Source of the DNA: Nitrospirae bacterium GWF2_44_13 | GTDB taxonomy: Bacteria; Nitrospirota; Thermodesulfovibrionia; Thermodesulfovibrionales; UBA1546 | Reading direction: 5' to 3' | NCBI GenBank assembly: GCA_001805105.1 | Contig: MHEE01000007.1 | Span: forward strand, 1-64,000 | DNA length: 64,000 bases | Shown: one piece after another, positions 1-64,000 of the stretch | Numbering within the stretch: position 1 is the first letter of the stretch | Layout of the letters: every line of letters begins with the position of its first letter | Position numbers and translations under genes: made by a program | The notes under the pieces: generated by a model | The model's input: only the letters and a program-made list of their open reading frames with translations | Databases searched by the model: none | Told to the model about the DNA's origin: nothing

Positions 1-346
1 CGGACGGCTGAAAAGAAAGCGGCCCGATAGACAGCCATCTTTGCGCTCCCATGCCTGTTTTCCCTGCGAAGAGGACGATCAAGAGCAGGCCTATGCCTAT
101 AGCATATACCGGATAAGCAAACCTGCTTAGCCAGATATAATCAAAGCTCACAATAGAAAATAGCGCTGTGATTCCAAGCAGCAGCCAGTAGATTTGCTTC
201 ATGTGATAATTTGGCTGTTCATGAGGAAGCAAAGGACGTGTGGCGCTATATATTGTCATTATGCCTATAATAGACAGAAGGATCACTATGAAGAAAGTGC
301 CCCAGTCAAAATTTTTAATCAACCGCCTGTTTATCTGCATATGCAT
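1..346 (-). CDS. rodA: RodA-family peptidoglycan glycosyltransferase, N-terminal part (runs off the window)
   Basis: This is the first ~115 codons of a SEDS-family membrane protein on the minus strand, cut by the window edge. Translation from the ATG at 346 gives a short cytoplasmic stretch, then hydrophobic segments, and reaches the family motif GAQRWLSIGPLSFQPS near the edge, typical of RodA/FtsW/SpoVE just before the long conserved loop. SEDS proteins polymerise lipid II into glycan strands with a class B PBP. The stop of mrdA lies 16 bp upstream, so the two are co-transcribed, which favours RodA over FtsW. A second in-frame ATG at 340 is an alternative start. An AGAGG near 357-361 is a plausible ribosome binding site. 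Confidence 0.88.
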   Translation of the reverse strand, partial: MHMQINRRLIKNFDWGTFFIVILLSIIGIMTIYSATRPLLPHEQPNYHMKQIYWLLLGITALFSIVSFDYIWLSRFAYPVYAIGIGLLLIVLFAGKTGMGAQRWLSIGPLSFQPS

Positions 347-362
347 GGAGAATGCCGCCTCT

Positions 363-2126
363 CTAATTTTTAGCTTTTAATTTTTCACTTTTCAGATACG
401 CTTCGATTGCCAGCTTTGCAATAGGAGCTGCGGCTCCGCCGCCGTGGCCGCCATGCTCAATAAAAACACATAATGCAATAGCGGATTTTTCTACAGGCGC
501 AAATGCCACAAACCATGCGTGGTCACGATGTTTTTCGGGCAGGTTATGTGAACTTTTTCTTATGCTTACTACCTGTGCTGTGCCTGTTTTCCCTCCAACG
601 GTTGCAATGCTTGATTTTGCCGCGCCGCCTGTCCCGCCGCCTTCATTTACAACACCGTAAAGGGCGTTTCTTACAAGGTCAAGAACCTGAGGTTTTATAT
701 CCGCACTCGCAACGGGCTGCAACGGAGCCTCTGCCTTAACCATCATAGGCCTGTATATTATACCTCCATTGGCAACCACGCTCATAAGTTGAGCCATCTG
801 CATCGGGGTAGCGGCTACATAACCCTGACCGATGGCTGCATTGAATGTCTCGCCGAGATACCACTGCTGGTTTTTCTTCTCATGCTTCCATTTAGTATCA
901 GGTATCAGTCCTGAGCGCTCTTTTACCAGTTGTAACCCTGTCTCGCTTCCGAGGCCGAGTCTTCTTGCATACTCTGCAATTTTATCTATTCCAAGCCGTT
1001 TCCCTACTTCATAAAAATAAACATCGCATGATTCAACTATGGCCCGGTGCAGAGAGACTGTTCCGTGCCCGCCCTTTTTCCAGCAGCCGAACTGCCACTT
1101 CCCGTAGGTTATTCCTCCGGTGCAGGTAACTTTTGTGTCGGGCGTGATTACTCCCTCGTTGAGCGCCGCAATTGCCGTGACAATCTTGAATGTTGACCCC
1201 GGCGGATACTGGCTCTGGAGCGCCCTGTTAAGCATAGGCATTTTTTTATCCTGAAGCAATGCCGTCCATTGGCTGTAATTTACGCCGCGTGCAAACAGAT
1301 TAGGGTCAAAAGACGGCCTGCTCACAAGCCCGAGTATTTCTCCTGTGTCAGGCTTCAAAGCAACCACTGCTCCTGCTCTTCCTGCAAAGGCCTCTTCCGC
1401 AGCTTTCTGCAGGTTAATGTCAATGCTCAATTTTAAGTCAGCACCCTTAACAGGGGGATTCTCCTTCAGAAGTTTTATCTCCCTTCCAAGGGCGTCAATT
1501 TCTATAATCCTTTCTCCGGGTATTCCGCGCAGAGTCCTGTCAAAAAGAAGTTCTGCTCCCCATTGCCCGATAAATGCCTCCGGCGGCACATCTTTAAACT
1601 CAGGATTTTTTGACTGGGAAGGGTTTAGTTTACCGAGATACCCGATGAGATGGGCTCCGATATCTCCGTACAGATATTCGCGGCTCATATCAATGTCAAT
1701 TATCAATCCCGGAAAATCTGAGCGTCTTGCTTCCATTGCCGCTATCTCTTTGAACGTGAGCCCTTCCTTAAGTTTTATAGGCTCAAACGGACTCAGTCCT
1801 TTTTTGTTTATTCTGGCATAAATATCACCGGCGTTAATTCCAAGAATATTAGCTAAATACTGTATGTTTACCTGTTTTAAATTCTCGGGCATGAGCGAGG
1901 CGTAAAAATACGGAGAATTTTTTACAAGGGGCACGCCGTTTCTGTCATATATTATTCCTCTGGGAGCGGGGATTTTAATTATACGGAGCATGTTCCCCAT
2001 GGATATTTTACCGTATTCTTTTCCCTGAAGAACCTGAAGCTGCCACAGCCTGATTGCAAACAGCGCGAATAACCCGGCGATAACATAACTTGCCAGCAAT
2101 ATCCTGTTTCTGCTGTTATTGCTCAT
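363..2126 (-). CDS. mrdA: Penicillin-binding protein 2 (elongation-specific transpeptidase)
   Basis: A class B PBP of 587 residues, near the normal family length. It has one N-terminal membrane anchor (residues ~9-28), a PBP dimer domain containing the PRGIIYDRNG motif, and a transpeptidase domain. The catalytic tetrad STFK lies near residue 310, the SxN-equivalent SCD near 365, and KTGTA near 513. It crosslinks peptidoglycan during side-wall elongation as RodA's partner. It overlaps mreD by 11 bp and sits in the order mreB-mreC-mreD-mrdA-rodA, the standard rod-shape cluster. The last codons (SEKLKAKN) are written in a 7-bp repeat at 365-392, so the native tail may have been replaced. Confidence 0.95.
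   Translation of the reverse strand: MSNNSRNRILLASYVIAGLFALFAIRLWQLQVLQGKEYGKISMGNMLRIIKIPAPRGIIYDRNGVPLVKNSPYFYASLMPENLKQVNIQYLANILGINAGDIYARINKKGLSPFEPIKLKEGLTFKEIAAMEARRSDFPGLIIDIDMSREYLYGDIGAHLIGYLGKLNPSQSKNPEFKDVPPEAFIGQWGAELLFDRTLRGIPGERIIEIDALGREIKLLKENPPVKGADLKLSIDINLQKAAEEAFAGRAGAVVALKPDTGEILGLVSRPSFDPNLFARGVNYSQWTALLQDKKMPMLNRALQSQYPPGSTFKIVTAIAALNEGVITPDTKVTCTGGITYGKWQFGCWKKGGHGTVSLHRAIVESCDVYFYEVGKRLGIDKIAEYARRLGLGSETGLQLVKERSGLIPDTKWKHEKKNQQWYLGETFNAAIGQGYVAATPMQMAQLMSVVANGGIIYRPMMVKAEAPLQPVASADIKPQVLDLVRNALYGVVNEGGGTGGAAKSSIATVGGKTGTAQVVSIRKSSHNLPEKHRDHAWFVAFAPVEKSAIALCVFIEHGGHGGGAAAPIAKLAIEAYLKSEKLKAKN
365..392. repeat. Heptanucleotide repeat, AAAAGTT class, at the 3' end of mrdA
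   Basis: Four consecutive 7-bp units read on the plus strand as aattttt, agctttt, aattttt, cactttt. They cover the stop-proximal codons of mrdA and encode its lysine-rich tail. Same class as the units at 40802 and 48995. Confidence 0.6.
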
Positions 2127-2580
2127 TTTGAGGCCTCATAAATATGCCGAGTAAAGAATTTATGAGTGCAGCGGTAAATATTATGGACATTGCGCTTGGA
2201 ATAGAAGTAGGCATATGCTCAAATATTGTTTTAGAAAGGAATACAATTATGCCGTTGATGGCAGTCAACAGGGAAATGCCTATTACTCCGAGAACCGGCG
2301 TCCACCTGAAAAAGCTTCCGCCAGAGGCGGATGACATAAAAGCTGAAAGAAAGCCTACCATGCCTTTCCCTAAGATATTGGGGCCGAGAATACCTCCGGA
2401 AAGACTGTCGCCTATAAGCCCTACAAACGAACCGAACAGCAGGCCCTTGGTTTCTCCGTTCTTTAATCCGAAATAATAGGCAATAGCTGCTGCCAAATCG
2501 GGCTGTGCGCCAAAAATTGATATTCTGCTCTCAAGAAGAAACGCTGAGAATATGATGAGTAGCAGAAGGATTTTCCTCAT
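2116..2580 (-). CDS. mreD: Rod-shape determining protein MreD
   Basis: A small, very hydrophobic protein of 154 residues with about five membrane segments, normal for MreD. MreD is an inner-membrane component of the elongasome and interacts with MreC. Assignment rests on size, hydrophobicity and position between mreC and mrdA, because the family is poorly conserved in sequence. It overlaps mreC by 4 bp (start inside the mreC stop region) and mrdA by 11 bp, suggesting translational coupling. Confidence 0.9.
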   Translation of the reverse strand: MRKILLLLIIFSAFLLESRISIFGAQPDLAAAIAYYFGLKNGETKGLLFGSFVGLIGDSLSGGILGPNILGKGMVGFLSAFMSSASGGSFFRWTPVLGVIGISLLTAINGIIVFLSKTIFEHMPTSIPSAMSIIFTAALINSLLGIFMRPQNEQ

Positions 2581-3358
2581 CGTCCTATTATCACGACTTC
2601 TTCAAGTGTTGTGCTGTCCTGAAACGGAGTAACCTCTATGTTCCGGAAAAGGCCCATGCCTTTTTTTGCGGTTCCGGTTACAGCGCCGACAGGTATGCCC
2701 GGAGGGAAAAGAGAGTCAAGCCCTGATGTAAGCGCCATTTCGGTTTCTTTTACTTCATATTCGTGAGAGACATATTTCAGCATACAGGTTTTTGAACCCG
2801 TTCCGGAGATTATTCCTTCAGTTCTGCTTTCCTGAAGCCTTATTGCCGCCGAGAAATTCACATCGTTGAGCAGAAGGACATATGAGTAAGAGTTCAATGC
2901 GGAAAAAACCTTGCCTACAAGCCCTTTGCCGGTTATCACCGTCATATCCTTTTCCACGCCGTCATGCCTGCCTTTGTTTATTATAAGCGTGTTGGTCCAC
3001 TGGTCATTGCCTCTGGAGATAACCCGCGCAGCAGTGACGTATTTTTTTTCTTTTTCTTTCAAGGCCAGCAGTTCTCCGAGCCTTGCATTCTCAAGAACTG
3101 CCTCCTTGTATTTATGCCGCTCCATAAGCAGCTTATCAAGCTCCAGCTTCAATCTCCTGTTTTCTTCATCTCGCAGTTGTATCTTTTTGAAGGCGCCTTT
3201 TATTTTTGAACAGACAGAATTGATGGCGTTATTCGCAATGTTGACAGGGTAGTTTATAAGGCGCAGAGGATTAGGCAGTCCCCTATTGCTCTGGTATGTC
3301 ATCAGAATGAATGACGCAATGATAAGAGAAAAAAAAAGCAAAAACCTCTTCTTGGGCA

Positions 3359-3359
<1 letters not shown>
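2577..3359 (-). CDS. mreC: Rod-shape determining protein MreC
   Basis: A 260-residue protein with one N-terminal membrane segment (residues ~5-22), a coiled-coil stretch (~60-110, rich in K, E, L and R) and the beta-rich periplasmic MreC domain, with the ITGKGLVGKV type motif near residue 143. MreC is a periplasmic scaffold that activates the RodA-PBP2 pair. The start ATG directly abuts the mreB stop codon, so translation is probably coupled. Length is typical. Confidence 0.94.
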
Positions 3360-4851
<1,492 letters not shown>

Positions 4852-4857
4852 TTTTCA

Positions 4858-4867
4858 ATTATAATTA
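4858..4867. promoter_or_regulatory. Shared AT-rich -10 region between the RDD gene and PBP1A
   Basis: The near-palindrome aattataatt places a TATAAT on both strands. On plus it ends 9 nt before the PBP1A ATG at 4875; on minus it ends 6 nt before the RDD ATG at 4851. Neither start has a convincing Shine-Dalgarno, so leaderless or nearly leaderless divergent transcripts are inferred. No clear -35 box is seen. Confidence 0.4.
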
Positions 4868-4874
4868 ACTATAG

Positions 4875-6728
4875 ATGGTTAAGCTTGAACAGGAACTCAA
4901 ACATGCGGAAAAAAATAAAACTTCAAAGATGCGGATTTTCCTCGTGCTCCTGTCTGTTTTTTCTGTGGCTGCCGGCATAATTATAGGTTCCATCTATTGG
5001 ATGTTGTCCGAACTTCCGCAGATAAAGGCGCTTGAAGCGTATAAGCCGATAGAATCTTCGCGTGTTTATTCTTCCGAAGGAGAATTGCTTGCAGAGTTAT
5101 ATCTTGAAAGAAGGACCTTTATTCCCCATTACAGGATACCGGAGCATGTGAAGAAGGCCTTTGTATCTATTGAGGACATAAGATTTTACAAGCATCATGG
5201 AGTTGATGTTACAGGGATTATAAGGGCGCTTTACCATGATGTTAAGGCAGACAGCATTGTTCAGGGAGGAAGCACGATAACCCAGCAGCTCGCAAAAATG
5301 CTTTTCCTTAAGCCGGACAGGAGCATAAAAAGAAAGGTCAGGGAGGCAGTAATTTCCATACAGATAGAAAAGCGCTACACAAAAGATGAAATACTCGGCC
5401 TGTATCTGAATCAGGCCTATTTCGGGACACGGGCCTACGGCATCGAGGCGGCTTCACAGACATATTTCGGGAAATCAACAGATGAGCTTAATATAGCTGA
5501 AGCGGCGCTCCTTGCATCCCTGCCCAAAGCTCCGTCGCTGTATTCTCCTTTTAAAAATCCTGATAAAGCTAAGGAGAGGAGAAGAAAGGTTCTGAAAGAA
5601 ATGCTGAAGAATAAATTTATAACAGAGGCTCAATTTAAAGAGGCTGACAGGTTTCCCCTGCCTGTGACCCCCAATTTTAGAAAATATAATGCGCCGTATT
5701 TCATAGAAGCCGTCAGGCAGGAACTTGAGAATAGATACGGAGACGAGTTGTACACTTCAGGATACAGGATATATTCCACCTTAAGTTCCGCTATGCAGAA
5801 GGCTGCGGAGGACGCGGTTAAAAAGGGGCTTTCCTCTATAGGAAAAAGGGCAGGGACAGGTGTAGAGGCAGCGCTTGTTGCCATAGACATTAAAACAGGC
5901 CATGTAAAGGCTATGGCCGGCGGCTCTGATTTTTGGAAAAACCAGTTTAACAGGGCCACTCATGCATTAAGGCAGCCGGGTTCTGCATTTAAGCCGTTTG
6001 TTTATGCTGCGGCAATTGAAAAGGGGATGACGTCGCAGGGAAAAATAGATGATTCTCCTATTTTTCTGAAAGGTTCAAAACCCGGGAAACTATGGTCCCC
6101 AAAGAATTATGACGGCAGATATTATGGAAGCGTTACTCTTAAGACTGCCCTTGCCCAGTCTCTGAACACCGCTACTATAAGGCTTGCAGATAAACTGGGG
6201 ATAAAAAATGTTGTAGAAATGGCAAAGAGGCTTGGCATAAAGAGTGAGCTTCAGCCTTACGCATCTCTTGCGATTGGGGCTTCTGATGTTACTTTGCTTG
6301 AGATGGTATCGGCATACTCGGCGTTTGCTTCCGGCAAAAGAGTAAAACCTGTTTTGTATGAAAAGATAATTGGCAGGGATGGAAGAATCGTAGAGGAAAC
6401 AGCGGCAGCGGCCCCGAGCGGCTCGGAGCTTTCAGAAAAAACCGTAGAAGAGATGAAAGTGCTTCTCAGGGCTGTTGTTGAAGAGGGCACCGCGCAGAGC
6501 GCGAAGGAACTGAAAAGGCCTGTTTACGGCAAGACAGGCACTACAAACAATTATACTGACGCATGGTTCATAGGTTTTGATGACAGGCTTGCGGTTGGCG
6601 TCTGGGTCGGAAGGGATAACCACAAGCCAATCGGCAAAAAAGAGGCCGGTTCAAAGGCTGCGCTTCCGATATGGATTGAGTTTATGAAAAAAGCGCCTCT
6701 ACAAATTCCTCAGGAACAAAATCCCTGA
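4875..6728 (+). CDS. mrcA: Bifunctional penicillin-binding protein 1A
   Basis: A 617-residue class A PBP. Order: a cytoplasmic tail, one membrane anchor (~20-42), a GT51 glycosyltransferase domain with EDIRFYKHHGVD, QGGSTITQQLAK and the ALLASLPKAP motif, then a transpeptidase domain with GSAFKPF near residue 369, SLN (AQSLNTAT) and KTGTT near 552. It polymerises and crosslinks peptidoglycan in the periplasm. It is shorter than E. coli PBP1A because the OB insert is absent, as in many non-enteric bacteria. Its 3' end overlaps the convergent ftsY by 47 bp; both C-termini look native. Confidence 0.95.
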   Translation: MVKLEQELKHAEKNKTSKMRIFLVLLSVFSVAAGIIIGSIYWMLSELPQIKALEAYKPIESSRVYSSEGELLAELYLERRTFIPHYRIPEHVKKAFVSIEDIRFYKHHGVDVTGIIRALYHDVKADSIVQGGSTITQQLAKMLFLKPDRSIKRKVREAVISIQIEKRYTKDEILGLYLNQAYFGTRAYGIEAASQTYFGKSTDELNIAEAALLASLPKAPSLYSPFKNPDKAKERRRKVLKEMLKNKFITEAQFKEADRFPLPVTPNFRKYNAPYFIEAVRQELENRYGDELYTSGYRIYSTLSSAMQKAAEDAVKKGLSSIGKRAGTGVEAALVAIDIKTGHVKAMAGGSDFWKNQFNRATHALRQPGSAFKPFVYAAAIEKGMTSQGKIDDSPIFLKGSKPGKLWSPKNYDGRYYGSVTLKTALAQSLNTATIRLADKLGIKNVVEMAKRLGIKSELQPYASLAIGASDVTLLEMVSAYSAFASGKRVKPVLYEKIIGRDGRIVEETAAAAPSGSELSEKTVEEMKVLLRAVVEEGTAQSAKELKRPVYGKTGTTNNYTDAWFIGFDDRLAVGVWVGRDNHKPIGKKEAGSKAALPIWIEFMKKAPLQIPQEQNP

Positions 6729-7590
6729 GGTCGTCAATCCCTTCGCCGATTCCTATAAGCCTCACAGGTATGCCGAGTTCTTTCCTTATCGCAAATACGA
6801 TTCCGCCTTTTGCCGTGCCGTCAAGTTTTGTGAGCGCAACACCTGTAACGCCGACTGCTTCGTTGAAAATCTGCGCCTGCCTTAACGCATTCTGTCCTGT
6901 GGTTGCATCAACAACAAGCAGCACTTCCTGTGGCGCATGAGGCATGGCTTTCTGCACAACGCGTTTAACCTTTTTCAATTCCTCCATCAAAGGGCTTTTT
7001 GTGTGAAGCCTGCCTGCTGTGTCAATAATAACAATGTCAATCTTTTTATGTTTTGCGGACTCTATCGCATCATAGGCAACGGCAGCAGGGTCAGAACCGC
7101 TCTGGTGTTTGACGATAGAAGCGCCTGATCTTTCAGCCCATATCTCAAGCTGCTCTATTGCAGCAGCCCTGAAGGTATCAGATGCTCCAAGCAGGACTGA
7201 ATGCCCCTCTGACCTGAACCTGCTTGCAAGTTTGCCGATAGTAGTGGTCTTGCCCACGCCGTTAACGCCAACTGTCAGGATAACAAAGGGCTTCTCACCG
7301 AACAGGACCACAGGCGAAGAGGAGCCGAGCAGGGAAACCATTTCCTTTTTTAGAAATTCCTTTGCTGAAGCGCTGTCTTTGACTGCGCCTTTTTTTATCT
7401 TGTCTTTCAAGGAGTTGACAATTTCTGCCGCAGCATGCACTCCGATGTCAGATGTTATAAGTATTTCTTCAAGTTCATTGACAACTTCTTCATCAATCGC
7501 TCCATACATGAAAACAGATTCAACTTTTTCAATAAAGCCTTTTCTTGTTTTTGCAAGCCCTTCTTTTAATCTGTCAAAGAAACTCATCAA
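6682..7590 (-). CDS. ftsY: Signal recognition particle receptor FtsY
   Basis: A 302-residue SRP GTPase with an N-terminal four-helix N domain and the G domain. Motifs: G1 GVNGVGKTTT near residue 109, the DTFRAAAIEQLE insertion-box segment, G3 DTAGRLH, G4 TKLDGTAKGG, and the C-terminal RLIGIGEGIDDLRDF. It docks SRP-ribosome complexes at the inner membrane. The acidic A domain of enteric FtsY is missing, as in many bacteria with the short form. The final 15 codons overlap the end of PBP1A on the other strand. Confidence 0.96.
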   Translation of the reverse strand: MMSFFDRLKEGLAKTRKGFIEKVESVFMYGAIDEEVVNELEEILITSDIGVHAAAEIVNSLKDKIKKGAVKDSASAKEFLKKEMVSLLGSSSPVVLFGEKPFVILTVGVNGVGKTTTIGKLASRFRSEGHSVLLGASDTFRAAAIEQLEIWAERSGASIVKHQSGSDPAAVAYDAIESAKHKKIDIVIIDTAGRLHTKSPLMEELKKVKRVVQKAMPHAPQEVLLVVDATTGQNALRQAQIFNEAVGVTGVALTKLDGTAKGGIVFAIRKELGIPVRLIGIGEGIDDLRDFVPEEFVEALFS

Positions 7591-7614
7591 CCCTCCACTG
7601 ATTTTCTTTTCTAC

Positions 7615-7623
7615 TGATATAAT
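7615..7623 (+). promoter_or_regulatory. Extended -10 promoter of nagZ
   Basis: TGA-TATAAT, an extended -10 element, ends 5 nt before the nagZ ATG. No good -35 box and no Shine-Dalgarno are visible, so a leaderless mRNA is inferred. Confidence 0.5.
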
Positions 7624-7628
7624 ACACC

Positions 7629-9050
7629 ATGAACTTCTATCAATTCATAATCTCCCGCCTTAACGGCAGGGATATTGAGAAGGAAGTTGACTATTATCTG
7701 GGGCTTGTTAGAAAGGGCATTGCCGGGTTCATTATTTTCGGAGGGGAACTCAATACCGTAAAGCAAGGCATAAAGAAACTTCAGAGGGAAGCAGATAACC
7801 GTTTGATAATTGCCTCTGACCTTGAGCGGGGATTAGGACAACAGCTTGAGGGAGGTACGATATTTCCGCCTGCAATGGCAATTGCGAAGGCAATTAAAAA
7901 TTCAAAATTAAAAGTTCAAAATTCAAAATTGAAAATTTTAAGAGATGTCTTCAAAACGGTTGCAATTGAGGCAAGATATGCAGGTATAAATACAATCTTT
8001 GCCCCTGTTCTGGACATAAATACTAATCCCAAAAATCCGATTATCTCGACAAGGGCGTTCGGAGAAAGCGCTGAGAGCGTTTCTTTTTTCGGCTGCGAGA
8101 TGATAAAAATATTTCAGTCCTATGGCATTACTGCCTGCGGCAAACACTTTCCGGGACACGGCGATACGGAAACAGACTCGCACATAAAACTCCCGAAGAT
8201 AAAAAAAGATATCAAAACCCTGTCAAAGACAGAGCTTGCGCCATTCAGGAATGCAGTTAAAGCAGGCGTAAGGATGATTATGCTCGGCCATCTGAATGTC
8301 CCTGCATTAGACCCGTCTGGCGTCCCTGTGTCGCTCTCGCAAAAGGCGGTCAGTTATCTCAGAAACAAACTCGGGTTTAAAGGCGTCATAATTACGGATG
8401 CTATGAATATGGGAGGCATAGGGAAATATTCGGAGGAAGAGGCATCGTTTATGACGCTTAACGCAGGTGTTGATATACTGCTTCACCCGACTGACCCTGA
8501 CAGGGTTGTTGCTTATCTTGAAGGAAAAGATGCACGATGCAGGATACAGGATACAAGATTTAAAAGGACAAAGACTCGGCAGTTTATCCCTGATTTCAGT
8601 GAGCACAAAAGACTTGCTGAAAAGATTACAAAGATGGCTATAAAAATTGACGGCCGGTTAAAACCTTTGCATTTTTTCGCCCCTTTGCTGATAATTCTCA
8701 GCGACGATGCTGATAAGAAGGGAATTACACTATATACCGGGTTAAAATCCGGATACCACTCTTTGAAGTGTTTGCATTTCAAGCAGGGGGAGGATTTAAA
8801 GTTGGACAGTGTTTTGAAAGGCAGAGATGTAATAGTTGCTGTTTTTTCATGTATCAGGGCGTGGAAGGGAGGGGCAAGCCCTTGGCTTTTAAAGTGTATC
8901 ACGGAATTAAAAGACAAGGCTGAGATATTTATATCTTTTGGAAGTCCTTACCTAATTGACAATATCAGAGGAGATGTGATAAAAATATATGCCTATTGGG
9001 ATTCTGATTCTGCTCAGAAGGCAGTGGCAGAAGTTATTATGAAGGGGTAA
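7629..9050 (+). CDS. nagZ: Beta-N-acetylhexosaminidase (GH3, NagZ-like) with two repeat-encoded insertions
   Basis: A GH3 glycosidase of 473 residues. The signature KHFPGHGDTETDSH (His/Asp of the NagZ catalytic dyad) lies near residues 171-184 and the IITDAMNMGGI motif near 255. NagZ removes GlcNAc from muropeptides in cell-wall recycling, fitting the nearby wall genes. Two stretches are 7-bp repeat DNA in frame: residues ~88-104 (NSKLKVQNSKLKI) and ~300-312 (ARCRIQDTRF). Both fall outside the catalytic motifs, probably in surface loops. The C-terminal ~120 residues resemble the extra domain of longer Gram-positive-type NagZ. No signal peptide is seen, so it is probably cytoplasmic. Confidence 0.88.
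   Translation: MNFYQFIISRLNGRDIEKEVDYYLGLVRKGIAGFIIFGGELNTVKQGIKKLQREADNRLIIASDLERGLGQQLEGGTIFPPAMAIAKAIKNSKLKVQNSKLKILRDVFKTVAIEARYAGINTIFAPVLDINTNPKNPIISTRAFGESAESVSFFGCEMIKIFQSYGITACGKHFPGHGDTETDSHIKLPKIKKDIKTLSKTELAPFRNAVKAGVRMIMLGHLNVPALDPSGVPVSLSQKAVSYLRNKLGFKGVIITDAMNMGGIGKYSEEEASFMTLNAGVDILLHPTDPDRVVAYLEGKDARCRIQDTRFKRTKTRQFIPDFSEHKRLAEKITKMAIKIDGRLKPLHFFAPLLIILSDDADKKGITLYTGLKSGYHSLKCLHFKQGEDLKLDSVLKGRDVIVAVFSCIRAWKGGASPWLLKCITELKDKAEIFISFGSPYLIDNIRGDVIKIYAYWDSDSAQKAVAEVIMKG
7893..7941. repeat. Heptanucleotide repeat, ATTCAAA class, inside nagZ
   Basis: Seven consecutive 7-bp units (attaaaa, attcaaa, attaaaa, gttcaaa, attcaaa, attgaaa, attttaa). They are much more AT-rich than the surrounding gene and are translated in frame. 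Confidence 0.8.
8529..8563. repeat. Heptanucleotide repeat, GATNCAN class, inside nagZ
   Basis: Five consecutive 7-bp units: gatgcac, gatgcag, gatacag, gatacaa, gatttaa. This is a single arm with no opposite arm seen. It is translated in frame as ARCRIQDTRF. Confidence 0.8.
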
Positions 9051-9123
9051 CATTTTGGGTAAGTTGTTACTCAAAGACAATCGTATGGTTATCTAACCGC
9101 CTGATTTTAAGGTATTATTTTCA

Positions 9124-9137
9124 GGCATGGACATTGC
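9124..9137 (+). promoter_or_regulatory. Sigma-54 (RpoN) -24/-12 promoter of the pilin genes
   Basis: GGCAT-N5-TTGC with GG at 9124-9125 and GC at 9136-9137, exactly 10 bp apart as required for RpoN. It lies 54 bp before the first pilin ATG, giving a start near 9149 and a leader of ~43 nt with a GGGAG-type ribosome binding site. pilS/pilR in the same window make PilR the likely activator; its upstream sites were not identified. Confidence 0.7.
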
Positions 9138-9191
9138 TTATTAAACACATAGTCTTTTTAAAAATTTTTGTTATAAGGGAGAAGCAAGATT

Positions 9192-9530
9192 ATGTTAAGA
9201 AACGAAAAAGGCTTTACGCTCATTGAACTGATTATGGTTATAGTCCTTCTTGGAATTCTGGCAGCTATTGCTGTTCCCAAATATGCAGACTTGCAAGGAG
9301 AAGCGAAGGATGCTGTAACAAATGCAACGATTGGAGCTGTAAAATCTTCTGCAGTAATATGGTTTGCTAAAAAGCAAGGGGTAACGAGCACACACACTGC
9401 AATTTTTGCTTCGACGGAGTACGATCCCGTTGTCACCCTTGGCGGGTCTGCCTGTAATGCCCTTACAGCAACATATACAGGTCGTCCAGTAATAAATTTC
9501 AGCATAAGCTCTACATTCTGTTCTCCATAG
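9192..9530 (+). CDS. pilA: Type IV pilin, first of a tandem pair
   Basis: A 112-residue prepilin. It has a short charged leader (MLRNEKG) and the type III signal G|FTLIEL with Glu at position +5, followed by a hydrophobic helix LGILAAIAVPKYADL that forms the pilus core. Two cysteines in the C-terminal half (GGSAC near residue 87 and SSTFC near 110) can form the D-region disulfide. The peptidase PilD should cut after the Gly and methylate the Phe. It is probably driven by the RpoN promoter at 9124. The next gene shares its leader almost letter for letter. Confidence 0.92.
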   Translation: MLRNEKGFTLIELIMVIVLLGILAAIAVPKYADLQGEAKDAVTNATIGAVKSSAVIWFAKKQGVTSTHTAIFASTEYDPVVTLGGSACNALTATYTGRPVINFSISSTFCSP

Positions 9531-9582
9531 GAGAATAAAAAGATAAATTAGGCAGCAAAATAAAAATAAAAAGGAGGGAAAA

Positions 9583-9945
9583 ATGTTAAGAAACGAAAAA
9601 GGCTTTACGCTGATAGAGCTGATTATGATTATCATCATCCTCGGGATTCTTGCGGCAATTGCTGTGCCCAGATATGTTGACCTGCAAACAGACGCAAGGA
9701 ACGCTGTACTTGACGCATCAGTTGGAGCAATCAAGTCCGCAGCTATAATTCAATATGCAGCGGGGATACCCAATCCGGCTGCAAACACATTGGCTTCAAT
9801 TATTGCGCAGACTGATTTGGACGCTGCTGTGCTTTCTACTCCTATCAGTCCGACCACGTGTGCTGATGCCAATACATTAACAATAACACATTCAGGAGGG
9901 GGCACTAGGACATTTAGCATACAGTCTATCTACTGTTCAGGCTAA
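9583..9945 (+). CDS. Type IV pilin, second of a tandem pair
   Basis: A 120-residue prepilin with the same MLRNEKG|FTLIEL leader as the gene before it and a near-identical first 50 residues; the C-terminal half has diverged. Two cysteines (TTC near residue 92, SIYC near 118) again fit a D-region loop. A strong AGGAGGG lies 6 nt before the ATG and no terminator separates the two genes, so they are one transcript. Either could be the major pilin, with the other a minor or alternative subunit. The perfect hairpin after the stop probably ends the transcript. Confidence 0.92.
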   Translation: MLRNEKGFTLIELIMIIIILGILAAIAVPRYVDLQTDARNAVLDASVGAIKSAAIIQYAAGIPNPAANTLASIIAQTDLDAAVLSTPISPTTCADANTLTITHSGGGTRTFSIQSIYCSG

Positions 9946-9967
9946 GAGAATTGGGAAAATGAGCTAA

Positions 9968-11785
9968 ATGGCACGATTATATCTCTCAAAAGGGGCAGCA
10001 ATGCCCCTTTTGATTTTTCTTGTCGGATTTATATTTATCCTTCTTATATCTATCATTTCAGGATGGATACTCTGGTGGGCAGGCGCAGCATGTCTTAGCC
10101 TGCTTTTTTTAAGGAAAGCAGGCCACCCTTTTCCATTCACCCCTTTATCCATTGCATTCACGATATATATCCTTGTCCTCTTTATTAACGGTATTGTCCT
10201 TAACGATATTTACCACGGGGAGATCATATTTTATATCCTTTTTTTTATTCTGCCTTTTACTGTGTTTTCGCGTCTGGATACCTTAACTGTTGAGCGTTTT
10301 TTTAAAGGCGCGGCATTTATATTTGCCCTGCTGGTAATATGGGGGCTTATTCAGCATGTTACAGGTTCATGGTATATTGTTTCTGCGGGGACAAGGGCGA
10401 ATGCGATTTTTTATACGGCTAATACCTTTGCAACCGGAATCAATCTTTTTTTGCTTTCATTCATAGCGCTCTATCTTTCAGGTGTTAGTCCTCGTCTTAC
10501 CTATGGGCTTTCCTTATTGTTTTTTGCTGGGCTTATGGCCACTCAGAGCCGCGGAGGTTACTTAGGGCTTACCTCTGGAGCGTTATTTTTAGCATTGTTT
10601 AATTTCATCGGACACGGGCAATTGAAGTGGAATCGAATTCGCTGGGCAAAACTGGCGCTGGGGCTTTTAATTGTTATTCTTATTTTTCAGTTTTCCCCTG
10701 CATGGAGCGGTGATAATGTGAGGGCAACAATTATGGAGGGGCACACTTCTGATCGCCTTGCGCTATACAGTAGTGCATGGCAGGCAATCAAGAACAATCC
10801 ATTATGGGGCTATGGTTATTTTAATTTCGGTTATATTTTTGAAAGATATAAAATACCGCCGTTTACTGACAAGATAGCATTATTTGTCCATAATGATTAT
10901 CTCCAGATATGGCTTGAGACTGGACTGATTGGTTTTATTGCATTACTTGCTGTGATTGGTGTGTTTTATCTAAGCCTCTGGAAAAAGCGTTCGGATATAA
11001 ATTTAAATTCCATGCGGAATCCTGAATGGCTGCCTGTGACTGGCGCTGCCATGACCTCTCTCTTTGCTCATGCGGCAGTGGATTTTCCTCTTTATATTCC
11101 GGCATTGCAGTTCCTATCAGGCGCCTATCTCGGCGCTCTTAACGGTTTTTTTCGAGATACGTCTATTCCAAAACCGAAATTTATTCCCCCTATAACTCCT
11201 TTTTTAGAACGCATAGGCGTCAGATTAGTAGTAGTAAAGGGGATGGCGGTATTTGTGCTTTTATTTTGGCTGCTGCAGCCTGCGATTGCTCAGTTTGCCT
11301 CTGAACAGGGACTCAAAGGCTTAAAAAAAGGAGATGTTAAATATGCGCTAAATAAAATTACACTGGCACAGCGGTTAGTTCCCTTGAATGCATCTTATTA
11401 CTGGTATGAAGGGATAATCATGAGGGATCAGGCAGTTGAACTTCAAAACCGTGAGTTAGCTGTTTTTGCTGACAATGCCTTCGCAAAAGGTACAAAAATA
11501 AATAAATACTATCCGGATAATTGGATTGAGCGCCTGCGTCTTCATCGCGACCATCGCGCGTTAATGGAGAATCCGGCTAATCCCGAAACGCTTTTGCAAT
11601 GGGCGGAACATATGCGGACATGGAATCCGCACCTTTTTCCAGTCAAACTCGAATATGCCCGCACCCTGGCCTTTGCAGGCAAAAAAAAGGAAGCAATGCT
11701 GTTTGCAAAGCAAATGCAGCATAAATACCCCGACTCTAAGTTGGTAAGGAAGTTAATAAGTGATATAGAAAAAGGGGTTTTTTAA
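9968..11785 (+). CDS. O-antigen ligase/Wzy_C-family membrane protein, candidate pilin oligosaccharyltransferase
   Basis: A 605-residue polytopic protein with ten or more membrane segments in the first ~420 residues, then a soluble, TPR-like helical tail. The Wzy_C core is visible: ATQSRGGYLGL near residue 181 and HNDYLQIWLETGLIGF near 310, with the functionally important His. Families with this fold include WaaL O-antigen ligases and PglL/TfpO-type protein O-glycosyltransferases. Its place directly after two pilins favours pilin glycosylation, but this is inference. The start is uncertain: ATG 9968 opens the frame, while ATG 10001 has AGGGG 5 nt upstream, and both that site and the start sit in the hairpin at 9987-10012. 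Confidence 0.8.
   Translation: MARLYLSKGAAMPLLIFLVGFIFILLISIISGWILWWAGAACLSLLFLRKAGHPFPFTPLSIAFTIYILVLFINGIVLNDIYHGEIIFYILFFILPFTVFSRLDTLTVERFFKGAAFIFALLVIWGLIQHVTGSWYIVSAGTRANAIFYTANTFATGINLFLLSFIALYLSGVSPRLTYGLSLLFFAGLMATQSRGGYLGLTSGALFLALFNFIGHGQLKWNRIRWAKLALGLLIVILIFQFSPAWSGDNVRATIMEGHTSDRLALYSSAWQAIKNNPLWGYGYFNFGYIFERYKIPPFTDKIALFVHNDYLQIWLETGLIGFIALLAVIGVFYLSLWKKRSDINLNSMRNPEWLPVTGAAMTSLFAHAAVDFPLYIPALQFLSGAYLGALNGFFRDTSIPKPKFIPPITPFLERIGVRLVVVKGMAVFVLLFWLLQPAIAQFASEQGLKGLKKGDVKYALNKITLAQRLVPLNASYYWYEGIIMRDQAVELQNRELAVFADNAFAKGTKINKYYPDNWIERLRLHRDHRALMENPANPETLLQWAEHMRTWNPHLFPVKLEYARTLAFAGKKKEAMLFAKQMQHKYPDSKLVRKLISDIEKGVF
9987..10020 (+). terminator. Rho-independent terminator of the pilin pair, overlapping the next start codon
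   Basis: A perfect 11-bp stem (CAAAAGGGGCA / TGCCCCTTTTG) closed by a GCAA loop, which is a GNRA tetraloop, and followed by ATTTTTCTT. The 5' arm carries an AGGGG Shine-Dalgarno and the loop/3' arm carries an in-frame ATG (10001) of the ligase gene. Confidence 0.8.
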
Positions 11786-11922
11786 GTTACATTTTTATGG
11801 CTGGCATGATTAAAGAGACCACGTCTGTGTTTTTACAATATTAAACTGCCAATATCCCTCCTACGCCTCACGTATCCAAAATAGAAATTGCAGTATAAGA
11901 GACTAAATATCATTGTCATTTA

Positions 11923-11952
11923 CTTGACACAAGTTGACTCACTTGTTATTAT
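11923..11952 (+). promoter_or_regulatory. Promoter of dnaJ-hspR-clpB with HAIR-like HspR operator
   Basis: TTGACA (11924-11929), 17-bp spacer, TATTAT (11947-11952). Lying across the -35 box and spacer is CTTGACA-N7-ACTCACT (11923-11943), which matches the known HspR operator HAIR (CTTGAGT-N7-ACTCAAG) at five of seven positions in each arm. HspR bound here would block RNA polymerase. The leader to dnaJ is ~85 nt. Confidence 0.65.
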
Positions 11953-12045
11953 ATGAATAAGCTAATTAAAGGCTGCTTGTTTTTGGGTATTTAAATTAGG
12001 TTTAGGGTTTGATAAGGTTATTGTAAGGACAAAATCGGAGGATAG

Positions 12046-13140
12046 ATGGCACCTGCAGTTAAAGACTATTATGAGATACTCGGCGTAAACAAAACCGCCT
12101 CTCAGGACGAGATAAAAAAGGCGTACAGAAAGTTTGCGCGAAAATATCACCCTGACCTTAATCCCGGCGACAAAACCTCAGAGCATAAATTCAAGGAGAT
12201 AAACGAAGCATACAGTGTGCTCGGCGATGAAAAGAAACGGGCTGATTATGACCAGTTCGGCAAATCTCCTTTTGAAGCGGGCGGACAGTGGTATGAAGGA
12301 GCAAGGCCTGATTTCGGCGAGACCGCTGATTTTGGCGGATTCGGAGATGTTTTTTCCGACATCTTTGGAGCAGACAGAAGATATGAACAATTCGCGAGAA
12401 AAGGCGCTGATATGTTCATGGCTATTGAACTTTCCCTGGAAGATGCATTCGCAGGCGTTACACGTTCTGTTGCCATTACAAGAGAAACCCCGTGCAGGAT
12501 ATGCAATGGAACAGGCGCTGAGTCTTATCAAACATGCGATAGGTGCAAAGGAAGCGGAAAGCTTCAAACATCAAAAGGTTTTTTCAGGATGTCCCAGTCA
12601 TGCACATCCTGCGGAGGAAGCGGCAGAAAGATTACGAAAACATGCAAGGCGTGTAACGGCAGGGGGAAAACACTCCGGACAGATACAATAAAGGCTAAGA
12701 TACCTGCCGGTGTTGATACCGGTTCCATAGTGAAACTTAAAGGCATGGGAGGAGTTGGCGAGGCAGGCGGCCCTCAGGGAGATTTGCGCATAGAGGTGAC
12801 TGTCAGGCCGCATCCTGTATTTACGCGAAAGGAAAATGACATTTATGTGGATTTGCCAATCACATTTGGCGAGGCAGCGCTCGGCGCAAAGATTGAAGTC
12901 CCTACAATAGACGGAAGCGCAGTGATGACTATTCCATCCGGAACGCAGGGGGGACAGAAGTTTAAGCTTTCAGGGAAAGGTTTCCCTTCACCAAGGACGG
13001 CAGGGAGGGGCAATCAATATGTGATTGCAAAGATAGTTGTGCCGAAAGATATAAACAGCAAGGCAAAAGAGGCGATAAAAGAGATAGAAGCATTATATAA
13101 AGAAGATCCGAGAAAAGATATTATCGGGAGAAGGCAATGA
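12046..13140 (+). CDS. dnaJ: Chaperone protein DnaJ (type I Hsp40)
   Basis: A 364-residue type I J-protein. J domain (~1-70) with the HPD motif in KYHPDLNPGD; a short G/F-rich linker (FGGFGDVFSDIFG); a zinc domain with all four CxxCxGxG units (CRICNGTG, CDRCKGSG, CTSCGGSG, CKACNGRG) between residues ~145 and 208; and C-terminal substrate-binding domains. It presents unfolded proteins to DnaK and stimulates its ATPase. dnaK is not in the window. GGAGG precedes the ATG. It overlaps hspR by 4 bp. The G/F region is shorter than in E. coli DnaJ, so this copy may serve the ClpB disaggregation operon. Confidence 0.93.
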   Translation: MAPAVKDYYEILGVNKTASQDEIKKAYRKFARKYHPDLNPGDKTSEHKFKEINEAYSVLGDEKKRADYDQFGKSPFEAGGQWYEGARPDFGETADFGGFGDVFSDIFGADRRYEQFARKGADMFMAIELSLEDAFAGVTRSVAITRETPCRICNGTGAESYQTCDRCKGSGKLQTSKGFFRMSQSCTSCGGSGRKITKTCKACNGRGKTLRTDTIKAKIPAGVDTGSIVKLKGMGGVGEAGGPQGDLRIEVTVRPHPVFTRKENDIYVDLPITFGEAALGAKIEVPTIDGSAVMTIPSGTQGGQKFKLSGKGFPSPRTAGRGNQYVIAKIVVPKDINSKAKEAIKEIEALYKEDPRKDIIGRRQ

Positions 13141-13487
13141 CCGAAAGGGACAAGAAACAGCCTGTATATGTGATAAGCGTTGTGGCTGAGATGCTCGGAG
13201 TGCATCCTCAGACACTGAGGATGTATGAAAGGGAAGGGTTTGTAATACCCCGCAGGACAAAACGGCTGAGGCTTTATTCAGAGGAGGACGTAGAAAGGCT
13301 TAACTTTGTGCTGAGCCTTACCAAGGAACTCGGTGTGAATAAGGCAGGCGTGGACATTATTTTGAGGATGAGGCATAGGGGCGAGGCGCTGCAGCATGAG
13401 ATGGAGGAGATGATGCGCCTGCTTGATGAAGATATGAAACATGATTTTGAAGAAAGGATACGAAGGATTTTTCAGGAGGAGGAATAA
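13137..13487 (+). CDS. hspR: Heat-shock repressor HspR (MerR family)
   Basis: A 116-residue MerR-type regulator. The winged helix-turn-helix occupies residues ~8-75, with the HspR hallmark HPQTLRMYEREGFV and the RLYSEEDVERL wing; a short C-terminal helix follows and no metal-binding cysteines are present. HspR represses chaperone operons and in actinobacteria uses DnaK as co-repressor. The gene order dnaJ-hspR-clpB and the HAIR-like site upstream of dnaJ point to autoregulation. It overlaps dnaJ by 4 bp and is 3 bp from clpB. Confidence 0.93.
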   Translation: MTERDKKQPVYVISVVAEMLGVHPQTLRMYEREGFVIPRRTKRLRLYSEEDVERLNFVLSLTKELGVNKAGVDIILRMRHRGEALQHEMEEMMRLLDEDMKHDFEERIRRIFQEEE

Positions 13488-13490
13488 ATA

Positions 13491-16157
13491 ATGAGGATGG
13501 ATAAATTGACAATAAAGAGCCAGGAGGCTGTGCAGGAGGCGCAGAGGCTTGCCGAAAGAAAGGGGAATCAGGAACTCCAGCCGGAGCATCTCTTGATTGC
13601 TCTGCTTGATGATAAAGAGGGGATTGCCCTTCAGATATTGACAAGGCTTGGAGTTGATTTAAATGCTCTTCAGAAGGATGTTGAAGATGAGATAGAAAAA
13701 TTTCCGAAGGTTCTCGGCGCAACTCCCGCGGGACAGATATATATTTCACAGAGATTAAAGGATGCAATCGAAGGGGCTTTCAAAGAGGCAGAACATCTTA
13801 CAGATGAATATGTGAGCGTTGAACATCTGCTGCTTTCTCTTATATCAGCAGGAGGCCCATGCTTGGAGCTGTTAAAAAGATACGGCGTTACCGCTGATAA
13901 GGCAATGTCTGTGATGCGGGAAATCAGAGGCGCGCAGCGCGTAACAGATCCGAACCCTGAGGATAAATATCAGGCTATTGCCCGTTACAGCCGCGACCTG
14001 ACAGAGCTTGCAAGGAAAGGAAAGCTAGACCCCGTTATCGGAAGGGATGATGAGATACGGCGCATCATACAGGTGCTTTCAAGAAGGACAAAAAATAATC
14101 CCGTTTTAATAGGAGAGCCTGGTGTTGGCAAAACCGCTATCGCTGAAGGACTTGCGCAGAGGGTTGTGGCAGGCGATGTGCCTGAGACATTAAAAGATAA
14201 AAAGGTCGTTGCACTGGATATGGGAGCGCTTGTTGCCGGCTCAAAATACCGTGGCGAGTTTGAAGAAAGGCTTAAGGCAGTCCTTAAAGAGATTGAACAG
14301 GCAGAGGGCAGGATAATACTTTTTATAGACGAACTGCATACAGTTGTGGGCGCCGGTGCGGCAGAGGGAGCGATAGATGCATCCAATATGCTTAAACCCG
14401 CACTTGCAAGGGGAGAACTGAGATGTGTCGGAGCAACGACACTTGATGAATACAGAAAACATATAGAAAAAGACCCTGCTCTGGAAAGAAGATTTCAGCC
14501 TGTTTACATAAAAGAACCCACTGTTGAAGACACAATATCAATACTCCGCGGGCTCAAGGAAAAATACGAAGTGCATCACGGAGTCAAGATAAAGGATTCG
14601 GCGCTGATATCTGCCGCTGTTCTTTCTCACAGGTATATTGCCGACAGGTTTCTTCCTGATAAGGCGATAGATTTAATTGACGAGTCAGCGTCAAAGCTCA
14701 GGATGGAAATAGACAGCATGCCTGTTGAGCTTGACGAAATCGAGAGAAAGCTCCGGCAGCATGAGATGGAAAAACAGGCTGTTATGAAAGAGGATTCAAA
14801 AGACACAAAGGAAAAGTTGAATAAGATAAAAAAGGAGATGGCGGAACTTCAATCAAAAAGGGACGAACTCAGGGCGCAATGGCTTAGCGAGAAAGAGATT
14901 ATCGCGAGGATAAGAGACATTAAAGAGCAGATGGAAAAGACAAAGATAGAATCAGAGCGCGCTGAACGCGAAGGAGACCTGACAAAGGCATCGGAGCTGA
15001 GGTACGGCAAGCTCCTTGAACTCCAGAAATCGCTTGAGGGTGAAAACAAAAAACTTGCCGGTGTTCAGGCAAGAAGAAAGATGCTCAAAGAAGAGGTTGA
15101 TGAAGAAGACATAGCAGAGGTTATCTCAAAATGGACAGGCGTGCCTATATCAAGGATGCTTGAAGGAGAGATTCAGAAACTTCTTAAAATGGAAGAAAGG
15201 CTCAGGCTCAGGGTTGTGGGGCAGGATGAGGCAATAGTGGCTGTTTCAAATGCGGTCAGGCGTTCAAGGGCAGGGATTCAGGACCCGAACCGTCCAATCG
15301 GTTCGTTTATATTCCTCGGCCCTACAGGCGTCGGCAAGACAGAACTTGCAAGGGCATTGGCGGAATTTTTGTTTGATGATGAAAATGCAATGGTGCGCAT
15401 TGATATGTCAGAGTATCAGGAAAGGCATACAGTATCAAGGCTCATCGGAGCTCCTCCGGGCTATGTCGGATATGAAGAAGGGGGACAGCTTACAGAGGCA
15501 ATCAGGAGAAGGCCTTATGCCGTGGTTCTCTTTGACGAAATAGAAAAAGCGCATCCGGAAGTCTTTAATCTTCTTTTGCAGGTGTTGGATGACGGAAGGC
15601 TTACAGACGGGCATGGCAGGACAGTTGATTTCAGAAATAGCGTTCTGATAATGACGTCAAATATCGGGAGCACGCATATACAGGAACTCCTTACAGAGAG
15701 GACGAAGAGGCCTGTTGCATACTGGGGTTCTGCCGAAGAAGAGGATAATAAAGAAATGAAGGATAAGGTAATGGCAGACCTTAAGGCATTCTTTAAGCCG
15801 GAATTTATCAATAGGGTTGATGAAATTGTGATATTCAACCCCCTCTCAATGCAGCTTCTGAAAGAGATTGTAGAGATACAGGTAAGCAGAATGAAAAAAT
15901 ACATTATGGAGAAGAATATAGATATAACTCTGACAAACGCAGCAAAAGAGCATCTTGCAGAAACAGGATTTGACCCTGTTTATGGTGCAAGGCCGTTAAA
16001 GAGGGCCATTCAAAAAGAGATACTCAATCCCCTTGCACTCGGGATCCTGGATAAGACGTTTAAAGAAGGGGATATTGTGGGGGCTGATTTTAAGAACGGC
16101 AAATTTGTATTCAAAAGGGCTGTGAAAACAAATAAGGAAAAAACAGCTCTATCTTAG
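13491..16157 (+). CDS. clpB: ATP-dependent disaggregase ClpB
   Basis: A full-length ClpB of 888 residues: N domain (1-150), first AAA+ domain with GEPGVGKTA near residue 208 and Walker B FIDELHT, a long coiled-coil M domain (~410-525, charged, with [21 protein letters not shown]-like heptads), and second AAA+ domain with GPTGVGKTE near 610, Walker [13 protein letters not shown] and sensor-2 [10 protein letters not shown]. There is no IGF/L ClpP-binding loop, so it disaggregates proteins with DnaK/DnaJ rather than degrading them. It is the last gene of the HspR operon. Confidence 0.97.
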
Positions 16158-16189
16158 GTAGAAAATAGAGGAGAGGCTTTTGCCCCCCT

Positions 16190-16954
16190 TCATTCCCTCT
16201 CAAGAAGCTCTCTGTAGATATACGGCTTTGTGGATGAAGGGACGTCTGGCGCTGCATAAAGTTCTTTGAGGTCTGTTGTTTTCATATCCTCAAGAAATTT
16301 CACGACACAGGCAAGCGGAGCATGTTTGTTAATGATAAGCGCCCATCTGATCTGATACCGCGCCGACCATCTGGGATGTTCCGCAATCATCCTGATTACC
16401 TGTATGGATACTTTTTTCATGCTTATGATTTTGTATATGTCCCCCTCTGTCATGTAGGGGCTGTCAAGGCAGACAGCAACAACCTCTCTCAGCCCTTCTT
16501 CAATAAGTTTCATGAGCACATTGCTGCTGGCCCTTTTTGCGAGGGCTATCTTGATGCCGAGGGCCATTGCCGGAATCTTCTCGCCGATTTCTCCCTCAAT
16601 TCTAACTCTCACATTTACAGGAAGCACATTATTGCGTGTTAAGCCGGCAAGGTCAAAAACCCTCAGAAACTTGATGAGGGAGAACGTTATCTTTTGCGGG
16701 GTCTTGGGGTTCTTGCAGAGTGCAAGCCGGACTTTGTAGCTGTCTTTCCATCTGATATGATGAGATAAAAATTCAAGTATTCCGGAGTCAATATTTTTCC
16801 TGCCTGCTATTACGGCGGCGAGGTCTTCAGTGAGGTTTTTGTTGTTGATGAGGATTGCAATAACCTCAGAGGATTTGTGATATACAAGCGGTTTTAGTTC
16901 TTCTTCTCCTGCGGCAGATGCAAGCTGCCTGTCTCTGCTTAAATCGCTTCCCAT
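16190..16954 (-). CDS. Unknown helical-repeat protein (HEAT/LRV-like)
   Basis: A 254-residue soluble protein with no signal peptide. The product is not assigned. It is built of ~35-45-residue units of paired helices with small insertions such as ALCKNPKTPQKITFSL and DLAGLTRNNVLPVNVRVRIE, the pattern of leucine-rich-variant or HEAT-like solenoids seen in uncharacterised deltaproteobacterial and Nitrospirota proteins. Such solenoids usually bind proteins. It faces clpB convergently (32-bp gap) and is divergent from the radical SAM gene, so the neighbours give no functional clue. The ATG at 16954 is the only reasonable start. Confidence 0.6.
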   Translation of the reverse strand: MGSDLSRDRQLASAAGEEELKPLVYHKSSEVIAILINNKNLTEDLAAVIAGRKNIDSGILEFLSHHIRWKDSYKVRLALCKNPKTPQKITFSLIKFLRVFDLAGLTRNNVLPVNVRVRIEGEIGEKIPAMALGIKIALAKRASSNVLMKLIEEGLREVVAVCLDSPYMTEGDIYKIISMKKVSIQVIRMIAEHPRWSARYQIRWALIINKHAPLACVVKFLEDMKTTDLKELYAAPDVPSSTKPYIYRELLERE

Positions 16955-17022
16955 GAATATATTTTAACTCAATATAGCCCATTTATCTTTCCACATTAAA
17001 ATGCTCTCTCAAGAGGATGAGG

Positions 17023-17174
17023 CTGTCTTTCGGCAATATTGAACTATCTTTGTAAAAGTGCAGAGCGTTAGTACGAGATATCAAGTTAATAGTAGGTTGT
17101 TATGCGGGGCTATCCGCTCCACTGCGTGGAGACTTCAGCCCCTATTCTGACAGACTCGTGAATCTTGCCTCAAT
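17023..17174 (+). repeat. Dispersed ~150-bp element, copy 1
   Basis: It starts CTGTCTTTCGGCAATATT and ends GTGAATCTTGCCTCAAT. It matches the reverse complement of 59741-59889 in both outer parts, while ~39 bp in the middle differ. The right part folds as GGGGCT (17106-17111) with AGCCCC (17137-17142) around an inner CTCCAC-TGC-GTGGAG hairpin. It fills most of the gap between the solenoid gene and the radical SAM gene; nothing else is recognised in that gap. Confidence 0.75.
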
Positions 17175-17262
17175 TCAGCCGCAGCCTCTTACATATGTGC
17201 GGAATGAAGGTTGTATTTGCGGCAAGAGGAAAATTATAATAAGAGAAGGCTCTGAAGACAAG

Positions 17263-18357
17263 ATGGTAAAAAGATATTTCGGCCATATAGAAGTCCCGCT
17301 CAAGAGAATCCATATAGAACTCACAAACATCTGTGATTTTAACTGTGTGTTCTGTCCGAAGTCTGCAATGGAGAGGCCGTATGGCTATATGGACACGAAA
17401 CTTGCCAAAAGAATAATTGATGAGATTCAGGAAAACAAGCTGAGCGATAAGATTACCTTTCATGTGATGGGAGAGCCGACACTGCATCCTGATTTTTTTG
17501 AGATACTGTCTTACAGCCAGGATAAAGGAGCGAAGGTGGGACTTACCACTAACGGAAGCAGGCTTGGAGGCGAGACGGGAAAACGGCTTCTGGATTATAA
17601 CCTGCATCAGATAGACATTTCCCTTCAGACGCCTGATGCAAAATCTTTTTCCCTCAGAAAGGCTAATGCGCTTACGTTTGATTCGTATCTCAGCGGCATT
17701 CTTAATTTTTTCTCCTCCTATATGGCAAAGAGAAGGGGCACCGTCTTTAAGTTCAGGTTTCTGAATACAAGGTTCCCGCAGAAAAACATAGAGAAAAAAG
17801 CCGGTCCCGTAAGGGTTATATCTTCAACAGAAGAATTGCGGGATACCTTCAGCTACTGGGCTCGTAGCATATACGACATTTTAGGAGTTGAAGCAGAAAA
17901 GCGAGAGAAAGCAATTAGGCGTATAAAATCCCTTGTTTCGTATAAATGGAATGTCGTGGAGATTTATCCTGATGTTTTTTTTGAGACATATATGCTTGAA
18001 GACTGGGGACACGCCTTTGACAGCGGAAAGGTTTACAATGCATGGGGAGGGTATTGTTTCGGAATGAGAGACCATTTCAGTATTTTACATAACGGCGATG
18101 TTGTACTGTGCTGTGTGGATTTTAATGGACGGACAAAGGTGGGCAATCTAAATAATTCATCCCTTAAAGAAGTCCTTTCGTCAGAGGAGGTGGGCAAGAT
18201 TGTGAGAGGGTTTAAGAAGTTTCAGCTTGTTCATCCGTATTGCAAACGCTGTCTCGGAAGCAGTTCGGCCTTATCGTGGCTTTTGAAGCCTGTTATGTCA
18301 GTCACGGTTCTCAAAACCCTTAAGCCTTTCTTCTATAAGCGGACAAAGGTTTTTTGA
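17263..18357 (+). CDS. Radical SAM/SPASM-domain protein
   Basis: From the ATG at 17263 the protein has 364 residues. The radical SAM cluster motif is C23-xxx-C27-xx-C30 (CDFNCVFC), followed by a GEPTLHPDFFEIL motif and TTNGS. The C-terminal part has a SPASM-like cysteine set (GYCFGMRDHFS, VVLCCVDFNG, HPYCKRCLG) for auxiliary Fe-S cluster(s). Such enzymes modify peptides or act as anaerobic maturases; the substrate cannot be told and no small precursor-peptide gene is seen beside it. The frame is open upstream to a GTG at 17158, but that start lies inside the dispersed element and adds 35 residues without family features, so 17263 is preferred. Confidence 0.82.
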   Translation: MVKRYFGHIEVPLKRIHIELTNICDFNCVFCPKSAMERPYGYMDTKLAKRIIDEIQENKLSDKITFHVMGEPTLHPDFFEILSYSQDKGAKVGLTTNGSRLGGETGKRLLDYNLHQIDISLQTPDAKSFSLRKANALTFDSYLSGILNFFSSYMAKRRGTVFKFRFLNTRFPQKNIEKKAGPVRVISSTEELRDTFSYWARSIYDILGVEAEKREKAIRRIKSLVSYKWNVVEIYPDVFFETYMLEDWGHAFDSGKVYNAWGGYCFGMRDHFSILHNGDVVLCCVDFNGRTKVGNLNNSSLKEVLSSEEVGKIVRGFKKFQLVHPYCKRCLGSSSALSWLLKPVMSVTVLKTLKPFFYKRTKVF

Positions 18358-18383
18358 CATTGCTGTTTATATTCTGCTATTTT
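18354..18383 (+). promoter_or_regulatory. Promoter of the fluoride-responsive unit
   Basis: TTGACA at 18354-18359, 18-bp spacer, TATTTT at 18378-18383. The predicted start falls at 18390, the first G of the riboswitch aptamer. The -35 box overlaps the stop of the radical SAM gene. Confidence 0.6.
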
Positions 18384-18389
18384 AGTATC

Positions 18390-18468
18390 GGCGATGGAGT
18401 TCGCCATTAACTCCGTTAAAAAATACGGAGTAAACCGTCCCGATCTTATCGGAACTGATGACTCCTAC
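18390..18468 (+). ncRNA. Fluoride riboswitch (crcB motif) aptamer
   Basis: The RNA starts GGCGATGGAGTTCGCC, the first hairpin of the fluoride aptamer with GGAGTTC in the loop region. It continues with ATTAACTCCGT...ACGGAGT, a variable CCGAT/ATCGG hairpin, and the closing CTGATGACTCCTAC. The 3' GACTCC can pair with the first loop's GGAGTT as the known pseudoknot does. All conserved blocks are in the canonical order, and the gene downstream is of a class known to be under fluoride control. Confidence 0.92.
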
Positions 18469-18498
18469 TCTCACATTTGTTGAGGGCAGGAGTTTTTT
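18461..18498 (+). terminator. Expression-platform terminator of the fluoride riboswitch
   Basis: ACTCCT...AGGAGT with an inner TCTCA/TGAGG pairing and a TTTTTT run. The 5' arm reuses the ACTCC of the aptamer pseudoknot, so fluoride binding and termination exclude each other: fluoride should turn the operon on. Confidence 0.85.
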
Positions 18499-18516
18499 AG
18501 CTTATGGAGGTGCTGA

Positions 18517-19698
18517 GTGACAGTAAGCCTTGCATGGATTATCCTTCTAGGGCTGTTTTCTGATTATCTGTTCAGAAAGCTGCGGCTTCCGGGTCTTATC
18601 GGTATGCTGTTTGCAGGAATATTACTGGGGCCTTATGTCTTTAATCTTATAGACCCTGTTTTGATGAAAGTATCATCTGACTTAAGGATGATAGCGCTGA
18701 TAGTTATCCTTTTAAGGGCAGGGCTGGCTACAAAAAGAGATACGCTTAATAGAGTAGGCAAGACAGCCATTCTTATGGGGTTTCTTCCTGCTGTATTTGA
18801 AGGTGCGGTCATTACACTTGTAACACCATTCTTTTTCAAGATGAGCATTCTTGAATCTGCCCTGCTCGGTTTTATTATCGCTGCTGTGTCGCCTGCGGTT
18901 GTTGTGCCCGCAATGCTGAAATTTATTGAAGATAACAAAGGGACAAAGAAGGGGATACCAACTTTGCTTCTTGCATCGTCATCTCTTGATAATGTGTTTG
19001 CAATAGTTGTTTTCTCTGGACTAATCAGCTTATTTGAAGGGAAAGGCGGGAATATTTTCCTTAAACTTCTGGAAATCCCCATCTCTCTCGTGGCAGGCAT
19101 TACCCTCGGAGCGGCAGCAGGTTTCATGCTTTATTGGGTATTCAAAAAGTATCAGCCAAGGGCAACCAAGAAAGGCATGATAGTTATCGGCACAGCCATT
19201 CTTCTTACCTGGCTTGAAAAATTCTTAAAGCCGTTTATCCCTGTTTCTGCGCTATCAGGTGTAATGACTATAGGATTTATCCTCCTTGAAAAATCAGAAC
19301 CCATTGCGCACAAGGTGTCACAGAAGCTCGGAAAGATTTGGGTCTTTGCAGAGATTATCCTTTTTGTGCTTGTCGGAGCACAGGTCAACATCCATGTTGC
19401 AGGTGATGCAGGGTTTTCAGGCATTGCAATAATACTTATCGGTCTGGCTGCACGGAGCATCGGGGTTTATGTCTCTCTCATCAAGACTGATTTTATCCTG
19501 AGGGAAAAACTCTTCTGCATAGTATCATACATTCCAAAGGCAACTGTTCAGGCTGCGATAGGCGCAGTTCCCCTTTCTGTTGGTGTTAAGGGAGGGGAAG
19601 TAATACTTGCTGTCGCTGTCTTGTCCATACTCTTTACCGCGCCGATAGGAGCAATGGCAATGAATGCTATCGGAAGGAAATTTCTGAAAGAGAGCTGA
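18517..19698 (+). CDS. Cation/proton antiporter (CPA family) under fluoride riboswitch control
   Basis: A 393-residue membrane protein with about 12 segments and the Na+/H+-exchanger fold (GLIGMLFAGILLGPYVF start, AAVSPAVVVPAMLKF in the middle, SSLDNVFAIVVFS). It starts with GTG, with GGAGG 6 nt upstream. CPA-type antiporters are among the gene classes linked to fluoride riboswitches, next to CrcB/Fluc and CLC-F, and are thought to help cells under fluoride stress. Whether this one moves fluoride or only balances protons or Na+ is not visible. No fluc or CLC-F gene is near. Confidence 0.85.
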   Translation: MTVSLAWIILLGLFSDYLFRKLRLPGLIGMLFAGILLGPYVFNLIDPVLMKVSSDLRMIALIVILLRAGLATKRDTLNRVGKTAILMGFLPAVFEGAVITLVTPFFFKMSILESALLGFIIAAVSPAVVVPAMLKFIEDNKGTKKGIPTLLLASSSLDNVFAIVVFSGLISLFEGKGGNIFLKLLEIPISLVAGITLGAAAGFMLYWVFKKYQPRATKKGMIVIGTAILLTWLEKFLKPFIPVSALSGVMTIGFILLEKSEPIAHKVSQKLGKIWVFAEIILFVLVGAQVNIHVAGDAGFSGIAIILIGLAARSIGVYVSLIKTDFILREKLFCIVSYIPKATVQAAIGAVPLSVGVKGGEVILAVAVLSILFTAPIGAMAMNAIGRKFLKES

Positions 19699-19722
19699 CA
19701 TTTATCCTGAACTTTGAAAGCA

Positions 19723-20952
19723 ATGCCTGATAAAAAAATCATTGGCTTAGAACGAAATGTCTTTTTCACAGGGCTTGTGAGCTTTTTTATGGACATGAGC
19801 TCTGAGATGATATATCCGCTTGTTCCAATGTTTTTAAGTTCTGTCCTTGGCGTAAATAAATCTGTTATAGGCCTCATAGAAGGGATTGCAGAAAGCACCG
19901 CAAGTTTATTAAAGGTCTTTTCAGGATGGTTCTCTGACAGAATCGGCAAGAGAAAAATCCTCCTTATTGTTGGTTATGGCATCTCAACATTGAGCAGGCC
20001 GATAGTTGCCCTTTCTACTTTATGGAGTCATGTCCTTGTATTCCGCTTTACCGACAGATTTGGGAAAGGCATAAGAGGCGCTCCGAGAGATGCCATAATT
20101 GCTGAATCAACCCCGCATAAAGACCTCGGGCGCTCTTTCGGATTTCATAGGGGGATGGATACGCTTGGAGCAGTTATCGGCCCTGCGATAGCATTCATCC
20201 TGCTTTTGCTTTTCACAGGCAATTACCGCCTTGTCTTCTGGCTTTCTATGATTCCGGGAATAATTGCAGTGCTGATAATTGTCTTCTTCATTAAAGAACA
20301 GAAGGGCAAAAGAGCAGAAATTCAAGAGTCTGACGCTTCCGAGCTTCTCGCCCCGGGCGAGTCGCCGAGGAGACCAGCCTCCCGAGCTAAATTCGACTGG
20401 CGTTTCAAGGCATTTGTGGCAATTACAACGCTATTTGCAGTAGGCAACTCAAGCGATGTGTTTCTTATTCTCAAGGCGACAGATTCGGGCGTTAAAGAAA
20501 CGCAGATACCAATAATCTACCTCTGCTTCAACCTTGTTTATGCCTTTACCGCAATCCCCGCCGGGATATTATCAGACAGGATTGGAAGAAAAAGGATAAT
20601 CCTTGCAGGCTTTATTCTTTTCGGATTTATCTACTGGGGATTTGCTTCTGCATCAGAACAAAAACATATCTGGGGATTATTTCTTTTATACGGTGTCTTT
20701 ATGGGATTGACAGAAGGGATTCAGAAGGCATATCTCGGAACTATAATCCCGGATAAATTCAGGGCTACGGGATATGGAATCTTCAATACATTTACAGGCA
20801 TCGCAATATTTCCCGCAAGCGTTGTAGGAGGATGGCTCTGGGATAAGTACGGCTCGCATGCAACTTTTTATTACGGCTCTATCACGGCATTCCTTTCCGC
20901 ATTTCTCTTTATTCTTTTCATCATCACGGCAAGAAGAAAGGGTCAGAGATGA
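19723..20952 (+). CDS. Major facilitator superfamily transporter
   Basis: About 409 residues with twelve membrane segments in two halves of six. The MFS loop-2/3 signature appears as GWFSDRIGKRKILL near residue 70 and again in the second half as GILSDRIGRKRIIL. The central loop (~185-215) is charged. The ATG at 19723 is preferred to a TTG three codons earlier. It lies 24 bp after the antiporter with no terminator, so it is probably in the fluoride-controlled transcript. The substrate is unknown. Confidence 0.85.
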   Translation: MPDKKIIGLERNVFFTGLVSFFMDMSSEMIYPLVPMFLSSVLGVNKSVIGLIEGIAESTASLLKVFSGWFSDRIGKRKILLIVGYGISTLSRPIVALSTLWSHVLVFRFTDRFGKGIRGAPRDAIIAESTPHKDLGRSFGFHRGMDTLGAVIGPAIAFILLLLFTGNYRLVFWLSMIPGIIAVLIIVFFIKEQKGKRAEIQESDASELLAPGESPRRPASRAKFDWRFKAFVAITTLFAVGNSSDVFLILKATDSGVKETQIPIIYLCFNLVYAFTAIPAGILSDRIGRKRIILAGFILFGFIYWGFASASEQKHIWGLFLLYGVFMGLTEGIQKAYLGTIIPDKFRATGYGIFNTFTGIAIFPASVVGGWLWDKYGSHATFYYGSITAFLSAFLFILFIITARRKGQR

Positions 20953-20983
20953 GGTATTCCTGAGTGCGATGAGGAGGGGAGGC

Positions 20984-22654
20984 TTAGACCGATACCCTCT
21001 CCACTACCTCTTCCACTTTCACCTTCACTGCCTCTTTTGTCCTTCTGTCCTTAATCTCAACAAGCCCTTCTTTGAGATTTTTTTCGCCGAGGATGATTTG
21101 GGTCGGGATGCCGATTAAATCAGCGTCTTTGAATTTAACACCTGCCCTTTCATTACGGTCATCCATCAAAACCTCAATGCCCTTTTCTTTCAACTCCCTG
21201 TAAAGCCTCTCTGCAATTTCCACTGTCTTTGAATCATTCATATTCAGGGGCAGAAGTTCTATGTCAAATGGCGCAATGCTTTTGGGCCAGATTATTCCGT
21301 CCTTGTCATTGTTCTGCTCTATAGCTGCTGCTGCTATTCGAGCAGGGCCGATGCCGTAGCTTCCCATGATAAGCGGTTTTTCCTGTCCGTTTTCGTCAAG
21401 AAAAAATGCCTTTAACGGCACTGAGTATTTTGTCCCAAGCTTAAAGATATTCCCTATCTCAATGCAGCGTTCTATTCTTAATTCCGCTCCGCACTTGGCG
21501 CATGTATCGCCACTTTTCGCAAGGTGTATGTCATGCCACTCTGCTTTAAAGTCTTTCTCAGGCTTAATGCCTTTTGCATGGCAGTGCTGTTTGTTTGCTC
21601 CGCTGATATAAACGCCTTCTTTCAAATACGAATCAGCAATGATTCGTATCTTCTGGTTCATGGGCCCGATGAACCCTGCCTCAACGCCGAGAATTCCCTT
21701 TACCTCTGTTTTTTGTGCAGGCCTGTGACTGCCGATAATCTTTGCAAGTTTTTTTTCATGAAGTTCCTGATCTCCCCTTACAAGCGCAAGCACAGGTGTT
21801 TTGTCAGCTATAACAAGTATGCTTTTTATAAAGTATTCAGGTTTAATTTTTAGAAAGTTTGAAACTTCCTGAACTGTTCTTTTTTCAGGAGTGTGGACCT
21901 CTTCAAATCCCCAGTCTTCACTCTTGATTTTTGAGGGGACTGATTGTGCAAGCTCAACATTGGCAGAATATCCGCATTTGTCGCATAGCGCTACCTCATC
22001 TTCGCCTGCGGGACTTGGAGCCATGAATTCATGCGATACTGCTCCGCCCATCATGCCCGGGTCTGATTCAACCTGATGAAATTTCAAGCCGCATCTTTGG
22101 AATATCTTATGATATGCATTTGCATGAAGCTGATAGCTTTTTTCAAGGGACTCCGCGTCAGCATCAAAACTGTAGCTGTCTTTCATTATGAATTCCCTTG
22201 TCCTTAAAACACCGCTCTTGGGCCTTGCCTCATCCCTGAGTTTTGTCTGAATCTGATACCATATCTGCGGCAAATCCCTGTATGAACGAATCTCTCTTGA
22301 TGCAAGCCATGTCATTATTTCCTCATGCGTCATGCCAAGGCACATGTCCCTGCCTGTCCTGTCTTTAAGCCTGAACATCTCATCCCCGATTGTATTCCAT
22401 CTTCCGGTCTGCTGCCAGACCTCTGACGGATGAAGCACAGGCATTGATATCTCCTGTGCGCCGATTGACTCCATCTCCTCTTTTAAAATTGCATCTATCC
22501 TGTCAAGCGCCCTCCAGCCCAATGGAAGAAATATATACAGCCCGGCAGCAAGCTGCCTCACATAGCCTGCCCTGAGCATCAGCCTGTGGCTGACTGCATC
22601 TGCGTCTGCAGGAACTTCTCTCAGTGTAGGGATGAACATTTTTGAAAAACGCAT
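20984..22654 (-). CDS. proS: Prolyl-tRNA synthetase
   Basis: A 556-residue class II synthetase of the bacterial type. Motif 1 lies around GWRALDRIDAIL, motif 2 at FRLKDRTGRDMCLGMTHEE, and motif 3 at GSYGIGPARIAAAAIEQN near residue 436. The INS editing domain that clears Ala-tRNA(Pro) sits between motifs 2 and 3 (~225-390, with the conserved GDQELHEKKL segment), and the anticodon-binding domain is C-terminal. It charges tRNA(Pro) in the cytoplasm. It is transcribed alone towards the MFS gene. Confidence 0.96.
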   Translation of the reverse strand: MRFSKMFIPTLREVPADADAVSHRLMLRAGYVRQLAAGLYIFLPLGWRALDRIDAILKEEMESIGAQEISMPVLHPSEVWQQTGRWNTIGDEMFRLKDRTGRDMCLGMTHEEIMTWLASREIRSYRDLPQIWYQIQTKLRDEARPKSGVLRTREFIMKDSYSFDADAESLEKSYQLHANAYHKIFQRCGLKFHQVESDPGMMGGAVSHEFMAPSPAGEDEVALCDKCGYSANVELAQSVPSKIKSEDWGFEEVHTPEKRTVQEVSNFLKIKPEYFIKSILVIADKTPVLALVRGDQELHEKKLAKIIGSHRPAQKTEVKGILGVEAGFIGPMNQKIRIIADSYLKEGVYISGANKQHCHAKGIKPEKDFKAEWHDIHLAKSGDTCAKCGAELRIERCIEIGNIFKLGTKYSVPLKAFFLDENGQEKPLIMGSYGIGPARIAAAAIEQNNDKDGIIWPKSIAPFDIELLPLNMNDSKTVEIAERLYRELKEKGIEVLMDDRNERAGVKFKDADLIGIPTQIILGEKNLKEGLVEIKDRRTKEAVKVKVEEVVERVSV

Positions 22655-22671
22655 CTATTCCTCCTCATTAC

Positions 22672-22744
22672 GATACATGATACATGATTCACGATTCATG
22701 TTTTTTATCCTGTATCTTGCATCCTGCATCTTGTATCTTGTATC
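22672..22744. repeat. Inverted heptanucleotide repeat, GATNCAN class
   Basis: Left arm: gatacat, gatacat, gattcac, gattcat. Loop: gttttttatc. Right arm: ctgtatc, ttgcatc, ctgcatc, ttgtatc, ttgtatc, which are reverse complements of the same unit. It lies between the divergent proS and pilB starts. Confidence 0.85.
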
Positions 22745-22866
22745 CACAGCATTTTGTTAAGTTAGAGTAATTCATAAAGCTGGTTTAGTCAAGAAGGAAG
22801 ACAGCGGATTCTGCCCCTCCCCCTCTATACTTCCATAATGGTTTCTGTATGGTGTAAAATTAAAAC

Positions 22867-24711
22867 ATGGCAGCCAAATTAGGGCAGATACTCATAACAT
22901 CGGGTGTAATCACCGAGGAGCAGTTGAATGAAGCATTAAAGCTGCAGAAGAGGGGCGGCGGAAGGCTCGGGACGAATCTCGTGAAATTGGGGCATATGAC
23001 CGAGGACAATCTTATGACATTTCTGAGTAAGCAGTATGGGATGTCAGCGATAAATCTGGCTGAATTCAAGATAGACCCGGCTGTATTAAAGCTTATACCT
23101 GCTGCCATGGCAAAGAAGTATATGATAATGCCGCTTACGAGGGCAGGCGCTAAATTGACGGTAGCGATGGCTGATCCTTCAAATGTGTTTGCTGTGGATG
23201 ACATAAAGTTTATGACGGGGTATAACGTTGAGGTTGTTATAGCAACGGAATCTGCGCTGATAAATACCATAACCACATATTACGGAGGCAAGGGCGAAGG
23301 CATCGTTGCGGCAAAGGCAAAGGCGCAGACACAGACTCAGGGGCAGGCAACAACAGCCACTACCGCGGAGATACTTCAGGCAAAGGACTATACCCTGTCA
23401 GATGATGGAGGCGTTGAGGATGCCTTTGGCGCAGATGAAGGGCCTACGGTTGATGTAGATGAGTTTGATCAGGTTGTCGGCAATGCGCTTGGCGATGTTG
23501 AGGTTATAGAAGATAAAGGTGATTCAGAGGTTATAAGAGAGATTGCAGCGCCCATTATAAAACTTGCTAACGGAATCCTCTTAAACGCAGTAAAGGCCGG
23601 CGCAAGCGATATTCATGTGGAGCCTTATGAAAACTCTGTAAGAGTCAGATACAGGGTTGACGGTGAGTGCCGTATAGTCATGAACCTGCCTGCCAAGATA
23701 AAAAATGCCCTTACATCAAGGCTCAAGATAATGGCGCGCCTTGACATCTCAGAAAAAAGGCTTCCGCAGGACGGCAGGATTAAATTAAAGCTCGGGAAGA
23801 AAAGGGAAGTAGATTTCCGCGTCTCCACTGTTCCGTGCCTTTTTGGCGAAAGGACTGTCCTGAGGATTCTTGATAAAGCAAATCTGCAGGCCGACCTTAC
23901 AAAACTTGGGATAGGAGGCAATGCGCTGAATGATTTGATGGCAGCCCTTGATAAGCCTAACGGCATGATACTTATAACAGGGCCTACAGGCTGCGGAAAG
24001 ACAACAACCCTTTATTCCGCGTTGAACCATCTGAACAAGATAGATGTGAACATATCAACTGCCGAGGACCCTGTTGAATATAACTTTATGGGCATAAATC
24101 AGGTGGCTGTGAAAGAGGATATCGGACTTACATTTGCCGCTGCCCTGCGGTCTTTTTTAAGGCAGGACCCTGATATCATCATGGTTGGAGAGGTGCGTGA
24201 TTTTGAGACAGCTGAGATTTCAATCAAGGCAGCTTTGACAGGGCATCTTGTTCTCAGCACCCTTCATACAAATGATGCCCCGGGCACTATCAGCAGATTA
24301 TTGAATATGGGCATTGAGCCTTTTCTCGTAGCAGCTTCGGTTATTCTCATTGCATCGCAGAGGCTTGTCAGAAAGATATGCCTCCAGTGCAAGGAGGACG
24401 AGAAAATTCCAATGCCGGCATTGATAAAATTAGGGTTTTCAGAGGAGGAGGCAAATTCTGTAAAATGCTACAGGGGAAGGGGCTGCCCTGCGTGCGGCAA
24501 TACAGGGTATAAAGGCAGAATAGGCATTTATGAAGTGATGCCGATGAAAGATGAACTAAAGGAACTTACGCTGGAAGGGGCGTCGTCGGATGAGATACGG
24601 CGGACTGCCGTAAAACTCGGCATGGAAACATTAAGGATGAGCGGTTTGACAAAAATAAAAGATGGGATTAGTTCTGTGGAAGAAATAGCGAGGGCAACAT
24701 TTGGAGACTAA
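22867..24711 (+). CDS. pilB: Type IV pilus extension ATPase PilB-like, first copy
   Basis: A 614-residue GspE/PilB ATPase. The N-terminal MshEN-type domain (~1-140) holds two repeat motifs (KLGQILITSGVITEEQL and RLGTNLVKLGHMTEDNL) of the kind that binds c-di-GMP. An acidic linker (~155-215) follows. The ATPase core has GPTGCGKTTT (~371-380; Cys in the Walker A where Ser is usual), the Asp box, Walker B and the His box. A tetracysteine zinc site lies at ~505-540 (CLQC, CPAC). It powers pilus extension. TAAAAT ends 6 nt before the ATG and there is no Shine-Dalgarno, so the mRNA may be leaderless. Confidence 0.92.
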   Translation: MAAKLGQILITSGVITEEQLNEALKLQKRGGGRLGTNLVKLGHMTEDNLMTFLSKQYGMSAINLAEFKIDPAVLKLIPAAMAKKYMIMPLTRAGAKLTVAMADPSNVFAVDDIKFMTGYNVEVVIATESALINTITTYYGGKGEGIVAAKAKAQTQTQGQATTATTAEILQAKDYTLSDDGGVEDAFGADEGPTVDVDEFDQVVGNALGDVEVIEDKGDSEVIREIAAPIIKLANGILLNAVKAGASDIHVEPYENSVRVRYRVDGECRIVMNLPAKIKNALTSRLKIMARLDISEKRLPQDGRIKLKLGKKREVDFRVSTVPCLFGERTVLRILDKANLQADLTKLGIGGNALNDLMAALDKPNGMILITGPTGCGKTTTLYSALNHLNKIDVNISTAEDPVEYNFMGINQVAVKEDIGLTFAAALRSFLRQDPDIIMVGEVRDFETAEISIKAALTGHLVLSTLHTNDAPGTISRLLNMGIEPFLVAASVILIASQRLVRKICLQCKEDEKIPMPALIKLGFSEEEANSVKCYRGRGCPACGNTGYKGRIGIYEVMPMKDELKELTLEGASSDEIRRTAVKLGMETLRMSGLTKIKDGISSVEEIARATFGD

Positions 24712-24714
24712 GAG

Positions 24715-26547
24715 ATGGCTGCTAAATTAGGGCAAATCCTCATAGCATCGGGTGTAATCACCGAGGAGCAGTTGAATGAGGCGTTAAAGCTGCAGAAGAG
24801 GGGCGGCGGAAGGCTCGGGACGAATCTCGTAAAATTAGGGCATATAACCGAGGACAAGCTGGTTACGTTTCTGAGCAAGCAGTATGGGATGTCAGCGATA
24901 GATCTGGCTGAATACAAGATAGATACAGCCGTCTTAAAGCTTATAACAGCTGACATGGCGAAGAAGCATATGATGATGCCTCTTACGAGGATAGGCGCAA
25001 CATTGACAATAGCGATGGCAGACCCTTCAAATGTGTTTGCTGTGGATGACATAAAGTTTATGACGGGGTATAACGTTGAGGTTGTTATAGCAACGGAATC
25101 TGCGCTGATAAATGCCATAACCATATATTACGGAGGCAAAGTTGCAGGGGTTGTGGCTGCTGCCCCCGAGCGGCTCGGTGCAGCGCAGAAGGCGATGAAG
25201 CTTGAGGCAAAGGATTATACCCTCTCTGACACCGACATTGCAGGCGAAGAAGAGGCAGGGTCTTTCGGAGAAGGGCCTACGGTTGATGTTGATGAATTTG
25301 ACAGGATTGTCGGTGATGCACTTGATGACGTTGAGCATGTCACTGAAGATGATATGCTGGGCGCAAGAGGTGAGATTGAAGAGCCGATTGTAAAACTTGT
25401 AAGCGGTATTCTTATAAATGCGATAAAAATAGGCGCAAGCGATATTCATATCGAGCCTTACGAGAACTCTGTGAGGGTCAGATACAGGGTTGACGGCGTT
25501 CTGGCCCTTGCAATGAATCTGCCCTTACGGATTAAAAACTCCGTAGTCTCAAGGCTGAAGATAATGGCTAAACTTGATATCTCGGAAAGGCGGCTTCCGC
25601 AGGACGGCAGGATTAAGCTCAGGCTGGGCAAGAAAAAAGAAGTGGATTTCCGTGTTTCTATCCTCCCCTGTCTTTTCGGAGAGAAGGTAGTTATGAGAAT
25701 TCTTGATAAAGCATCATTGCAGGTAGACCTTACAAAACTTGGCTTTGAGGAAGAGGCGCTGCAGAAATTTCTGGAATGTCTTAACAGGCCTTACGGCATG
25801 ATACTTGTTACAGGCCCCACAGGAAGCGGAAAGACAACGACCCTCTATTCAGCATTGAATTATCTTAATAAACCCAATATAAACATAATGACTGCCGAAG
25901 ACCCTATAGAATATAATTTTCTCGGTATAAATCAGGTTCAGATGAAGGAGGAGATAGGGCTTACATTTGCATCTGCCCTGCGATCTTTTTTAAGGCAGAG
26001 CCCTGATATTATACTTGTCGGCGAGATACGTGATTTTGAGACCGCTGAGATAGCGGTTAAAGCTGCCTTAACAGGGCATCTTGTTCTGAGCACCCTGCAT
26101 ACAAACGATGCTCCGAGCAGTGTAAGCAGATTGATGAATATGGGTATTGAGCCATTTTTAGTGTCATCATCTGTTATACTTATAATGGCTCAGAGGCTGG
26201 CAAGAAAATTATGCAAGGAATGCGAGAAAGAGGAAGAGAAGTTCCCTTTGCCGACCCTTATAAGCCTGGGGTTTTCGGAAGAAGATGCAAAGACTGTTAA
26301 GTGTTACAGGGGCAAGGGGTGTTCAGTATGCAACAACTCAGGTTACAAGGGAAGAATAGCGCTTTATGAAATAATGATTGTCAATGAGGAGATAAGAAAA
26401 CTTATACTGGAAGGGGCATCGGCGATTGAACTTAAAAAGGCTGCTATAAGAGGCGGCATGAAGACGTTGAGGATGAGCGGGCTGACAAAAGTAAAAGAAG
26501 GCGTTACTACAATAGAAGAGGTGTTGAGAGTTACTTTCGGAGATTAG
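24715..26547 (+). CDS. Type IV pilus extension ATPase PilB-like, second copy
   Basis: A 610-residue paralogue of the preceding gene, starting 4 bp after it. The order is the same: MshEN domain, acidic linker (shorter and different), ATPase with normal Walker A GPTGSGKTTT near residue 366, and a tetracysteine zinc site (CKEC, CSVC). The first ~420 bp are nearly identical to those of the neighbour, including a 90-bp identical run (25024-25113 with 23176-23265), while the linker and ATPase core have drifted clearly. This suggests gene conversion over the c-di-GMP-binding domain. The two may form mixed or alternative motors. Confidence 0.92.
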   Translation: MAAKLGQILIASGVITEEQLNEALKLQKRGGGRLGTNLVKLGHITEDKLVTFLSKQYGMSAIDLAEYKIDTAVLKLITADMAKKHMMMPLTRIGATLTIAMADPSNVFAVDDIKFMTGYNVEVVIATESALINAITIYYGGKVAGVVAAAPERLGAAQKAMKLEAKDYTLSDTDIAGEEEAGSFGEGPTVDVDEFDRIVGDALDDVEHVTEDDMLGARGEIEEPIVKLVSGILINAIKIGASDIHIEPYENSVRVRYRVDGVLALAMNLPLRIKNSVVSRLKIMAKLDISERRLPQDGRIKLRLGKKKEVDFRVSILPCLFGEKVVMRILDKASLQVDLTKLGFEEEALQKFLECLNRPYGMILVTGPTGSGKTTTLYSALNYLNKPNINIMTAEDPIEYNFLGINQVQMKEEIGLTFASALRSFLRQSPDIILVGEIRDFETAEIAVKAALTGHLVLSTLHTNDAPSSVSRLMNMGIEPFLVSSSVILIMAQRLARKLCKECEKEEEKFPLPTLISLGFSEEDAKTVKCYRGKGCSVCNNSGYKGRIALYEIMIVNEEIRKLILEGASAIELKKAAIRGGMKTLRMSGLTKVKEGVTTIEEVLRVTFGD

Positions 26548-26556
26548 GAGGAATAG

Positions 26557-27648
26557 ATGGCAACACTGTATGACCTGCTTAAGGTAATGATAGAAAAAGG
26601 GGCGTCTGATCTTCACATAACAACAGGAAGCCCGCCTCGTATAAGGGTTGACGGTAAACTCGTTCCCCTGGACCATCCGCAATTAGCCCCGGCTGAGACA
26701 AAAGCGCTTTGCTACAGTGTTCTCACAGACGCACAGAAACATAAATTTGAAGAAAGCAATGAGCTGGACCTGTCATTCGGGGTGAAGGGGCTGAGCAGAT
26801 TCAGGGGGAATGTCTTTATGCAGAGGGGAGCTGTTGCCGGCGCATTCAGAACTATTCCTTTTCAGATAAAGACATTTCAGGAGTTAGGACTGCCTGAAAT
26901 TGTCAACGATCTTGTCAAGAAGCCGCGCGGCCTGATTCTTGTTACAGGGCCGACAGGGAGCGGCAAGTCTACGACTCTTGCCACTATGGTTGACAGGATA
27001 AATTCCGAGAGGCAGGACCATATAATAACAGTAGAAGATCCCATAGAATATATTCATAACCATAAGAAATCCCTGATAAACCAGAGAGAGGTAAATGCTG
27101 ATACATCATCCTTCAAAAATGCATTGAAGTATGTCCTCAGACAAGACCCTGATGTTGTGCTTATAGGCGAGATGCGCGACCTTGAAACCATAGAGGCAGC
27201 CCTTACCGTGTCGGAGACAGGGCACTTAACGCTTGCAACACTCCATACGAATTCTGCCGTCCAGACGATAAACCGTGTAATAGACGTATTCCCGCCGCAT
27301 CAGCAGGAACAGATACGCACTCAGTTGTCATTTGTCCTTGAAGGAATACTGGCGCAGCAGCTTATAGCCAAAAAATCCGGACAGGGAAGGGTTCTTGCAA
27401 TGGAGCTGCTTATACCAAACCCCGCTATAAGAAATCTGATAAGAGAGGACAAGGTGCATCAGATATATTCCATGATGCAGACCGGACAGGCGAGGTTCGG
27501 AATGCAGACGATGAATCAGTCTTTATTTGATCTGTATACCAGAGGATTTCTATCCTACGAAGATGCGATAGGGCGTTCGTCTGTTCCTGAGGAGTTGATA
27601 CAAATGCTCCAAAGGGTGTCTGGAACTGCCGCAAAAGGAAGGGGGTAA
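26557..27648 (+). CDS. pilT: Type IV pilus retraction ATPase PilT
   Basis: A 363-residue PilT. It has the N-terminal PAS-like domain (ASDLHITTGSPPRIRVDG), Walker A GPTGSGKSTT near residue 130, Walker B and His box (ETGHLTLATLHTNSA), and the PilT-specific AIRNLIRE motif near 288 needed for retraction. It depolymerises pili for twitching motility. It sits 9 bp after the second pilB-like gene, with GGAGG before the ATG. Confidence 0.96.
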   Translation: MATLYDLLKVMIEKGASDLHITTGSPPRIRVDGKLVPLDHPQLAPAETKALCYSVLTDAQKHKFEESNELDLSFGVKGLSRFRGNVFMQRGAVAGAFRTIPFQIKTFQELGLPEIVNDLVKKPRGLILVTGPTGSGKSTTLATMVDRINSERQDHIITVEDPIEYIHNHKKSLINQREVNADTSSFKNALKYVLRQDPDVVLIGEMRDLETIEAALTVSETGHLTLATLHTNSAVQTINRVIDVFPPHQQEQIRTQLSFVLEGILAQQLIAKKSGQGRVLAMELLIPNPAIRNLIREDKVHQIYSMMQTGQARFGMQTMNQSLFDLYTRGFLSYEDAIGRSSVPEELIQMLQRVSGTAAKGRG

Positions 27649-27654
27649 TAACAA

Positions 27655-28869
27655 ATGGCAACAGTATTTCAGTGGTCAGGTAAGACTGCGAGAGGTGTTA
27701 TAGAATCAGGCGAGATTACTGCGGCTGCAAAAGAAGAGGTTGTAGCGCAGCTCAGAAGAAAAAATATAACAGCCACTTTGATTACTGAAAAAAAGGCCGG
27801 GAAAAAATTATTCGGCGGCTTTGGCGAGGGTAAAGTAGGCGACAAGGACATAGTTGTATTTACGAGGCAGTTCTCTACAATGATAGATGCAGGGCTTCCG
27901 CTTGTGCAGGCGCTTGATATTCTTTCAACGCAGGTTGAAAATAAAACACTTGCCAGAGTGCTGGGAGAGATTAAGGAAAATGTTGAGGCCGGTTCTACTT
28001 ATGCCGATTCATTGAAGAAGCACCCGAGGGTCTTTTCAGAACTTTATGCAAATATGGTGGCGGCAGGCGAGGCTGGCGGTATCCTTGATACAATTCTTAA
28101 CAGGCTTGCAGCGTATATAGAAAAGGCAATGAAATTAAAGAAGAAGGTTAAAGGCGCGATGGTATATCCGATAGTTGTTTCTACTGTTGCTATTTTGGCA
28201 ATTGCAATCATAATGATATTTGTGGTCCCGACATTTGAGAAGATGTTCGCACAGCTTGGCGGGACACTTCCGCTTCCCACGCAGATGATTATCAGCCTGA
28301 GTAAGTTTCTGGCAGGGATAGGCGGTATTCTGACAGGAGGCGCAATAGTCGGTTCTGTTGTTGCGCTAAAGCAGTTCAGGCGCACAGAAAAGGGCACGCA
28401 TATAACAGACAGGGTACTATTGAAACTGCCGATATTCGGGGCTCTTCTGAATAAAGTTGCCGTGGCAAAGTTTACGCGGACACTCGGGACGCTTGTCAGC
28501 AGCGGCGTGCCGATACTGGATGGGCTTGAGATAACAGCGAAGACCTCAGGGAATAAGGTGATTGAATATGCAATCATGGAGGTAAGAAAGCAGGTTACAG
28601 GAGGAAAGACCCTTGCTGATCCCTTGACCAAAGCCAAGGTATTCCCTCCGATGGTTACCCACATGATTTCTGTAGGCGAATCAACAGGCGCGCTTGATAC
28701 AATGCTCAATAAGATTGCTGATTTTTATGATGATGAGGTTGATGCGGCAGTCAACGCCCTGACATCCATGATGGAGCCCATGCTGATGGTATTCCTCGGC
28801 GGGTCGGTAGGTTTTATAGTAGTTGCAATGTATCTGCCGATATTTAAGCTCATTACGCTGATAAAATAG
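27655..28869 (+). CDS. pilC: Type IV pilus inner-membrane platform protein PilC
   Basis: A 404-residue protein with two T2SSF (GspF/PilC) domains, each ending in membrane segments: FTRQFSTMIDAGLPLVQALD near residue 65 and the second copy FTRTLGTLVSSGVPILDGLE near 272. It anchors the motor ATPases and feeds pilins into the fibre. It starts 6 bp after pilT. The following 7-bp repeat separates it from pilS. Confidence 0.95.
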   Translation: MATVFQWSGKTARGVIESGEITAAAKEEVVAQLRRKNITATLITEKKAGKKLFGGFGEGKVGDKDIVVFTRQFSTMIDAGLPLVQALDILSTQVENKTLARVLGEIKENVEAGSTYADSLKKHPRVFSELYANMVAAGEAGGILDTILNRLAAYIEKAMKLKKKVKGAMVYPIVVSTVAILAIAIIMIFVVPTFEKMFAQLGGTLPLPTQMIISLSKFLAGIGGILTGGAIVGSVVALKQFRRTEKGTHITDRVLLKLPIFGALLNKVAVAKFTRTLGTLVSSGVPILDGLEITAKTSGNKVIEYAIMEVRKQVTGGKTLADPLTKAKVFPPMVTHMISVGESTGALDTMLNKIADFYDDEVDAAVNALTSMMEPMLMVFLGGSVGFIVVAMYLPIFKLITLIK

Positions 28870-28876
28870 AAAAGGA

Positions 28877-28932
28877 AGCTGTCAGCTATCAGCTGTTAAG
28901 CTGAATGCTGAATGCTGAACGCTGAATGTCAG
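28877..28932. repeat. Inverted heptanucleotide repeat, AGCTRTC class, carrying the pilS start codon
   Basis: Left units agctgtc, agctatc, agctgtt; right units aagctga, atgctga, atgctga, acgctga, atgtcag. Read from the other strand the right arm gives TTCAGC units that mirror the left TCAGC units. The pilS ATG (28926) lies in the last unit. Confidence 0.8.
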
Positions 28933-30518
28933 ATGATATCCTGCTTAAAAAGGTAAAAGCCCTTATTTCCATAAGGGTTGTTTTTATCACAGCCCTTCTG
29001 GGTTCGTTTTTCTTGCTTCAGGTCGGATACGGGAGTTTTCCTTATCCACGCGCCACTTCAAACCTTATAGTAGCGCTTTATTCCCTGACAATAATTTATG
29101 TTTTTCTAATTGACAGAATAAAAACGTATTTTACATTTGCATACTTCCAGATTTTTATGGATGTTGCGGCCATAAATGTCCTTATATATCTTACAGGCGG
29201 GATTGAAAGCTGGTTTTCGTTCATTATGCTTCTAACAGTGATGTCGGCAAGCGCAGTCCTTAACAGGAAGGCAGGTTATGTTATTGCCACATTCAGCAGT
29301 ATTCTCTATGGAGTCATGATAGATCTTCAGTATTATAAACTCCTCCCGATAAAGTACGACTCTGCGCTTAATGAAAAAGATTTTCTTTACAATATTTTTG
29401 TGCACATAGCTGCTTTTTATATGATGGCATTCCTGAGCGGTTATCTCTCTTCAAGGCTTGAGAAGACAACGACAGCCCTTGAGCAGACTGATTCTGACCT
29501 GAAGGAGCTTTCGCTTTTCAACAAGGAGCTTATTGAGAGTATTCCGAGCGGGATATTTACAACTGATATTGATGGGCGTGTCTTAATATTTAACAGAGCT
29601 GCTGAAGACATAACAGGCATCACGAGAGAAAGAGCTCAAGGAGTCGGGATTGCTGAGGTGTTGCCATTCATGGGTTCTATCAGTGAAATAGACATGATAG
29701 AAAACACGATAAAACACCATCGAGATGGGGAGAAGGTTATCGGATTAAGGGTTTCATCGCTTGAGAGCATTGCTGGAGAGCTAACAGGCTTTATAGGCGT
29801 ATTTCAGGATATCACCATGCTTAAAAAGATGGAGATGGATATAAAGCATAAGGAAAAATGGGCAGCTATAGGCGAACTATCTGCGAATATAGCGCATGAG
29901 ATAAGGAATCCGTTAGCCTCTCTTAAAGGGGCGATAGAAATGCTGAGAGAGGACAGGGCGGCAAAGGAGCAAAAAGAAAGGCTGACAGAAATAGCATTGA
30001 AAGAGATGGATAGGCTGAATGGGATAATCACAGATTTTCTTATGTATTCAACGCCGAGGGCTGCCGAGTTCAGCGCTTTTGACCTCAATCTTGTGCTTGA
30101 TGACACGCTTGAATTGCTAAAAAATACAGCATCCGCAAGGAAGGATATTTCTATCACAAAGCATTTCGACGGGCCGCTTTTTGTTAATGCCGACCGTCAG
30201 AAAATGCACCAGGTTTTCTTGAATCTCGGAATGAATGCCTTAGAGTCAATGCCTGACGGAGGAGAGTTTTCTGTCAGCAGCAGGCGCACAGGCAGTTTTT
30301 TTGAAGTTGTTTTTAAGGATACAGGCATCGGTATTCCACAGGAAAATATCGTAAAGATATTTTATCCTTTTTTTACTACAAAAGATGAGGGCACAGGGCT
30401 CGGGCTGGCTATTGCATACAGAATTATTGAAGAACACGGGGGAAAGATGACTGTTGTAAGTAATCCAGGCGGAGGCGCAATTTTTAAGGTTATAATACCT
30501 GACAATGGAAAATCTTAA
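28926..30518 (+). CDS. pilS: Sensor histidine kinase PilS
   Basis: A 530-residue kinase. About six membrane segments (~15-180) as in PilS, a short coiled coil, a PAS domain (~195-300, IPSGIFTTDIDGRVLIFNRA), a HisKA domain with the phospho-acceptor H in NIAHEIRNPLASL near residue 322, and HATPase with DTGIGIPQENI and GTGLGLAIAYRI. PilS senses pilin in the membrane and phosphorylates PilR. The start ATG is part of a 7-bp repeat and no ribosome binding site precedes it. It overlaps pilR by 14 bp. Confidence 0.9.
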   Translation: MSDDILLKKVKALISIRVVFITALLGSFFLLQVGYGSFPYPRATSNLIVALYSLTIIYVFLIDRIKTYFTFAYFQIFMDVAAINVLIYLTGGIESWFSFIMLLTVMSASAVLNRKAGYVIATFSSILYGVMIDLQYYKLLPIKYDSALNEKDFLYNIFVHIAAFYMMAFLSGYLSSRLEKTTTALEQTDSDLKELSLFNKELIESIPSGIFTTDIDGRVLIFNRAAEDITGITRERAQGVGIAEVLPFMGSISEIDMIENTIKHHRDGEKVIGLRVSSLESIAGELTGFIGVFQDITMLKKMEMDIKHKEKWAAIGELSANIAHEIRNPLASLKGAIEMLREDRAAKEQKERLTEIALKEMDRLNGIITDFLMYSTPRAAEFSAFDLNLVLDDTLELLKNTASARKDISITKHFDGPLFVNADRQKMHQVFLNLGMNALESMPDGGEFSVSSRRTGSFFEVVFKDTGIGIPQENIVKIFYPFFTTKDEGTGLGLAIAYRIIEEHGGKMTVVSNPGGGAIFKVIIPDNGKS

Positions 30519-31872
30519 TAAAGGCAAAATTCTGGTTGTAGAAGATGAAAAAAGCATGAGGGAGGTGCTCGGCATCCTCCTTGAAGGGGAAGGGTATGAG
30601 GTAACCCTTGCCGCTGGCGGCATAGACGGCATGGCTCTTCTTAACAGGGACATATTTGACATGGCAATCACAGACATCAACATGCCGAAGGTTAATGGTT
30701 TTGAGATACTCAGAAAAGTGCGTGAGACTTCTCCTGACACACTTGTAATCATGATAACGGCATTCGGCACAACAGAATCTGCAATAGAGGCAATGCAGCT
30801 TGGCGCCTATGATTATATACACAAGCCGTTCAAGATAGATGAAATAAGGCTTGTAGTTAAAAAAGCGCTTGAAAAGCGCAGGCTGAGAGAAGAGGTTTCG
30901 ATACTCCGCGAAAAGATAAAGACAACATACGAATTCGGCAATATTTTCTGGAAGAACCCTAAGATGCAGGAACTGCTTGGCATCATACCGAGGATTGCGC
31001 AGAGCAATTCCAATGTCATAATAACGGGGGAAAGCGGCACTGGCAAGGAATTGGTTGCGACAGCTGTTCACAACCTCAGCACGAGAAAAGGGAAAAAGTT
31101 TGTTGATATAAACTGCGCTGCATTTCCTGAAGGCCTTCTGGAGAGTGAACTCTTCGGGCATATGAAAGGCGCATTCACAGGCGCGGCATATAATAAACAG
31201 GGCCTTTTTGAGATAGCTGACGGCGGGAGTGTTTTTCTTGACGAGATATGCGAGATGTCAATCAACCTTCAGGCAAAACTGCTGAGGGTGCTTGAGAACA
31301 GTATGTTCAGGAGGGTAGGCGGCACTGGTGATATAACGGTGGATGTGCGAATAATATCCGCTACAAATCAGGACATTAAAGAAGAAATTTCCGCAGGCAG
31401 ATTCAGAGAGGATTTATATTACAGGTTAAATGTGGTCCCACTGCATATTCCTCCTCTGAGAGAGAGAAAGGAAGATATCCCGATGCTTGTAGAGCATTTT
31501 CTAAAAAAGTTCTCATTTGCAGAGCGGAAGGTATCTCCCCAGGTCATGAAGCTTTTCATGGAATACCCGTGGAAAGGAAACGTCAGAGAGCTTGAAAATG
31601 TAATAGAGAGAATAGCGCTTTTAACGGATAGGGATGAGATAGCAATTGAGGATGTGCCACATGAGATGTTTATGTTTTCTGAAGACGCTAAATATATGCA
31701 GGATCTCACTAAAGACGGGGTAGACCTTGACAGCATCATTGAAGGTATGGAAAAGAAATATCTCTTGAATGCGCTGAAGATTACAGACGGAAATAAGACA
31801 GAAGCGGCAAGGCTGCTGAACCTTTCTTTCCGTTCATTCAGGCACAGGCTGTCAAAGTATGGTATAAAATAA
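30505..31872 (+). CDS. pilR: RpoN-dependent response regulator PilR
   Basis: A 455-residue NtrC-family activator. Receiver domain (1-120) with acceptor Asp in [13 protein letters not shown] near residue 55; AAA+ domain with [11 protein letters not shown] near 175 and the sigma-54 contact loop GAFTGA near 222; and a Fis-type helix-turn-helix at the end ([20 protein letters not shown]). It activates pilin transcription from RpoN promoters; the -24/-12 site at 9124 is the obvious local target. The reading frame overlaps pilS. Confidence 0.93.
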
Positions 31873-31876
31873 ACAT

Positions 31877-32851
31877 ATGAAACTTGGCGAAGTATTAGTT
31901 AAAGAAGGGCTTATTACAAAGGAGCACCTGAGGCTTGCGCTTGAAAGGCAGGTTATCTTCGGAGGCAGGATAGGGACCAATATTGTTGAACTTGGCATTC
32001 TCACAGAAGACGAATTCACAAAATTCCTCAGCCGCTATCTCAAGATTCCGGTTATTGAGCCTGCTCAGCTGGCAAATATAGATGAAGAGACAATTTTTTC
32101 AATAAGCAAAGAGCTGGCGGAGAAATACAAGGCGATCCCGTTTAAAAAAGATAAAAACAGGCTTCATATGGCAATGCTTGACCCGAAGGATATGAAGGCA
32201 GTGGACGAGTTCAGGTTTATCAGCGGCTATGACATAATCCCTTATGCCGCATCTGAACTGAGGATTCTCTATGCTCTTGAGAAATATTACGGGATTAAAA
32301 GAGATCTCAGATATATAAGTATTTTTGACCGGATTGAGGAAGAAAAACAGGTCGTTGTCACGGATTCAGAGGAACTCAAGAAAATAAAACAGGCATTTGC
32401 AAATGTAACAGAAAAAGAGGAGATTGCAGGCATTCTCATAAGCGAGGCTCAGAAAGTTGTAAAAAGAGCAGCGCTGTTTGTAGTGAAGGGCAGTGGGGTT
32501 TCAGGATGGAAGGCCAAAGGATTAACAGTTGAGGGAGTTGATATCAGCGCATTGTCTTCAGGGGGGGCTTCATCTATATTTAATGATGTTCTTGTGAAGA
32601 AGGCTTATTACAGGGGCCCTGTGCTCAAGACGCCCGGCAATGAAGAGCTTATAAAAATACTGTCAGGAACGCCGCAGGACAGCCTCACAATCCCGATAAG
32701 CATAAGAGAGAGGGCAGTGGCTCTGCTTTATGCGGACAACGGGGTTGATGCGGTTCTGGACGCTAATGTGAATTATCTTAACACGCTGGTTTCAATGGCT
32801 TCCATGGCTTTTGAGATATTGATACTGAGGAAGAAGATGATGGAGATGTAA
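31877..32851 (+). CDS. Stand-alone MshEN (GspE N-terminal) domain protein
   Basis: A 324-residue protein starting 5 bp after pilR. Residues ~1-140 form the same two-motif MshEN domain as the PilB-like proteins (KLGEVLVKEGLITKEHL, RIGTNIVELGILTEDEF), but no ATPase core follows: no Walker A, no zinc cysteines. The C-terminal ~170 residues look like a GAF-type fold (ALFVVKGSGVSGWKAKG, LTIPISIRERAVALLYAD). This suggests a c-di-GMP or ligand sensor that may act on the pilus motor or PilR. The function is inferred from domain and operon position only. Confidence 0.7.
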   Translation: MKLGEVLVKEGLITKEHLRLALERQVIFGGRIGTNIVELGILTEDEFTKFLSRYLKIPVIEPAQLANIDEETIFSISKELAEKYKAIPFKKDKNRLHMAMLDPKDMKAVDEFRFISGYDIIPYAASELRILYALEKYYGIKRDLRYISIFDRIEEEKQVVVTDSEELKKIKQAFANVTEKEEIAGILISEAQKVVKRAALFVVKGSGVSGWKAKGLTVEGVDISALSSGGASSIFNDVLVKKAYYRGPVLKTPGNEELIKILSGTPQDSLTIPISIRERAVALLYADNGVDAVLDANVNYLNTLVSMASMAFEILILRKKMMEM

Positions 32852-32865
32852 CCGCATTTTTCAGC

Positions 32866-32894
32866 TTGACAAAATATATTCTTCTTGATAGTGT
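32866..32894 (+). promoter_or_regulatory. Putative promoter of the HU gene
   Basis: TTGACA at 32866-32871, 17-bp spacer, TAGTGT at 32889-32894. The -35 box is perfect and the -10 box is weak. Confidence 0.45.
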
Positions 32895-32916
32895 TACTGC
32901 ATTCAGTTATTAATCC

Positions 32917-32983
32917 AAGTTGAAAGTGAAAAGTTTTAAATCATTTAACTCTCAACTTTAAACTCTTAATTTTTAACTTTTAC
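32917..32983. repeat. Inverted heptanucleotide repeat, AAAGTTN class, before the HU gene
   Basis: Units aagttga, aagtgaa, aagtttt, a turn at aaatcat, then ttaactc, tcaactt, taaactc, ttaattt, ttaactt. It lies between the promoter and the start of the HU gene, so it would be in the mRNA leader. Confidence 0.75.
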
Positions 32984-33002
32984 AATGAAAGGGGGTAAGT
33001 TA

Positions 33003-33275
33003 ATGACAAAGGCGGAGCTTATTGACAAGATAGCTTCGGGTGCGGGGCTGAGCAAGACAGATGCTTCAAAGGCGCTGGATTCAACTTTAAATGCGATCAA
33101 GGCATCATTAAAAAAAGGGCAGAAAGTTACACTTGTCGGTTTCGGAGCATTCTCAACCGTGAGGCGTAAAGCCAGAAAAGGGCGTAATCCAAAAACAGGA
33201 CAGGTTATCAATATTCCGGCTGCAAGAGTGCCGAAATTCATATCAGGCAAAGCGCTTAAAGATGCAGTGAAATAA
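33003..33275 (+). CDS. HU-family DNA-binding protein
   Basis: A 90-residue HU/IHF-type protein: N-terminal helices ([20 protein letters not shown]), the [12 protein letters not shown] segment, and the DNA-wrapping arm with the [10 protein letters not shown] signature and conserved Pro. It bends and compacts DNA as a dimer. The ATG at 33003 follows GGGGGT with good spacing, so it is preferred to an in-frame ATG six codons upstream. A terminator follows. Confidence 0.94.
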
Positions 33276-33285
33276 TTTACTATTT

Positions 33286-33328
33286 ACCCTGTTAGAGAAG
33301 ATAATTTCTAACGGGGTATTATTTTTTT
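33286..33328 (+). terminator. Terminator of the HU gene, overlapping the convergent gene's stop
   Basis: ACCCTGTTAGA pairs with TCTAACGGGGT (one G-T wobble) around a GAAGATAATT loop and is followed by ATTATTTTTTT. The T run overlaps the stop codon of the DHH-CBS-PAP gene on the other strand. Confidence 0.8.
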
Positions 33329-35985
33329 AGATATTTTTCTATGATAAATCTTTCTTCGTCTTCTTTATTTTTCAGCCTGCCCCTTAGTTTTTCGTCAAGC
33401 AGTTCTGAAAAAAGTTTAGAGTAAACCGGTCCGGGTTTGACGCCTATTTTTTGCAAATCCTTACCTTTCAGAATCGGTTTTACTTTTCTTAACTCGATCA
33501 GATATTGAGATATAGCTTTCTGTTTCTGTTTGCTTTTGCTCTGAGCCATTGAGAACAGAAGGATTTCAAGGCTGACGCCATTAAGAACATGATACAGCTC
33601 CGCGGGGTCATTTACGGGAAGCTTGTTCAGTATATCCTTTGACTGTGTTATGCCTTTTATTATCATCTCTCTTATCCTGGGCGGCGGTGACAGCCTTTCA
33701 ATTGCCGCGTTCCTTTCTTCCTCTTTGAGGGTGGACAGCAGAGCCGTAAGGTAAAGCGCTCCTCTCTCAGGACTTTCCTCAAGAAAAAGCAGATTAAACC
33801 ATGCGAGAGTCTCAAACATAGACTGCAGTGTTGATTCAAGCGCATCATTGAATAAGAGATTAGGATGAATTACCTTTAACAGCCCGAATTCGGAAAGTCT
33901 CTTAAGTGTCTTTATAGGTGCTGTTTCGCTGAATGCAAGCAGAAGTTCCTCGTAGAGCCTTGCTCCTGAAAGCCTGCTGAAGAGATCCAGTTTGAGAGCT
34001 GACCTGATAAGGGTTTCCGTGTGTTTGCTGAGCTTAAAGCCGAATCTTTCTGAAAACCTTACTGCCCTGAAGGCCCTTGTCGGATCCTCAATAAAACTCA
34101 GATTGTGTATAACCCGTATGATTTTTTCTCTGAGGTCGCGCTGCCCTCCGAAGAAGTCTATCAACAGCCCGAAATCCTTTAGATTGAGTTTTACGGCAAG
34201 CGTGTTGATTGTAAAATCCCTCCTGTAAAGGTCTTTCTTTATTGAAGATGTCTCCACTTTCGGAAGCGACGCCGGAGATTCATAATACTCTGTCCTGGCA
34301 GTTGCCACATCTATTTTGAGTTTTGAGTTTTGAGTTTTGAGTCCTGCCCCTGAACTCTGAACTCCGAACTCTGGGCTCAAAATAACCTTGGCTGTGCCGA
34401 ACCTCTCATGCGTTCTTATCTTTGCATTCAGTTTCCTGCCAAATGCTTTTGCAAAGGAAATTCCGTCTCCCTCAACAACAATGTCAATGTCAAGATTTTC
34501 TTTGCCTCTTAGCAAATCTCTTACCGAACCGCCGACAAGATATGCGTTAATACCGAGCTGATCCGCAATCTCTCCTGCAAGTTTGAGGATGGAGTATATT
34601 TCAGCCGGAAATTTTTCCTTAAGGAGTACGGCTATGTTTCTCCCTATAGATGGCGCCTCCCTTGCATCTGATTTATCAAGCCTGCGCCGTTTTAAAAATT
34701 CCTCGTAGATGGTTCTTAAAAGGTCAGTTCTTGTTATTGCGCCGGCGATATTGCCTTTCTCTGTTACCGGCATAAATCTCTGATTATGTTCTATCATCAT
34801 CTGTTCTATTTGCCTGATAGATGTGTCAGGGCTGACGGTTGCCGCATCAGTTGTGCAGAAATCTATAGCTTTGCTTTTGCCAAATCCGTGAAAAAGCGCT
34901 TTTTCAACAATTTCCCTTGATATTAAGCCTGTATACTTTGCGTTTTTTATAACAGGCAGGACGTTCACGCCGTATTTGGTCATTATTGTTTCTATTTCCT
35001 TTACACTGCTGTCCCAGTTTATGCTTACGACAGGGCTTGTCATAATATCCGATGCAACTTTGCCCGGCTTTACATTATCAAGTATAATTCTCGTCAGCTT
35101 TTCTTCAACTATCTCAAGAGATTCCTCTTTTACAGTAGCCGCGGCTGCCGTAGAATGGCCTCCGCCGCGGCCGTTGAACTCTCTCATTACATCTGCGACA
35201 TTGAGTTCAGGCGCACGGCTTCTTGCCACTATAAGTATTTTCCCTTCCATCCTGAGGAGCACGAATAATGCATCAATGTCTTCCATATCCATTATCCTGT
35301 GTGCGAGATGCGCGGCATCACCCAAATAACTATCACTGGAGGCTTTAGCTATTTTTATCCGTATCCCGCTGATGACGATTTCTTTTGACGACTGGATAAG
35401 TTCATTGAGGATGTTAAGTTCTTCATGGCTCATTTCCAATCTGAGAAAACTTGAGACTATGTTCAAATTTGCGCCGCGTTTGATGAGATAGGCGGCGGCA
35501 AGGAGATCCCGCTCTGTCGTGGATGGGAAAAGCAGCGAGCCTGTCTCTTCATATATGCCGAGACACAGGATGGTTGCCTCCATTGGCGAGGGGTGAAGTT
35601 TTTTGTCTTTCAATATCTCTGAAAATATAGTCGCTGTAGCGCCTACTTCCTCAATAATCTCAAAACTGCCGCGTATATCTCCTTTTGCAAATGGATGATG
35701 GTCGTATATGTGTATGCTTATCCCGTGTTTGGAAATCAGTTCTGCAAACTGCCCTATCCTCGGAGGATTCTTCGTATCAACAATAATCAGCCGCGTAATC
35801 TTCGACAGGTCAATGTCTTTAATCCGCTTGATCTCGACAGGCTCAAAGGCCTCTATGAAATCCCTTAGTTTTTTTTCCTGGGAGCCCGCAAAGACTATCT
35901 CTGCCTCAGGGTAGAGTTTCTTTGCAGCAACCATTGAAGCGAGGGAATCAAAATCAGCGTTTATGTGGGAAGTTATTATATCCAT
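33319..35985 (-). CDS. DHH/DHHA1-CBS-poly(A) polymerase fusion, A-adding tRNA nucleotidyltransferase type
   Basis: An 888-residue fusion. DHH phosphoesterase domain (NADFDSLAS, VDTKNPPRIG, YDHHPF) with a DHHA1 part (GRGGGHSTAAAA near residue 278), two CBS domains (~305-420), then a class II nucleotidyltransferase: LVGGSVRDLLRGKENLDIDIV near 485-505, RRDFTINTLAV and the IEDPTRAFRAVRFSERF motif. Fusions of this layout in Aquificota, Nitrospirota and deltaproteobacteria are A-adding or CCA-adding enzymes that mature tRNA 3' ends; the DHH part may add RNase or nucleotide-sensing activity. Residues ~537-557 are an insertion written in a 7-bp inverted repeat, between FGTAKVILSPE and IDVATARTEYYE in the catalytic palm. 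Confidence 0.88.
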   Translation of the reverse strand: MDIITSHINADFDSLASMVAAKKLYPEAEIVFAGSQEKKLRDFIEAFEPVEIKRIKDIDLSKITRLIIVDTKNPPRIGQFAELISKHGISIHIYDHHPFAKGDIRGSFEIIEEVGATATIFSEILKDKKLHPSPMEATILCLGIYEETGSLLFPSTTERDLLAAAYLIKRGANLNIVSSFLRLEMSHEELNILNELIQSSKEIVISGIRIKIAKASSDSYLGDAAHLAHRIMDMEDIDALFVLLRMEGKILIVARSRAPELNVADVMREFNGRGGGHSTAAAATVKEESLEIVEEKLTRIILDNVKPGKVASDIMTSPVVSINWDSSVKEIETIMTKYGVNVLPVIKNAKYTGLISREIVEKALFHGFGKSKAIDFCTTDAATVSPDTSIRQIEQMMIEHNQRFMPVTEKGNIAGAITRTDLLRTIYEEFLKRRRLDKSDAREAPSIGRNIAVLLKEKFPAEIYSILKLAGEIADQLGINAYLVGGSVRDLLRGKENLDIDIVVEGDGISFAKAFGRKLNAKIRTHERFGTAKVILSPEFGVQSSGAGLKTQNSKLKIDVATARTEYYESPASLPKVETSSIKKDLYRRDFTINTLAVKLNLKDFGLLIDFFGGQRDLREKIIRVIHNLSFIEDPTRAFRAVRFSERFGFKLSKHTETLIRSALKLDLFSRLSGARLYEELLLAFSETAPIKTLKRLSEFGLLKVIHPNLLFNDALESTLQSMFETLAWFNLLFLEESPERGALYLTALLSTLKEEERNAAIERLSPPPRIREMIIKGITQSKDILNKLPVNDPAELYHVLNGVSLEILLFSMAQSKSKQKQKAISQYLIELRKVKPILKGKDLQKIGVKPGPVYSKLFSELLDEKLRGRLKNKEDEERFIIEKYLKK
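34314..34377. repeat. Inverted heptanucleotide repeat, GAGTTYN class, inside the nucleotidyltransferase
   Basis: Four perfect ttttgag units, an 8-nt loop tcctgccc, then ctgaact, ctgaact, ccgaact, ctgggct. It is in frame and adds a VQSSGAGLKTQNSKLK-like stretch to the protein. Confidence 0.9.
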
Positions 35986-36047
35986 CTTATTTATGCCCTG
36001 TAGTTAACGCTCTGCCAATTATTGCGGACCGCAAAGAGGCGCCGGCT

Positions 36048-37448
36048 TTACAGAGGGCTGTTGTAGAGAACCGTTCTATTTCTGCCGTCAGCCTTTGCTT
36101 TATAAAGAGCATTGTCTGCTGCTGTGATAATATCTTCTTTGTTTTTTATGGTGCGGGCAGGAAAAGATGATATGCCAATACTGACAGTAAGCCCGTTCTT
36201 ATCTTTAATTCCGCGAAACCTGTGTTTTTTGATAAAATTTTTTATGGTTTCAGCTTTTGAAACAGCTGCCTCTATCGATGTCTGCGGGAGAAGCATGATG
36301 AACTCTTCGCCTCCGTATCTTGCAAGCACGTCGCTTTTTCTTGTATGTTTTTTCAACAGTTGTGCAAATTCGCCGAGTACTATGTCTCCGGCTCTATGCC
36401 CGTAGTTATCGTTTACTTTTTTGAAGTGGTCAATATCAATCATAAGACAGCTTAAGTGGAGTTTATACCTCTGTGCCCGGCTGATTTCCTCGTCAATGCG
36501 GTGATAAAAGTATCTGATATTATGAAGTCCTGTCAAGTAATCGGTTATGGCAAGCTTTTCGAACTGAGATTTTTCGGTTTCTATTTTTTCGTGGAGAAAG
36601 GCATTATAGAGGGAATTTGCAGATGAGTTTGCAATGGCTGAGCAAAGCCGTATCTCCCTCTCTGTAAAAATATAGCTTGACTTTGAAGTCCTCAGGAATA
36701 AGGTTCCTATAACCTCGTTTCTGAAGATTATAGGGATAACAACAATAGACCGAATTCCGATTGGCGCTATATGATGCCTGATTTTTTTCAGCAACGGGTC
36801 TTTTAATGCATCTCTTATAACCACAGGTTTTCTGCTGCTGAGTGCTTTTCTTATCTCGGGGTATTTCTTTAGATCTAACTTTATGTTTGCTATCTTCGGG
36901 TCTTCAAATGTCGAGATAACATAAGCGTGCCTTTTCTCTTCAAAAGGGATGCTCACTATGGAGCACCTTGTAACATTTATGATTTCTGCTATCTTGCTTA
37001 CAACAAAATACAGCGCTTCTTTAGGATCAAGAGTTGAGGATATAAGGTATATCAGTTCAAGCACTGTTTCAAGGTCTTTTTTCTCTCCGTAGATGTTTTC
37101 CAATAAGCCTTTTTTGCGGAGGGCTGTTTTAAGTTTGTATTCAAAGTCTTCCTTGTAAAATGGGCGGACAAGGTAGTGCTCGATATCGCTTTTCATGACA
37201 GAATGTATGCCGATGGTGATATTCCCGGACACCATCGCTATGACAGGGCATTTTATATCCTCGGGTTTGATTTTTTCGAATACGTCAGGACTGCTGACAA
37301 TGACGTTAGGGTCTTTTTTAAGAGTTTTTAGGAGAGTTTTTTTGTCTTTTATAAAGGTTGCAGAGTAATCGTCTCTCCTCCTGAAGAAACGCCTCAGAAA
37401 CTCAAGGGTTTCCTTGTTTTTGTCATATACGAGTATCTTATTTTTCAT
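36048..37448 (-). CDS. Diguanylate cyclase with receiver-like and GAF domains
   Basis: A 466-residue signalling protein. The N-terminal ~120 residues are receiver-like (MKNKILVYDKNKETLEFLRR) but without a clear phospho-acceptor in the usual LDxxMP context. Then a GAF domain (~130-285), and a GGDEF domain with the active-site GGEEF in ARYGGEEF near residue 395. An RxxD product-inhibition site (RKSD) lies five residues before it. It makes c-di-GMP from two GTP. The MshEN domains of the pilus genes nearby are possible receivers of this signal. It is 62 bp upstream of the DHH fusion and may be co-transcribed. Confidence 0.9.
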   Translation of the reverse strand: MKNKILVYDKNKETLEFLRRFFRRRDDYSATFIKDKKTLLKTLKKDPNVIVSSPDVFEKIKPEDIKCPVIAMVSGNITIGIHSVMKSDIEHYLVRPFYKEDFEYKLKTALRKKGLLENIYGEKKDLETVLELIYLISSTLDPKEALYFVVSKIAEIINVTRCSIVSIPFEEKRHAYVISTFEDPKIANIKLDLKKYPEIRKALSSRKPVVIRDALKDPLLKKIRHHIAPIGIRSIVVIPIIFRNEVIGTLFLRTSKSSYIFTEREIRLCSAIANSSANSLYNAFLHEKIETEKSQFEKLAITDYLTGLHNIRYFYHRIDEEISRAQRYKLHLSCLMIDIDHFKKVNDNYGHRAGDIVLGEFAQLLKKHTRKSDVLARYGGEEFIMLLPQTSIEAAVSKAETIKNFIKKHRFRGIKDKNGLTVSIGISSFPARTIKNKEDIITAADNALYKAKADGRNRTVLYNSPL

Positions 37449-37535
37449 GATGCTCTTACCCCTAATACTACCAGCAATTGAATTATAAGTTCAAATTAAA
37501 TAAAAAATTCAAGCTTTCGATTATGCACCCATCCG

Positions 37536-37553
37536 GGCGCCTATTATGGCGCC
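37536..37553. other. GC-rich hairpin at the end of sppA
   Basis: GGCGCC-tattat-GGCGCC, a 6-bp stem overlapping the sppA stop codon. No U run follows on the minus strand, so it is not a standard terminator; it may protect the 3' end. Confidence 0.4.
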
Positions 37554-38392
37554 AGCAGATATTTTATTTTTACTGTAGGGAATAGCTCAGAGAGTTCTTT
37601 GGGAAATTTGCCTCTGAGGAGGTCAGTTATGGAAAATCTCTCTTTTTTGGTTACTACCTCCGGCTCTCCTTTTATGCCGGCAAGCCTGCCCGCAATGGTG
37701 ATAGCGTCTTCAAGGGTGCCGAGTTCATCAACGAGCCGCACTTCCATTGCCTGCCTGCCGGTGAATATCCTGCCGTCAGCAAGTTTTTTAGCTTCCTCAA
37801 ATGGAATCTTTCTGCCGTCAGAGACAGCCTTGATAAATTGTTCGTGCACATCATCAAGCACACCCTGCAGTATCAGCCTTTCCTCTTTTCCCATTTTTCT
37901 GAACGCAGATGCAATATCCTTGTGCCTGCCGCTTTTGATGACCTCTGTTTTTACGCCGATTTTATTCATAAGCCCCTCTATGTTGGGGATCTCCATTATT
38001 ACACCGATAGAACCTGTTAATGTCCCGGGATTTGCAATGATCCTGTCAGCAGGCGCCGCGATATAATACCCGCCGGAGGCTGCGACAGAGCCCATTGATA
38101 CTACGACCTTCTTTTTCAGCGTTGCTTTTTTAACCTCTTCGTATATTTCCTGTGACGGCGCAACAGCTCCGCCGGGACTGTCCACTCGCAAGACAATAGC
38201 CTTTATTGATGCGTCTTTAAGGTAGCCCTTTATTTCATCGGTAGTGTTTTTTGAATCCATTATCGGGCCCTCAATGCGCACAACTGCGACTTTTTCTCCG
38301 AGGGGGACATTTTTCTGGAATACGGCAAATAGCACGCTTATCACTAGCAAGAGTGTCAAAAATCCCGTGATGATAAGACAGGCTTTTTTCAT
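37544..38392 (-). CDS. sppA: Signal peptide peptidase SppA
   Basis: A 282-residue S49 protease, the short single-domain form. One N-terminal membrane anchor (~5-25), then the ClpP-like fold with VLRVDSPGGAV near residue 69, the nucleophile Ser in SMGSVAASGGYYI near 105, and the general-base Lys in EVIKSGRHKDI near 158. It cleaves signal peptides left in the membrane. The ATG overlaps the rpsA stop codon, so translation is coupled. Last gene of the cmk-plsC-ispH-rpsA-sppA string. Confidence 0.93.
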   Translation of the reverse strand: MKKACLIITGFLTLLLVISVLFAVFQKNVPLGEKVAVVRIEGPIMDSKNTTDEIKGYLKDASIKAIVLRVDSPGGAVAPSQEIYEEVKKATLKKKVVVSMGSVAASGGYYIAAPADRIIANPGTLTGSIGVIMEIPNIEGLMNKIGVKTEVIKSGRHKDIASAFRKMGKEERLILQGVLDDVHEQFIKAVSDGRKIPFEEAKKLADGRIFTGRQAMEVRLVDELGTLEDAITIAGRLAGIKGEPEVVTKKERFSITDLLRGKFPKELSELFPTVKIKYLLAP

Positions 38393-39960
38393 TCCTCCCC
38401 CCTTTTAACATTCTTCATGCTGAGACCTATTTTTCTCTCTTCAAGGTCAGTCTTTATTATCCTGGTCCACACAATGTCGCCCTCTTTAAGGGGTTCTTCT
38501 GCTTTTACTATCTCTGATGTGTAAATCAGCCCCTCAACTTCATCTTCTATTTCTACGAATATCCCAAAGTCGGTCAGCCTCAGCACCTTGCTTTTCACCT
38601 CATCTCCGAGCTTGAATCTTGCCGGTATATCGGTTAGCCAAGGGTCAGATGTGAGCTGCTTTACGCCTAACGCTATTCTCTCCTTCTCAGGCTCTATGCT
38701 CAGGACCACAGCATCGATTTTCTGTCCTTTTTTTATGACCTCTGACGGATGTTTGATATGCTTGGTCCATGAGATGTCTGATATGTGCACAAGCCCGTCC
38801 ACGCCTTCCGGAAGCCCGATAAAAACCCCGAAATCAGTAATGCTTTTTACCTTGCCTGTTATCTGCTGTCCTGCGCTGTAGCGCTGTGAAACAAGCTCCC
38901 AAGGGCTTGGTTTAAGCTGCTTTATGCTTAATGAAAGGCGGCGCTCATTTTTATCAGCCTTCAAAATAACCGCCTCTACGGTTTCTCCTATAGAGAGGTA
39001 TTTTGACGGATGTTTTGGTTTCGGCAGCCAGTCAATCTCTGATATGTGGACCAGCCCTTCAAGTCCCTTTTCAAGCTCTATGAATACGCCGTATTCCGTT
39101 ATGTTTACAACATTGCCCTTTATTTTCTGGCCTGCAGGGTATTTCTCGTCTATGGTGCCCCATGGATCAGGTTTTTTCTGTTTGTAGCCGAGGGTGACTC
39201 TTTTTTGTTCTTCGTCATATTTGAGCACAAGGACTTCAATCTCGTCGCCTATCGCAAAGAATTCCGAAGGATGAGCTATTCGCCCCCATGATATGTCCGA
39301 TATGTGAAGGAGCCCGTCAAGCCCTCCGAGATCCACGAAAACTCCGTAGTCTGTAATATTTTTTACAGTGCCCGTAAGGAGAACTCCCTCCTTCAGCTTT
39401 TCAAGAGTCTCTATCTTTTTCTTCTCTCTTTCTTCTTCCATGACAGCCCTGTGTGATACTATGACGTTTGAGCGCTTGTTATTCAGTTTCAGAACTTTAA
39501 AAAGCATCCTCTTGCTGATAAGGCTGTCCATGTCCTTGACTACCCTTACATCTATCTGAGAACCCGGCAGGAAAGCAGTGACCCCAAGTATATCTACTGA
39601 AAGCCCGCCTTTTGTTTTCCCTGAGATTACGCCTTCAAGAGCGTCGCCTTTTCCCATTGCAGATTCAATAATATCCCATGCCTTTATCCTGTTTGCCGCT
39701 TTCCTTGACAGATTAACCATGCCATTGGAGTACTTCATGGTGTATACGTACACTTCAAGCGCAGTTCCCGCCTGCAGGTTTGAAAACTCTTCAGGAGAAA
39801 ACTCTTCAGCTGGAATAAAGCCGTCGGCTTTATATCCTATGTCAATTATGGCTCCTTCCTGTTTTACGGCTATAACCTTTCCTTTTAATATTGAGCCTTC
39901 TTCAATGCGGTGAAAGGTCTCGGCATAAAGCTGTTCCATCTCATTGTTTTTAATTTCCAT
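38389..39960 (-). CDS. rpsA: Ribosomal protein S1 (six S1 domains)
   Basis: About 523 residues with six S1 RNA-binding domains in a row, each recognisable by a G-x-V...D-x-G-x-F/V-V/I core (for example GKVIAVKQEGAIIDIG, GTVKNITDYGVFVDLG, GNVVNITEYGVFIELE, GKVKSITDFGVFIGLP, SKVLRLTDFGIFVEIE). S1 helps load mRNA on the 30S subunit. A GTG one codon upstream is an alternative start with slightly better ribosome-binding-site spacing. It overlaps sppA by 4 bp and follows ispH by 7 bp; the ispH-rpsA neighbourhood is widely conserved. Confidence 0.94.
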   Translation of the reverse strand: MEIKNNEMEQLYAETFHRIEEGSILKGKVIAVKQEGAIIDIGYKADGFIPAEEFSPEEFSNLQAGTALEVYVYTMKYSNGMVNLSRKAANRIKAWDIIESAMGKGDALEGVISGKTKGGLSVDILGVTAFLPGSQIDVRVVKDMDSLISKRMLFKVLKLNNKRSNVIVSHRAVMEEEREKKKIETLEKLKEGVLLTGTVKNITDYGVFVDLGGLDGLLHISDISWGRIAHPSEFFAIGDEIEVLVLKYDEEQKRVTLGYKQKKPDPWGTIDEKYPAGQKIKGNVVNITEYGVFIELEKGLEGLVHISEIDWLPKPKHPSKYLSIGETVEAVILKADKNERRLSLSIKQLKPSPWELVSQRYSAGQQITGKVKSITDFGVFIGLPEGVDGLVHISDISWTKHIKHPSEVIKKGQKIDAVVLSIEPEKERIALGVKQLTSDPWLTDIPARFKLGDEVKSKVLRLTDFGIFVEIEDEVEGLIYTSEIVKAEEPLKEGDIVWTRIIKTDLEERKIGLSMKNVKRGEE

Positions 39961-39967
39961 CACCCTT

Positions 39968-40801
39968 TTATCCTCCCATTTCCCTTACTTTTTTTATGAT
40001 ATCCTCAATTATCCAGTCAGGCGTTGACGCCCCTGCTGTTATGCCCACGCTTTTTACGTTGTTCAGCCACTCAGGAATAAGTTCGGCGTCTGTCTCTACA
40101 TGATAAGTCGGAACAGAAAGCGACCTGCACAATTTCGCAAGCTGGGTCGTGTTTGCGCTGTTTTTGCCTCCTACAACAAGCATAATGTCCACCTTTTTAG
40201 CCATAGCCGCTGTTTCTTTTAACCGCAGCGCCGTGGAGCTGCATATTGTATTATATACCTTTACATTCTTTGCCTGTTCTATGACCCTAGAAAATAGTTT
40301 TTTAAGCGCTTCGACCGGTTGTGTGGTCTGAACAACAATCCCGACATTATGCTTTATTTTAGGAAGCGCGCTTTCACTGTCAACAACTATTGCGTCATCT
40401 CCAGCATAGCTCATCAGGCCCTGCACTTCAGGGTGTTCCCTGTCCCCGAGTATTATTACCTGATACCCTTCTTCTCTGAGCAGTTTAGCATAATGCTGGG
40501 CTTTTTTCACAAAAGGGCAGGTTGCGTCAATTATGTTGAATCCTGCCTCGGAAATCCTGTCCATAACCTGTAAAGGAATACCGTGCGTCCGGATTATAAT
40601 ATCTTTTATCCCGGGAGTAGTTATGTCTTCAATCGGCAGAATCCCTTCCTGTTTGAGTTTTTCTATGACCTGGGGATTATGTATTATAGGGCCGAGAGTG
40701 AAAATGCCTTTCTGTTTTTTCTTCGCAGTCTTAAAAGCCATATCAACGGCTCTCTTTACTCCGAAACAGAATCCGGCTGTCTTAGCTGCTATTATTTTCA
40801 T
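39968..40801 (-). CDS. ispH: 4-hydroxy-3-methylbut-2-enyl diphosphate reductase IspH
   Basis: A 277-residue Fe-S enzyme of the MEP isoprenoid pathway. The three cluster cysteines are in AGFCFGVKRA (Cys12), DATCPFVKKA (near residue 94) and NTICSSTALR (near 187). Also visible are the IIRTHG and GITAGASTPDWI segments around the active site. It reduces HMBPP to IPP and DMAPP. The start lies just beyond a 7-bp repeat (40802-40843) and has no clear ribosome binding site other than repeat sequence. Confidence 0.96.
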   Translation of the reverse strand: MKIIAAKTAGFCFGVKRAVDMAFKTAKKKQKGIFTLGPIIHNPQVIEKLKQEGILPIEDITTPGIKDIIIRTHGIPLQVMDRISEAGFNIIDATCPFVKKAQHYAKLLREEGYQVIILGDREHPEVQGLMSYAGDDAIVVDSESALPKIKHNVGIVVQTTQPVEALKKLFSRVIEQAKNVKVYNTICSSTALRLKETAAMAKKVDIMLVVGGKNSANTTQLAKLCRSLSVPTYHVETDAELIPEWLNNVKSVGITAGASTPDWIIEDIIKKVREMGG

Positions 40802-40843
40802 AACTTTTAACTTTTCACTTTCAACTTTAAATTTTTAATCTCT
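40802..40843. repeat. Heptanucleotide repeat, AACTTTT class, at the plsC-ispH junction
   Basis: Units aactttt, aactttt, cactttc, aacttta, aattttt, aatctct. It encodes the plsC tail (LKLKVKS-stop) and lies immediately before the ispH start, where the ribosome binding site would be. Confidence 0.75.
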
Positions 40844-41433
40844 TTCATTATATCATTACCGATTCTTTCCTGAAAATCCTTGCCTGATTCTCTGTCTCTG
40901 CCATAGGCGGATGTTTCTATCGGGCTGCCGAATATAATTCTAATCTTTGAGAGGCTTATGAACTTAGCTCCGGCAGGCAGAGCCGTGTCCGTGCCGTCAA
41001 TATAAGCGGGAATAACTTTTGCCCCGGAAAGCGCTGCTATAAGTCCTGTCCCTCTCTTTGCATCAAGAAGGCTGCCGTCTCTGCTCCTGCCGCCTTCAGG
41101 AAACATAACAATGAGTTCGCCATTTTTTAACCGTCTTACCGCTTCTTTTATCGTAGAAGGCTGCGGAGCATCTCTGTCAATAGGGAATGAGAATGTTTTT
41201 ACAAAGGCGCCGACAAACGGTATCTTAAAAAGCCCTCTTTTTGCCATGAAAGTTGACTGCCTTTTCCCTATTGCCGCTCCTATCACCAGGGGATCCAAAT
41301 GGCTGATGTGGTTTGACACGACAATAACGCCGCCTTTTTGGGGAACTTTTTCGATGCCGTCAATCTTAAACCTGAAAAAGATTTTAAAGAGCAGGAAGAA
41401 AAAGGTTGTGGCAAACCTGTATGCTAAAGTCAA
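40807..41433 (-). CDS. plsC: 1-acyl-sn-glycerol-3-phosphate acyltransferase
   Basis: A 208-residue PlsC-family enzyme: an N-terminal hydrophobic segment, the catalytic HX4D motif NHISHLDPLV near residue 40, and the substrate motif FPEGGRSRDG near 113. It makes phosphatidic acid at the inner membrane. Start is TTG at 41433, overlapping the cmk stop (TTGA). The protein lines up with the family from this start. The last residues (LKLKVKS) come from 7-bp repeat DNA. Confidence 0.92.
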   Translation of the reverse strand: MTLAYRFATTFFFLLFKIFFRFKIDGIEKVPQKGGVIVVSNHISHLDPLVIGAAIGKRQSTFMAKRGLFKIPFVGAFVKTFSFPIDRDAPQPSTIKEAVRRLKNGELIVMFPEGGRSRDGSLLDAKRGTGLIAALSGAKVIPAYIDGTDTALPAGAKFISLSKIRIIFGSPIETSAYGRDRESGKDFQERIGNDIMKEIKNLKLKVKS

Positions 41434-42086
41434 TGGCTCGTCCTTACGACTTTCATGATATTTTCCAAAACCTCGTCTATGGTAATGCTTGAGGAATCTA
41501 TAAGTGCCGCATCGTCTGCTTTCCTGAGCGGGGCAATGTCCCTGCCCGAATCCCTCGCGTCTCTTTCAACAACATCTTTCCTTGCCTCTGATTCGGTTAT
41601 GTTGATTCCTTTTTCTTTTAACTGGAGGTAGCGCCTTTTTGCCCGCTCTTCAACAGATGCGTCAAGATAAAATTTTTTCCACGCGTCAGGAAACACGACT
41701 GTTGTCATATCCCTTCCCTCAGCTACAAGGTCGGCATTAAGGGAGGCATTTCTCTGGATCTCAAGAAGAAAGTCCCTTACAATTTTTCTTGCGGAAAATA
41801 CAGATGAGTAATGCCCTATCTCAGTAGTGCGTATCTCTTCTGAGACATCCCTGCCGTTCAGGAAGATTGTCCCATTTTTAAAGCTGACATCAGTAACTGA
41901 AAGCGTATTTTTTAATTTCTCGTCGCGGTCTTCAGGATTGATTCCTTTTTCCCTCAAAGCCAGCGCAACCGCCCTGTAAAGCGCGCCTGTGTCAAGGTAG
42001 CTGAATCCAAGTTTTCCGGCAAGGAGTTTGGCAATGGTCCCCTTGCCTGCGCCTGAAGGGCCGTCTATGGCGATTACTTTTCCCAT
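41430..42086 (-). CDS. cmk: Cytidylate kinase
   Basis: A 218-residue P-loop kinase with GPSGAGKGTIAK near residue 9, the NMP-binding insert, and the lid DVVERDARDSGRDIAPLRKA near 165-185 with paired Arg/Asp residues typical of CMP kinases. It phosphorylates CMP and dCMP. The ATG at 42086 is chosen over a TTG one codon upstream. The 5' end has a promoter but no Shine-Dalgarno, so this operon may begin leaderless. In relatives cmk often follows aroA directly; here they are 3.7 kb apart. Confidence 0.94.
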   Translation of the reverse strand: MGKVIAIDGPSGAGKGTIAKLLAGKLGFSYLDTGALYRAVALALREKGINPEDRDEKLKNTLSVTDVSFKNGTIFLNGRDVSEEIRTTEIGHYSSVFSARKIVRDFLLEIQRNASLNADLVAEGRDMTTVVFPDAWKKFYLDASVEERAKRRYLQLKEKGINITESEARKDVVERDARDSGRDIAPLRKADDAALIDSSSITIDEVLENIMKVVRTSH

Positions 42087-42095
42087 CAAGTAGTT

Positions 42096-42125
42096 ATTTT
42101 AACCTAATTTTAAGGTATAGCTCAA
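42096..42125 (-). promoter_or_regulatory. Promoter of the cmk operon
   Basis: On the minus strand: TTGAGC (42125-42120), 18-bp spacer, TAAAAT (42101-42096), then 9 nt to the ATG. No ribosome binding site is seen. Confidence 0.5.
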
Positions 42126-42178
42126 TCGTTGCAGGCAGTTGCGTGAAGCGGCTGGAAATTTATCCATTGCTCTGATTA

Positions 42179-42187
42179 TGCTATACT
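42179..42187 (+). promoter_or_regulatory. Extended -10 promoter of ettA
   Basis: TGC-TATACT at 42179-42187, divergent from the cmk promoter, ~40 bp before the ettA ATG. The -35 region is weak (TTTATC). Confidence 0.45.
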
Positions 42188-42228
42188 TCAAAGCCGCGCA
42201 ATTACTTGATGAAAGGATATGAAAGAAG

Positions 42229-43914
42229 ATGAGCAGCGAGCCGAATAAGGTAATTTACTCCATGGTCGGGGTCAGCAAGCATTATGATAACAAAACGGTT
42301 TTAAAAGATATCTATCTCTCCTATTTCTACGGGGCAAAGATAGGCGTCCTCGGCCTGAACGGATCAGGGAAGAGCTCGCTTCTCCGCATTCTTGCAGGAG
42401 CTGATAAAGAGTTCAACGGCGAAACAGTCCTGTCGCCCGGACACACCATAGGTTTCCTTGAGCAGGAGCCGCAGCTTGATAACAGCAAGACAGTGCGTGA
42501 GATAGTGGAAGAAGGCGTGCAGGAGACGGTTGATGCTCTTAAAGAATATAACCTGATTAATGAGAAATTCGCAGAGCCGATGCCTGACGATGAGATGAGC
42601 AAGCTTATTGAACGTCAGGGAAAAGTACAGGAGAAGCTCGATGCAATGGATGCATGGGATATGGATTCGCGTCTTGAGATGGCGATGGAGGCCCTGCGCT
42701 GTCCTTTAGGAGATACATTGGTTAATGTGCTGTCAGGAGGAGAAAGGCGGCGCGTGGCGCTTTGCAGGCTCCTCTTGAAAAAGCCGGACATCCTGCTGTT
42801 GGATGAACCGACCAACCATCTTGACGCTGAGACAGTGGCGTGGCTGGAGCATCATCTGCAGAGCTATGCCGGCACTATTATTGCGGTAACTCATGACCGG
42901 TATTTCCTTGATAATGTCGCCGGATGGATACTCGAACTCGACAGGGGACAGGGGATTCCATGGAAAGGCAATTACTCATCGTGGCTGGAACAGAAGAAGA
43001 ACCGTCTGGAGCAGGAAGAGAAGTCCGAAAGCGGAAGGCAGAAGACCCTTCAGCGCGAGCTTGAGTGGATACGGATGTCTCCAAAAGGACGCCATGCAAA
43101 AGCCAAAGCGCGCATCACCTCATATGAGAATCTCCTCAGTCAGGATATTGAAAAAAGTTCAAAGGACCTCGAAATCTATATCCCGCCGGGTCCCCGTCTT
43201 GGCGATGTAGTAATCAAGGCTGATAACGTGAGCAAGGCATATGGCGACAATATCCTTATGGAGGGCATGACCTTCTCCCTTCCACCCGGGGGAATTGTCG
43301 GCATAATAGGGCCTAACGGAGCGGGAAAGACCACGCTTTTCCGTATGATAACCGGAAAGGAAAAGCCTGATTCAGGCACATTTAAAATAGGGGAGACGGT
43401 AAAATTTGCATATATTGACCAGAGCCGCGACGACCTCGACCCAAAGAAGAGCATTTGGGAGATTATCTCTGACGGGCTGGATGTCGTTCAGCTCGGCAAG
43501 AGGCAGCTCAACTCACGCGCCTATGTTGCGCGCTTCAATTTCTCAGGCAGCGATCAGCAGAAAAAAGTTTCCATGCTGTCAGGCGGAGAGAGAAACCGCG
43601 TGCATCTTGCGCGTATGCTTAAGGAAGAAGCCAATGTGCTTTTGCTTGATGAGCCTACCAATGATCTGGATGTTAATACAATGCGCGCGCTTGAAGAGGC
43701 TTTGGAGTATTTTGCGGGCTGCGCAGTTGTCATCAGCCATGACAGATGGTTTCTTGACCGTATCGCTACGCACATACTCGCCTTTGAAGGCGACAGCAAA
43801 GTAGTCTGGTTTGATGGGAATTATTCAGAATACGAAGCGGACAGAAAGGCGCGTCTCGGCGCAGCAGCAGACCAGCCGCATCGCATCAAGTACAGGCATT
43901 TGACGAGAGGGTAA
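42229..43914 (+). CDS. ettA: Energy-dependent translational throttle protein EttA (ABC-F)
   Basis: A 561-residue ABC-F ATPase with two ABC domains and no membrane part. First: GLNGSGKSS near residue 43, signature LSGGERRRVA, Walker B LLLDEPTNHLD. Linker (~245-320) is charged and helical (P-site tRNA interaction motif). Second: GPNGAGKTT near 360, LSGGERNRVHLARM, LLLDEPTNDLD. EttA binds the ribosomal E site and gates elongation by the ATP/ADP ratio. It stands opposite in orientation to the operons on both sides. Confidence 0.94.
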   Translation: MSSEPNKVIYSMVGVSKHYDNKTVLKDIYLSYFYGAKIGVLGLNGSGKSSLLRILAGADKEFNGETVLSPGHTIGFLEQEPQLDNSKTVREIVEEGVQETVDALKEYNLINEKFAEPMPDDEMSKLIERQGKVQEKLDAMDAWDMDSRLEMAMEALRCPLGDTLVNVLSGGERRRVALCRLLLKKPDILLLDEPTNHLDAETVAWLEHHLQSYAGTIIAVTHDRYFLDNVAGWILELDRGQGIPWKGNYSSWLEQKKNRLEQEEKSESGRQKTLQRELEWIRMSPKGRHAKAKARITSYENLLSQDIEKSSKDLEIYIPPGPRLGDVVIKADNVSKAYGDNILMEGMTFSLPPGGIVGIIGPNGAGKTTLFRMITGKEKPDSGTFKIGETVKFAYIDQSRDDLDPKKSIWEIISDGLDVVQLGKRQLNSRAYVARFNFSGSDQQKKVSMLSGGERNRVHLARMLKEEANVLLLDEPTNDLDVNTMRALEEALEYFAGCAVVISHDRWFLDRIATHILAFEGDSKVVWFDGNYSEYEADRKARLGAAADQPHRIKYRHLTRG

Positions 43915-44124
43915 GATTTCTTCATTTCAATTTTTAAGTCACACCATCTATACCCGCGTCGTCCTTCTATTGCAAGAATCAAGACCCGACCCGGTGACCC
44001 TGTCACAATCGATCTTATATACGTTATGCGATTTTTTCTTAATCACCGCGCCTCGCTGTGCTAACATATCAGCAACAAAAGACAGATTGGCATATTAAGT
44101 GTTAGGCGATAAAAGGGAGACGAA
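43915..44124. other. Gap after ettA with an attC-like end
   Basis: A 210-bp gap without a gene. Near its right end is ATTAAGTGTTAGGC, the last seven bases (44101-44107) fitting the integron core site GTTRRRY. A poorly matching GCTAAC about 45 bp upstream could be the other side of a degenerate attC. No tRNA or terminator was recognised. Confidence 0.3.
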
Positions 44125-44589
44125 ATGGGTATCTACGCAGCAATTATCTTGGGAGTATTTTTTCTATCGGGTATCATTCTTCACCATTGGTTACGTTCTG
44201 GTCGCTCGTTAAAGATTGAAGCATGGGGATTGAAAGGCGCCAATGCATCCGCCTCCTTGCACTGGATGCTTTTTGTAATAGCATCTATTGGGTATGTGAC
44301 GTTTACGGTCCTACTCCTTACTTCAACGGGTGAAGATCAAGAAACGGGCGTGTTATTCATACTTAATGTTATTGCGCTTATCATCGGTGGCATATTAGCA
44401 AGAGCAAATAAGGCGTCACTATCGAAGGTCTACGGCGTCGGAGCCTCTATTCAGTCGGTTATCTTGATCATAATGCTGATAAAAGGATATGGCAACGCCG
44501 AGATAGTTATGGCAATAAATATTTCCATTATTGTTGGGTTTGGCCTGCTGGCGTGGCTATACAATAGAAACCAACGGGTCAATGCCTAA
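44125..44589 (+). CDS. Small unknown membrane protein (cassette-like)
   Basis: A 154-residue protein with four or five membrane segments and few charged residues; the family is not recognised. AGGGAGA lies 4 nt before the ATG. The gene is framed by GTTAGGC (44101-44107) and GCCTAAC (44584-44590, containing its stop), an inverted pair that fits the R' and R'' core sites around an integron cassette. The following gene starts 2 bp later. Codon use looks less biased to AGG/AAG than in neighbouring genes, consistent with acquisition. Confidence 0.6.
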   Translation: MGIYAAIILGVFFLSGIILHHWLRSGRSLKIEAWGLKGANASASLHWMLFVIASIGYVTFTVLLLTSTGEDQETGVLFILNVIALIIGGILARANKASLSKVYGVGASIQSVILIIMLIKGYGNAEIVMAINISIIVGFGLLAWLYNRNQRVNA

Positions 44590-44591
44590 CC

Positions 44592-45407
44592 ATGTCTTCC
44601 TTTAAGCATATCCCTAAGAAAATGAATATACCAAAAGAACTACTCGATAATGACTTTTTATTCCACTACTCCAAGTCTTATGTTGCAATGGAGAAAATTC
44701 TTTATGAAAAGAAAATACGATTTTCCTCTCTCATTAATATGAATGATCCATATGAATATAAACTTCCTTCGTTAGGTGTAATGGGTAAGGGTGGCGTAGC
44801 AGAGGCGACTGCTTCAGAACTGACAGGTAAGTTGAGAAATACCATTTTATATAAGGCAAAAATACTATCGCTGGTTAGAAATAAAGAGGTCAATTCGGAA
44901 ACTGATTTTCAACTGGTGTTCGCAAAGCCAAGATTATGGGCCCAATATGCTGAAGCCCAACGTGGGGTCTGTTTAGTCTTTAGCCTGACAACATTTCTTG
45001 AAAAAATTAGAGCCGCATATTCGGATATTACAATTTACAATAATTTCGTTGAATATGACTTGCAGAAAGGCCGGAGAAGCTCAAAAAATCATCTAAAGTA
45101 CGACAAGTCGAAGAGTCCAGATGAAAATATCCAGTGTCATATCCATACTAATCAAAAGGATATTTTTTTTCGCAAGCACGAAGATTTCGGAGATGAGAAC
45201 GAATACCGCATTGTATTAATCAACTGGACAGATAAAAGCAATAACGATATTTTTATCGACCTGCGGGGAATACTCAGAGCCGTAATTTTAGGGGAGCGGT
45301 TTCATCGTACATATGAAACTCTAATTAAAACTCTTACTGAACAATTGAATGTTAATTTGTATAAAATTGCGTATGCTTCAAATGTTTATATTCAAAAAAT
45401 AATATGA
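44592..45407 (+). CDS. DUF2971-domain protein
   Basis: A 271-residue soluble protein with the DUF2971 pattern: FLFHYSKSYVAMEKIL near residue 17, INMNDPYEYK near 48, LWAQYAEAQRGVCLVFS near 115, and a late DENEYRIVL and ILRAVILGERF. The biochemical role is unknown; members are often found on mobile elements, integron cassettes and near defence genes. It is clearly more AT-rich than its surroundings. It starts immediately after the membrane protein and is followed by a 344-bp gap. Foreign origin is inferred. Confidence 0.75.
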   Translation: MSSFKHIPKKMNIPKELLDNDFLFHYSKSYVAMEKILYEKKIRFSSLINMNDPYEYKLPSLGVMGKGGVAEATASELTGKLRNTILYKAKILSLVRNKEVNSETDFQLVFAKPRLWAQYAEAQRGVCLVFSLTTFLEKIRAAYSDITIYNNFVEYDLQKGRRSSKNHLKYDKSKSPDENIQCHIHTNQKDIFFRKHEDFGDENEYRIVLINWTDKSNNDIFIDLRGILRAVILGERFHRTYETLIKTLTEQLNVNLYKIAYASNVYIQKII

Positions 45408-45553
45408 AAGACAAAAACTGGCCCGGCACACTTATCCCGCCAATATATCTTTTCCGGTAGCTGCTAAAGCGACCCGAGAGCAAAAGTCAAAAGTGAAATA
45501 GTCATTTTCTTTTTCTTTCCCTTCCATCAAGATATCTTTTAAGCGCCTCAGCT

Positions 45554-45600
45554 TTCTTAATATGGTATGTCCCTTTTATCGCGCTATACCATATTAAGAA
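45554..45600. repeat. 15-bp perfect inverted repeat after the aroA operon
   Basis: TTCTTAATATGGTAT and its exact reverse complement, 17 nt apart, in the gap 45408-45751. No U run follows on either strand. The rest of this gap holds no recognised gene; two CAAAAGT units at 45481-45494 resemble the 7-bp repeats. Confidence 0.7.
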
Positions 45601-45751
45601 CTTTCAAGGCAGTTCTCTCAGTGCGTCGGCGGATTAAAAGGCAAGGCATCAACGGGTCAGAGAATAAAAGTGCAAAAGCAGGCGGTCGGCAAAGTCTGTG
45701 GGGGTCTGTAAGAACACATCCCGTATTCCACATCCCCCTTTTCTCCTTAAT

Positions 45752-47050
45752 TCAGTGCGTTAACCTTTTCAACATCTCAAAAAATCCCGGAAATGATATG
45801 TTTACAGACGATATGCCGTTTATAGTAGTTTTACCTTTGGCAATCAATGCCGCAATTGAGAACGCCATTGCTATTCTGTGGTCTTTATAGCTGTCTATGG
45901 ATGCGCCTTTAAGTTTTGCATTGCCTTTTATGCTTAAGCCGTCTTTGAATTCTTTTACTTCAGCGCCCATTTTTCTCAATCCTTCCGCCATTGCCTGTAT
46001 CCTGTCGGATTCTTTAAACCTTAATTCTTCAGCGCCTTTTATCTCCGTTACACCTTCAGCCTGTGTTGCGAGCACACAGAGGATCGGGAATTCGTCTATC
46101 AAGGAAGGCATTATATTTCGGCCTATTTTTACGGCCTTTAAATTGCTCGTAGTCTTGCAATGAATGTCTGCCACAGGCTCTCCGGATACGTCCCTGATGT
46201 TTTCTATTTTTATATCAGCGCCCATCTCTTTTATAACTTTCAAAAAGCCTGTGCGCGTAGGATTCATTCCTACATTCTTTATCAATATCTCTGAATCCGG
46301 GACAATCAATGCCCCTGCAATGAAAAATGCGGCAGATGAGAAGTCAGACGGGATTGTTATATCAATCGGATTTAATTTTTTATTCCCGAGTCCTTGAACC
46401 CTTATGTTTAAACCTTTTACTTCAATATTTGCTCCCATTGCCTTGAGCATTCTTTCCGTGTGGTCGCGGGATTTCTGAGGCTCTGTTATAGCAGTGGTCC
46501 CTTTGGCATATAATCCGGCAAGTATCAGGCATGATTTTACCTGTGCAGATGCAACAGGCATTTTGTAATTTATTGCTTTCAAAGGCCCGCCTTTTATTTT
46601 CATAGGCAGATACTTGTCTCCATTGCGCGCGGAGATTTCGGCTCCCATCTCCTTTAAAGGATTAATAACCCTTGCCATGGGCCTCTGCCTTAAAGAAGCG
46701 TCTCCCGTAAGCGCTGAAAAAAACGGATTCCCTGCGAGTATGCCTGACATAAGCCTTGCTGTTGTGCCTGAATTTCCGCAGTCAATTATGTCTGCCGGCT
46801 CTTTAAGGCCATGAATGCCTTTGCCCCCTATAATTATTTTTTTGCCTTTATCCTCTATTTTGACGCCGAGTTTTCTGAACGCATTGAGGGTGCTCATTGT
46901 ATCTTCCGCCCCGAGAAAATTCCTGACGATGCTTTTCCCGTCCGCTATTGAGGCAAGCATTATTGCCCTGTGCGAAATGGATTTGTCGGGCGGAGGAGTG
47001 ATACTGCCTCTCAGTTTTTTCACTCTCTCGAGAGAAATCCTATCTGACAT
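45752..47050 (-). CDS. aroA: 3-phosphoshikimate 1-carboxyvinyltransferase (EPSP synthase)
   Basis: A 432-residue EPSP synthase. Substrate-binding motifs: PPDKSISHRAIMLASIA near residue 20, NSGTTARLMSGILA near 93 (the Gly/Ala position that decides glyphosate sensitivity), and RFKESDRIQAMAEGL near 345. It joins PEP to shikimate-3-phosphate. It overlaps tyrA by 11 bp and ends the aromatic operon. NSGTTARLMSG with GNSGT resembles the class II type by eye, but this is not certain. Confidence 0.95.
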   Translation of the reverse strand: MSDRISLERVKKLRGSITPPPDKSISHRAIMLASIADGKSIVRNFLGAEDTMSTLNAFRKLGVKIEDKGKKIIIGGKGIHGLKEPADIIDCGNSGTTARLMSGILAGNPFFSALTGDASLRQRPMARVINPLKEMGAEISARNGDKYLPMKIKGGPLKAINYKMPVASAQVKSCLILAGLYAKGTTAITEPQKSRDHTERMLKAMGANIEVKGLNIRVQGLGNKKLNPIDITIPSDFSSAAFFIAGALIVPDSEILIKNVGMNPTRTGFLKVIKEMGADIKIENIRDVSGEPVADIHCKTTSNLKAVKIGRNIMPSLIDEFPILCVLATQAEGVTEIKGAEELRFKESDRIQAMAEGLRKMGAEVKEFKDGLSIKGNAKLKGASIDSYKDHRIAMAFSIAALIAKGKTTINGISSVNISFPGFFEMLKRLTH

Positions 47051-47897
47051 TTTCTCTCAGCGCCTTGGCTTTTTTGAATTCTTTTTCAATAGCCTCAGAA
47101 TCTGATTTCTTTAAGCGGCTGCTGAGGCCGTCAAGATTTTTTTTAAAAACTTCTATGAACTCAAGAATATTTTCTCTGTTCATCAGGGATATATCGCGCC
47201 ATAGTTCAGGGGAGCTCGCCGCAATCCGTGTTGTGTCTTTAAATCCGTTGCCTGCATATCCGAGATACGAATTGTTTATATCAGCTACTGTATTGACGAT
47301 TGCATAGGCAATAATATGGGGGAGGTGGCTTACGGCAGCGTATATCCTGTCATGCTCATCCGCATCCAGAGTAGAGACTTTTGCGCCGAGCGACTCCCAC
47401 AAGCCCACGATTTTTTTAAGAGCAGCCGTATCCGTCTTTTCTGTCGGTGTTAATATGCATCTTGCGCCTGTAAATAAATCTGCTGCTGCCGTGTCTATTC
47501 CTGTTTTGTCGCTTCCTGCTATCGGATGCCCGCCTACGAAACTTACGCCTTCAGGCATCAGGGCTTCCATATCCCTTACAAGTTTTCCTTTAACGCTTCC
47601 GGCATCTGTTACGACGGCGCCTTTTTTAAATGAGCCGTTTATCTTTTTTGCCGTTTCTGTAAACTGGCCGACAGGAATAGCGAATAAAACGAGGTCGGAG
47701 CCAACGCATGCCTTTGATGCGTCAATCTCAAAAGAATCAATTATCTTCATCTCCACTGCCTTTTTGAGGTTGTTCTCTTTTCTGCCGCAGCCTGTGATGT
47801 GGCTGCACAGCCCTCTTTTCTTCATGGCAAGGGCAAATGATGCGCCGATTAAACCTACGCCGATAATAGTGACTTTATTAAAAATAGGTTTTGTCAT
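47040..47897 (-). CDS. tyrA: Prephenate dehydrogenase
   Basis: A 285-residue NAD(P)-dependent dehydrogenase: Rossmann motif TIIGVGLIGASFALAM near residue 9, HPIAGSDKTGIDTA near 143 with the catalytic His, and the helical dimerisation domain with HLPHIIAYAI near 195. It converts prephenate to 4-hydroxyphenylpyruvate for tyrosine. There is no ACT domain, so feedback by tyrosine is probably exerted elsewhere. A 7-bp repeat lies between it and aroF. Confidence 0.94.
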   Translation of the reverse strand: MTKPIFNKVTIIGVGLIGASFALAMKKRGLCSHITGCGRKENNLKKAVEMKIIDSFEIDASKACVGSDLVLFAIPVGQFTETAKKINGSFKKGAVVTDAGSVKGKLVRDMEALMPEGVSFVGGHPIAGSDKTGIDTAAADLFTGARCILTPTEKTDTAALKKIVGLWESLGAKVSTLDADEHDRIYAAVSHLPHIIAYAIVNTVADINNSYLGYAGNGFKDTTRIAASSPELWRDISLMNRENILEFIEVFKKNLDGLSSRLKKSDSEAIEKEFKKAKALRENVR

Positions 47898-47920
47898 AGA
47901 AATTAAAATATAAATTCCAT

Positions 47921-47955
47921 AATTTTGAACTTTGAATTTTGAACTTTGAATTTTA
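47921..47955. repeat. Heptanucleotide repeat, AAYTTTG class, between aroF and tyrA
   Basis: Five units: aattttg, aactttg, aattttg, aactttg, aatttta. A weak opposite arm may lie at 47901-47916. It sits in the short space before the tyrA start. Confidence 0.75.
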
Positions 47956-47958
47956 GAA

Positions 47959-48984
47959 TCATATCTCTCTTCCCACAGCCTTTGCTATCAGTTTTAATTC
48001 AGCCATCAGTTTTTTGAAGGCATCAGGCTTTAAGGACTGCTCTCCGTCTGACATTGCATTTTCAGGGTTCGTATGCACTTCTATGAGAAGGCCGTCTGCG
48101 CCGACTGCAACAGCAGCCTTTGCCATAGGAGCAACCAAGTCCCACTTGCCGACGCCGTGGCTCGGGTCCACTACAATAGGCAGATGCGTTTTTTGTTTCA
48201 GCACAGGCACAGCGCTGAGGTCCAGAGTGTTCCTTGTTGACGTCTCAAAGGTCCTTATGCCTCTTTCGCAGAGTATAACTTCCTGATTGCCCTTTGACAT
48301 TACATACTCGGCTGCCATAAGCCATTCTTTGATTGTGGCTGAAAGCCCCCTTTTGAGAAGAACCGGTTTATTGCACATTCCGACCTCAAGCAGCAGCCTG
48401 AAATTCTGCATATTCCTTGCCCCTATCTGAATTATGTCTGTATATTTAAGTATCGTCTCCAGATCTCTTGGATCCATTATTTCTGTGACAACAGGAAGCC
48501 CTGTTTTCCTGCTTGCCTCGGCAAGGTACTGAAGTCCCGCCTCTCCAAGGCCCTGAAAAGAATAAGGCGAGGTCCTTGGTTTATAAGCGCCTCCTCTTAT
48601 AAATGACGCCCCTGCCGCTTTGACCTTCTCGGCAATGTTCATCATTACGGCTCTGTTTTCAACAGCGCACGGCCCCGCAATAACAGGTATTTTTTTGCCT
48701 CCGATAACTTTCCCTTTGACTTTTATTATCGTGTTCTGCGACTTGAAATCCCTGCTTGCAAGTTTATACGGCTTGAGGATTCTCACCACATCCTCAACGC
48801 CTTTCATAACCCGAACAGCATTTTCTTCTTCTTCTGTTATACGTGATGTGTCGCCTATTACGCCTATGACTGTTTTTTCCGTGCCTCTTGAGATAGTTGC
48901 CTTAAGCCCTTTGGCTTCAAGTTTTTTGAGCAGATTGTCGATATTTTTTTCAGTAGCTTTCCGGTTTAAAACTATTATGTCCAT
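47959..48984 (-). CDS. aroF: DAHP synthase, type I beta, with N-terminal regulatory domain
   Basis: A 341-residue 3-deoxy-7-phosphoheptulonate synthase. The first ~70 residues form the ferredoxin-like regulatory domain known from Thermotoga-type enzymes; the rest is a TIM barrel with [12 protein letters not shown] near residue 105, [18 protein letters not shown] near 140 and [11 protein letters not shown] near 270. It joins PEP and erythrose-4-phosphate, the first step of the shikimate pathway. The regulatory domain is the likely feedback site for Tyr or Phe. Confidence 0.95.
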
Positions 48985-48994
48985 TTATTCCTCC

Positions 48995-49022
48995 AGACTC
49001 TCAACTCTTAACTTTTAACTCT
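48995..49022. repeat. Heptanucleotide repeat, AACTCTT class, at the 3' end of hisC
   Basis: Units agactct, caactct, taacttt, taactct. They cover the hisC stop and encode its last residues (ELKVKS). Confidence 0.65.
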
Positions 49023-50080
49023 TTCAAAGCTTTTATAAATCGCTTGTTCTCCTCAGGCAGGCCTATGGTCACCCGTATTGCATCAGGCCCCATGGGCCTG
49101 ACAATAACGCCGGCATGAAGAAGGTTTTTATAAATATTCATTGAATCGGCAACAGGCATATAGATGAAATTTGCCTCTGTGGGCACATGCCTTATTCCGA
49201 GTGAAGAAAGTTCTTTGTAGAGATATTTTTTGCCTGTGTTGTTTATCTCCTTTGATTTTTTGATGTGGCCTTTGTCCTTTAAGGCCTCTATGGCGGTTTT
49301 TTGCGCAACGGAGTTTGTGTTAAACGGCGGCCGCACCTTGTTCATCTCGGTAATTATTTCCTGAGGCGCAATGCCGTAGCCGATCCTGAGTCCTGCAAGC
49401 CCGTAAATTTTGGAGAAGGTCCTAAGGATTAATATATTCCTGCATGCCCTGAAGTGTTTAAAGCTGTCTGCATATCCGGCATTCATAACATATTCATAGT
49501 ATGCCTCATCAACAACTACAAGTATGCCGTCCCTGATATTTATCATCAGCCTGTCAAATTCTTCCTTTGTATTCATTGTGCCTGTCGGATTATTCGGATT
49601 TGCTATAAACAGCATCTTTGTCTTTGGCGTCACAGCATTCAGCATTGCGTCCAGGTCATGCTTGTAATCTCTGAGCGGCGACTGAATTGCCTTTCCTCCT
49701 GCTGCCTGCACAGCCATAGAGTAAACAACGAAAGAAGGATGCGCCATAACAGCCTCATCACCCGGAGCCAAGAAGGTCCTGGCCGCGATGTCAATAAGCT
49801 CGTTTGAGCCGTTTCCGAGTATAATCTCTTCAGGTTTGACAGAGAGTTTTTTTGCCAGCGCAGTTTTGAGGTAATAGCCGCTTCCATCAGGGTATCTGTT
49901 CAGTGTTTTTTTTAATCCGGCTGTTATGGCCCTGACAGCCGCGGGAGAAGGGCCTATCGGGTTTTCATTTGAGGCAAGCTTTACCGGGTTTTTTATTTCG
50001 AGTTCCCTTTCAAGTTCTTCTATGGGTTTGCCGGGCATGTAAGGACTGAGCGCACTGATATGTTCCGGAGCCTTTATCAC
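49001..50080 (-). CDS. hisC: Histidinol-phosphate/aromatic aminotransferase
   Basis: A 359-residue class I/II PLP aminotransferase of the HisC type: KLASNENPIGPSPAA near residue 36, NGSNELID near 93, VVDEAYYEYV near 190, and the PLP lysine in LRTFSKIYGLAGLRIGYG near 218. Between pheA and aroF it most likely makes phenylalanine and tyrosine from their keto acids, and may also serve histidine synthesis. It overlaps the pheA stop by one base. The C-terminal ELKVKS lies in 7-bp repeat DNA. Confidence 0.92.
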   Translation of the reverse strand: MIKAPEHISALSPYMPGKPIEELERELEIKNPVKLASNENPIGPSPAAVRAITAGLKKTLNRYPDGSGYYLKTALAKKLSVKPEEIILGNGSNELIDIAARTFLAPGDEAVMAHPSFVVYSMAVQAAGGKAIQSPLRDYKHDLDAMLNAVTPKTKMLFIANPNNPTGTMNTKEEFDRLMINIRDGILVVVDEAYYEYVMNAGYADSFKHFRACRNILILRTFSKIYGLAGLRIGYGIAPQEIITEMNKVRPPFNTNSVAQKTAIEALKDKGHIKKSKEINNTGKKYLYKELSSLGIRHVPTEANFIYMPVADSMNIYKNLLHAGVIVRPMGPDAIRVTIGLPEENKRFIKALKELKVKS

Positions 50081-51150
50081 TACTGGCCACCATGCGGATA
50101 AGAGCCGAGGAATTTGAGATAGAGGCAGCCGTCTTTTATATTCTCTATGGCTTTTTTGACTTTTTTATCCTCTATATGCCCTTCCATGTCCACAAAGAAT
50201 ATGTATTCCCAGGCCTTTCTTCTGGAAGGCCTTGATTCCAGTTTCGTAAGATTTATCTTCGCCTTCTTAATGGGCTGAAGGATATCGTAAAGGGCGCCGG
50301 GTTTATCCTTAATAGAGAACATAATTGACGTCTTGTCTTTTCCTGTTTTCGGGGCGATGTTTTTTGAGATTATAAGGAACCGTGTGTAGTTGTGCTTATT
50401 GTCTTCTATGTTTCGCTCCACAAAATTAAGGCTGTATATCTTTGCGGCAAGTTCGCTTGCAATTGCGGCTGATGACTGGTCTTTTGATGCAAGCTCTGCG
50501 GCTTTGGCCGTGCTTGTAGCTTCAACTATCTCTACATTAGGAAGGTTTCTTTCAAGCCAGCCCCGGCACTGCGCTGTCGGCTGCGGGTGCGAATATATTT
50601 TTTTAATGTTTTTTTTGCTGCCTGTCAAAGAAAGCAGATTATGCGATATCTCAAGCATAACCTCGGCTGTTATCCTGAGGTCATAATCCATGAACATATC
50701 AAGGGTGTAACTCACAACTCCTTCCGTGGAGTTTTCTATCGGCACAACCCCGAATTCCGCTTTCCCTGATTCCACTGCTTCAAACACGCTTTTTATGCTT
50801 TCAACAGGCACAAAGCCGGCTGAAGAGCCGAAATGCCTTATTGCCGCAAGGTGCGTGAATGTGGCAACAGGGCCAAAATAAGCTATCTTTAGAGGTTCTT
50901 CAAGCGATAAAGAGGCTGAGAGTATCTCTCTGTAAATGGACTTCAGCGCATCATTGGGAAAAGGCCCTTTATTCAGGGATGTCAGCCTTTCAAGTATCTG
51001 CCGCTCACGTTCAGGCGAGTAAAACTTTGACTTGGTATTGCGTTTTATATTTGCAATATCAAGGACAATCCGCGACCGTTTATTGAGAAGTTTAAGTGTC
51101 TCTTCGTCAATAGCATCAATCTCATTTCTTAGCTTTTCAATCTCTCCCAT
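50080..51150 (-). CDS. pheA: Chorismate mutase/prephenate dehydratase (P-protein)
   Basis: A 356-residue bifunctional enzyme. AroQ chorismate mutase (~1-85: LRNEIDAIDEETLKLLNKRS), prephenate dehydratase (~88-265: IAYFGPVATFTHLAAI, the VVPIENSTEGVV motif, and the TRFLII segment that carries the catalytic Thr), and a C-terminal ACT domain (~280-350: SIMFSIKDKPGALYDIL, LTKLESRPSR) that binds Phe for feedback inhibition. It heads the pheA-hisC-aroF-tyrA-aroA operon. Confidence 0.95.
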   Translation of the reverse strand: MGEIEKLRNEIDAIDEETLKLLNKRSRIVLDIANIKRNTKSKFYSPERERQILERLTSLNKGPFPNDALKSIYREILSASLSLEEPLKIAYFGPVATFTHLAAIRHFGSSAGFVPVESIKSVFEAVESGKAEFGVVPIENSTEGVVSYTLDMFMDYDLRITAEVMLEISHNLLSLTGSKKNIKKIYSHPQPTAQCRGWLERNLPNVEIVEATSTAKAAELASKDQSSAAIASELAAKIYSLNFVERNIEDNKHNYTRFLIISKNIAPKTGKDKTSIMFSIKDKPGALYDILQPIKKAKINLTKLESRPSRRKAWEYIFFVDMEGHIEDKKVKKAIENIKDGCLYLKFLGSYPHGGQ

Positions 51151-51185
51151 AAGTCTCCCGCTGAAAATCGCTCTTAATACGAGTA

Positions 51186-51214
51186 ATTCTACTCATTTTT
51201 TCTTATTTTTTCAA
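51186..51214 (-). promoter_or_regulatory. Promoter of the aromatic amino-acid operon
   Basis: On the minus strand TTGAAA (51214-51209), 17-bp spacer, TAGAAT (51191-51186). The -10 box overlaps a short dyad GAGTA-attc-TACTC (51181-51195) that could be an operator. No leader peptide or attenuator was seen in the ~30-nt leader. Confidence 0.6.
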
Positions 51215-51278
51215 GAGTTAGAATTTGAGGTGAATTTGAGGACAGTGGGACGGGTATCAGAAAATTAAGCAGAAAAGG

Positions 51279-54200
51279 CTAAACTCTATTTTTAAACTCT
51301 CTTCCCTTCCACAGCATATAGATCGCGGGATAGATAACCAATTCCAGAATTGTTGAAGTAATAACTCCGCCCACCATTGGGGCCGCAATGCGTTTCATAA
51401 CATCTGCGCCTGTTCCGTGGCTGAACATTATCGGGATAAGGCCCGCAAGTATTACGCTCACAGTCATTATCTTCGGACGGATTCTTTTCACTGCGCCGTA
51501 CATTACTGCTTCTTTTAAATCAACAATGGAATTCAGCTTCCCTTCTTTTTTCCATCTTTCATACGCAAGCTCAAGATACAGGAGCATCACAACGCCTGTC
51601 TCGGCGTCAAGCCCTGCGAGCGCTATTATGCCCACCCATACCGCAATGCTCATGTTGTAATTTAAAAAATAAAGAAGCCAGAATGAGCCTACCAATGAAA
51701 ATGGCACTGCAAGGAGAACAATGAACGTCTTTGTGACTGACTTTGTGTTCAGGTATATAAGCACAAAGATTATCAGCGCTGTGAGAGGGATGACAATCTT
51801 AAGCCTTTCATGTGTTTTTACGAGGTGCTCGTATTCACCGCTCCATTCAATGCGGTAGCCTTCGGGGATTTTCATAGAGGCAACTTTCTTTTTCGCCTCG
51901 TTGACATAACCTCCGATATCCCTTCCCGTAAAATCTATATACACATAGGCTGTCAAAAGCCCTTCTTCACTCTTTATCTGTGTGGGGCCTTTTACAATCT
52001 TTATGTCAACAAGCTCTCCGAGAGGAACCTGAAGTGTTTTCATGGATACGGGCTGCACTGCTCTCATACCTGACTGACCGGCGGATGCTGAAGGCTGATT
52101 CATAACAGGCACGAGAACCCTTTTGAGTTTTTCAATGTCATTTCTCAATTCCCTTGAATAGCGGACATTTACAGGATAGCGTTCCCTGCCTTCAACAGTA
52201 ATTGTCAGGTTCATGCCTCCGACCGCAGTCTGCACTACTTCCTGAATGTCATCAACACTTATCCCGTATCTTGCGGCTTCTGCGCGTTTAATAATAAAGT
52301 CCAGGAAATAGCCTGTTGTCACTCTTTCCGCATAGACGCTTCTTGTGCCCGGAATATCTTTAATGATGTTTTCTAACTCCAGTCCAAGTTTCTCTATTTC
52401 CTCAAGCTTTGGGCCTAAAACCTTGATTCCTACAGGCGTTCTTATGCCTGTAGAAAGCATGTCAATGCGGGCTTTTATCGGCATAGTAAAACCACCCTCA
52501 ACGCCAGGCAAATTTACAGCATCTAATAATTCATTTTTAATAGTTTCAATTGTCATGCCTTTTCGCCATTCTTTTTCGGGTTTAAGATTAACAACTGTTT
52601 CGAACATCTCAAGCGGTGCAGGGTCTGTTGCCGTCTCCGCGCGGCCCGCCTTTCCGAATACCTGTGCAACTTCCGGGATTTTCTTCAGGAGCTTGTCCTG
52701 TATTTGAAGTGTTCTGGAAACCTCAGAAATAGAAGCAGCAGGCACAGTCGTTGGCATATATAAAAGCGCACCTTCGTTTAGAGGAGGCATGAATTCCGAG
52801 CCGAGTTTTATAGGCAAATCAAGTGTGATGTCAAAGAGTGACAATAAGCCAGGTAATATGAATATAATAAAAGTAATAACCATGATAAGTGTAGTTAGAA
52901 CAATTACCCCCTTCTTGAATCTTAATGCAAACTTTGCAATCGGTTCATATATCTTATGAAGCACAATACTCACGGGATTCTTATCCTCAGGACGAATTTT
53001 CCCCCTTATAAAAAGCGTCATCAACACAGGCGTCAACGTAATCGCAAGGAAAGATGAGAAAAGCATTGCAAAGGTCTTTGTGTATGCTAATGGTTTAAAT
53101 AATCTTCCTGCCTGCGCCTGAAGCGTAAATACAGGCAAAAATCCTACGGTAATTACAAGCAGCGCAAAGAAGAGGGAAGGGCCGACCTCCTTCGCTGCAT
53201 CAATAATCACTTCCACCCTGCTGCCATGCCTGCCGTGCGCTTCCCAGTCTTCAAGTTTTTTATGTGCATTCTCTACCATTATTATTGAGGCGTCCACCAT
53301 TGCGCCGATTGCAATTGCAATGCCGCTTAAGCTCATGATATTTGAAGTGACGCCGAGATAATACATGCATATAAAGGAGATGATGATTGCAATAGGCAAT
53401 GTTAGTATGACAACGAGCGCGCTTGGAAGATGGAATAAAAATACTATGCATACGACGCTGACTGCTATGGAGAGCTTTATTATCTCTTCTTTGAGTGTGT
53501 CAATGGAGCGGTGTATGAGGTCGCTTCTGTCATAGGTTGTGATAATTTTCATTCCCTTCGGAAGGCTCGGCTCAATATCATTTTTTATCTTCTCTTTTAC
53601 CCTGTCTATGACACTGAGGACATTCTCGCCGAATCTTATAACTACAATGCCTCCTGCCACCTCGCCTTTTCCGTCAAGCTCTGCAAGCCCCCTTCGTATC
53701 TCAGGCCCGAGCTGTATATTCGCAATGTCTCTCAGGAATACAGGCGTTCCCGCGCCGCCTGTGCCAATAGGAATATTTTTGAGGTCGTCAAGCGTTTTGA
53801 TATAACCTCTTCCTCTTACCATATATTCAATGCCTGAAAATTCAAGCACTCTTCCTTCCACGTCCTTATTGCTTTTCCTGATTGCATCCATAACTGTGGT
53901 TATCGGAAGGTTATAAGCAAGAAGCTTATTAGGGTCTATTGTTACCTGGTACTGCTTTACGAACCCGCCAATGCTTGCAACCTGAGAGACGCCCTGCACG
54001 CTCTCAAGGGCAAGTTTTATGTTGTAATCCTGTACAGAACGGAGTTCGGAGAGGTCGTGCCTGCCTGTCTCGTCAACTACAGCATAAGAGAATCCCCATC
54101 CCACGCTTGTTGCATCAGGCCCGAGCACAGGGTTGACATCAGAAGGGATTTTATTTTTTACTGACTGAAGGTATTCAAGAACCCTGCTTCGCGCCCAGTA

Positions 54201-54509
54201 GATATCCGTGCCTTCTTCAAAAATCACATAAATAAACGAGCTTCCAAGATAAGAAAAACCTCTTACAACCTGAACCTTTGGCGCTGCAAGGAGTGTTGAT
54301 GTTATCGGATAAGTTATCTGATCTTCAACGAGGTCAGGACTTCTTCCCGGCCATTCTGTATAGATGATAACCTGAGTGTCGCTGAGGTCAGGTATTGCAT
54401 CCAATGGAGTATTCTTAAGCGCCCAGTATCCCCATGCTGCGAGGAAAAATACCAACAGAAAGACGATGAATTTGTTTCTTGCGCTGAGTTCTATTATTTT
54501 AGCAATCAT
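51279..54509 (-). CDS. cusA: Heavy-metal RND efflux pump CusA (Cu+/Ag+)
   Basis: A 1076-residue HME-RND pump with twelve membrane segments. The TM4 signature GAMVDASIIMVENAHKKLE matches the monovalent-metal type. The three methionines known to bind metal in E. coli CusA have equivalents here: LLYMPTT, APLEMFET and RIDMLSTG. It moves Cu+ or Ag+ from the periplasm or membrane out through CusB and a TolC-like channel. It ends the cluster; cusB lies 101 bp upstream, with a large 7-bp inverted repeat between them. Confidence 0.94.
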   Translation of the reverse strand: MIAKIIELSARNKFIVFLLVFFLAAWGYWALKNTPLDAIPDLSDTQVIIYTEWPGRSPDLVEDQITYPITSTLLAAPKVQVVRGFSYLGSSFIYVIFEEGTDIYWARSRVLEYLQSVKNKIPSDVNPVLGPDATSVGWGFSYAVVDETGRHDLSELRSVQDYNIKLALESVQGVSQVASIGGFVKQYQVTIDPNKLLAYNLPITTVMDAIRKSNKDVEGRVLEFSGIEYMVRGRGYIKTLDDLKNIPIGTGGAGTPVFLRDIANIQLGPEIRRGLAELDGKGEVAGGIVVIRFGENVLSVIDRVKEKIKNDIEPSLPKGMKIITTYDRSDLIHRSIDTLKEEIIKLSIAVSVVCIVFLFHLPSALVVILTLPIAIIISFICMYYLGVTSNIMSLSGIAIAIGAMVDASIIMVENAHKKLEDWEAHGRHGSRVEVIIDAAKEVGPSLFFALLVITVGFLPVFTLQAQAGRLFKPLAYTKTFAMLFSSFLAITLTPVLMTLFIRGKIRPEDKNPVSIVLHKIYEPIAKFALRFKKGVIVLTTLIMVITFIIFILPGLLSLFDITLDLPIKLGSEFMPPLNEGALLYMPTTVPAASISEVSRTLQIQDKLLKKIPEVAQVFGKAGRAETATDPAPLEMFETVVNLKPEKEWRKGMTIETIKNELLDAVNLPGVEGGFTMPIKARIDMLSTGIRTPVGIKVLGPKLEEIEKLGLELENIIKDIPGTRSVYAERVTTGYFLDFIIKRAEAARYGISVDDIQEVVQTAVGGMNLTITVEGRERYPVNVRYSRELRNDIEKLKRVLVPVMNQPSASAGQSGMRAVQPVSMKTLQVPLGELVDIKIVKGPTQIKSEEGLLTAYVYIDFTGRDIGGYVNEAKKKVASMKIPEGYRIEWSGEYEHLVKTHERLKIVIPLTALIIFVLIYLNTKSVTKTFIVLLAVPFSLVGSFWLLYFLNYNMSIAVWVGIIALAGLDAETGVVMLLYLELAYERWKKEGKLNSIVDLKEAVMYGAVKRIRPKIMTVSVILAGLIPIMFSHGTGADVMKRIAAPMVGGVITSTILELVIYPAIYMLWKGREFKNRV

Positions 54510-54520
54510 GATTTATAAAT

Positions 54521-54607
54521 GATGCACGATTCACGATGCATGATTCATGATTCATGATATTTTTCTTGCATCCTATATCTTGTATCCTGCATCTTGCATC
54601 TTGTATC
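54521..54607. repeat. Inverted heptanucleotide repeat, GATNCAN class, between cusB and cusA
   Basis: Left arm gatgcac, gattcac, gatgcat, gattcat, gattcat; loop gatatttttc; right arm ttgcatc, ctatatc, ttgtatc, ctgcatc, ttgcatc, ttgtatc. It fills nearly the whole cusB-cusA gap and would form a long hairpin in the mRNA. Confidence 0.88.
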
Positions 54608-54610
54608 ATT

Positions 54611-55843
54611 TCAGTGCTTATGCCCGCCAAGCGGCTTTATCCCTTTTAACTGCGCCTCAGAGTCAATCAGAAAGTTGCCTGATGACGCCACTTTCTCTCC
54701 TGCCTTTATTCCTTTGAGAACTTCTACCATTCCCTCTGCCTTAAGCCCTAACATAACCTCTCTTGGTTCAAAATATCCTTCACCCTTGTCCACATAAACT
54801 ATCTGCCGTATCCCGGTATCAATCACAGCGCTTTCAGGGATAGCGAGCTTATTCCCCAAATTGATTTTTACCTCCACATTGGTGAACATCTGCGGTTTAA
54901 GCTGTCCTCCGGGGTTTGCTATTGTGAATCTTATTTTTGCTGTTCTTGTGTCGCCTGCAAGAGCAGGATAAATATAGTCAATGGTTGATGAAAATTCCCT
55001 GCCCGGGAAATAACTCAGGCTGATTTTTGCTGTCTGTCCTGTTTTCATTAAATGCACTTCATATTCATATATATCCGACACTATCCAGACCGTTGACAGG
55101 TCGGCGATATCAAAGAGCCTTTCTCCGGGCATGACGCGCATTCCCTGCAGAGCCGTCTTCTGCACAACATAGCCGCTTGCAGGGCTGAATATGGTTAATG
55201 TCCTTATCGGTTTTCCTGTCTCTTCAATTTTTTTAATCTGGGCGTCACTTATATCCCATAACCTAAGCCTCTGCTTTGCCGCTTCAGTTATTGCTTCAGC
55301 ATCCTTTGAAAGCATTTTGCCTACAGCGCTGTCTTTGTCTGCGCCCTGTTTTGTCCACTTGAGCACGTTTAAAAATTCCTGCTGTGTTGCGACAAGCTCA
55401 GGGCTGTAAATCTCCGCCAGCGGCTCGCCTTTTTTGACATACTTTCCTGTGTAATTAACATGGAGTTTCTCAATCCAGCCTTCGAATTTTGTATTGACAG
55501 TCGCAATCCTTCTTTCATCGTATTCAATACGGCCCACGGTTCTGATAATTTTCTGCAGCGGCTTTACAGACGCCACAACTGTTTTTACGCCTATCAACTG
55601 CTGCTTGTCTAAATGTATCTCCACTGTTGGAGTCTCCTCTGTCTGCTCTTTCTGCTGTGTTTCAACCTGAGCCTGAGGCTCTTTACTTTCTGAGGTATGC
55701 CCCTGATGTGCCGGAGCAGACGTTTGCGTAGATGCCTGAGGTTTGCTTTTTGCAGGGCTTTTCAGGAACTCCGGCTTTAAGAGATAGAATATTAATCCCG
55801 CTGTCAAAATCAGCCCGATGATTATGAGATTTCTTTTTTTCAT
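54611..55843 (-). CDS. cusB: Efflux periplasmic adaptor CusB
   Basis: A 410-residue membrane-fusion protein: an N-terminal membrane anchor/signal, a low-complexity linker with His (SAPAHQGHTSESKE), then barrel-sandwich, hairpin and beta-barrel domains (GWIEKLHVNYTGKYVKKGEPL near residue 132). It ends in the family tail SGNFLIDSEAQLKG followed by GGHKH. It links CusA to the outer-membrane channel and hands over metal; the two His-rich ends may bind metal. It overlaps the TolC-like gene by 4 bp. Confidence 0.93.
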   Translation of the reverse strand: MKKRNLIIIGLILTAGLIFYLLKPEFLKSPAKSKPQASTQTSAPAHQGHTSESKEPQAQVETQQKEQTEETPTVEIHLDKQQLIGVKTVVASVKPLQKIIRTVGRIEYDERRIATVNTKFEGWIEKLHVNYTGKYVKKGEPLAEIYSPELVATQQEFLNVLKWTKQGADKDSAVGKMLSKDAEAITEAAKQRLRLWDISDAQIKKIEETGKPIRTLTIFSPASGYVVQKTALQGMRVMPGERLFDIADLSTVWIVSDIYEYEVHLMKTGQTAKISLSYFPGREFSSTIDYIYPALAGDTRTAKIRFTIANPGGQLKPQMFTNVEVKINLGNKLAIPESAVIDTGIRQIVYVDKGEGYFEPREVMLGLKAEGMVEVLKGIKAGEKVASSGNFLIDSEAQLKGIKPLGGHKH

Positions 55844-57243
55844 TTTTCTTTTTCTCCCTGAATGACGCTCGCCTCAATTTTATTCTGAAGAGCAGGGCGT
55901 ACTGAGTGCTGATTGTCCGCCCCGGCGGATCCGCCAGAGGCTGGACTGACTGCCGTTATAGCCTCAAGCCGTGCAACTGCCTTTTCCATTTCTATGAACT
56001 GCCCCCAGTATAAAAGCTCATAGTCAATGAGTGATTTAAGCCTTGTTATGACGGTTATTGCCTCGACTTTTCCGGTTACATATCCTGAAATTGCGAGTTC
56101 AAAATCCTGATATGCCTTGGGTATAAGGCCATTCCTGTACAGCTCCGTTAATTTTTCTGCCGTCTTAATCATAGAGTAGTTTTCTCTTATATTGGAAGAC
56201 AGCATTAGCTTAACCGCCTCAAGTTCGTGCTTTGCCTCTGAGAGGGCCGACTCAGCCTCAAGCACAGCCATCTTTTGTTTTGTTTTATAAAAAATAGGTA
56301 TATTGATTGTCGTTGTGAGGCTCCACATGTCTTTAAACTCTCCCCTCCGCTCAAAGACGGAGCCGGCAATGGTGAAATCAGGATAATACTCTTTCTCAGC
56401 CATGTTAACCTTTGCCTTTGCCGCGGCTATCATCTTTGCTCTTGATTTTATCAATGGAGAATTTGAGTGCGACATCTTAATAAGCTCGTCAATATTATAG
56501 ATGTATGAGGCATGGGCAGGCTCAACCGGCATTCCGAGAGGAGAATTGACATCTCTTCCAACAGCCGTGTTCAGCATTGCCTCTATTGATTGCAGTTTTT
56601 GCTTCAGCATTTCCTCTTTTTCAAGGAGCATGTATTTCTCTGTCTGAGCCATTAATACTTCCTGCTGCGGCGCCATGCCTGATGAATATCTTGCAATGGC
56701 AGCGTCTTCTATCCTTGAAAAAAGTATGGCCTTGTCGCGTATAAGGCCGATATTTTTATGGGTAAGGAACAGGTCGTAGTAAAGTTCTTTTATCCTTGCT
56801 ATTGTTGCGAGTTTTGCAAGCTCATACAATGCCTTCAGGCTTTCGGAATCTCTTGTTGCCATTTCTTCTTTTAATGAGAGTTTTCCCGGGAACAGGAATG
56901 TCTGCGACGCAGAATACATCCATTGGGCATCAGGGGATTTCCCATAGTTAAACCTATCGTATCCTTCATTCTGATAACCGAACATAAACATCGGGTCGGG
57001 AAGGCTTCCTGCCTGAGGTATCTTATATTTCGAGGTGGATACCTTTAATCCGGATACAATTAGGTCTTGATTATTCTTCAGCGCCTCGTCTATCAGGGGC
57101 TGAAGTTTCAGTTCCTCGGCAAGGGCACTGCTAGCGAACAGCAACAACGATGCAAGATACAAGATGCATGATACACGATATTTTTTTTGTCTGAATCCTG
57201 AATCCTGCATCCTGTATTCTGATTTTTTAGTGTGCGTCCACAT
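55840..57243 (-). CDS. cusC: TolC-family outer-membrane efflux protein whose signal peptide is partly repeat-encoded
   Basis: A 467-residue outer-membrane factor with the duplicated long-helix pattern of TolC/CusC (LKNNQDLIVSGLKVSTSKYKI-like start, GRDVNSPLGMPVEP in the middle). The signal peptide runs to ALA near residue 42. Residues ~7-32 are encoded by an inverted 7-bp repeat, so the basic region and the first half of the hydrophobic core (KKYRVSCILYLAS) come from repeat DNA. The ATG at 57243 overlaps the end of the YtkA-like gene by 17 bp; a second ATG lies in the repeat at codon 12. Confidence 0.88.
   Translation of the reverse strand: MWTHTKKSEYRMQDSGFRQKKYRVSCILYLASLLLFASSALAEELKLQPLIDEALKNNQDLIVSGLKVSTSKYKIPQAGSLPDPMFMFGYQNEGYDRFNYGKSPDAQWMYSASQTFLFPGKLSLKEEMATRDSESLKALYELAKLATIARIKELYYDLFLTHKNIGLIRDKAILFSRIEDAAIARYSSGMAPQQEVLMAQTEKYMLLEKEEMLKQKLQSIEAMLNTAVGRDVNSPLGMPVEPAHASYIYNIDELIKMSHSNSPLIKSRAKMIAAAKAKVNMAEKEYYPDFTIAGSVFERRGEFKDMWSLTTTINIPIFYKTKQKMAVLEAESALSEAKHELEAVKLMLSSNIRENYSMIKTAEKLTELYRNGLIPKAYQDFELAISGYVTGKVEAITVITRLKSLIDYELLYWGQFIEMEKAVARLEAITAVSPASGGSAGADNQHSVRPALQNKIEASVIQGEKEK
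57149..57225. repeat. Inverted heptanucleotide repeat, GATNCAN class, inside the cusC signal sequence
   Basis: Left arm gatgcaa, gatacaa, gatgcat, gatacac; a 14-nt turn starting gatatttttttt; right arm ctgaatc, ctgaatc, ctgcatc, ctgtatt, ctgattt. Same arrangement as at 22672 and 54521. Confidence 0.88.
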
Positions 57244-57616
57244 TGAATTTTACCGTTGTTGTCTTTCCGCCGCGGGTTATCTTTACGGCAACATTCCATG
57301 CGCCTGACATTGAAAGGTTCATCTTTGCCTTATACTCATAACCTTTGAGTTCTGCGTCTGCCTTATAGTTCATTGCAGGCATCCCAGGCATCGCCGGCAT
57401 GGAATATTCAATCCTCACCTTTGCATCTGTCATATATTTGCCTGATGCATCTTTTATTTCTATTTCGATATTGTTATCACCGACAACAGGAGGGTTTTTG
57501 TCGATTTTTATCTCTACATCGTATTCCCCTGCCTTTTTCTTTACCTCATAGTCCTTTGCATACGCGATTCCTGCTATTAAGAGCAGTATTATCGTTAATA
57601 CAGTTAATCTTTTCAT
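57227..57616 (-). CDS. Periplasmic FixH/YtkA-like metal-associated protein
   Basis: A 129-residue protein with a signal peptide (cut near AYA, residue ~20) and one immunoglobulin-like beta domain of the YtkA/FixH type: VVGDNNIEIEIKDASGK, then the Met-rich loop YSMPAMPGMPAM near residue 75, and GAWNVAVKITRGG. Met-rich MPxMP loops in this family are linked to copper proteins. Together with CusABC it may carry or buffer Cu+ or Ag+ in the periplasm. GGAGG precedes the ATG. Confidence 0.8.
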   Translation of the reverse strand: MKRLTVLTIILLLIAGIAYAKDYEVKKKAGEYDVEIKIDKNPPVVGDNNIEIEIKDASGKYMTDAKVRIEYSMPAMPGMPAMNYKADAELKGYEYKAKMNLSMSGAWNVAVKITRGGKTTTVKFNVDAH

Positions 57617-57641
57617 TTTTTTCCTCCTTTTTGACTTTTAT

Positions 57642-58091
57642 TTAATGGTTATGATGGTGCTGATGATTTTCATGACCTGAATGTCCTTTGCTTTCTGCTT
57701 TTTCCATTTTCTCAATATATTTCTCCGGGTTCTTCTTGAACTCTTCAACGCACCCAGGGCAGCAGAAGCTGTAGATTTTGCCTTTATATTCGTATGTTTG
57801 TTTCATCTTTTCATCAATCTTGTCGCCGCTTACCGGACATATTTTATTCCCAACCACTTCTGCCATATCTTCCATTGGTTTGTCGGACATTTTCACCTTC
57901 GTATCCTGCTTGTCTGACATAGCTTTTTCTTTTGCATTATCATTCTGTTTATCATGCTGGTTTCCATCAGACTTGTCGTCTCCCATTTTACCGCCCATCA
58001 TTCCGCCCATCATAGCATCTGAAAGTACGGGATAACTCACCAGAAAACCGACCACCAGAATGCTTAAAAATATACCAGATATCCTTTTCAC
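57642..58091 (-). CDS. Periplasmic YHS-domain metal-binding protein, Met/His-rich
   Basis: A 149-residue protein with a signal peptide, a Met/Gly-rich segment after it ([14 protein letters not shown]), a charged low-complexity stretch, then a YHS-type domain with [11 protein letters not shown] near residue 84 and the pair FCCPGC near 112, and a His-rich tail ([11 protein letters not shown]). All three features suit binding of Cu+, Ag+ or similar ions. It starts with GTG; its AGGAGGG overlaps the stop of the selenoprotein frame, so the two are translationally coupled. Confidence 0.85.
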
Positions 58092-58103
58092 TATTCAACC
58101 CTC

Positions 58104-58505
58104 CTATCGTTTGTATTCTTTTTCTACAATCTCTTTTATCTTTTTTACCGGATAACCTTTTTTGTAAAGTTCGGAAGCCCGCAGGGCCTCCCCGATACAA
58201 ATGTCTCACATTGCCGCATGATTGTCAACATAACAGCTTAAAAGGCTCTTGTGTTTGAATGCCGGAGATTCTTCGCAATAACAATAGCAGTATATGCTGT
58301 CAAGAACCCATGGAATCTCTTTCGCAATCTGATACGCCTTTTTAATTTTAGCGTTATCGGAAAAGATGTTCGGGTCAAGTGTGGGCCTTTTCTCTCCCAT
58401 CCTCAGAGATTCGTCTTTCACAGGCTTTTGAGCGAATGTATCGCTTGCCGCTGTAAATAGAATTGTCACAGAAATCAGCACTAAAAATGTACAAAACTTT
58501 TTCAT
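58104..58505 (-). CDS. Candidate selenoprotein, PCYCGC-like periplasmic protein with U-x-x-C motif
   Basis: Read with the in-frame TGA at 58206-58208 as selenocysteine, the protein has 133 residues: a signal peptide (to about residue 25), the Cys-rich motif IYCYCYCEES followed by HKSLLSCYVDNHAAM, then U100-D-I-C103, then a helical tail (EALRASELYKKGYPVKKIKE) ending at a TAG. Without read-through the protein stops after 99 residues. I recall PCYCGC-type relatives with Cys at this position, so U-x-x-C replaces a C-x-x-C redox or metal site. Support: the frame stays open for 33 sensible codons after the TGA, the TAG overlaps the next gene's AGGAGGG, and a 16-bp SECIS-like hairpin starts 4 nt after the TGA. 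Probably a periplasmic redox or copper partner of the Cus module. The alternative is a nonsense mutation or sequencing error. Confidence 0.78.
58161..58201 (-). promoter_or_regulatory. SECIS-like hairpin after the in-frame UGA
   Basis: In the mRNA, 4 nt after the UGA: UUUGUA pairs with UACAAA, UCGG with CCGA, then a GG bulge, then AGGCCC with GGGCUU, closing a UGC loop. The apical loop begins 23 nt after the UGA and has G at its second position, within the spacing known for bacterial SECIS elements. It lies in the coding sequence, as bacterial SECIS do. Confidence 0.65.
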
Positions 58506-58555
58506 TAACTCACCACCTCCTTATCTATTTTTATGTTTATGTTAAACTGAAACTT

Positions 58556-58570
58556 TGAAGGAATTATGAA
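58556..58570 (-). promoter_or_regulatory. TTCAT direct-repeat element, copy B
   Basis: On the minus strand TTCATAATTCCTTCA, identical to the element at 59647-59661. It lies ~50 bp before the selenoprotein start, in the gap after the cytochrome gene. TTCA repeats 11 bp apart fit an OmpR-family regulator site. Confidence 0.45.
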
Positions 58571-58573
58571 TTC

Positions 58574-58981
58574 TTACTCCTTCTCGGTCTTTTTCAGACT
58601 TTTTATGTAATTAACGAGATGCCATCTTCCATTTTTTGTTATCTCCTTTTTAAATCCCCTCATGGCCGTTCCTTTAGTTCCGTCTGTTATAACATGGAAT
58701 ATCTCGCCGTCGGTGTCTCCATGAATCCACAGCCCATCCGTGAGATAGGTTTTTTCGTTGCCTCTGCTCGATTCTCCATGACATGAAATGCAGTGTTCTT
58801 CATAAAGCCTCTTCCCTTTGGCGATGGACTCTTCGGTCTTTGGAATAGGGTTCTTGACCTTTGCGTATTCCTTGTGTTTGTGCGTATGGGGCTTATGTAC
58901 GTGTTCGTCCGTTTGAGCAAAGGCATTGCTAAAAGCAAGGGAAAACACTACAGATATAATCAAAGCTGCTATCTTTTTCAT
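58574..58981 (-). CDS. Periplasmic c-type cytochrome (class I, mono-heme)
   Basis: A 135-residue protein from the ATG at 58981, which has GGGAGGA 5 nt upstream; an ATG 12 codons further up lacks both. It has a signal peptide (MKKIAALIISVVFSLAF...), a His-rich spacer (EHVHKPHTHKHKE), the heme motif CISCHG near residue 65, and a likely axial Met in GTAMRGF near 108. It carries electrons in the periplasm; in this cluster it may link metal redox chemistry or the selenoprotein to the respiratory chain. The His-rich spacer may bind metal. Confidence 0.88.
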   Translation of the reverse strand: MKKIAALIISVVFSLAFSNAFAQTDEHVHKPHTHKHKEYAKVKNPIPKTEESIAKGKRLYEEHCISCHGESSRGNEKTYLTDGLWIHGDTDGEIFHVITDGTKGTAMRGFKKEITKNGRWHLVNYIKSLKKTEKE

Positions 58982-59018
58982 TATTCCTCCCTGCAGGTTT
59001 AATGAACGATGATTCATT

Positions 59019-59276
59019 TTAATGATGATGTGTTTTTATATCGGATGTGGCATCTTTTGGATTGCTATCGCCTTGTTTTGTGTTTTCGCTAGTTTTACCG
59101 TTAAAATCGGATTCCTTATGCTGGGGTGCTGTCACGTTGTTAGCAGAATCTTTTTCCTGATGCTTCTCCATAGTTTCCTGCTTGTTGATATTATTGTGTC
59201 CACCCATCATTTTATTGGTGAATCCCCCAAAACCGATAAGCATACCAACTATCATAATCGCCATCACAATTTCCAT
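59019..59276 (-). CDS. Small membrane-anchored protein with Met/His-rich ends
   Basis: An 85-residue protein with one N-terminal membrane helix (VMAIMIVGMLIGFGG), a short NKMMGGHNN motif recalling the MMGGMMGG stretch of the YHS protein, a polar low-complexity stretch, and a DIKTHHH end. No family is recognised. A GGAGG precedes the ATG. Its place in the metal cluster suggests a periplasmic metal-binding or pump accessory role; this is inference. Confidence 0.6.
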   Translation of the reverse strand: MEIVMAIMIVGMLIGFGGFTNKMMGGHNNINKQETMEKHQEKDSANNVTAPQHKESDFNGKTSENTKQGDSNPKDATSDIKTHHH

Positions 59277-59296
59277 TGCATCAACCTCCTCAGTAA

Positions 59297-59623
59297 TTAA
59301 TATATGGATCTTATCTTTCCTGTTTTGCAGTCGAGAACAATCCTGTCAATTAAATCATTGTCTTTGTAAACGTCTGCTTCTATGAACCGTCCCTCTTTTT
59401 TAGTTACGGTAATAGTCATGCCTTTCTCTTTGTAATACTTTTCAAGCGCCCTGACAGCCTCTTCATGCTTTACCTCTTTTTTGCAATATCCGTATTCACC
59501 GCACAATGGGCATGAAACGCCGTAGGGTGTAACGCCTTTCTCCGGCGCGTCTTTTTTCGTTTCTGCATAGGCATCGCCTGTCAGGATTCCTGTCAAGACA
59601 ACTATAAATAACCATATTTTCAT
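59297..59623 (-). CDS. Unknown periplasmic protein with CPLC motif
   Basis: A 108-residue protein with a signal peptide (cut near AYA), a Cys motif VSCPLCGEYGYCKKE near residue 38-50, and a C-terminal PepSY-like beta hairpin (GRFIEADVYKDNDLIDRIV, CKTGKIRSIY). The three clustered Cys could bind a metal or act in redox. It is the first gene of the metal cluster after the regulator pair, with a TTCAT direct-repeat element 24-38 bp before its ATG. Function not assigned. Confidence 0.65.
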   Translation of the reverse strand: MKIWLFIVVLTGILTGDAYAETKKDAPEKGVTPYGVSCPLCGEYGYCKKEVKHEEAVRALEKYYKEKGMTITVTKKEGRFIEADVYKDNDLIDRIVLDCKTGKIRSIY

Positions 59624-59646
59624 GATTAAAACATAGCATTCAATAA

Positions 59647-59661
59647 TGAAGGAATTATGAA
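59647..59661 (-). promoter_or_regulatory. TTCAT direct-repeat element, copy A
   Basis: On the minus strand TTCATAATTCCTTCAT: two TTCAT half-sites with 11-bp spacing, at the head of the metal cluster. The 15-bp core is identical to 58556-58570. It is the best candidate binding site for the adjacent OmpR-family regulator. Confidence 0.5.
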
Positions 59662-59740
59662 GAGAAAAGAAAGATTCTGATGGAGAAGGCTATGGCTGGA
59701 AATTTCTGATATGAAAATCTGCAAGGAGGCTGTGTTTGGA

Positions 59741-59889
59741 TTAAGGCAAGATTCACGGGTCTGTCAGAATAGGGGCTGAAGTCGCAATGAAATGGAGCGG
59801 ATAGCCCCGCATAACAGAGGTGAAGAACAAAATATATTGTATAAACATTTATACTTTTACAAAGGTAGTTTAATATTGCCGAAAGACAG
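59741..59889 (-). repeat. Dispersed ~150-bp element, copy 2
   Basis: The reverse complement matches 17023-17174 over CTGTCTTTCGGCAATATT...CTTTGTAAAAGT and over GTTATGCGGGGCTATCCGCT...GTGAATCTTGCCT, with ~37 unrelated bp between. GGGGCT/AGCCCC is kept, but the inner hairpin has changed. It sits in the gap 59624-59916 after the sensor kinase; apart from this and the TTCAT element nothing is seen in that gap. Confidence 0.75.
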
Positions 59890-59916
59890 ATGCAGCCTCC
59901 TGAAAGGGCTAATATG

Positions 59917-61287
59917 TTAAATATGCTCCCAGGCGCTTTTTATCGGCAGGGACACTCTGAATGTTGTTCCTTTGTTTATTATGCTTTTGACCTCAACCCT
60001 GCCGGCCATTACTTCAACAAGTTCTTTGACTATTGCAAGGCCAAGCCCCAGACTCTCGGTATCTGCTTTGGCCCCTCTGTAAAAACGGTTGAATATCAAA
60101 GGAATCTCGTTTTCAGGTATTCCCCTGCCTGTGTCCCTTATCTCAATAAAAAACATTTCTCCTTCGGTTCCGTAGTCAATACTTACACCGCCTTTTTCCG
60201 TGAACTTCAGGGAATTGGAGATTATGTTTCTTGTTATCCTTTCAAGTTTTTCAATATCCGTGGAAATAAAAAGGCCGTCTGCCCTTAGAATCTTTATATC
60301 AAGCCCTTTTTGTTTAAATGCAGGAAGCATCTCATTGCAGATTCCCGTAAGAAATTCCATGAGGTTTATCTCCACGGTTTCTCCCTTTGTAAAGAAACTC
60401 GCCTCTGCCATCGTAATATCTTCTATGCCTTTGACAAGCTTTATCAGCCTGTCAATCTCGTTTTTGATGTTCTCCAGCCCTTTTTCTCTTTCTATCACTC
60501 CGTCAGCTATAGCCTCTGCATGGGCCTTGAGGATTGTCAGAGGCGTTCTTAGTTCATGCGCAACATTTGAAAAAAGATGTTTCCTCAATTCCTCCTCTCT
60601 CTGCAGAGATTCTGCCATTTTATTGAAAGCTGCCGACAATTTCCCTATCTCATCATGGGATGTAGTACTTGTCCTTGCTTTGAAATCTCCACCTGCAATC
60701 TTATCCGCTGCCTTTTTTAAGTCCATTACGGGTTTTGAAAGATAGCGGCTCAGGAGGAAGGCGATTAACAGCGAGCCTCCGCCTGCAATCAGGAATGAGA
60801 CATAAAGGAAATTTTTTGTCCTTTTTTTGAATATGGATTCTTTTTCTTTTATTTCCTGTTTCTGAAATGGCTGTGAAAGGAGTGTCCCGATTTTTTTGCC
60901 CTTTGCATAAAGCGGGTAGTCAGTGAATTTTCCCTCTGCTTCGTGCGCGTGAACATGGAAGTGCTCATCCATCCTTAGCTTCATGGATTCAGAAAGGGAT
61001 TCCATCACATCGTGAGATGAGATGATTTCCTTGTCGGTATTATCAAGAACCTTTACGTTAAGTCCGAGCATCATGGCCCAGTGTATGGATTCAGAGAGAG
61101 AGCCCTTGTTCCATTTACCGTCAGAATAGCTTCCCTCAACAGATGCAAGTGTCCAGTAAAACTGGTCTTCCCTCACTCCGCTGACATAATTGTCAAAATC
61201 CCTGATTATCAGCCATTCAAAGATGAAGTTAGAGAGGAGCGCTGCGAATATTACTACCATGAAAGCAAGAAAGATTTTAGTCTTCAT
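59917..61287 (-). CDS. Sensor histidine kinase of the metal-cluster two-component system
   Basis: A 456-residue kinase: TM1 (~6-26), a periplasmic domain of ~140 residues with a His-rich patch (MDEHFHVHAHEAEG near 108) likely to sense metal, TM2 (~163-183), HAMP, HisKA with AHELRTPLTILKAHAEAI near residue 245, and HATPase with DTGRGIPENEI and LGLGLAIVKEL. The ATG at 61287 overlaps the regulator's stop (TGATG). It resembles CusS/BaeS-type kinases. It probably controls the efflux cluster downstream. Confidence 0.88.
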   Translation of the reverse strand: MKTKIFLAFMVVIFAALLSNFIFEWLIIRDFDNYVSGVREDQFYWTLASVEGSYSDGKWNKGSLSESIHWAMMLGLNVKVLDNTDKEIISSHDVMESLSESMKLRMDEHFHVHAHEAEGKFTDYPLYAKGKKIGTLLSQPFQKQEIKEKESIFKKRTKNFLYVSFLIAGGGSLLIAFLLSRYLSKPVMDLKKAADKIAGGDFKARTSTTSHDEIGKLSAAFNKMAESLQREEELRKHLFSNVAHELRTPLTILKAHAEAIADGVIEREKGLENIKNEIDRLIKLVKGIEDITMAEASFFTKGETVEINLMEFLTGICNEMLPAFKQKGLDIKILRADGLFISTDIEKLERITRNIISNSLKFTEKGGVSIDYGTEGEMFFIEIRDTGRGIPENEIPLIFNRFYRGAKADTESLGLGLAIVKELVEVMAGRVEVKSIINKGTTFRVSLPIKSAWEHI

Positions 61288-61976
61288 CAATCCCGCACTC
61301 CTATAAATTTATATCCAGCCCCATAAACTGTTTTTATGAAAACAGGCTCTTGGATGTTATCCTCTATCTTGTGTCTGATATTCTTTATATGTGCGTCAAT
61401 GACCCTGTCATAGCCTTCAAAGTCATATCCCTGAACCGTATTTGTAAGCTGGAGCCTGTTCAGGACAGCGCCGGGCCTTTCTGCAAGGCAGAGCAGTATC
61501 TTGAATTCAGTTGTTGTAAGGGAAACAGGCGCTTCTCGTTTTTTAACCTCCATTGAGGTGGTGTCTATTTTAAGGATGCCTTTGTTAAAAGAAAGAATCT
61601 TTTTCTCTCCTTTCTTTGTTCTTCTTAGATGTGCCTTTACTCTTGCAATGAGTTCTCTCGGGCTGAAAGGTTTGACAATATAGTCATCGGCGCCGATTCC
61701 GAGCCCTTTCACTCTTTCGTCTTCCGAACTTTTTGCAGTGAGCATGATTATCGGGACGTCTGATATTCCCCTTATTGAACGGCAGACCTCTTCGCCTTCA
61801 ATGTCAGGAAGTTTAAGGTCAAGGATTATGAGGTCAAATCTGTCTTTAATTAACTTAAGAGCCTCTCTGCCTGTCTCTGCAACTTTAACGCCGAAGCCCT
61901 CTCTTTCAAGATAGGTCTTCACAATATCGGATATCTTTCTTTCGTCTTCAACTATGAGAATTTTTTCGTTGTTCAT
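61287..61976 (-). CDS. OmpR-family response regulator
   Basis: A 229-residue regulator: receiver domain with acceptor Asp in LIILDLKLPDIEG near residue 50 and the switch Lys in DDYIVKPFSPREL, then a winged-helix DNA-binding domain (SLTTTEFKILLCLAERPG, VIDAHIKNIRHKIED, TVYGAGYKF). The ATG at 61976 starts the protein at its first conserved residues. A TATAAT ends 7 nt before it and no Shine-Dalgarno is seen, so a leaderless transcript is likely. Earlier in-frame starts (ATG 61985, TTG 62012) overlap the promoter. Confidence 0.9.
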   Translation of the reverse strand: MNNEKILIVEDERKISDIVKTYLEREGFGVKVAETGREALKLIKDRFDLIILDLKLPDIEGEEVCRSIRGISDVPIIMLTAKSSEDERVKGLGIGADDYIVKPFSPRELIARVKAHLRRTKKGEKKILSFNKGILKIDTTSMEVKKREAPVSLTTTEFKILLCLAERPGAVLNRLQLTNTVQGYDFEGYDRVIDAHIKNIRHKIEDNIQEPVFIKTVYGAGYKFIGVRD

Positions 61977-61983
61977 TGGTTTC

Positions 61984-62012
61984 ATTATAAGTGCTGAGGC
62001 AGGTTTGGGCAA
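61984..62012 (-). promoter_or_regulatory. Promoter of the OmpR-type two-component genes
   Basis: On the minus strand TTGCCC (62012-62007), 17-bp spacer, TATAAT (61989-61984), then 7 nt to the ATG at 61976, which would itself be the transcription start. Confidence 0.5.
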
Positions 62013-62025
62013 GGGGAGATTTTTG

Positions 62026-63411
62026 CTACTTTATCTTATACTCTTTAATCTTTGTCCTCAGAGTGTTCCTGTTTATGCCGAGAGTCTTTGCTGCCTTAAG
62101 CTGATTGCCCTTTGTCTCCTTAAGGACAATGCTTATCACAGCCTTTTCAACTTCGGACATTACAGTTGTGTGCAGGTTAGCGGTCTCAAGCTGTGTTATG
62201 TCTTTCAGGTATCTCTTTAATTTATCCTCAAGGAATTCCATTATTGAATAAGAATTCCCTTCCTCCACATGGAGGTCACGCTTTTCTATTGTTGTCCCGT
62301 TTGACAGGATACAGGCGCTTTTTATTGCGTTCTCAAGCTCTCTGACATTGCCGGGCCAGTCATACTTTGCTATGAAATCTTTTGCCTCTTTTGAGAGTTC
62401 TTTCTGTCCTGTATTGAATTTTTTCTGTGCCTCTTTAAGAAAATGCTTTGCGAGCATGAGTATATCTTCCCTGCGGTCTCTTAATGAAGGCAGCTTAATC
62501 TGCACGACATTGAATCTGTAATAGAGGTCTTCCCTGAACGTCCCTTTGCTTACGGCATCTTTCAGGTTTTTGTTTGTTGCGCCTATTATCCTTGCGTCTG
62601 CCTTAGTCACCTTGTTGCTCCCAAGAGGACTGAATTCATTGTCCTGCAAAAACCGCAGAAGTTTTGCCTGAAGGTTCATATCAAGTTCCGATATCTCGTC
62701 AAGGAACAAAGTGCCGCTGCTTGCTGATTCTATCTTACCGATGCGCTTGTCTTTTGCTCCTGTGAATGCGCCTTTTTCCCATCCGAAAAGCTCTGCCTCG
62801 ATGAGGTCCTTTGGCATTGATGCGCAGTTTATGGCTACGAAGGGGCCTGAACTTCTTTTGCTGTTATGGTGTATTGCCTTTGCAACAAGCTCTTTGCCGG
62901 TTCCGCTTTCGCCTGTAACGAGAACTGTGATGTCCTTTGCCGCAACCCTTCCTATCTCTTTGAATACTTTAAGTATTTTTTCGCTTCTTCCCACTATCTC
63001 AGGCGCTTCGGCCTCAATCTCCTTGAACTTTTTGAGTTCTTCCCTCAAAGCCATATCCTTAAATGCCTTTTCAACGACTATCTTGAGTTCCTCAATGTCA
63101 AAGGGCTTTTCAATATAGTCATAAGCTCCTTCTTTCATCGCATCTATTGTGCTTTCCATTTTCCCGTGAGCTGTTATCATTATCACTGTTGCGTCAGAAT
63201 TGGATGATTTAATTTCGCGGAGTCCGTCAAGGCCGTTTCCATCAGGCAGGATAAGGTCCAGCAATACGACCTGCGGCCCGTCTTTTACGGCTTTCATTCC
63301 TGAAAAGAGTTTTGTGTGCGAGACGATAGTATAGCCCTGCGGTTCAAGAGCCTTCTCTATGACCCACGCTATGCTTTCATCATCGTCAATTATAAGAACT
63401 TCTTTGCTCAT
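62026..63411 (-). CDS. NtrC-family sigma-54-dependent response regulator
   Basis: A 461-residue regulator. Receiver domain (acceptor Asp in VVLLDLILPDGNG near residue 52), AAA+ domain with [14 protein letters not shown] near 170 and GAFTGA near 218, and a Fis-type helix-turn-helix at the C-terminus (NQLKAAKTLGINRNTLRTKI), close to that of NtrC. It activates RpoN promoters when phosphorylated. The partner kinase is the partial gene 9 bp upstream. It might be NtrC proper or a paralogue; no glnA lies in the window to decide. Confidence 0.88.
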   Translation of the reverse strand: MSKEVLIIDDDESIAWVIEKALEPQGYTIVSHTKLFSGMKAVKDGPQVVLLDLILPDGNGLDGLREIKSSNSDATVIMITAHGKMESTIDAMKEGAYDYIEKPFDIEELKIVVEKAFKDMALREELKKFKEIEAEAPEIVGRSEKILKVFKEIGRVAAKDITVLVTGESGTGKELVAKAIHHNSKRSSGPFVAINCASMPKDLIEAELFGWEKGAFTGAKDKRIGKIESASSGTLFLDEISELDMNLQAKLLRFLQDNEFSPLGSNKVTKADARIIGATNKNLKDAVSKGTFREDLYYRFNVVQIKLPSLRDRREDILMLAKHFLKEAQKKFNTGQKELSKEAKDFIAKYDWPGNVRELENAIKSACILSNGTTIEKRDLHVEEGNSYSIMEFLEDKLKRYLKDITQLETANLHTTVMSEVEKAVISIVLKETKGNQLKAAKTLGINRNTLRTKIKEYKIK

Positions 63412-63420
63412 GCGCGTTTC

Positions 63421-64000
63421 TTACTCCCCCTCAAATGGTATATAAATATTAAACGCAGCCCCTTTTCCTTCATGGCTTTCAACCTTAATGAATCCCTTGT
63501 GGTCCAGGATAATTTTTTTTGACAGGGCAAGGCCTATGCCTGTTCCGTGCTTCTTCTTAGTATAGAACGGAAGAAATATTTTTGGTATATCCCCGGAAGG
63601 AATTCCTTCTCCCGTATCCTTTATGGAAGTGACAGCCCAGCGTTTTGGTTTGCCCTTCTGCCGCACATATTCACTTGATACTCCTGTCAGGACTGTCAGG
63701 CTTCCTCCTTTTTTCATCGCCTCTATGGCATTTTTTATTATATTCAGAAATACCTGAAGCAGTTTCCCTTCATCGCCCCTAACTCTCGGAAGGCTCAGGT
63801 CATACGTTTTCTGCAAGATGATGCCCTTGTCTTTCATTGGAAGGTCCATAATGGACAATGCTTTTTCCAGGACCTCATGGATATTAAGCGGGTGAAATGA
63901 CGGTTTTTTGCAGATTGTCAGATAATTCTGCAGCACTGAATTCAACCTGTCCGTTTCTTTGATTATAAGATTAGTGTATTCACCGATGCCTTCTGTCTGC
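63421..64000 (-). CDS. NtrB-like sensor histidine kinase, C-terminal part (runs off the window)
   Basis: The last ~193 codons of a histidine kinase; the frame is open to the window edge. The end of the HisKA region is seen (LIIKETDRLNSVLQNYL), followed by HATPase boxes: N box NIIKNAIEAMKKGG, G1 DTGEGIPSGDI, G2 GTGIGLALSKKI. The phospho-acceptor His lies beyond the edge. It pairs with the NtrC-type regulator 9 bp downstream. An internal TTG at 63945 is not a credible start. Confidence 0.85.
   Translation of the reverse strand, partial: QTEGIGEYTNLIIKETDRLNSVLQNYLTICKKPSFHPLNIHEVLEKALSIMDLPMKDKGIILQKTYDLSLPRVRGDEGKLLQVFLNIIKNAIEAMKKGGSLTVLTGVSSEYVRQKGKPKRWAVTSIKDTGEGIPSGDIPKIFLPFYTKKKHGTGIGLALSKKIILDHKGFIKVESHEGKGAAFNIYIPFEGE

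Follow-up and report, generated by a model that had tools for sequence, protein, structure and literature searches.

The CYCXC family protein (hypothetical protein OS_HP4) is listed in a 2026 review (PMC13188914) with the domain PF13798 and the motif UxxC. For it the review cites Zhang and Gladyshev 2007 (NAR 35:4952), on the Olavius algarvensis symbiont. NCBIfam curates it as NF041379 (OS_HP4_CYCXC, 'CYCXC family (seleno)protein'). Our literature searches turned up neither a function for the CYCXC family since its naming in 2007 nor a tie to copper, nor any literature on NF041379; searches for work tying PCYCGC (PF13798) to selenoproteins found none, and those joining copper efflux or CusA to selenoproteins returned nothing relevant.

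Here we describe a gene from Nitrospirae bacterium GWF2_44_13 that lies in a 64,000-nucleotide stretch of DNA (the whole of which we call the window). Judged by its sequence, it belongs to an already known selenoprotein family, CYCXC (OS_HP4), and lies in a Nitrospirota genome. Its product scores 126.5 bits against NF041379, where the cut-off is 90 (122.7 bits in the search of the genome), and 41.6 bits against PF13798 (PCYCGC), where the gathering cut-off is 25. The original prediction had presented a probable new selenoprotein of which no description was known. Neither point is supported: the family is already curated as NF041379 and is listed as CYCXC/OS_HP4 in PMC13188914, which cites the 2007 paper. 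Our main reading, to which we assign a probability of about 0.85, is that the gene encodes a known CYCXC selenoprotein in which UGA specifies selenocysteine (Sec), and that the protein is periplasmic, where it most likely helps to handle copper(I) or thiols alongside a Cus-type pump.

Translation of the minus strand from 58505 to 58104 confirmed the predicted frame: 99 residues, a stop codon, and then 33 residues (DICIGEALRA...KEYKR) before TAG. With the TGA translated as Sec, the predicted U-x-x-C is found as U100-D-I-C103, and the CYCXC motif reads CYCYC at residues 73–77. Together the Cys, His and Sec residues make up a set of CxCxC (C73, C75, C77), H85, C91, H96, U100 and C103. A standard ORF finder truncates this selenoprotein gene at residue 99, and the conserved C-terminal part is lost. 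An apparent N-terminal signal peptide (approximately residues 1–25) and the lack of a lipobox were both read by eye. Given this signal peptide, the product is probably exported to the periplasm, as the prediction had it.

Table 1. Features of the selenoprotein locus and its neighbours in the window
Feature	Position	Strand	Basis or remark
Gene of the CYCXC-family selenoprotein (133 aa, U100)	58107..58505	-	NF041379 and PF13798 matches, invariant columns
In-frame UGA, almost certainly read as selenocysteine	58206..58208	-	Codons in the family column and Sec machinery in the genome
TAG ending the selenoprotein	58104..58106	-	Overlaps ribosome-binding site of the next gene (GGAGGG)
SECIS-like hairpin	58161..58201	-	8-bp apical stem 58191-58173 conserved, loop 58183-58181
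YHS-domain protein, GTG start	57642..58091	-	PF04945, 45.3 bits
YtkA-like secreted protein	57227..57616	-	PF13115, 67.4 bits
Outer-membrane efflux protein (CusC-like)	55840..57243	-	PF02321
RND periplasmic adaptor (CusB-like)	54611..55843	-	PF16576, 274.8 bits; TIGR01730 over cut-off
CusA/CzcA family heavy-metal RND pump	51279..54509	-	TIGR00914, 1090 bits against a cut-off of 701
Small secreted cytochrome c, upstream neighbour	58574..59017	-	PF13442 and PF00034
108-aa secreted protein with CPLCGEYGYC	59297..59623	-	No family match
Histidine kinase and response regulator genes, upstream	59917..62012	-	ORF list, named from sequence

When 396 genomes from the phylum were searched with PF13798, 78 gave matches, most with exactly one internal TGA. 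We cut out 82 family members and read the codon at the Sec column in each: 59 have TGA, 15 TGC, 7 TGT and one the ambiguous NGA. All members but one have TGA or a Cys codon at position 100, and the homologues extend beyond it. The 22 Cys codons agree with the original prediction, which had Cys here in PCYCGC-type homologues. NF041379 matches all 51 aligned members, and C73, C75, C77, H85, C91, H96, U/C100 and C103 are invariant in the family alignment. The family tree requires three changes between Sec and Cys, and this natural split supplies matched pairs with which to test what selenium adds.

Three members stand apart. One from the same genus, which lies outside the alignment (L121; G104 C11:60519-60773), has CYCYY for CYCYC and has lost C77. 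A paralogue in the single-contig genome G272 (L135; C1:1192480-1192710) has TGA at both motif positions, giving UNLU with two Sec; its hairpin differs and has a GGUC loop, and the same genome also holds one single-Sec and two Cys paralogues. The third (L067; G172 C62:50548-50784) is a Cys member whose place in the tree is within the second Sec clade. Its hairpin is weaker, and it is probably a Sec-to-Cys reversion, although its branch is long.

The predicted CusABC-type cluster does adjoin the gene (Table 1): the pump matches TIGR00914 above its cut-off, although the CusA/CzcA models do not fix the transported metal, and the adaptor and outer-membrane components match PF16576 and PF02321. The CusB subfamily model PRK09783 gives the adaptor 137 bits against a cut-off of 390. 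Across the phylum, CusC/CusB-like genes lie downstream on the same strand in 20/59 Sec members and 0/22 Cys members. In the clade with this arrangement, the 32 genomes checked have only 0–3 CusA-type genes each, so chance alone would give far less adjacency than is seen. The Cus-linked members share synteny through kinship, however, and the 20 cases are therefore not 20 independent events. The link is also clade-limited: CusA matches are absent from most of the second Sec clade, which shows little association with Cus genes. A YtkA-like gene likewise lies downstream of 16 of the 59 Sec members and of none of the 22 Cys members, a similar YHS gene is near seven Sec members, and five loci have nearby a P-type ATPase of family F22, which its sequence marks as copper-type. 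Other family members lie near thioredoxin-like or unrelated genes.

Upstream, the gene for the 108-residue CPLCGEYGYC protein precedes 15 of the 59 Sec members, and some 20 Sec members have histidine kinase/response regulator homologues at distances of up to ~8 kb. In members of both Sec clades the CPLCGEYGYC gene is a neighbour of the selenoprotein gene and of the histidine kinase/response regulator genes. Elsewhere in the window, a fluoride riboswitch (RF01734, 18381-18474 on the plus strand, 48.9 bits) precedes a 393-residue membrane protein (18517-19698) that has the appearance of a cation/proton antiporter.

More distant Cys homologues, 29–40% identical, are encoded on Burkholderia plasmids. 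Two of them were examined, and both lie in copper-resistance clusters: on plasmid pBMUL01 the neighbours are genes for an RND pump, CusF (PF11604) and DsbD, and in B. contaminans they are CueR and multicopper oxidase genes. The adjacency to Cus genes, in Nitrospirota and on Burkholderia plasmids, is a direct, testable lead to the function of the family.

We infer a copper role for the selenoprotein. A role in copper(I) or thiol handling is the most likely one because the gene is repeatedly encoded with CusCBA-type efflux genes. In this small helical protein the CxCxC, H, C, H and UxxC residues, all of them invariant, probably form a metal or redox site, in which Sec would be a more reactive residue or a softer ligand in place of Cys. 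After export, the product would join periplasmic copper(I) or thiol handling alongside the CusCBA-type pump. A narrower proposal, which we put forward tentatively and at less than even odds, is that in Nitrospirota the CYCXC selenoproteins handle copper(I) in the periplasm as partners of CusCBA-type pumps, and that Sec serves them as a copper ligand or copper-redox residue. If true, this would be the first functional assignment for the CYCXC family, as far as we found.

Two other functions deserve weight. The protein could be purely metal-binding or a metallochaperone, with Cu(I), Ag(I) or Hg(II) held by Sec as a soft ligand and no catalysis. The invariance of CxCxC, H, C, H and UxxC in the alignment and the metal efflux genes next door both favour this idea, and we place it not far short of an even chance; against it, many members have no metal-efflux neighbours.

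Alternatively, the protein could be a periplasmic thiol-disulfide oxidoreductase with UxxC as its catalytic pair, copper being merely the stress context. UxxC does resemble thioredoxin-type redox motifs. Moreover, thioredoxin-like proteins of the TlpA/ResA type (F3, named from sequence) are encoded near 10 Sec and 8 Cys members, cytochrome c maturation-like genes (also named from sequence) lie near several Cys members, and dsbD genes lie near the Burkholderia homologues. However, the predicted structure is helical and without strands (mean pLDDT 89.6, and 91–98 from residue 31 on), which is not a thioredoxin fold, and sequence and fold searches of the PDB found no solved structure resembling the protein at E ≤ 0.001. 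The six further invariant Cys and His residues are also more in keeping with a metal site than with a simple dithiol. We consider the oxidoreductase plausible, with the odds somewhat against it. Copper(I) or thiol handling beside the pump is the reading that we retain.

Decoding of the UGA at 58208-58206 as Sec is, from the genomic evidence, nearly certain. The hairpin immediately 3′ would guide SelB and Sec-charged tRNA-Sec in decoding it at position 100, and translation would terminate at the TAG. The source genome (1.99 Mb in 18 contigs) contains all four of the genes sought: selA (627 bits), selB (386 bits), a tRNA-Sec with a UCA anticodon (selC), and selD, which has one in-frame TGA of its own near the N-terminus (SCAGUAAK). 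Among the genomes searched, selA was found in 54/56 with a Sec copy vs 7/18 whose copies are all Cys (p=5e-7). The two Sec genomes that gave no selA match are G350 (L124) and G041 (L114), possibly through assembly gaps.

It is very improbable that the UGA is an ordinary stop, leaving a 99-residue protein followed by a decayed frame or a chance extension. True, an ORF finder closes the gene there, and a 33-codon open frame is by itself unremarkable. What is remarkable is its conservation. Homologues carry on past this point with the same residues, 22 of them with a Cys codon in place of the UGA, and in comparisons with same-genus species dN falls far short of dS over the 32 codons that follow the UGA (for example 0.027/0.85 and 0.054/0.84). 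By these rates, the codons 3′ of the UGA are under purifying selection. A complete Sec machinery and a SECIS-like hairpin that is present in the Sec members, not in the Cys members, also speak against a stop.

Folding of 58208-58155 placed a hairpin just 3′ of the TGA, where the original prediction had put it, with an 8-bp apical stem, a UGC triloop and a 6-bp lower stem. The predicted position stood; the predicted 16 bp came to 14 bp in this model, and the 23 nt from UGA to loop to 22 nt. The hairpin has an energy of −17.9 kcal/mol (z −2.14 against dinucleotide shuffles, with 7/200 as stable), and its apical stem a z of −2.87 against synonymous recodings of the same peptide, 1.5% of which were as stable. 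A search of the window against Rfam, at gathering thresholds, gave no SECIS match. Bacterial SECIS elements are often specific to a species.

The Sec and Cys members differ sharply here. Computed on the 33 nt that contain the apical stem, mean energy is −12.65 kcal/mol in Sec members and −6.20 kcal/mol in Cys members (p=1e-10), and the median synonymous-recoding z is −2.56 vs −0.32. The stem pairs are formed in 93.4% of cases in TGA members vs 44.6% in Cys members, the third pair being broken in 15/59 Sec members. Because the stem is nearly invariant, shuffling the hairpin letters between sequences has little power as a control (0.934 vs 0.913), and we turned instead to synonymous recoding and to the difference between Sec and Cys members.

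A sequencing or assembly error hiding TGT or TGC has next to no chance of being right, given that TGA occupies this column in 59 genes, that further genomes of the genus (G104, G213 and G380) contribute three of these, and that the hairpin co-occurs with TGA. Taken together, the machinery, the codon column, the hairpin contrast, the selection and the co-occurrence with selA leave little room for a stop or a sequencing error. We also rejected a general change of code (TGA as Trp or Gly): selA, selB and the CusA gene of the source genome have no internal TGA, and 16 of the 59 TGA family genes terminate further on with a TGA stop, so that TGA is still also a stop in those organisms.

How, then, does this selenoprotein compare with known systems? 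CusF, the periplasmic copper chaperone, is likewise a small periplasmic protein encoded with CusA and CusB genes. The likeness is one of setting only: our protein has no CusF family match and different conserved residues. The PCYCGC lipoproteins (PF13798; Parageobacillus, PMC13068155, and Burkholderia plasmids) share a homologous domain and conserved Cys residues with it. However, the annotation of those examples is that of ordinary Cys proteins, in some cases lipoproteins, whereas the protein described here would carry Sec and has no lipobox by eye. The remaining comparison is with NF041379 (OS_HP4) itself. The protein exceeds the curated cut-off and has the same CYCXC and UxxC motifs, and we found nothing that separates it from the family. 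What this locus adds is its CusCBA-type neighbourhood, which goes unmentioned in those parts of the family literature available to us.
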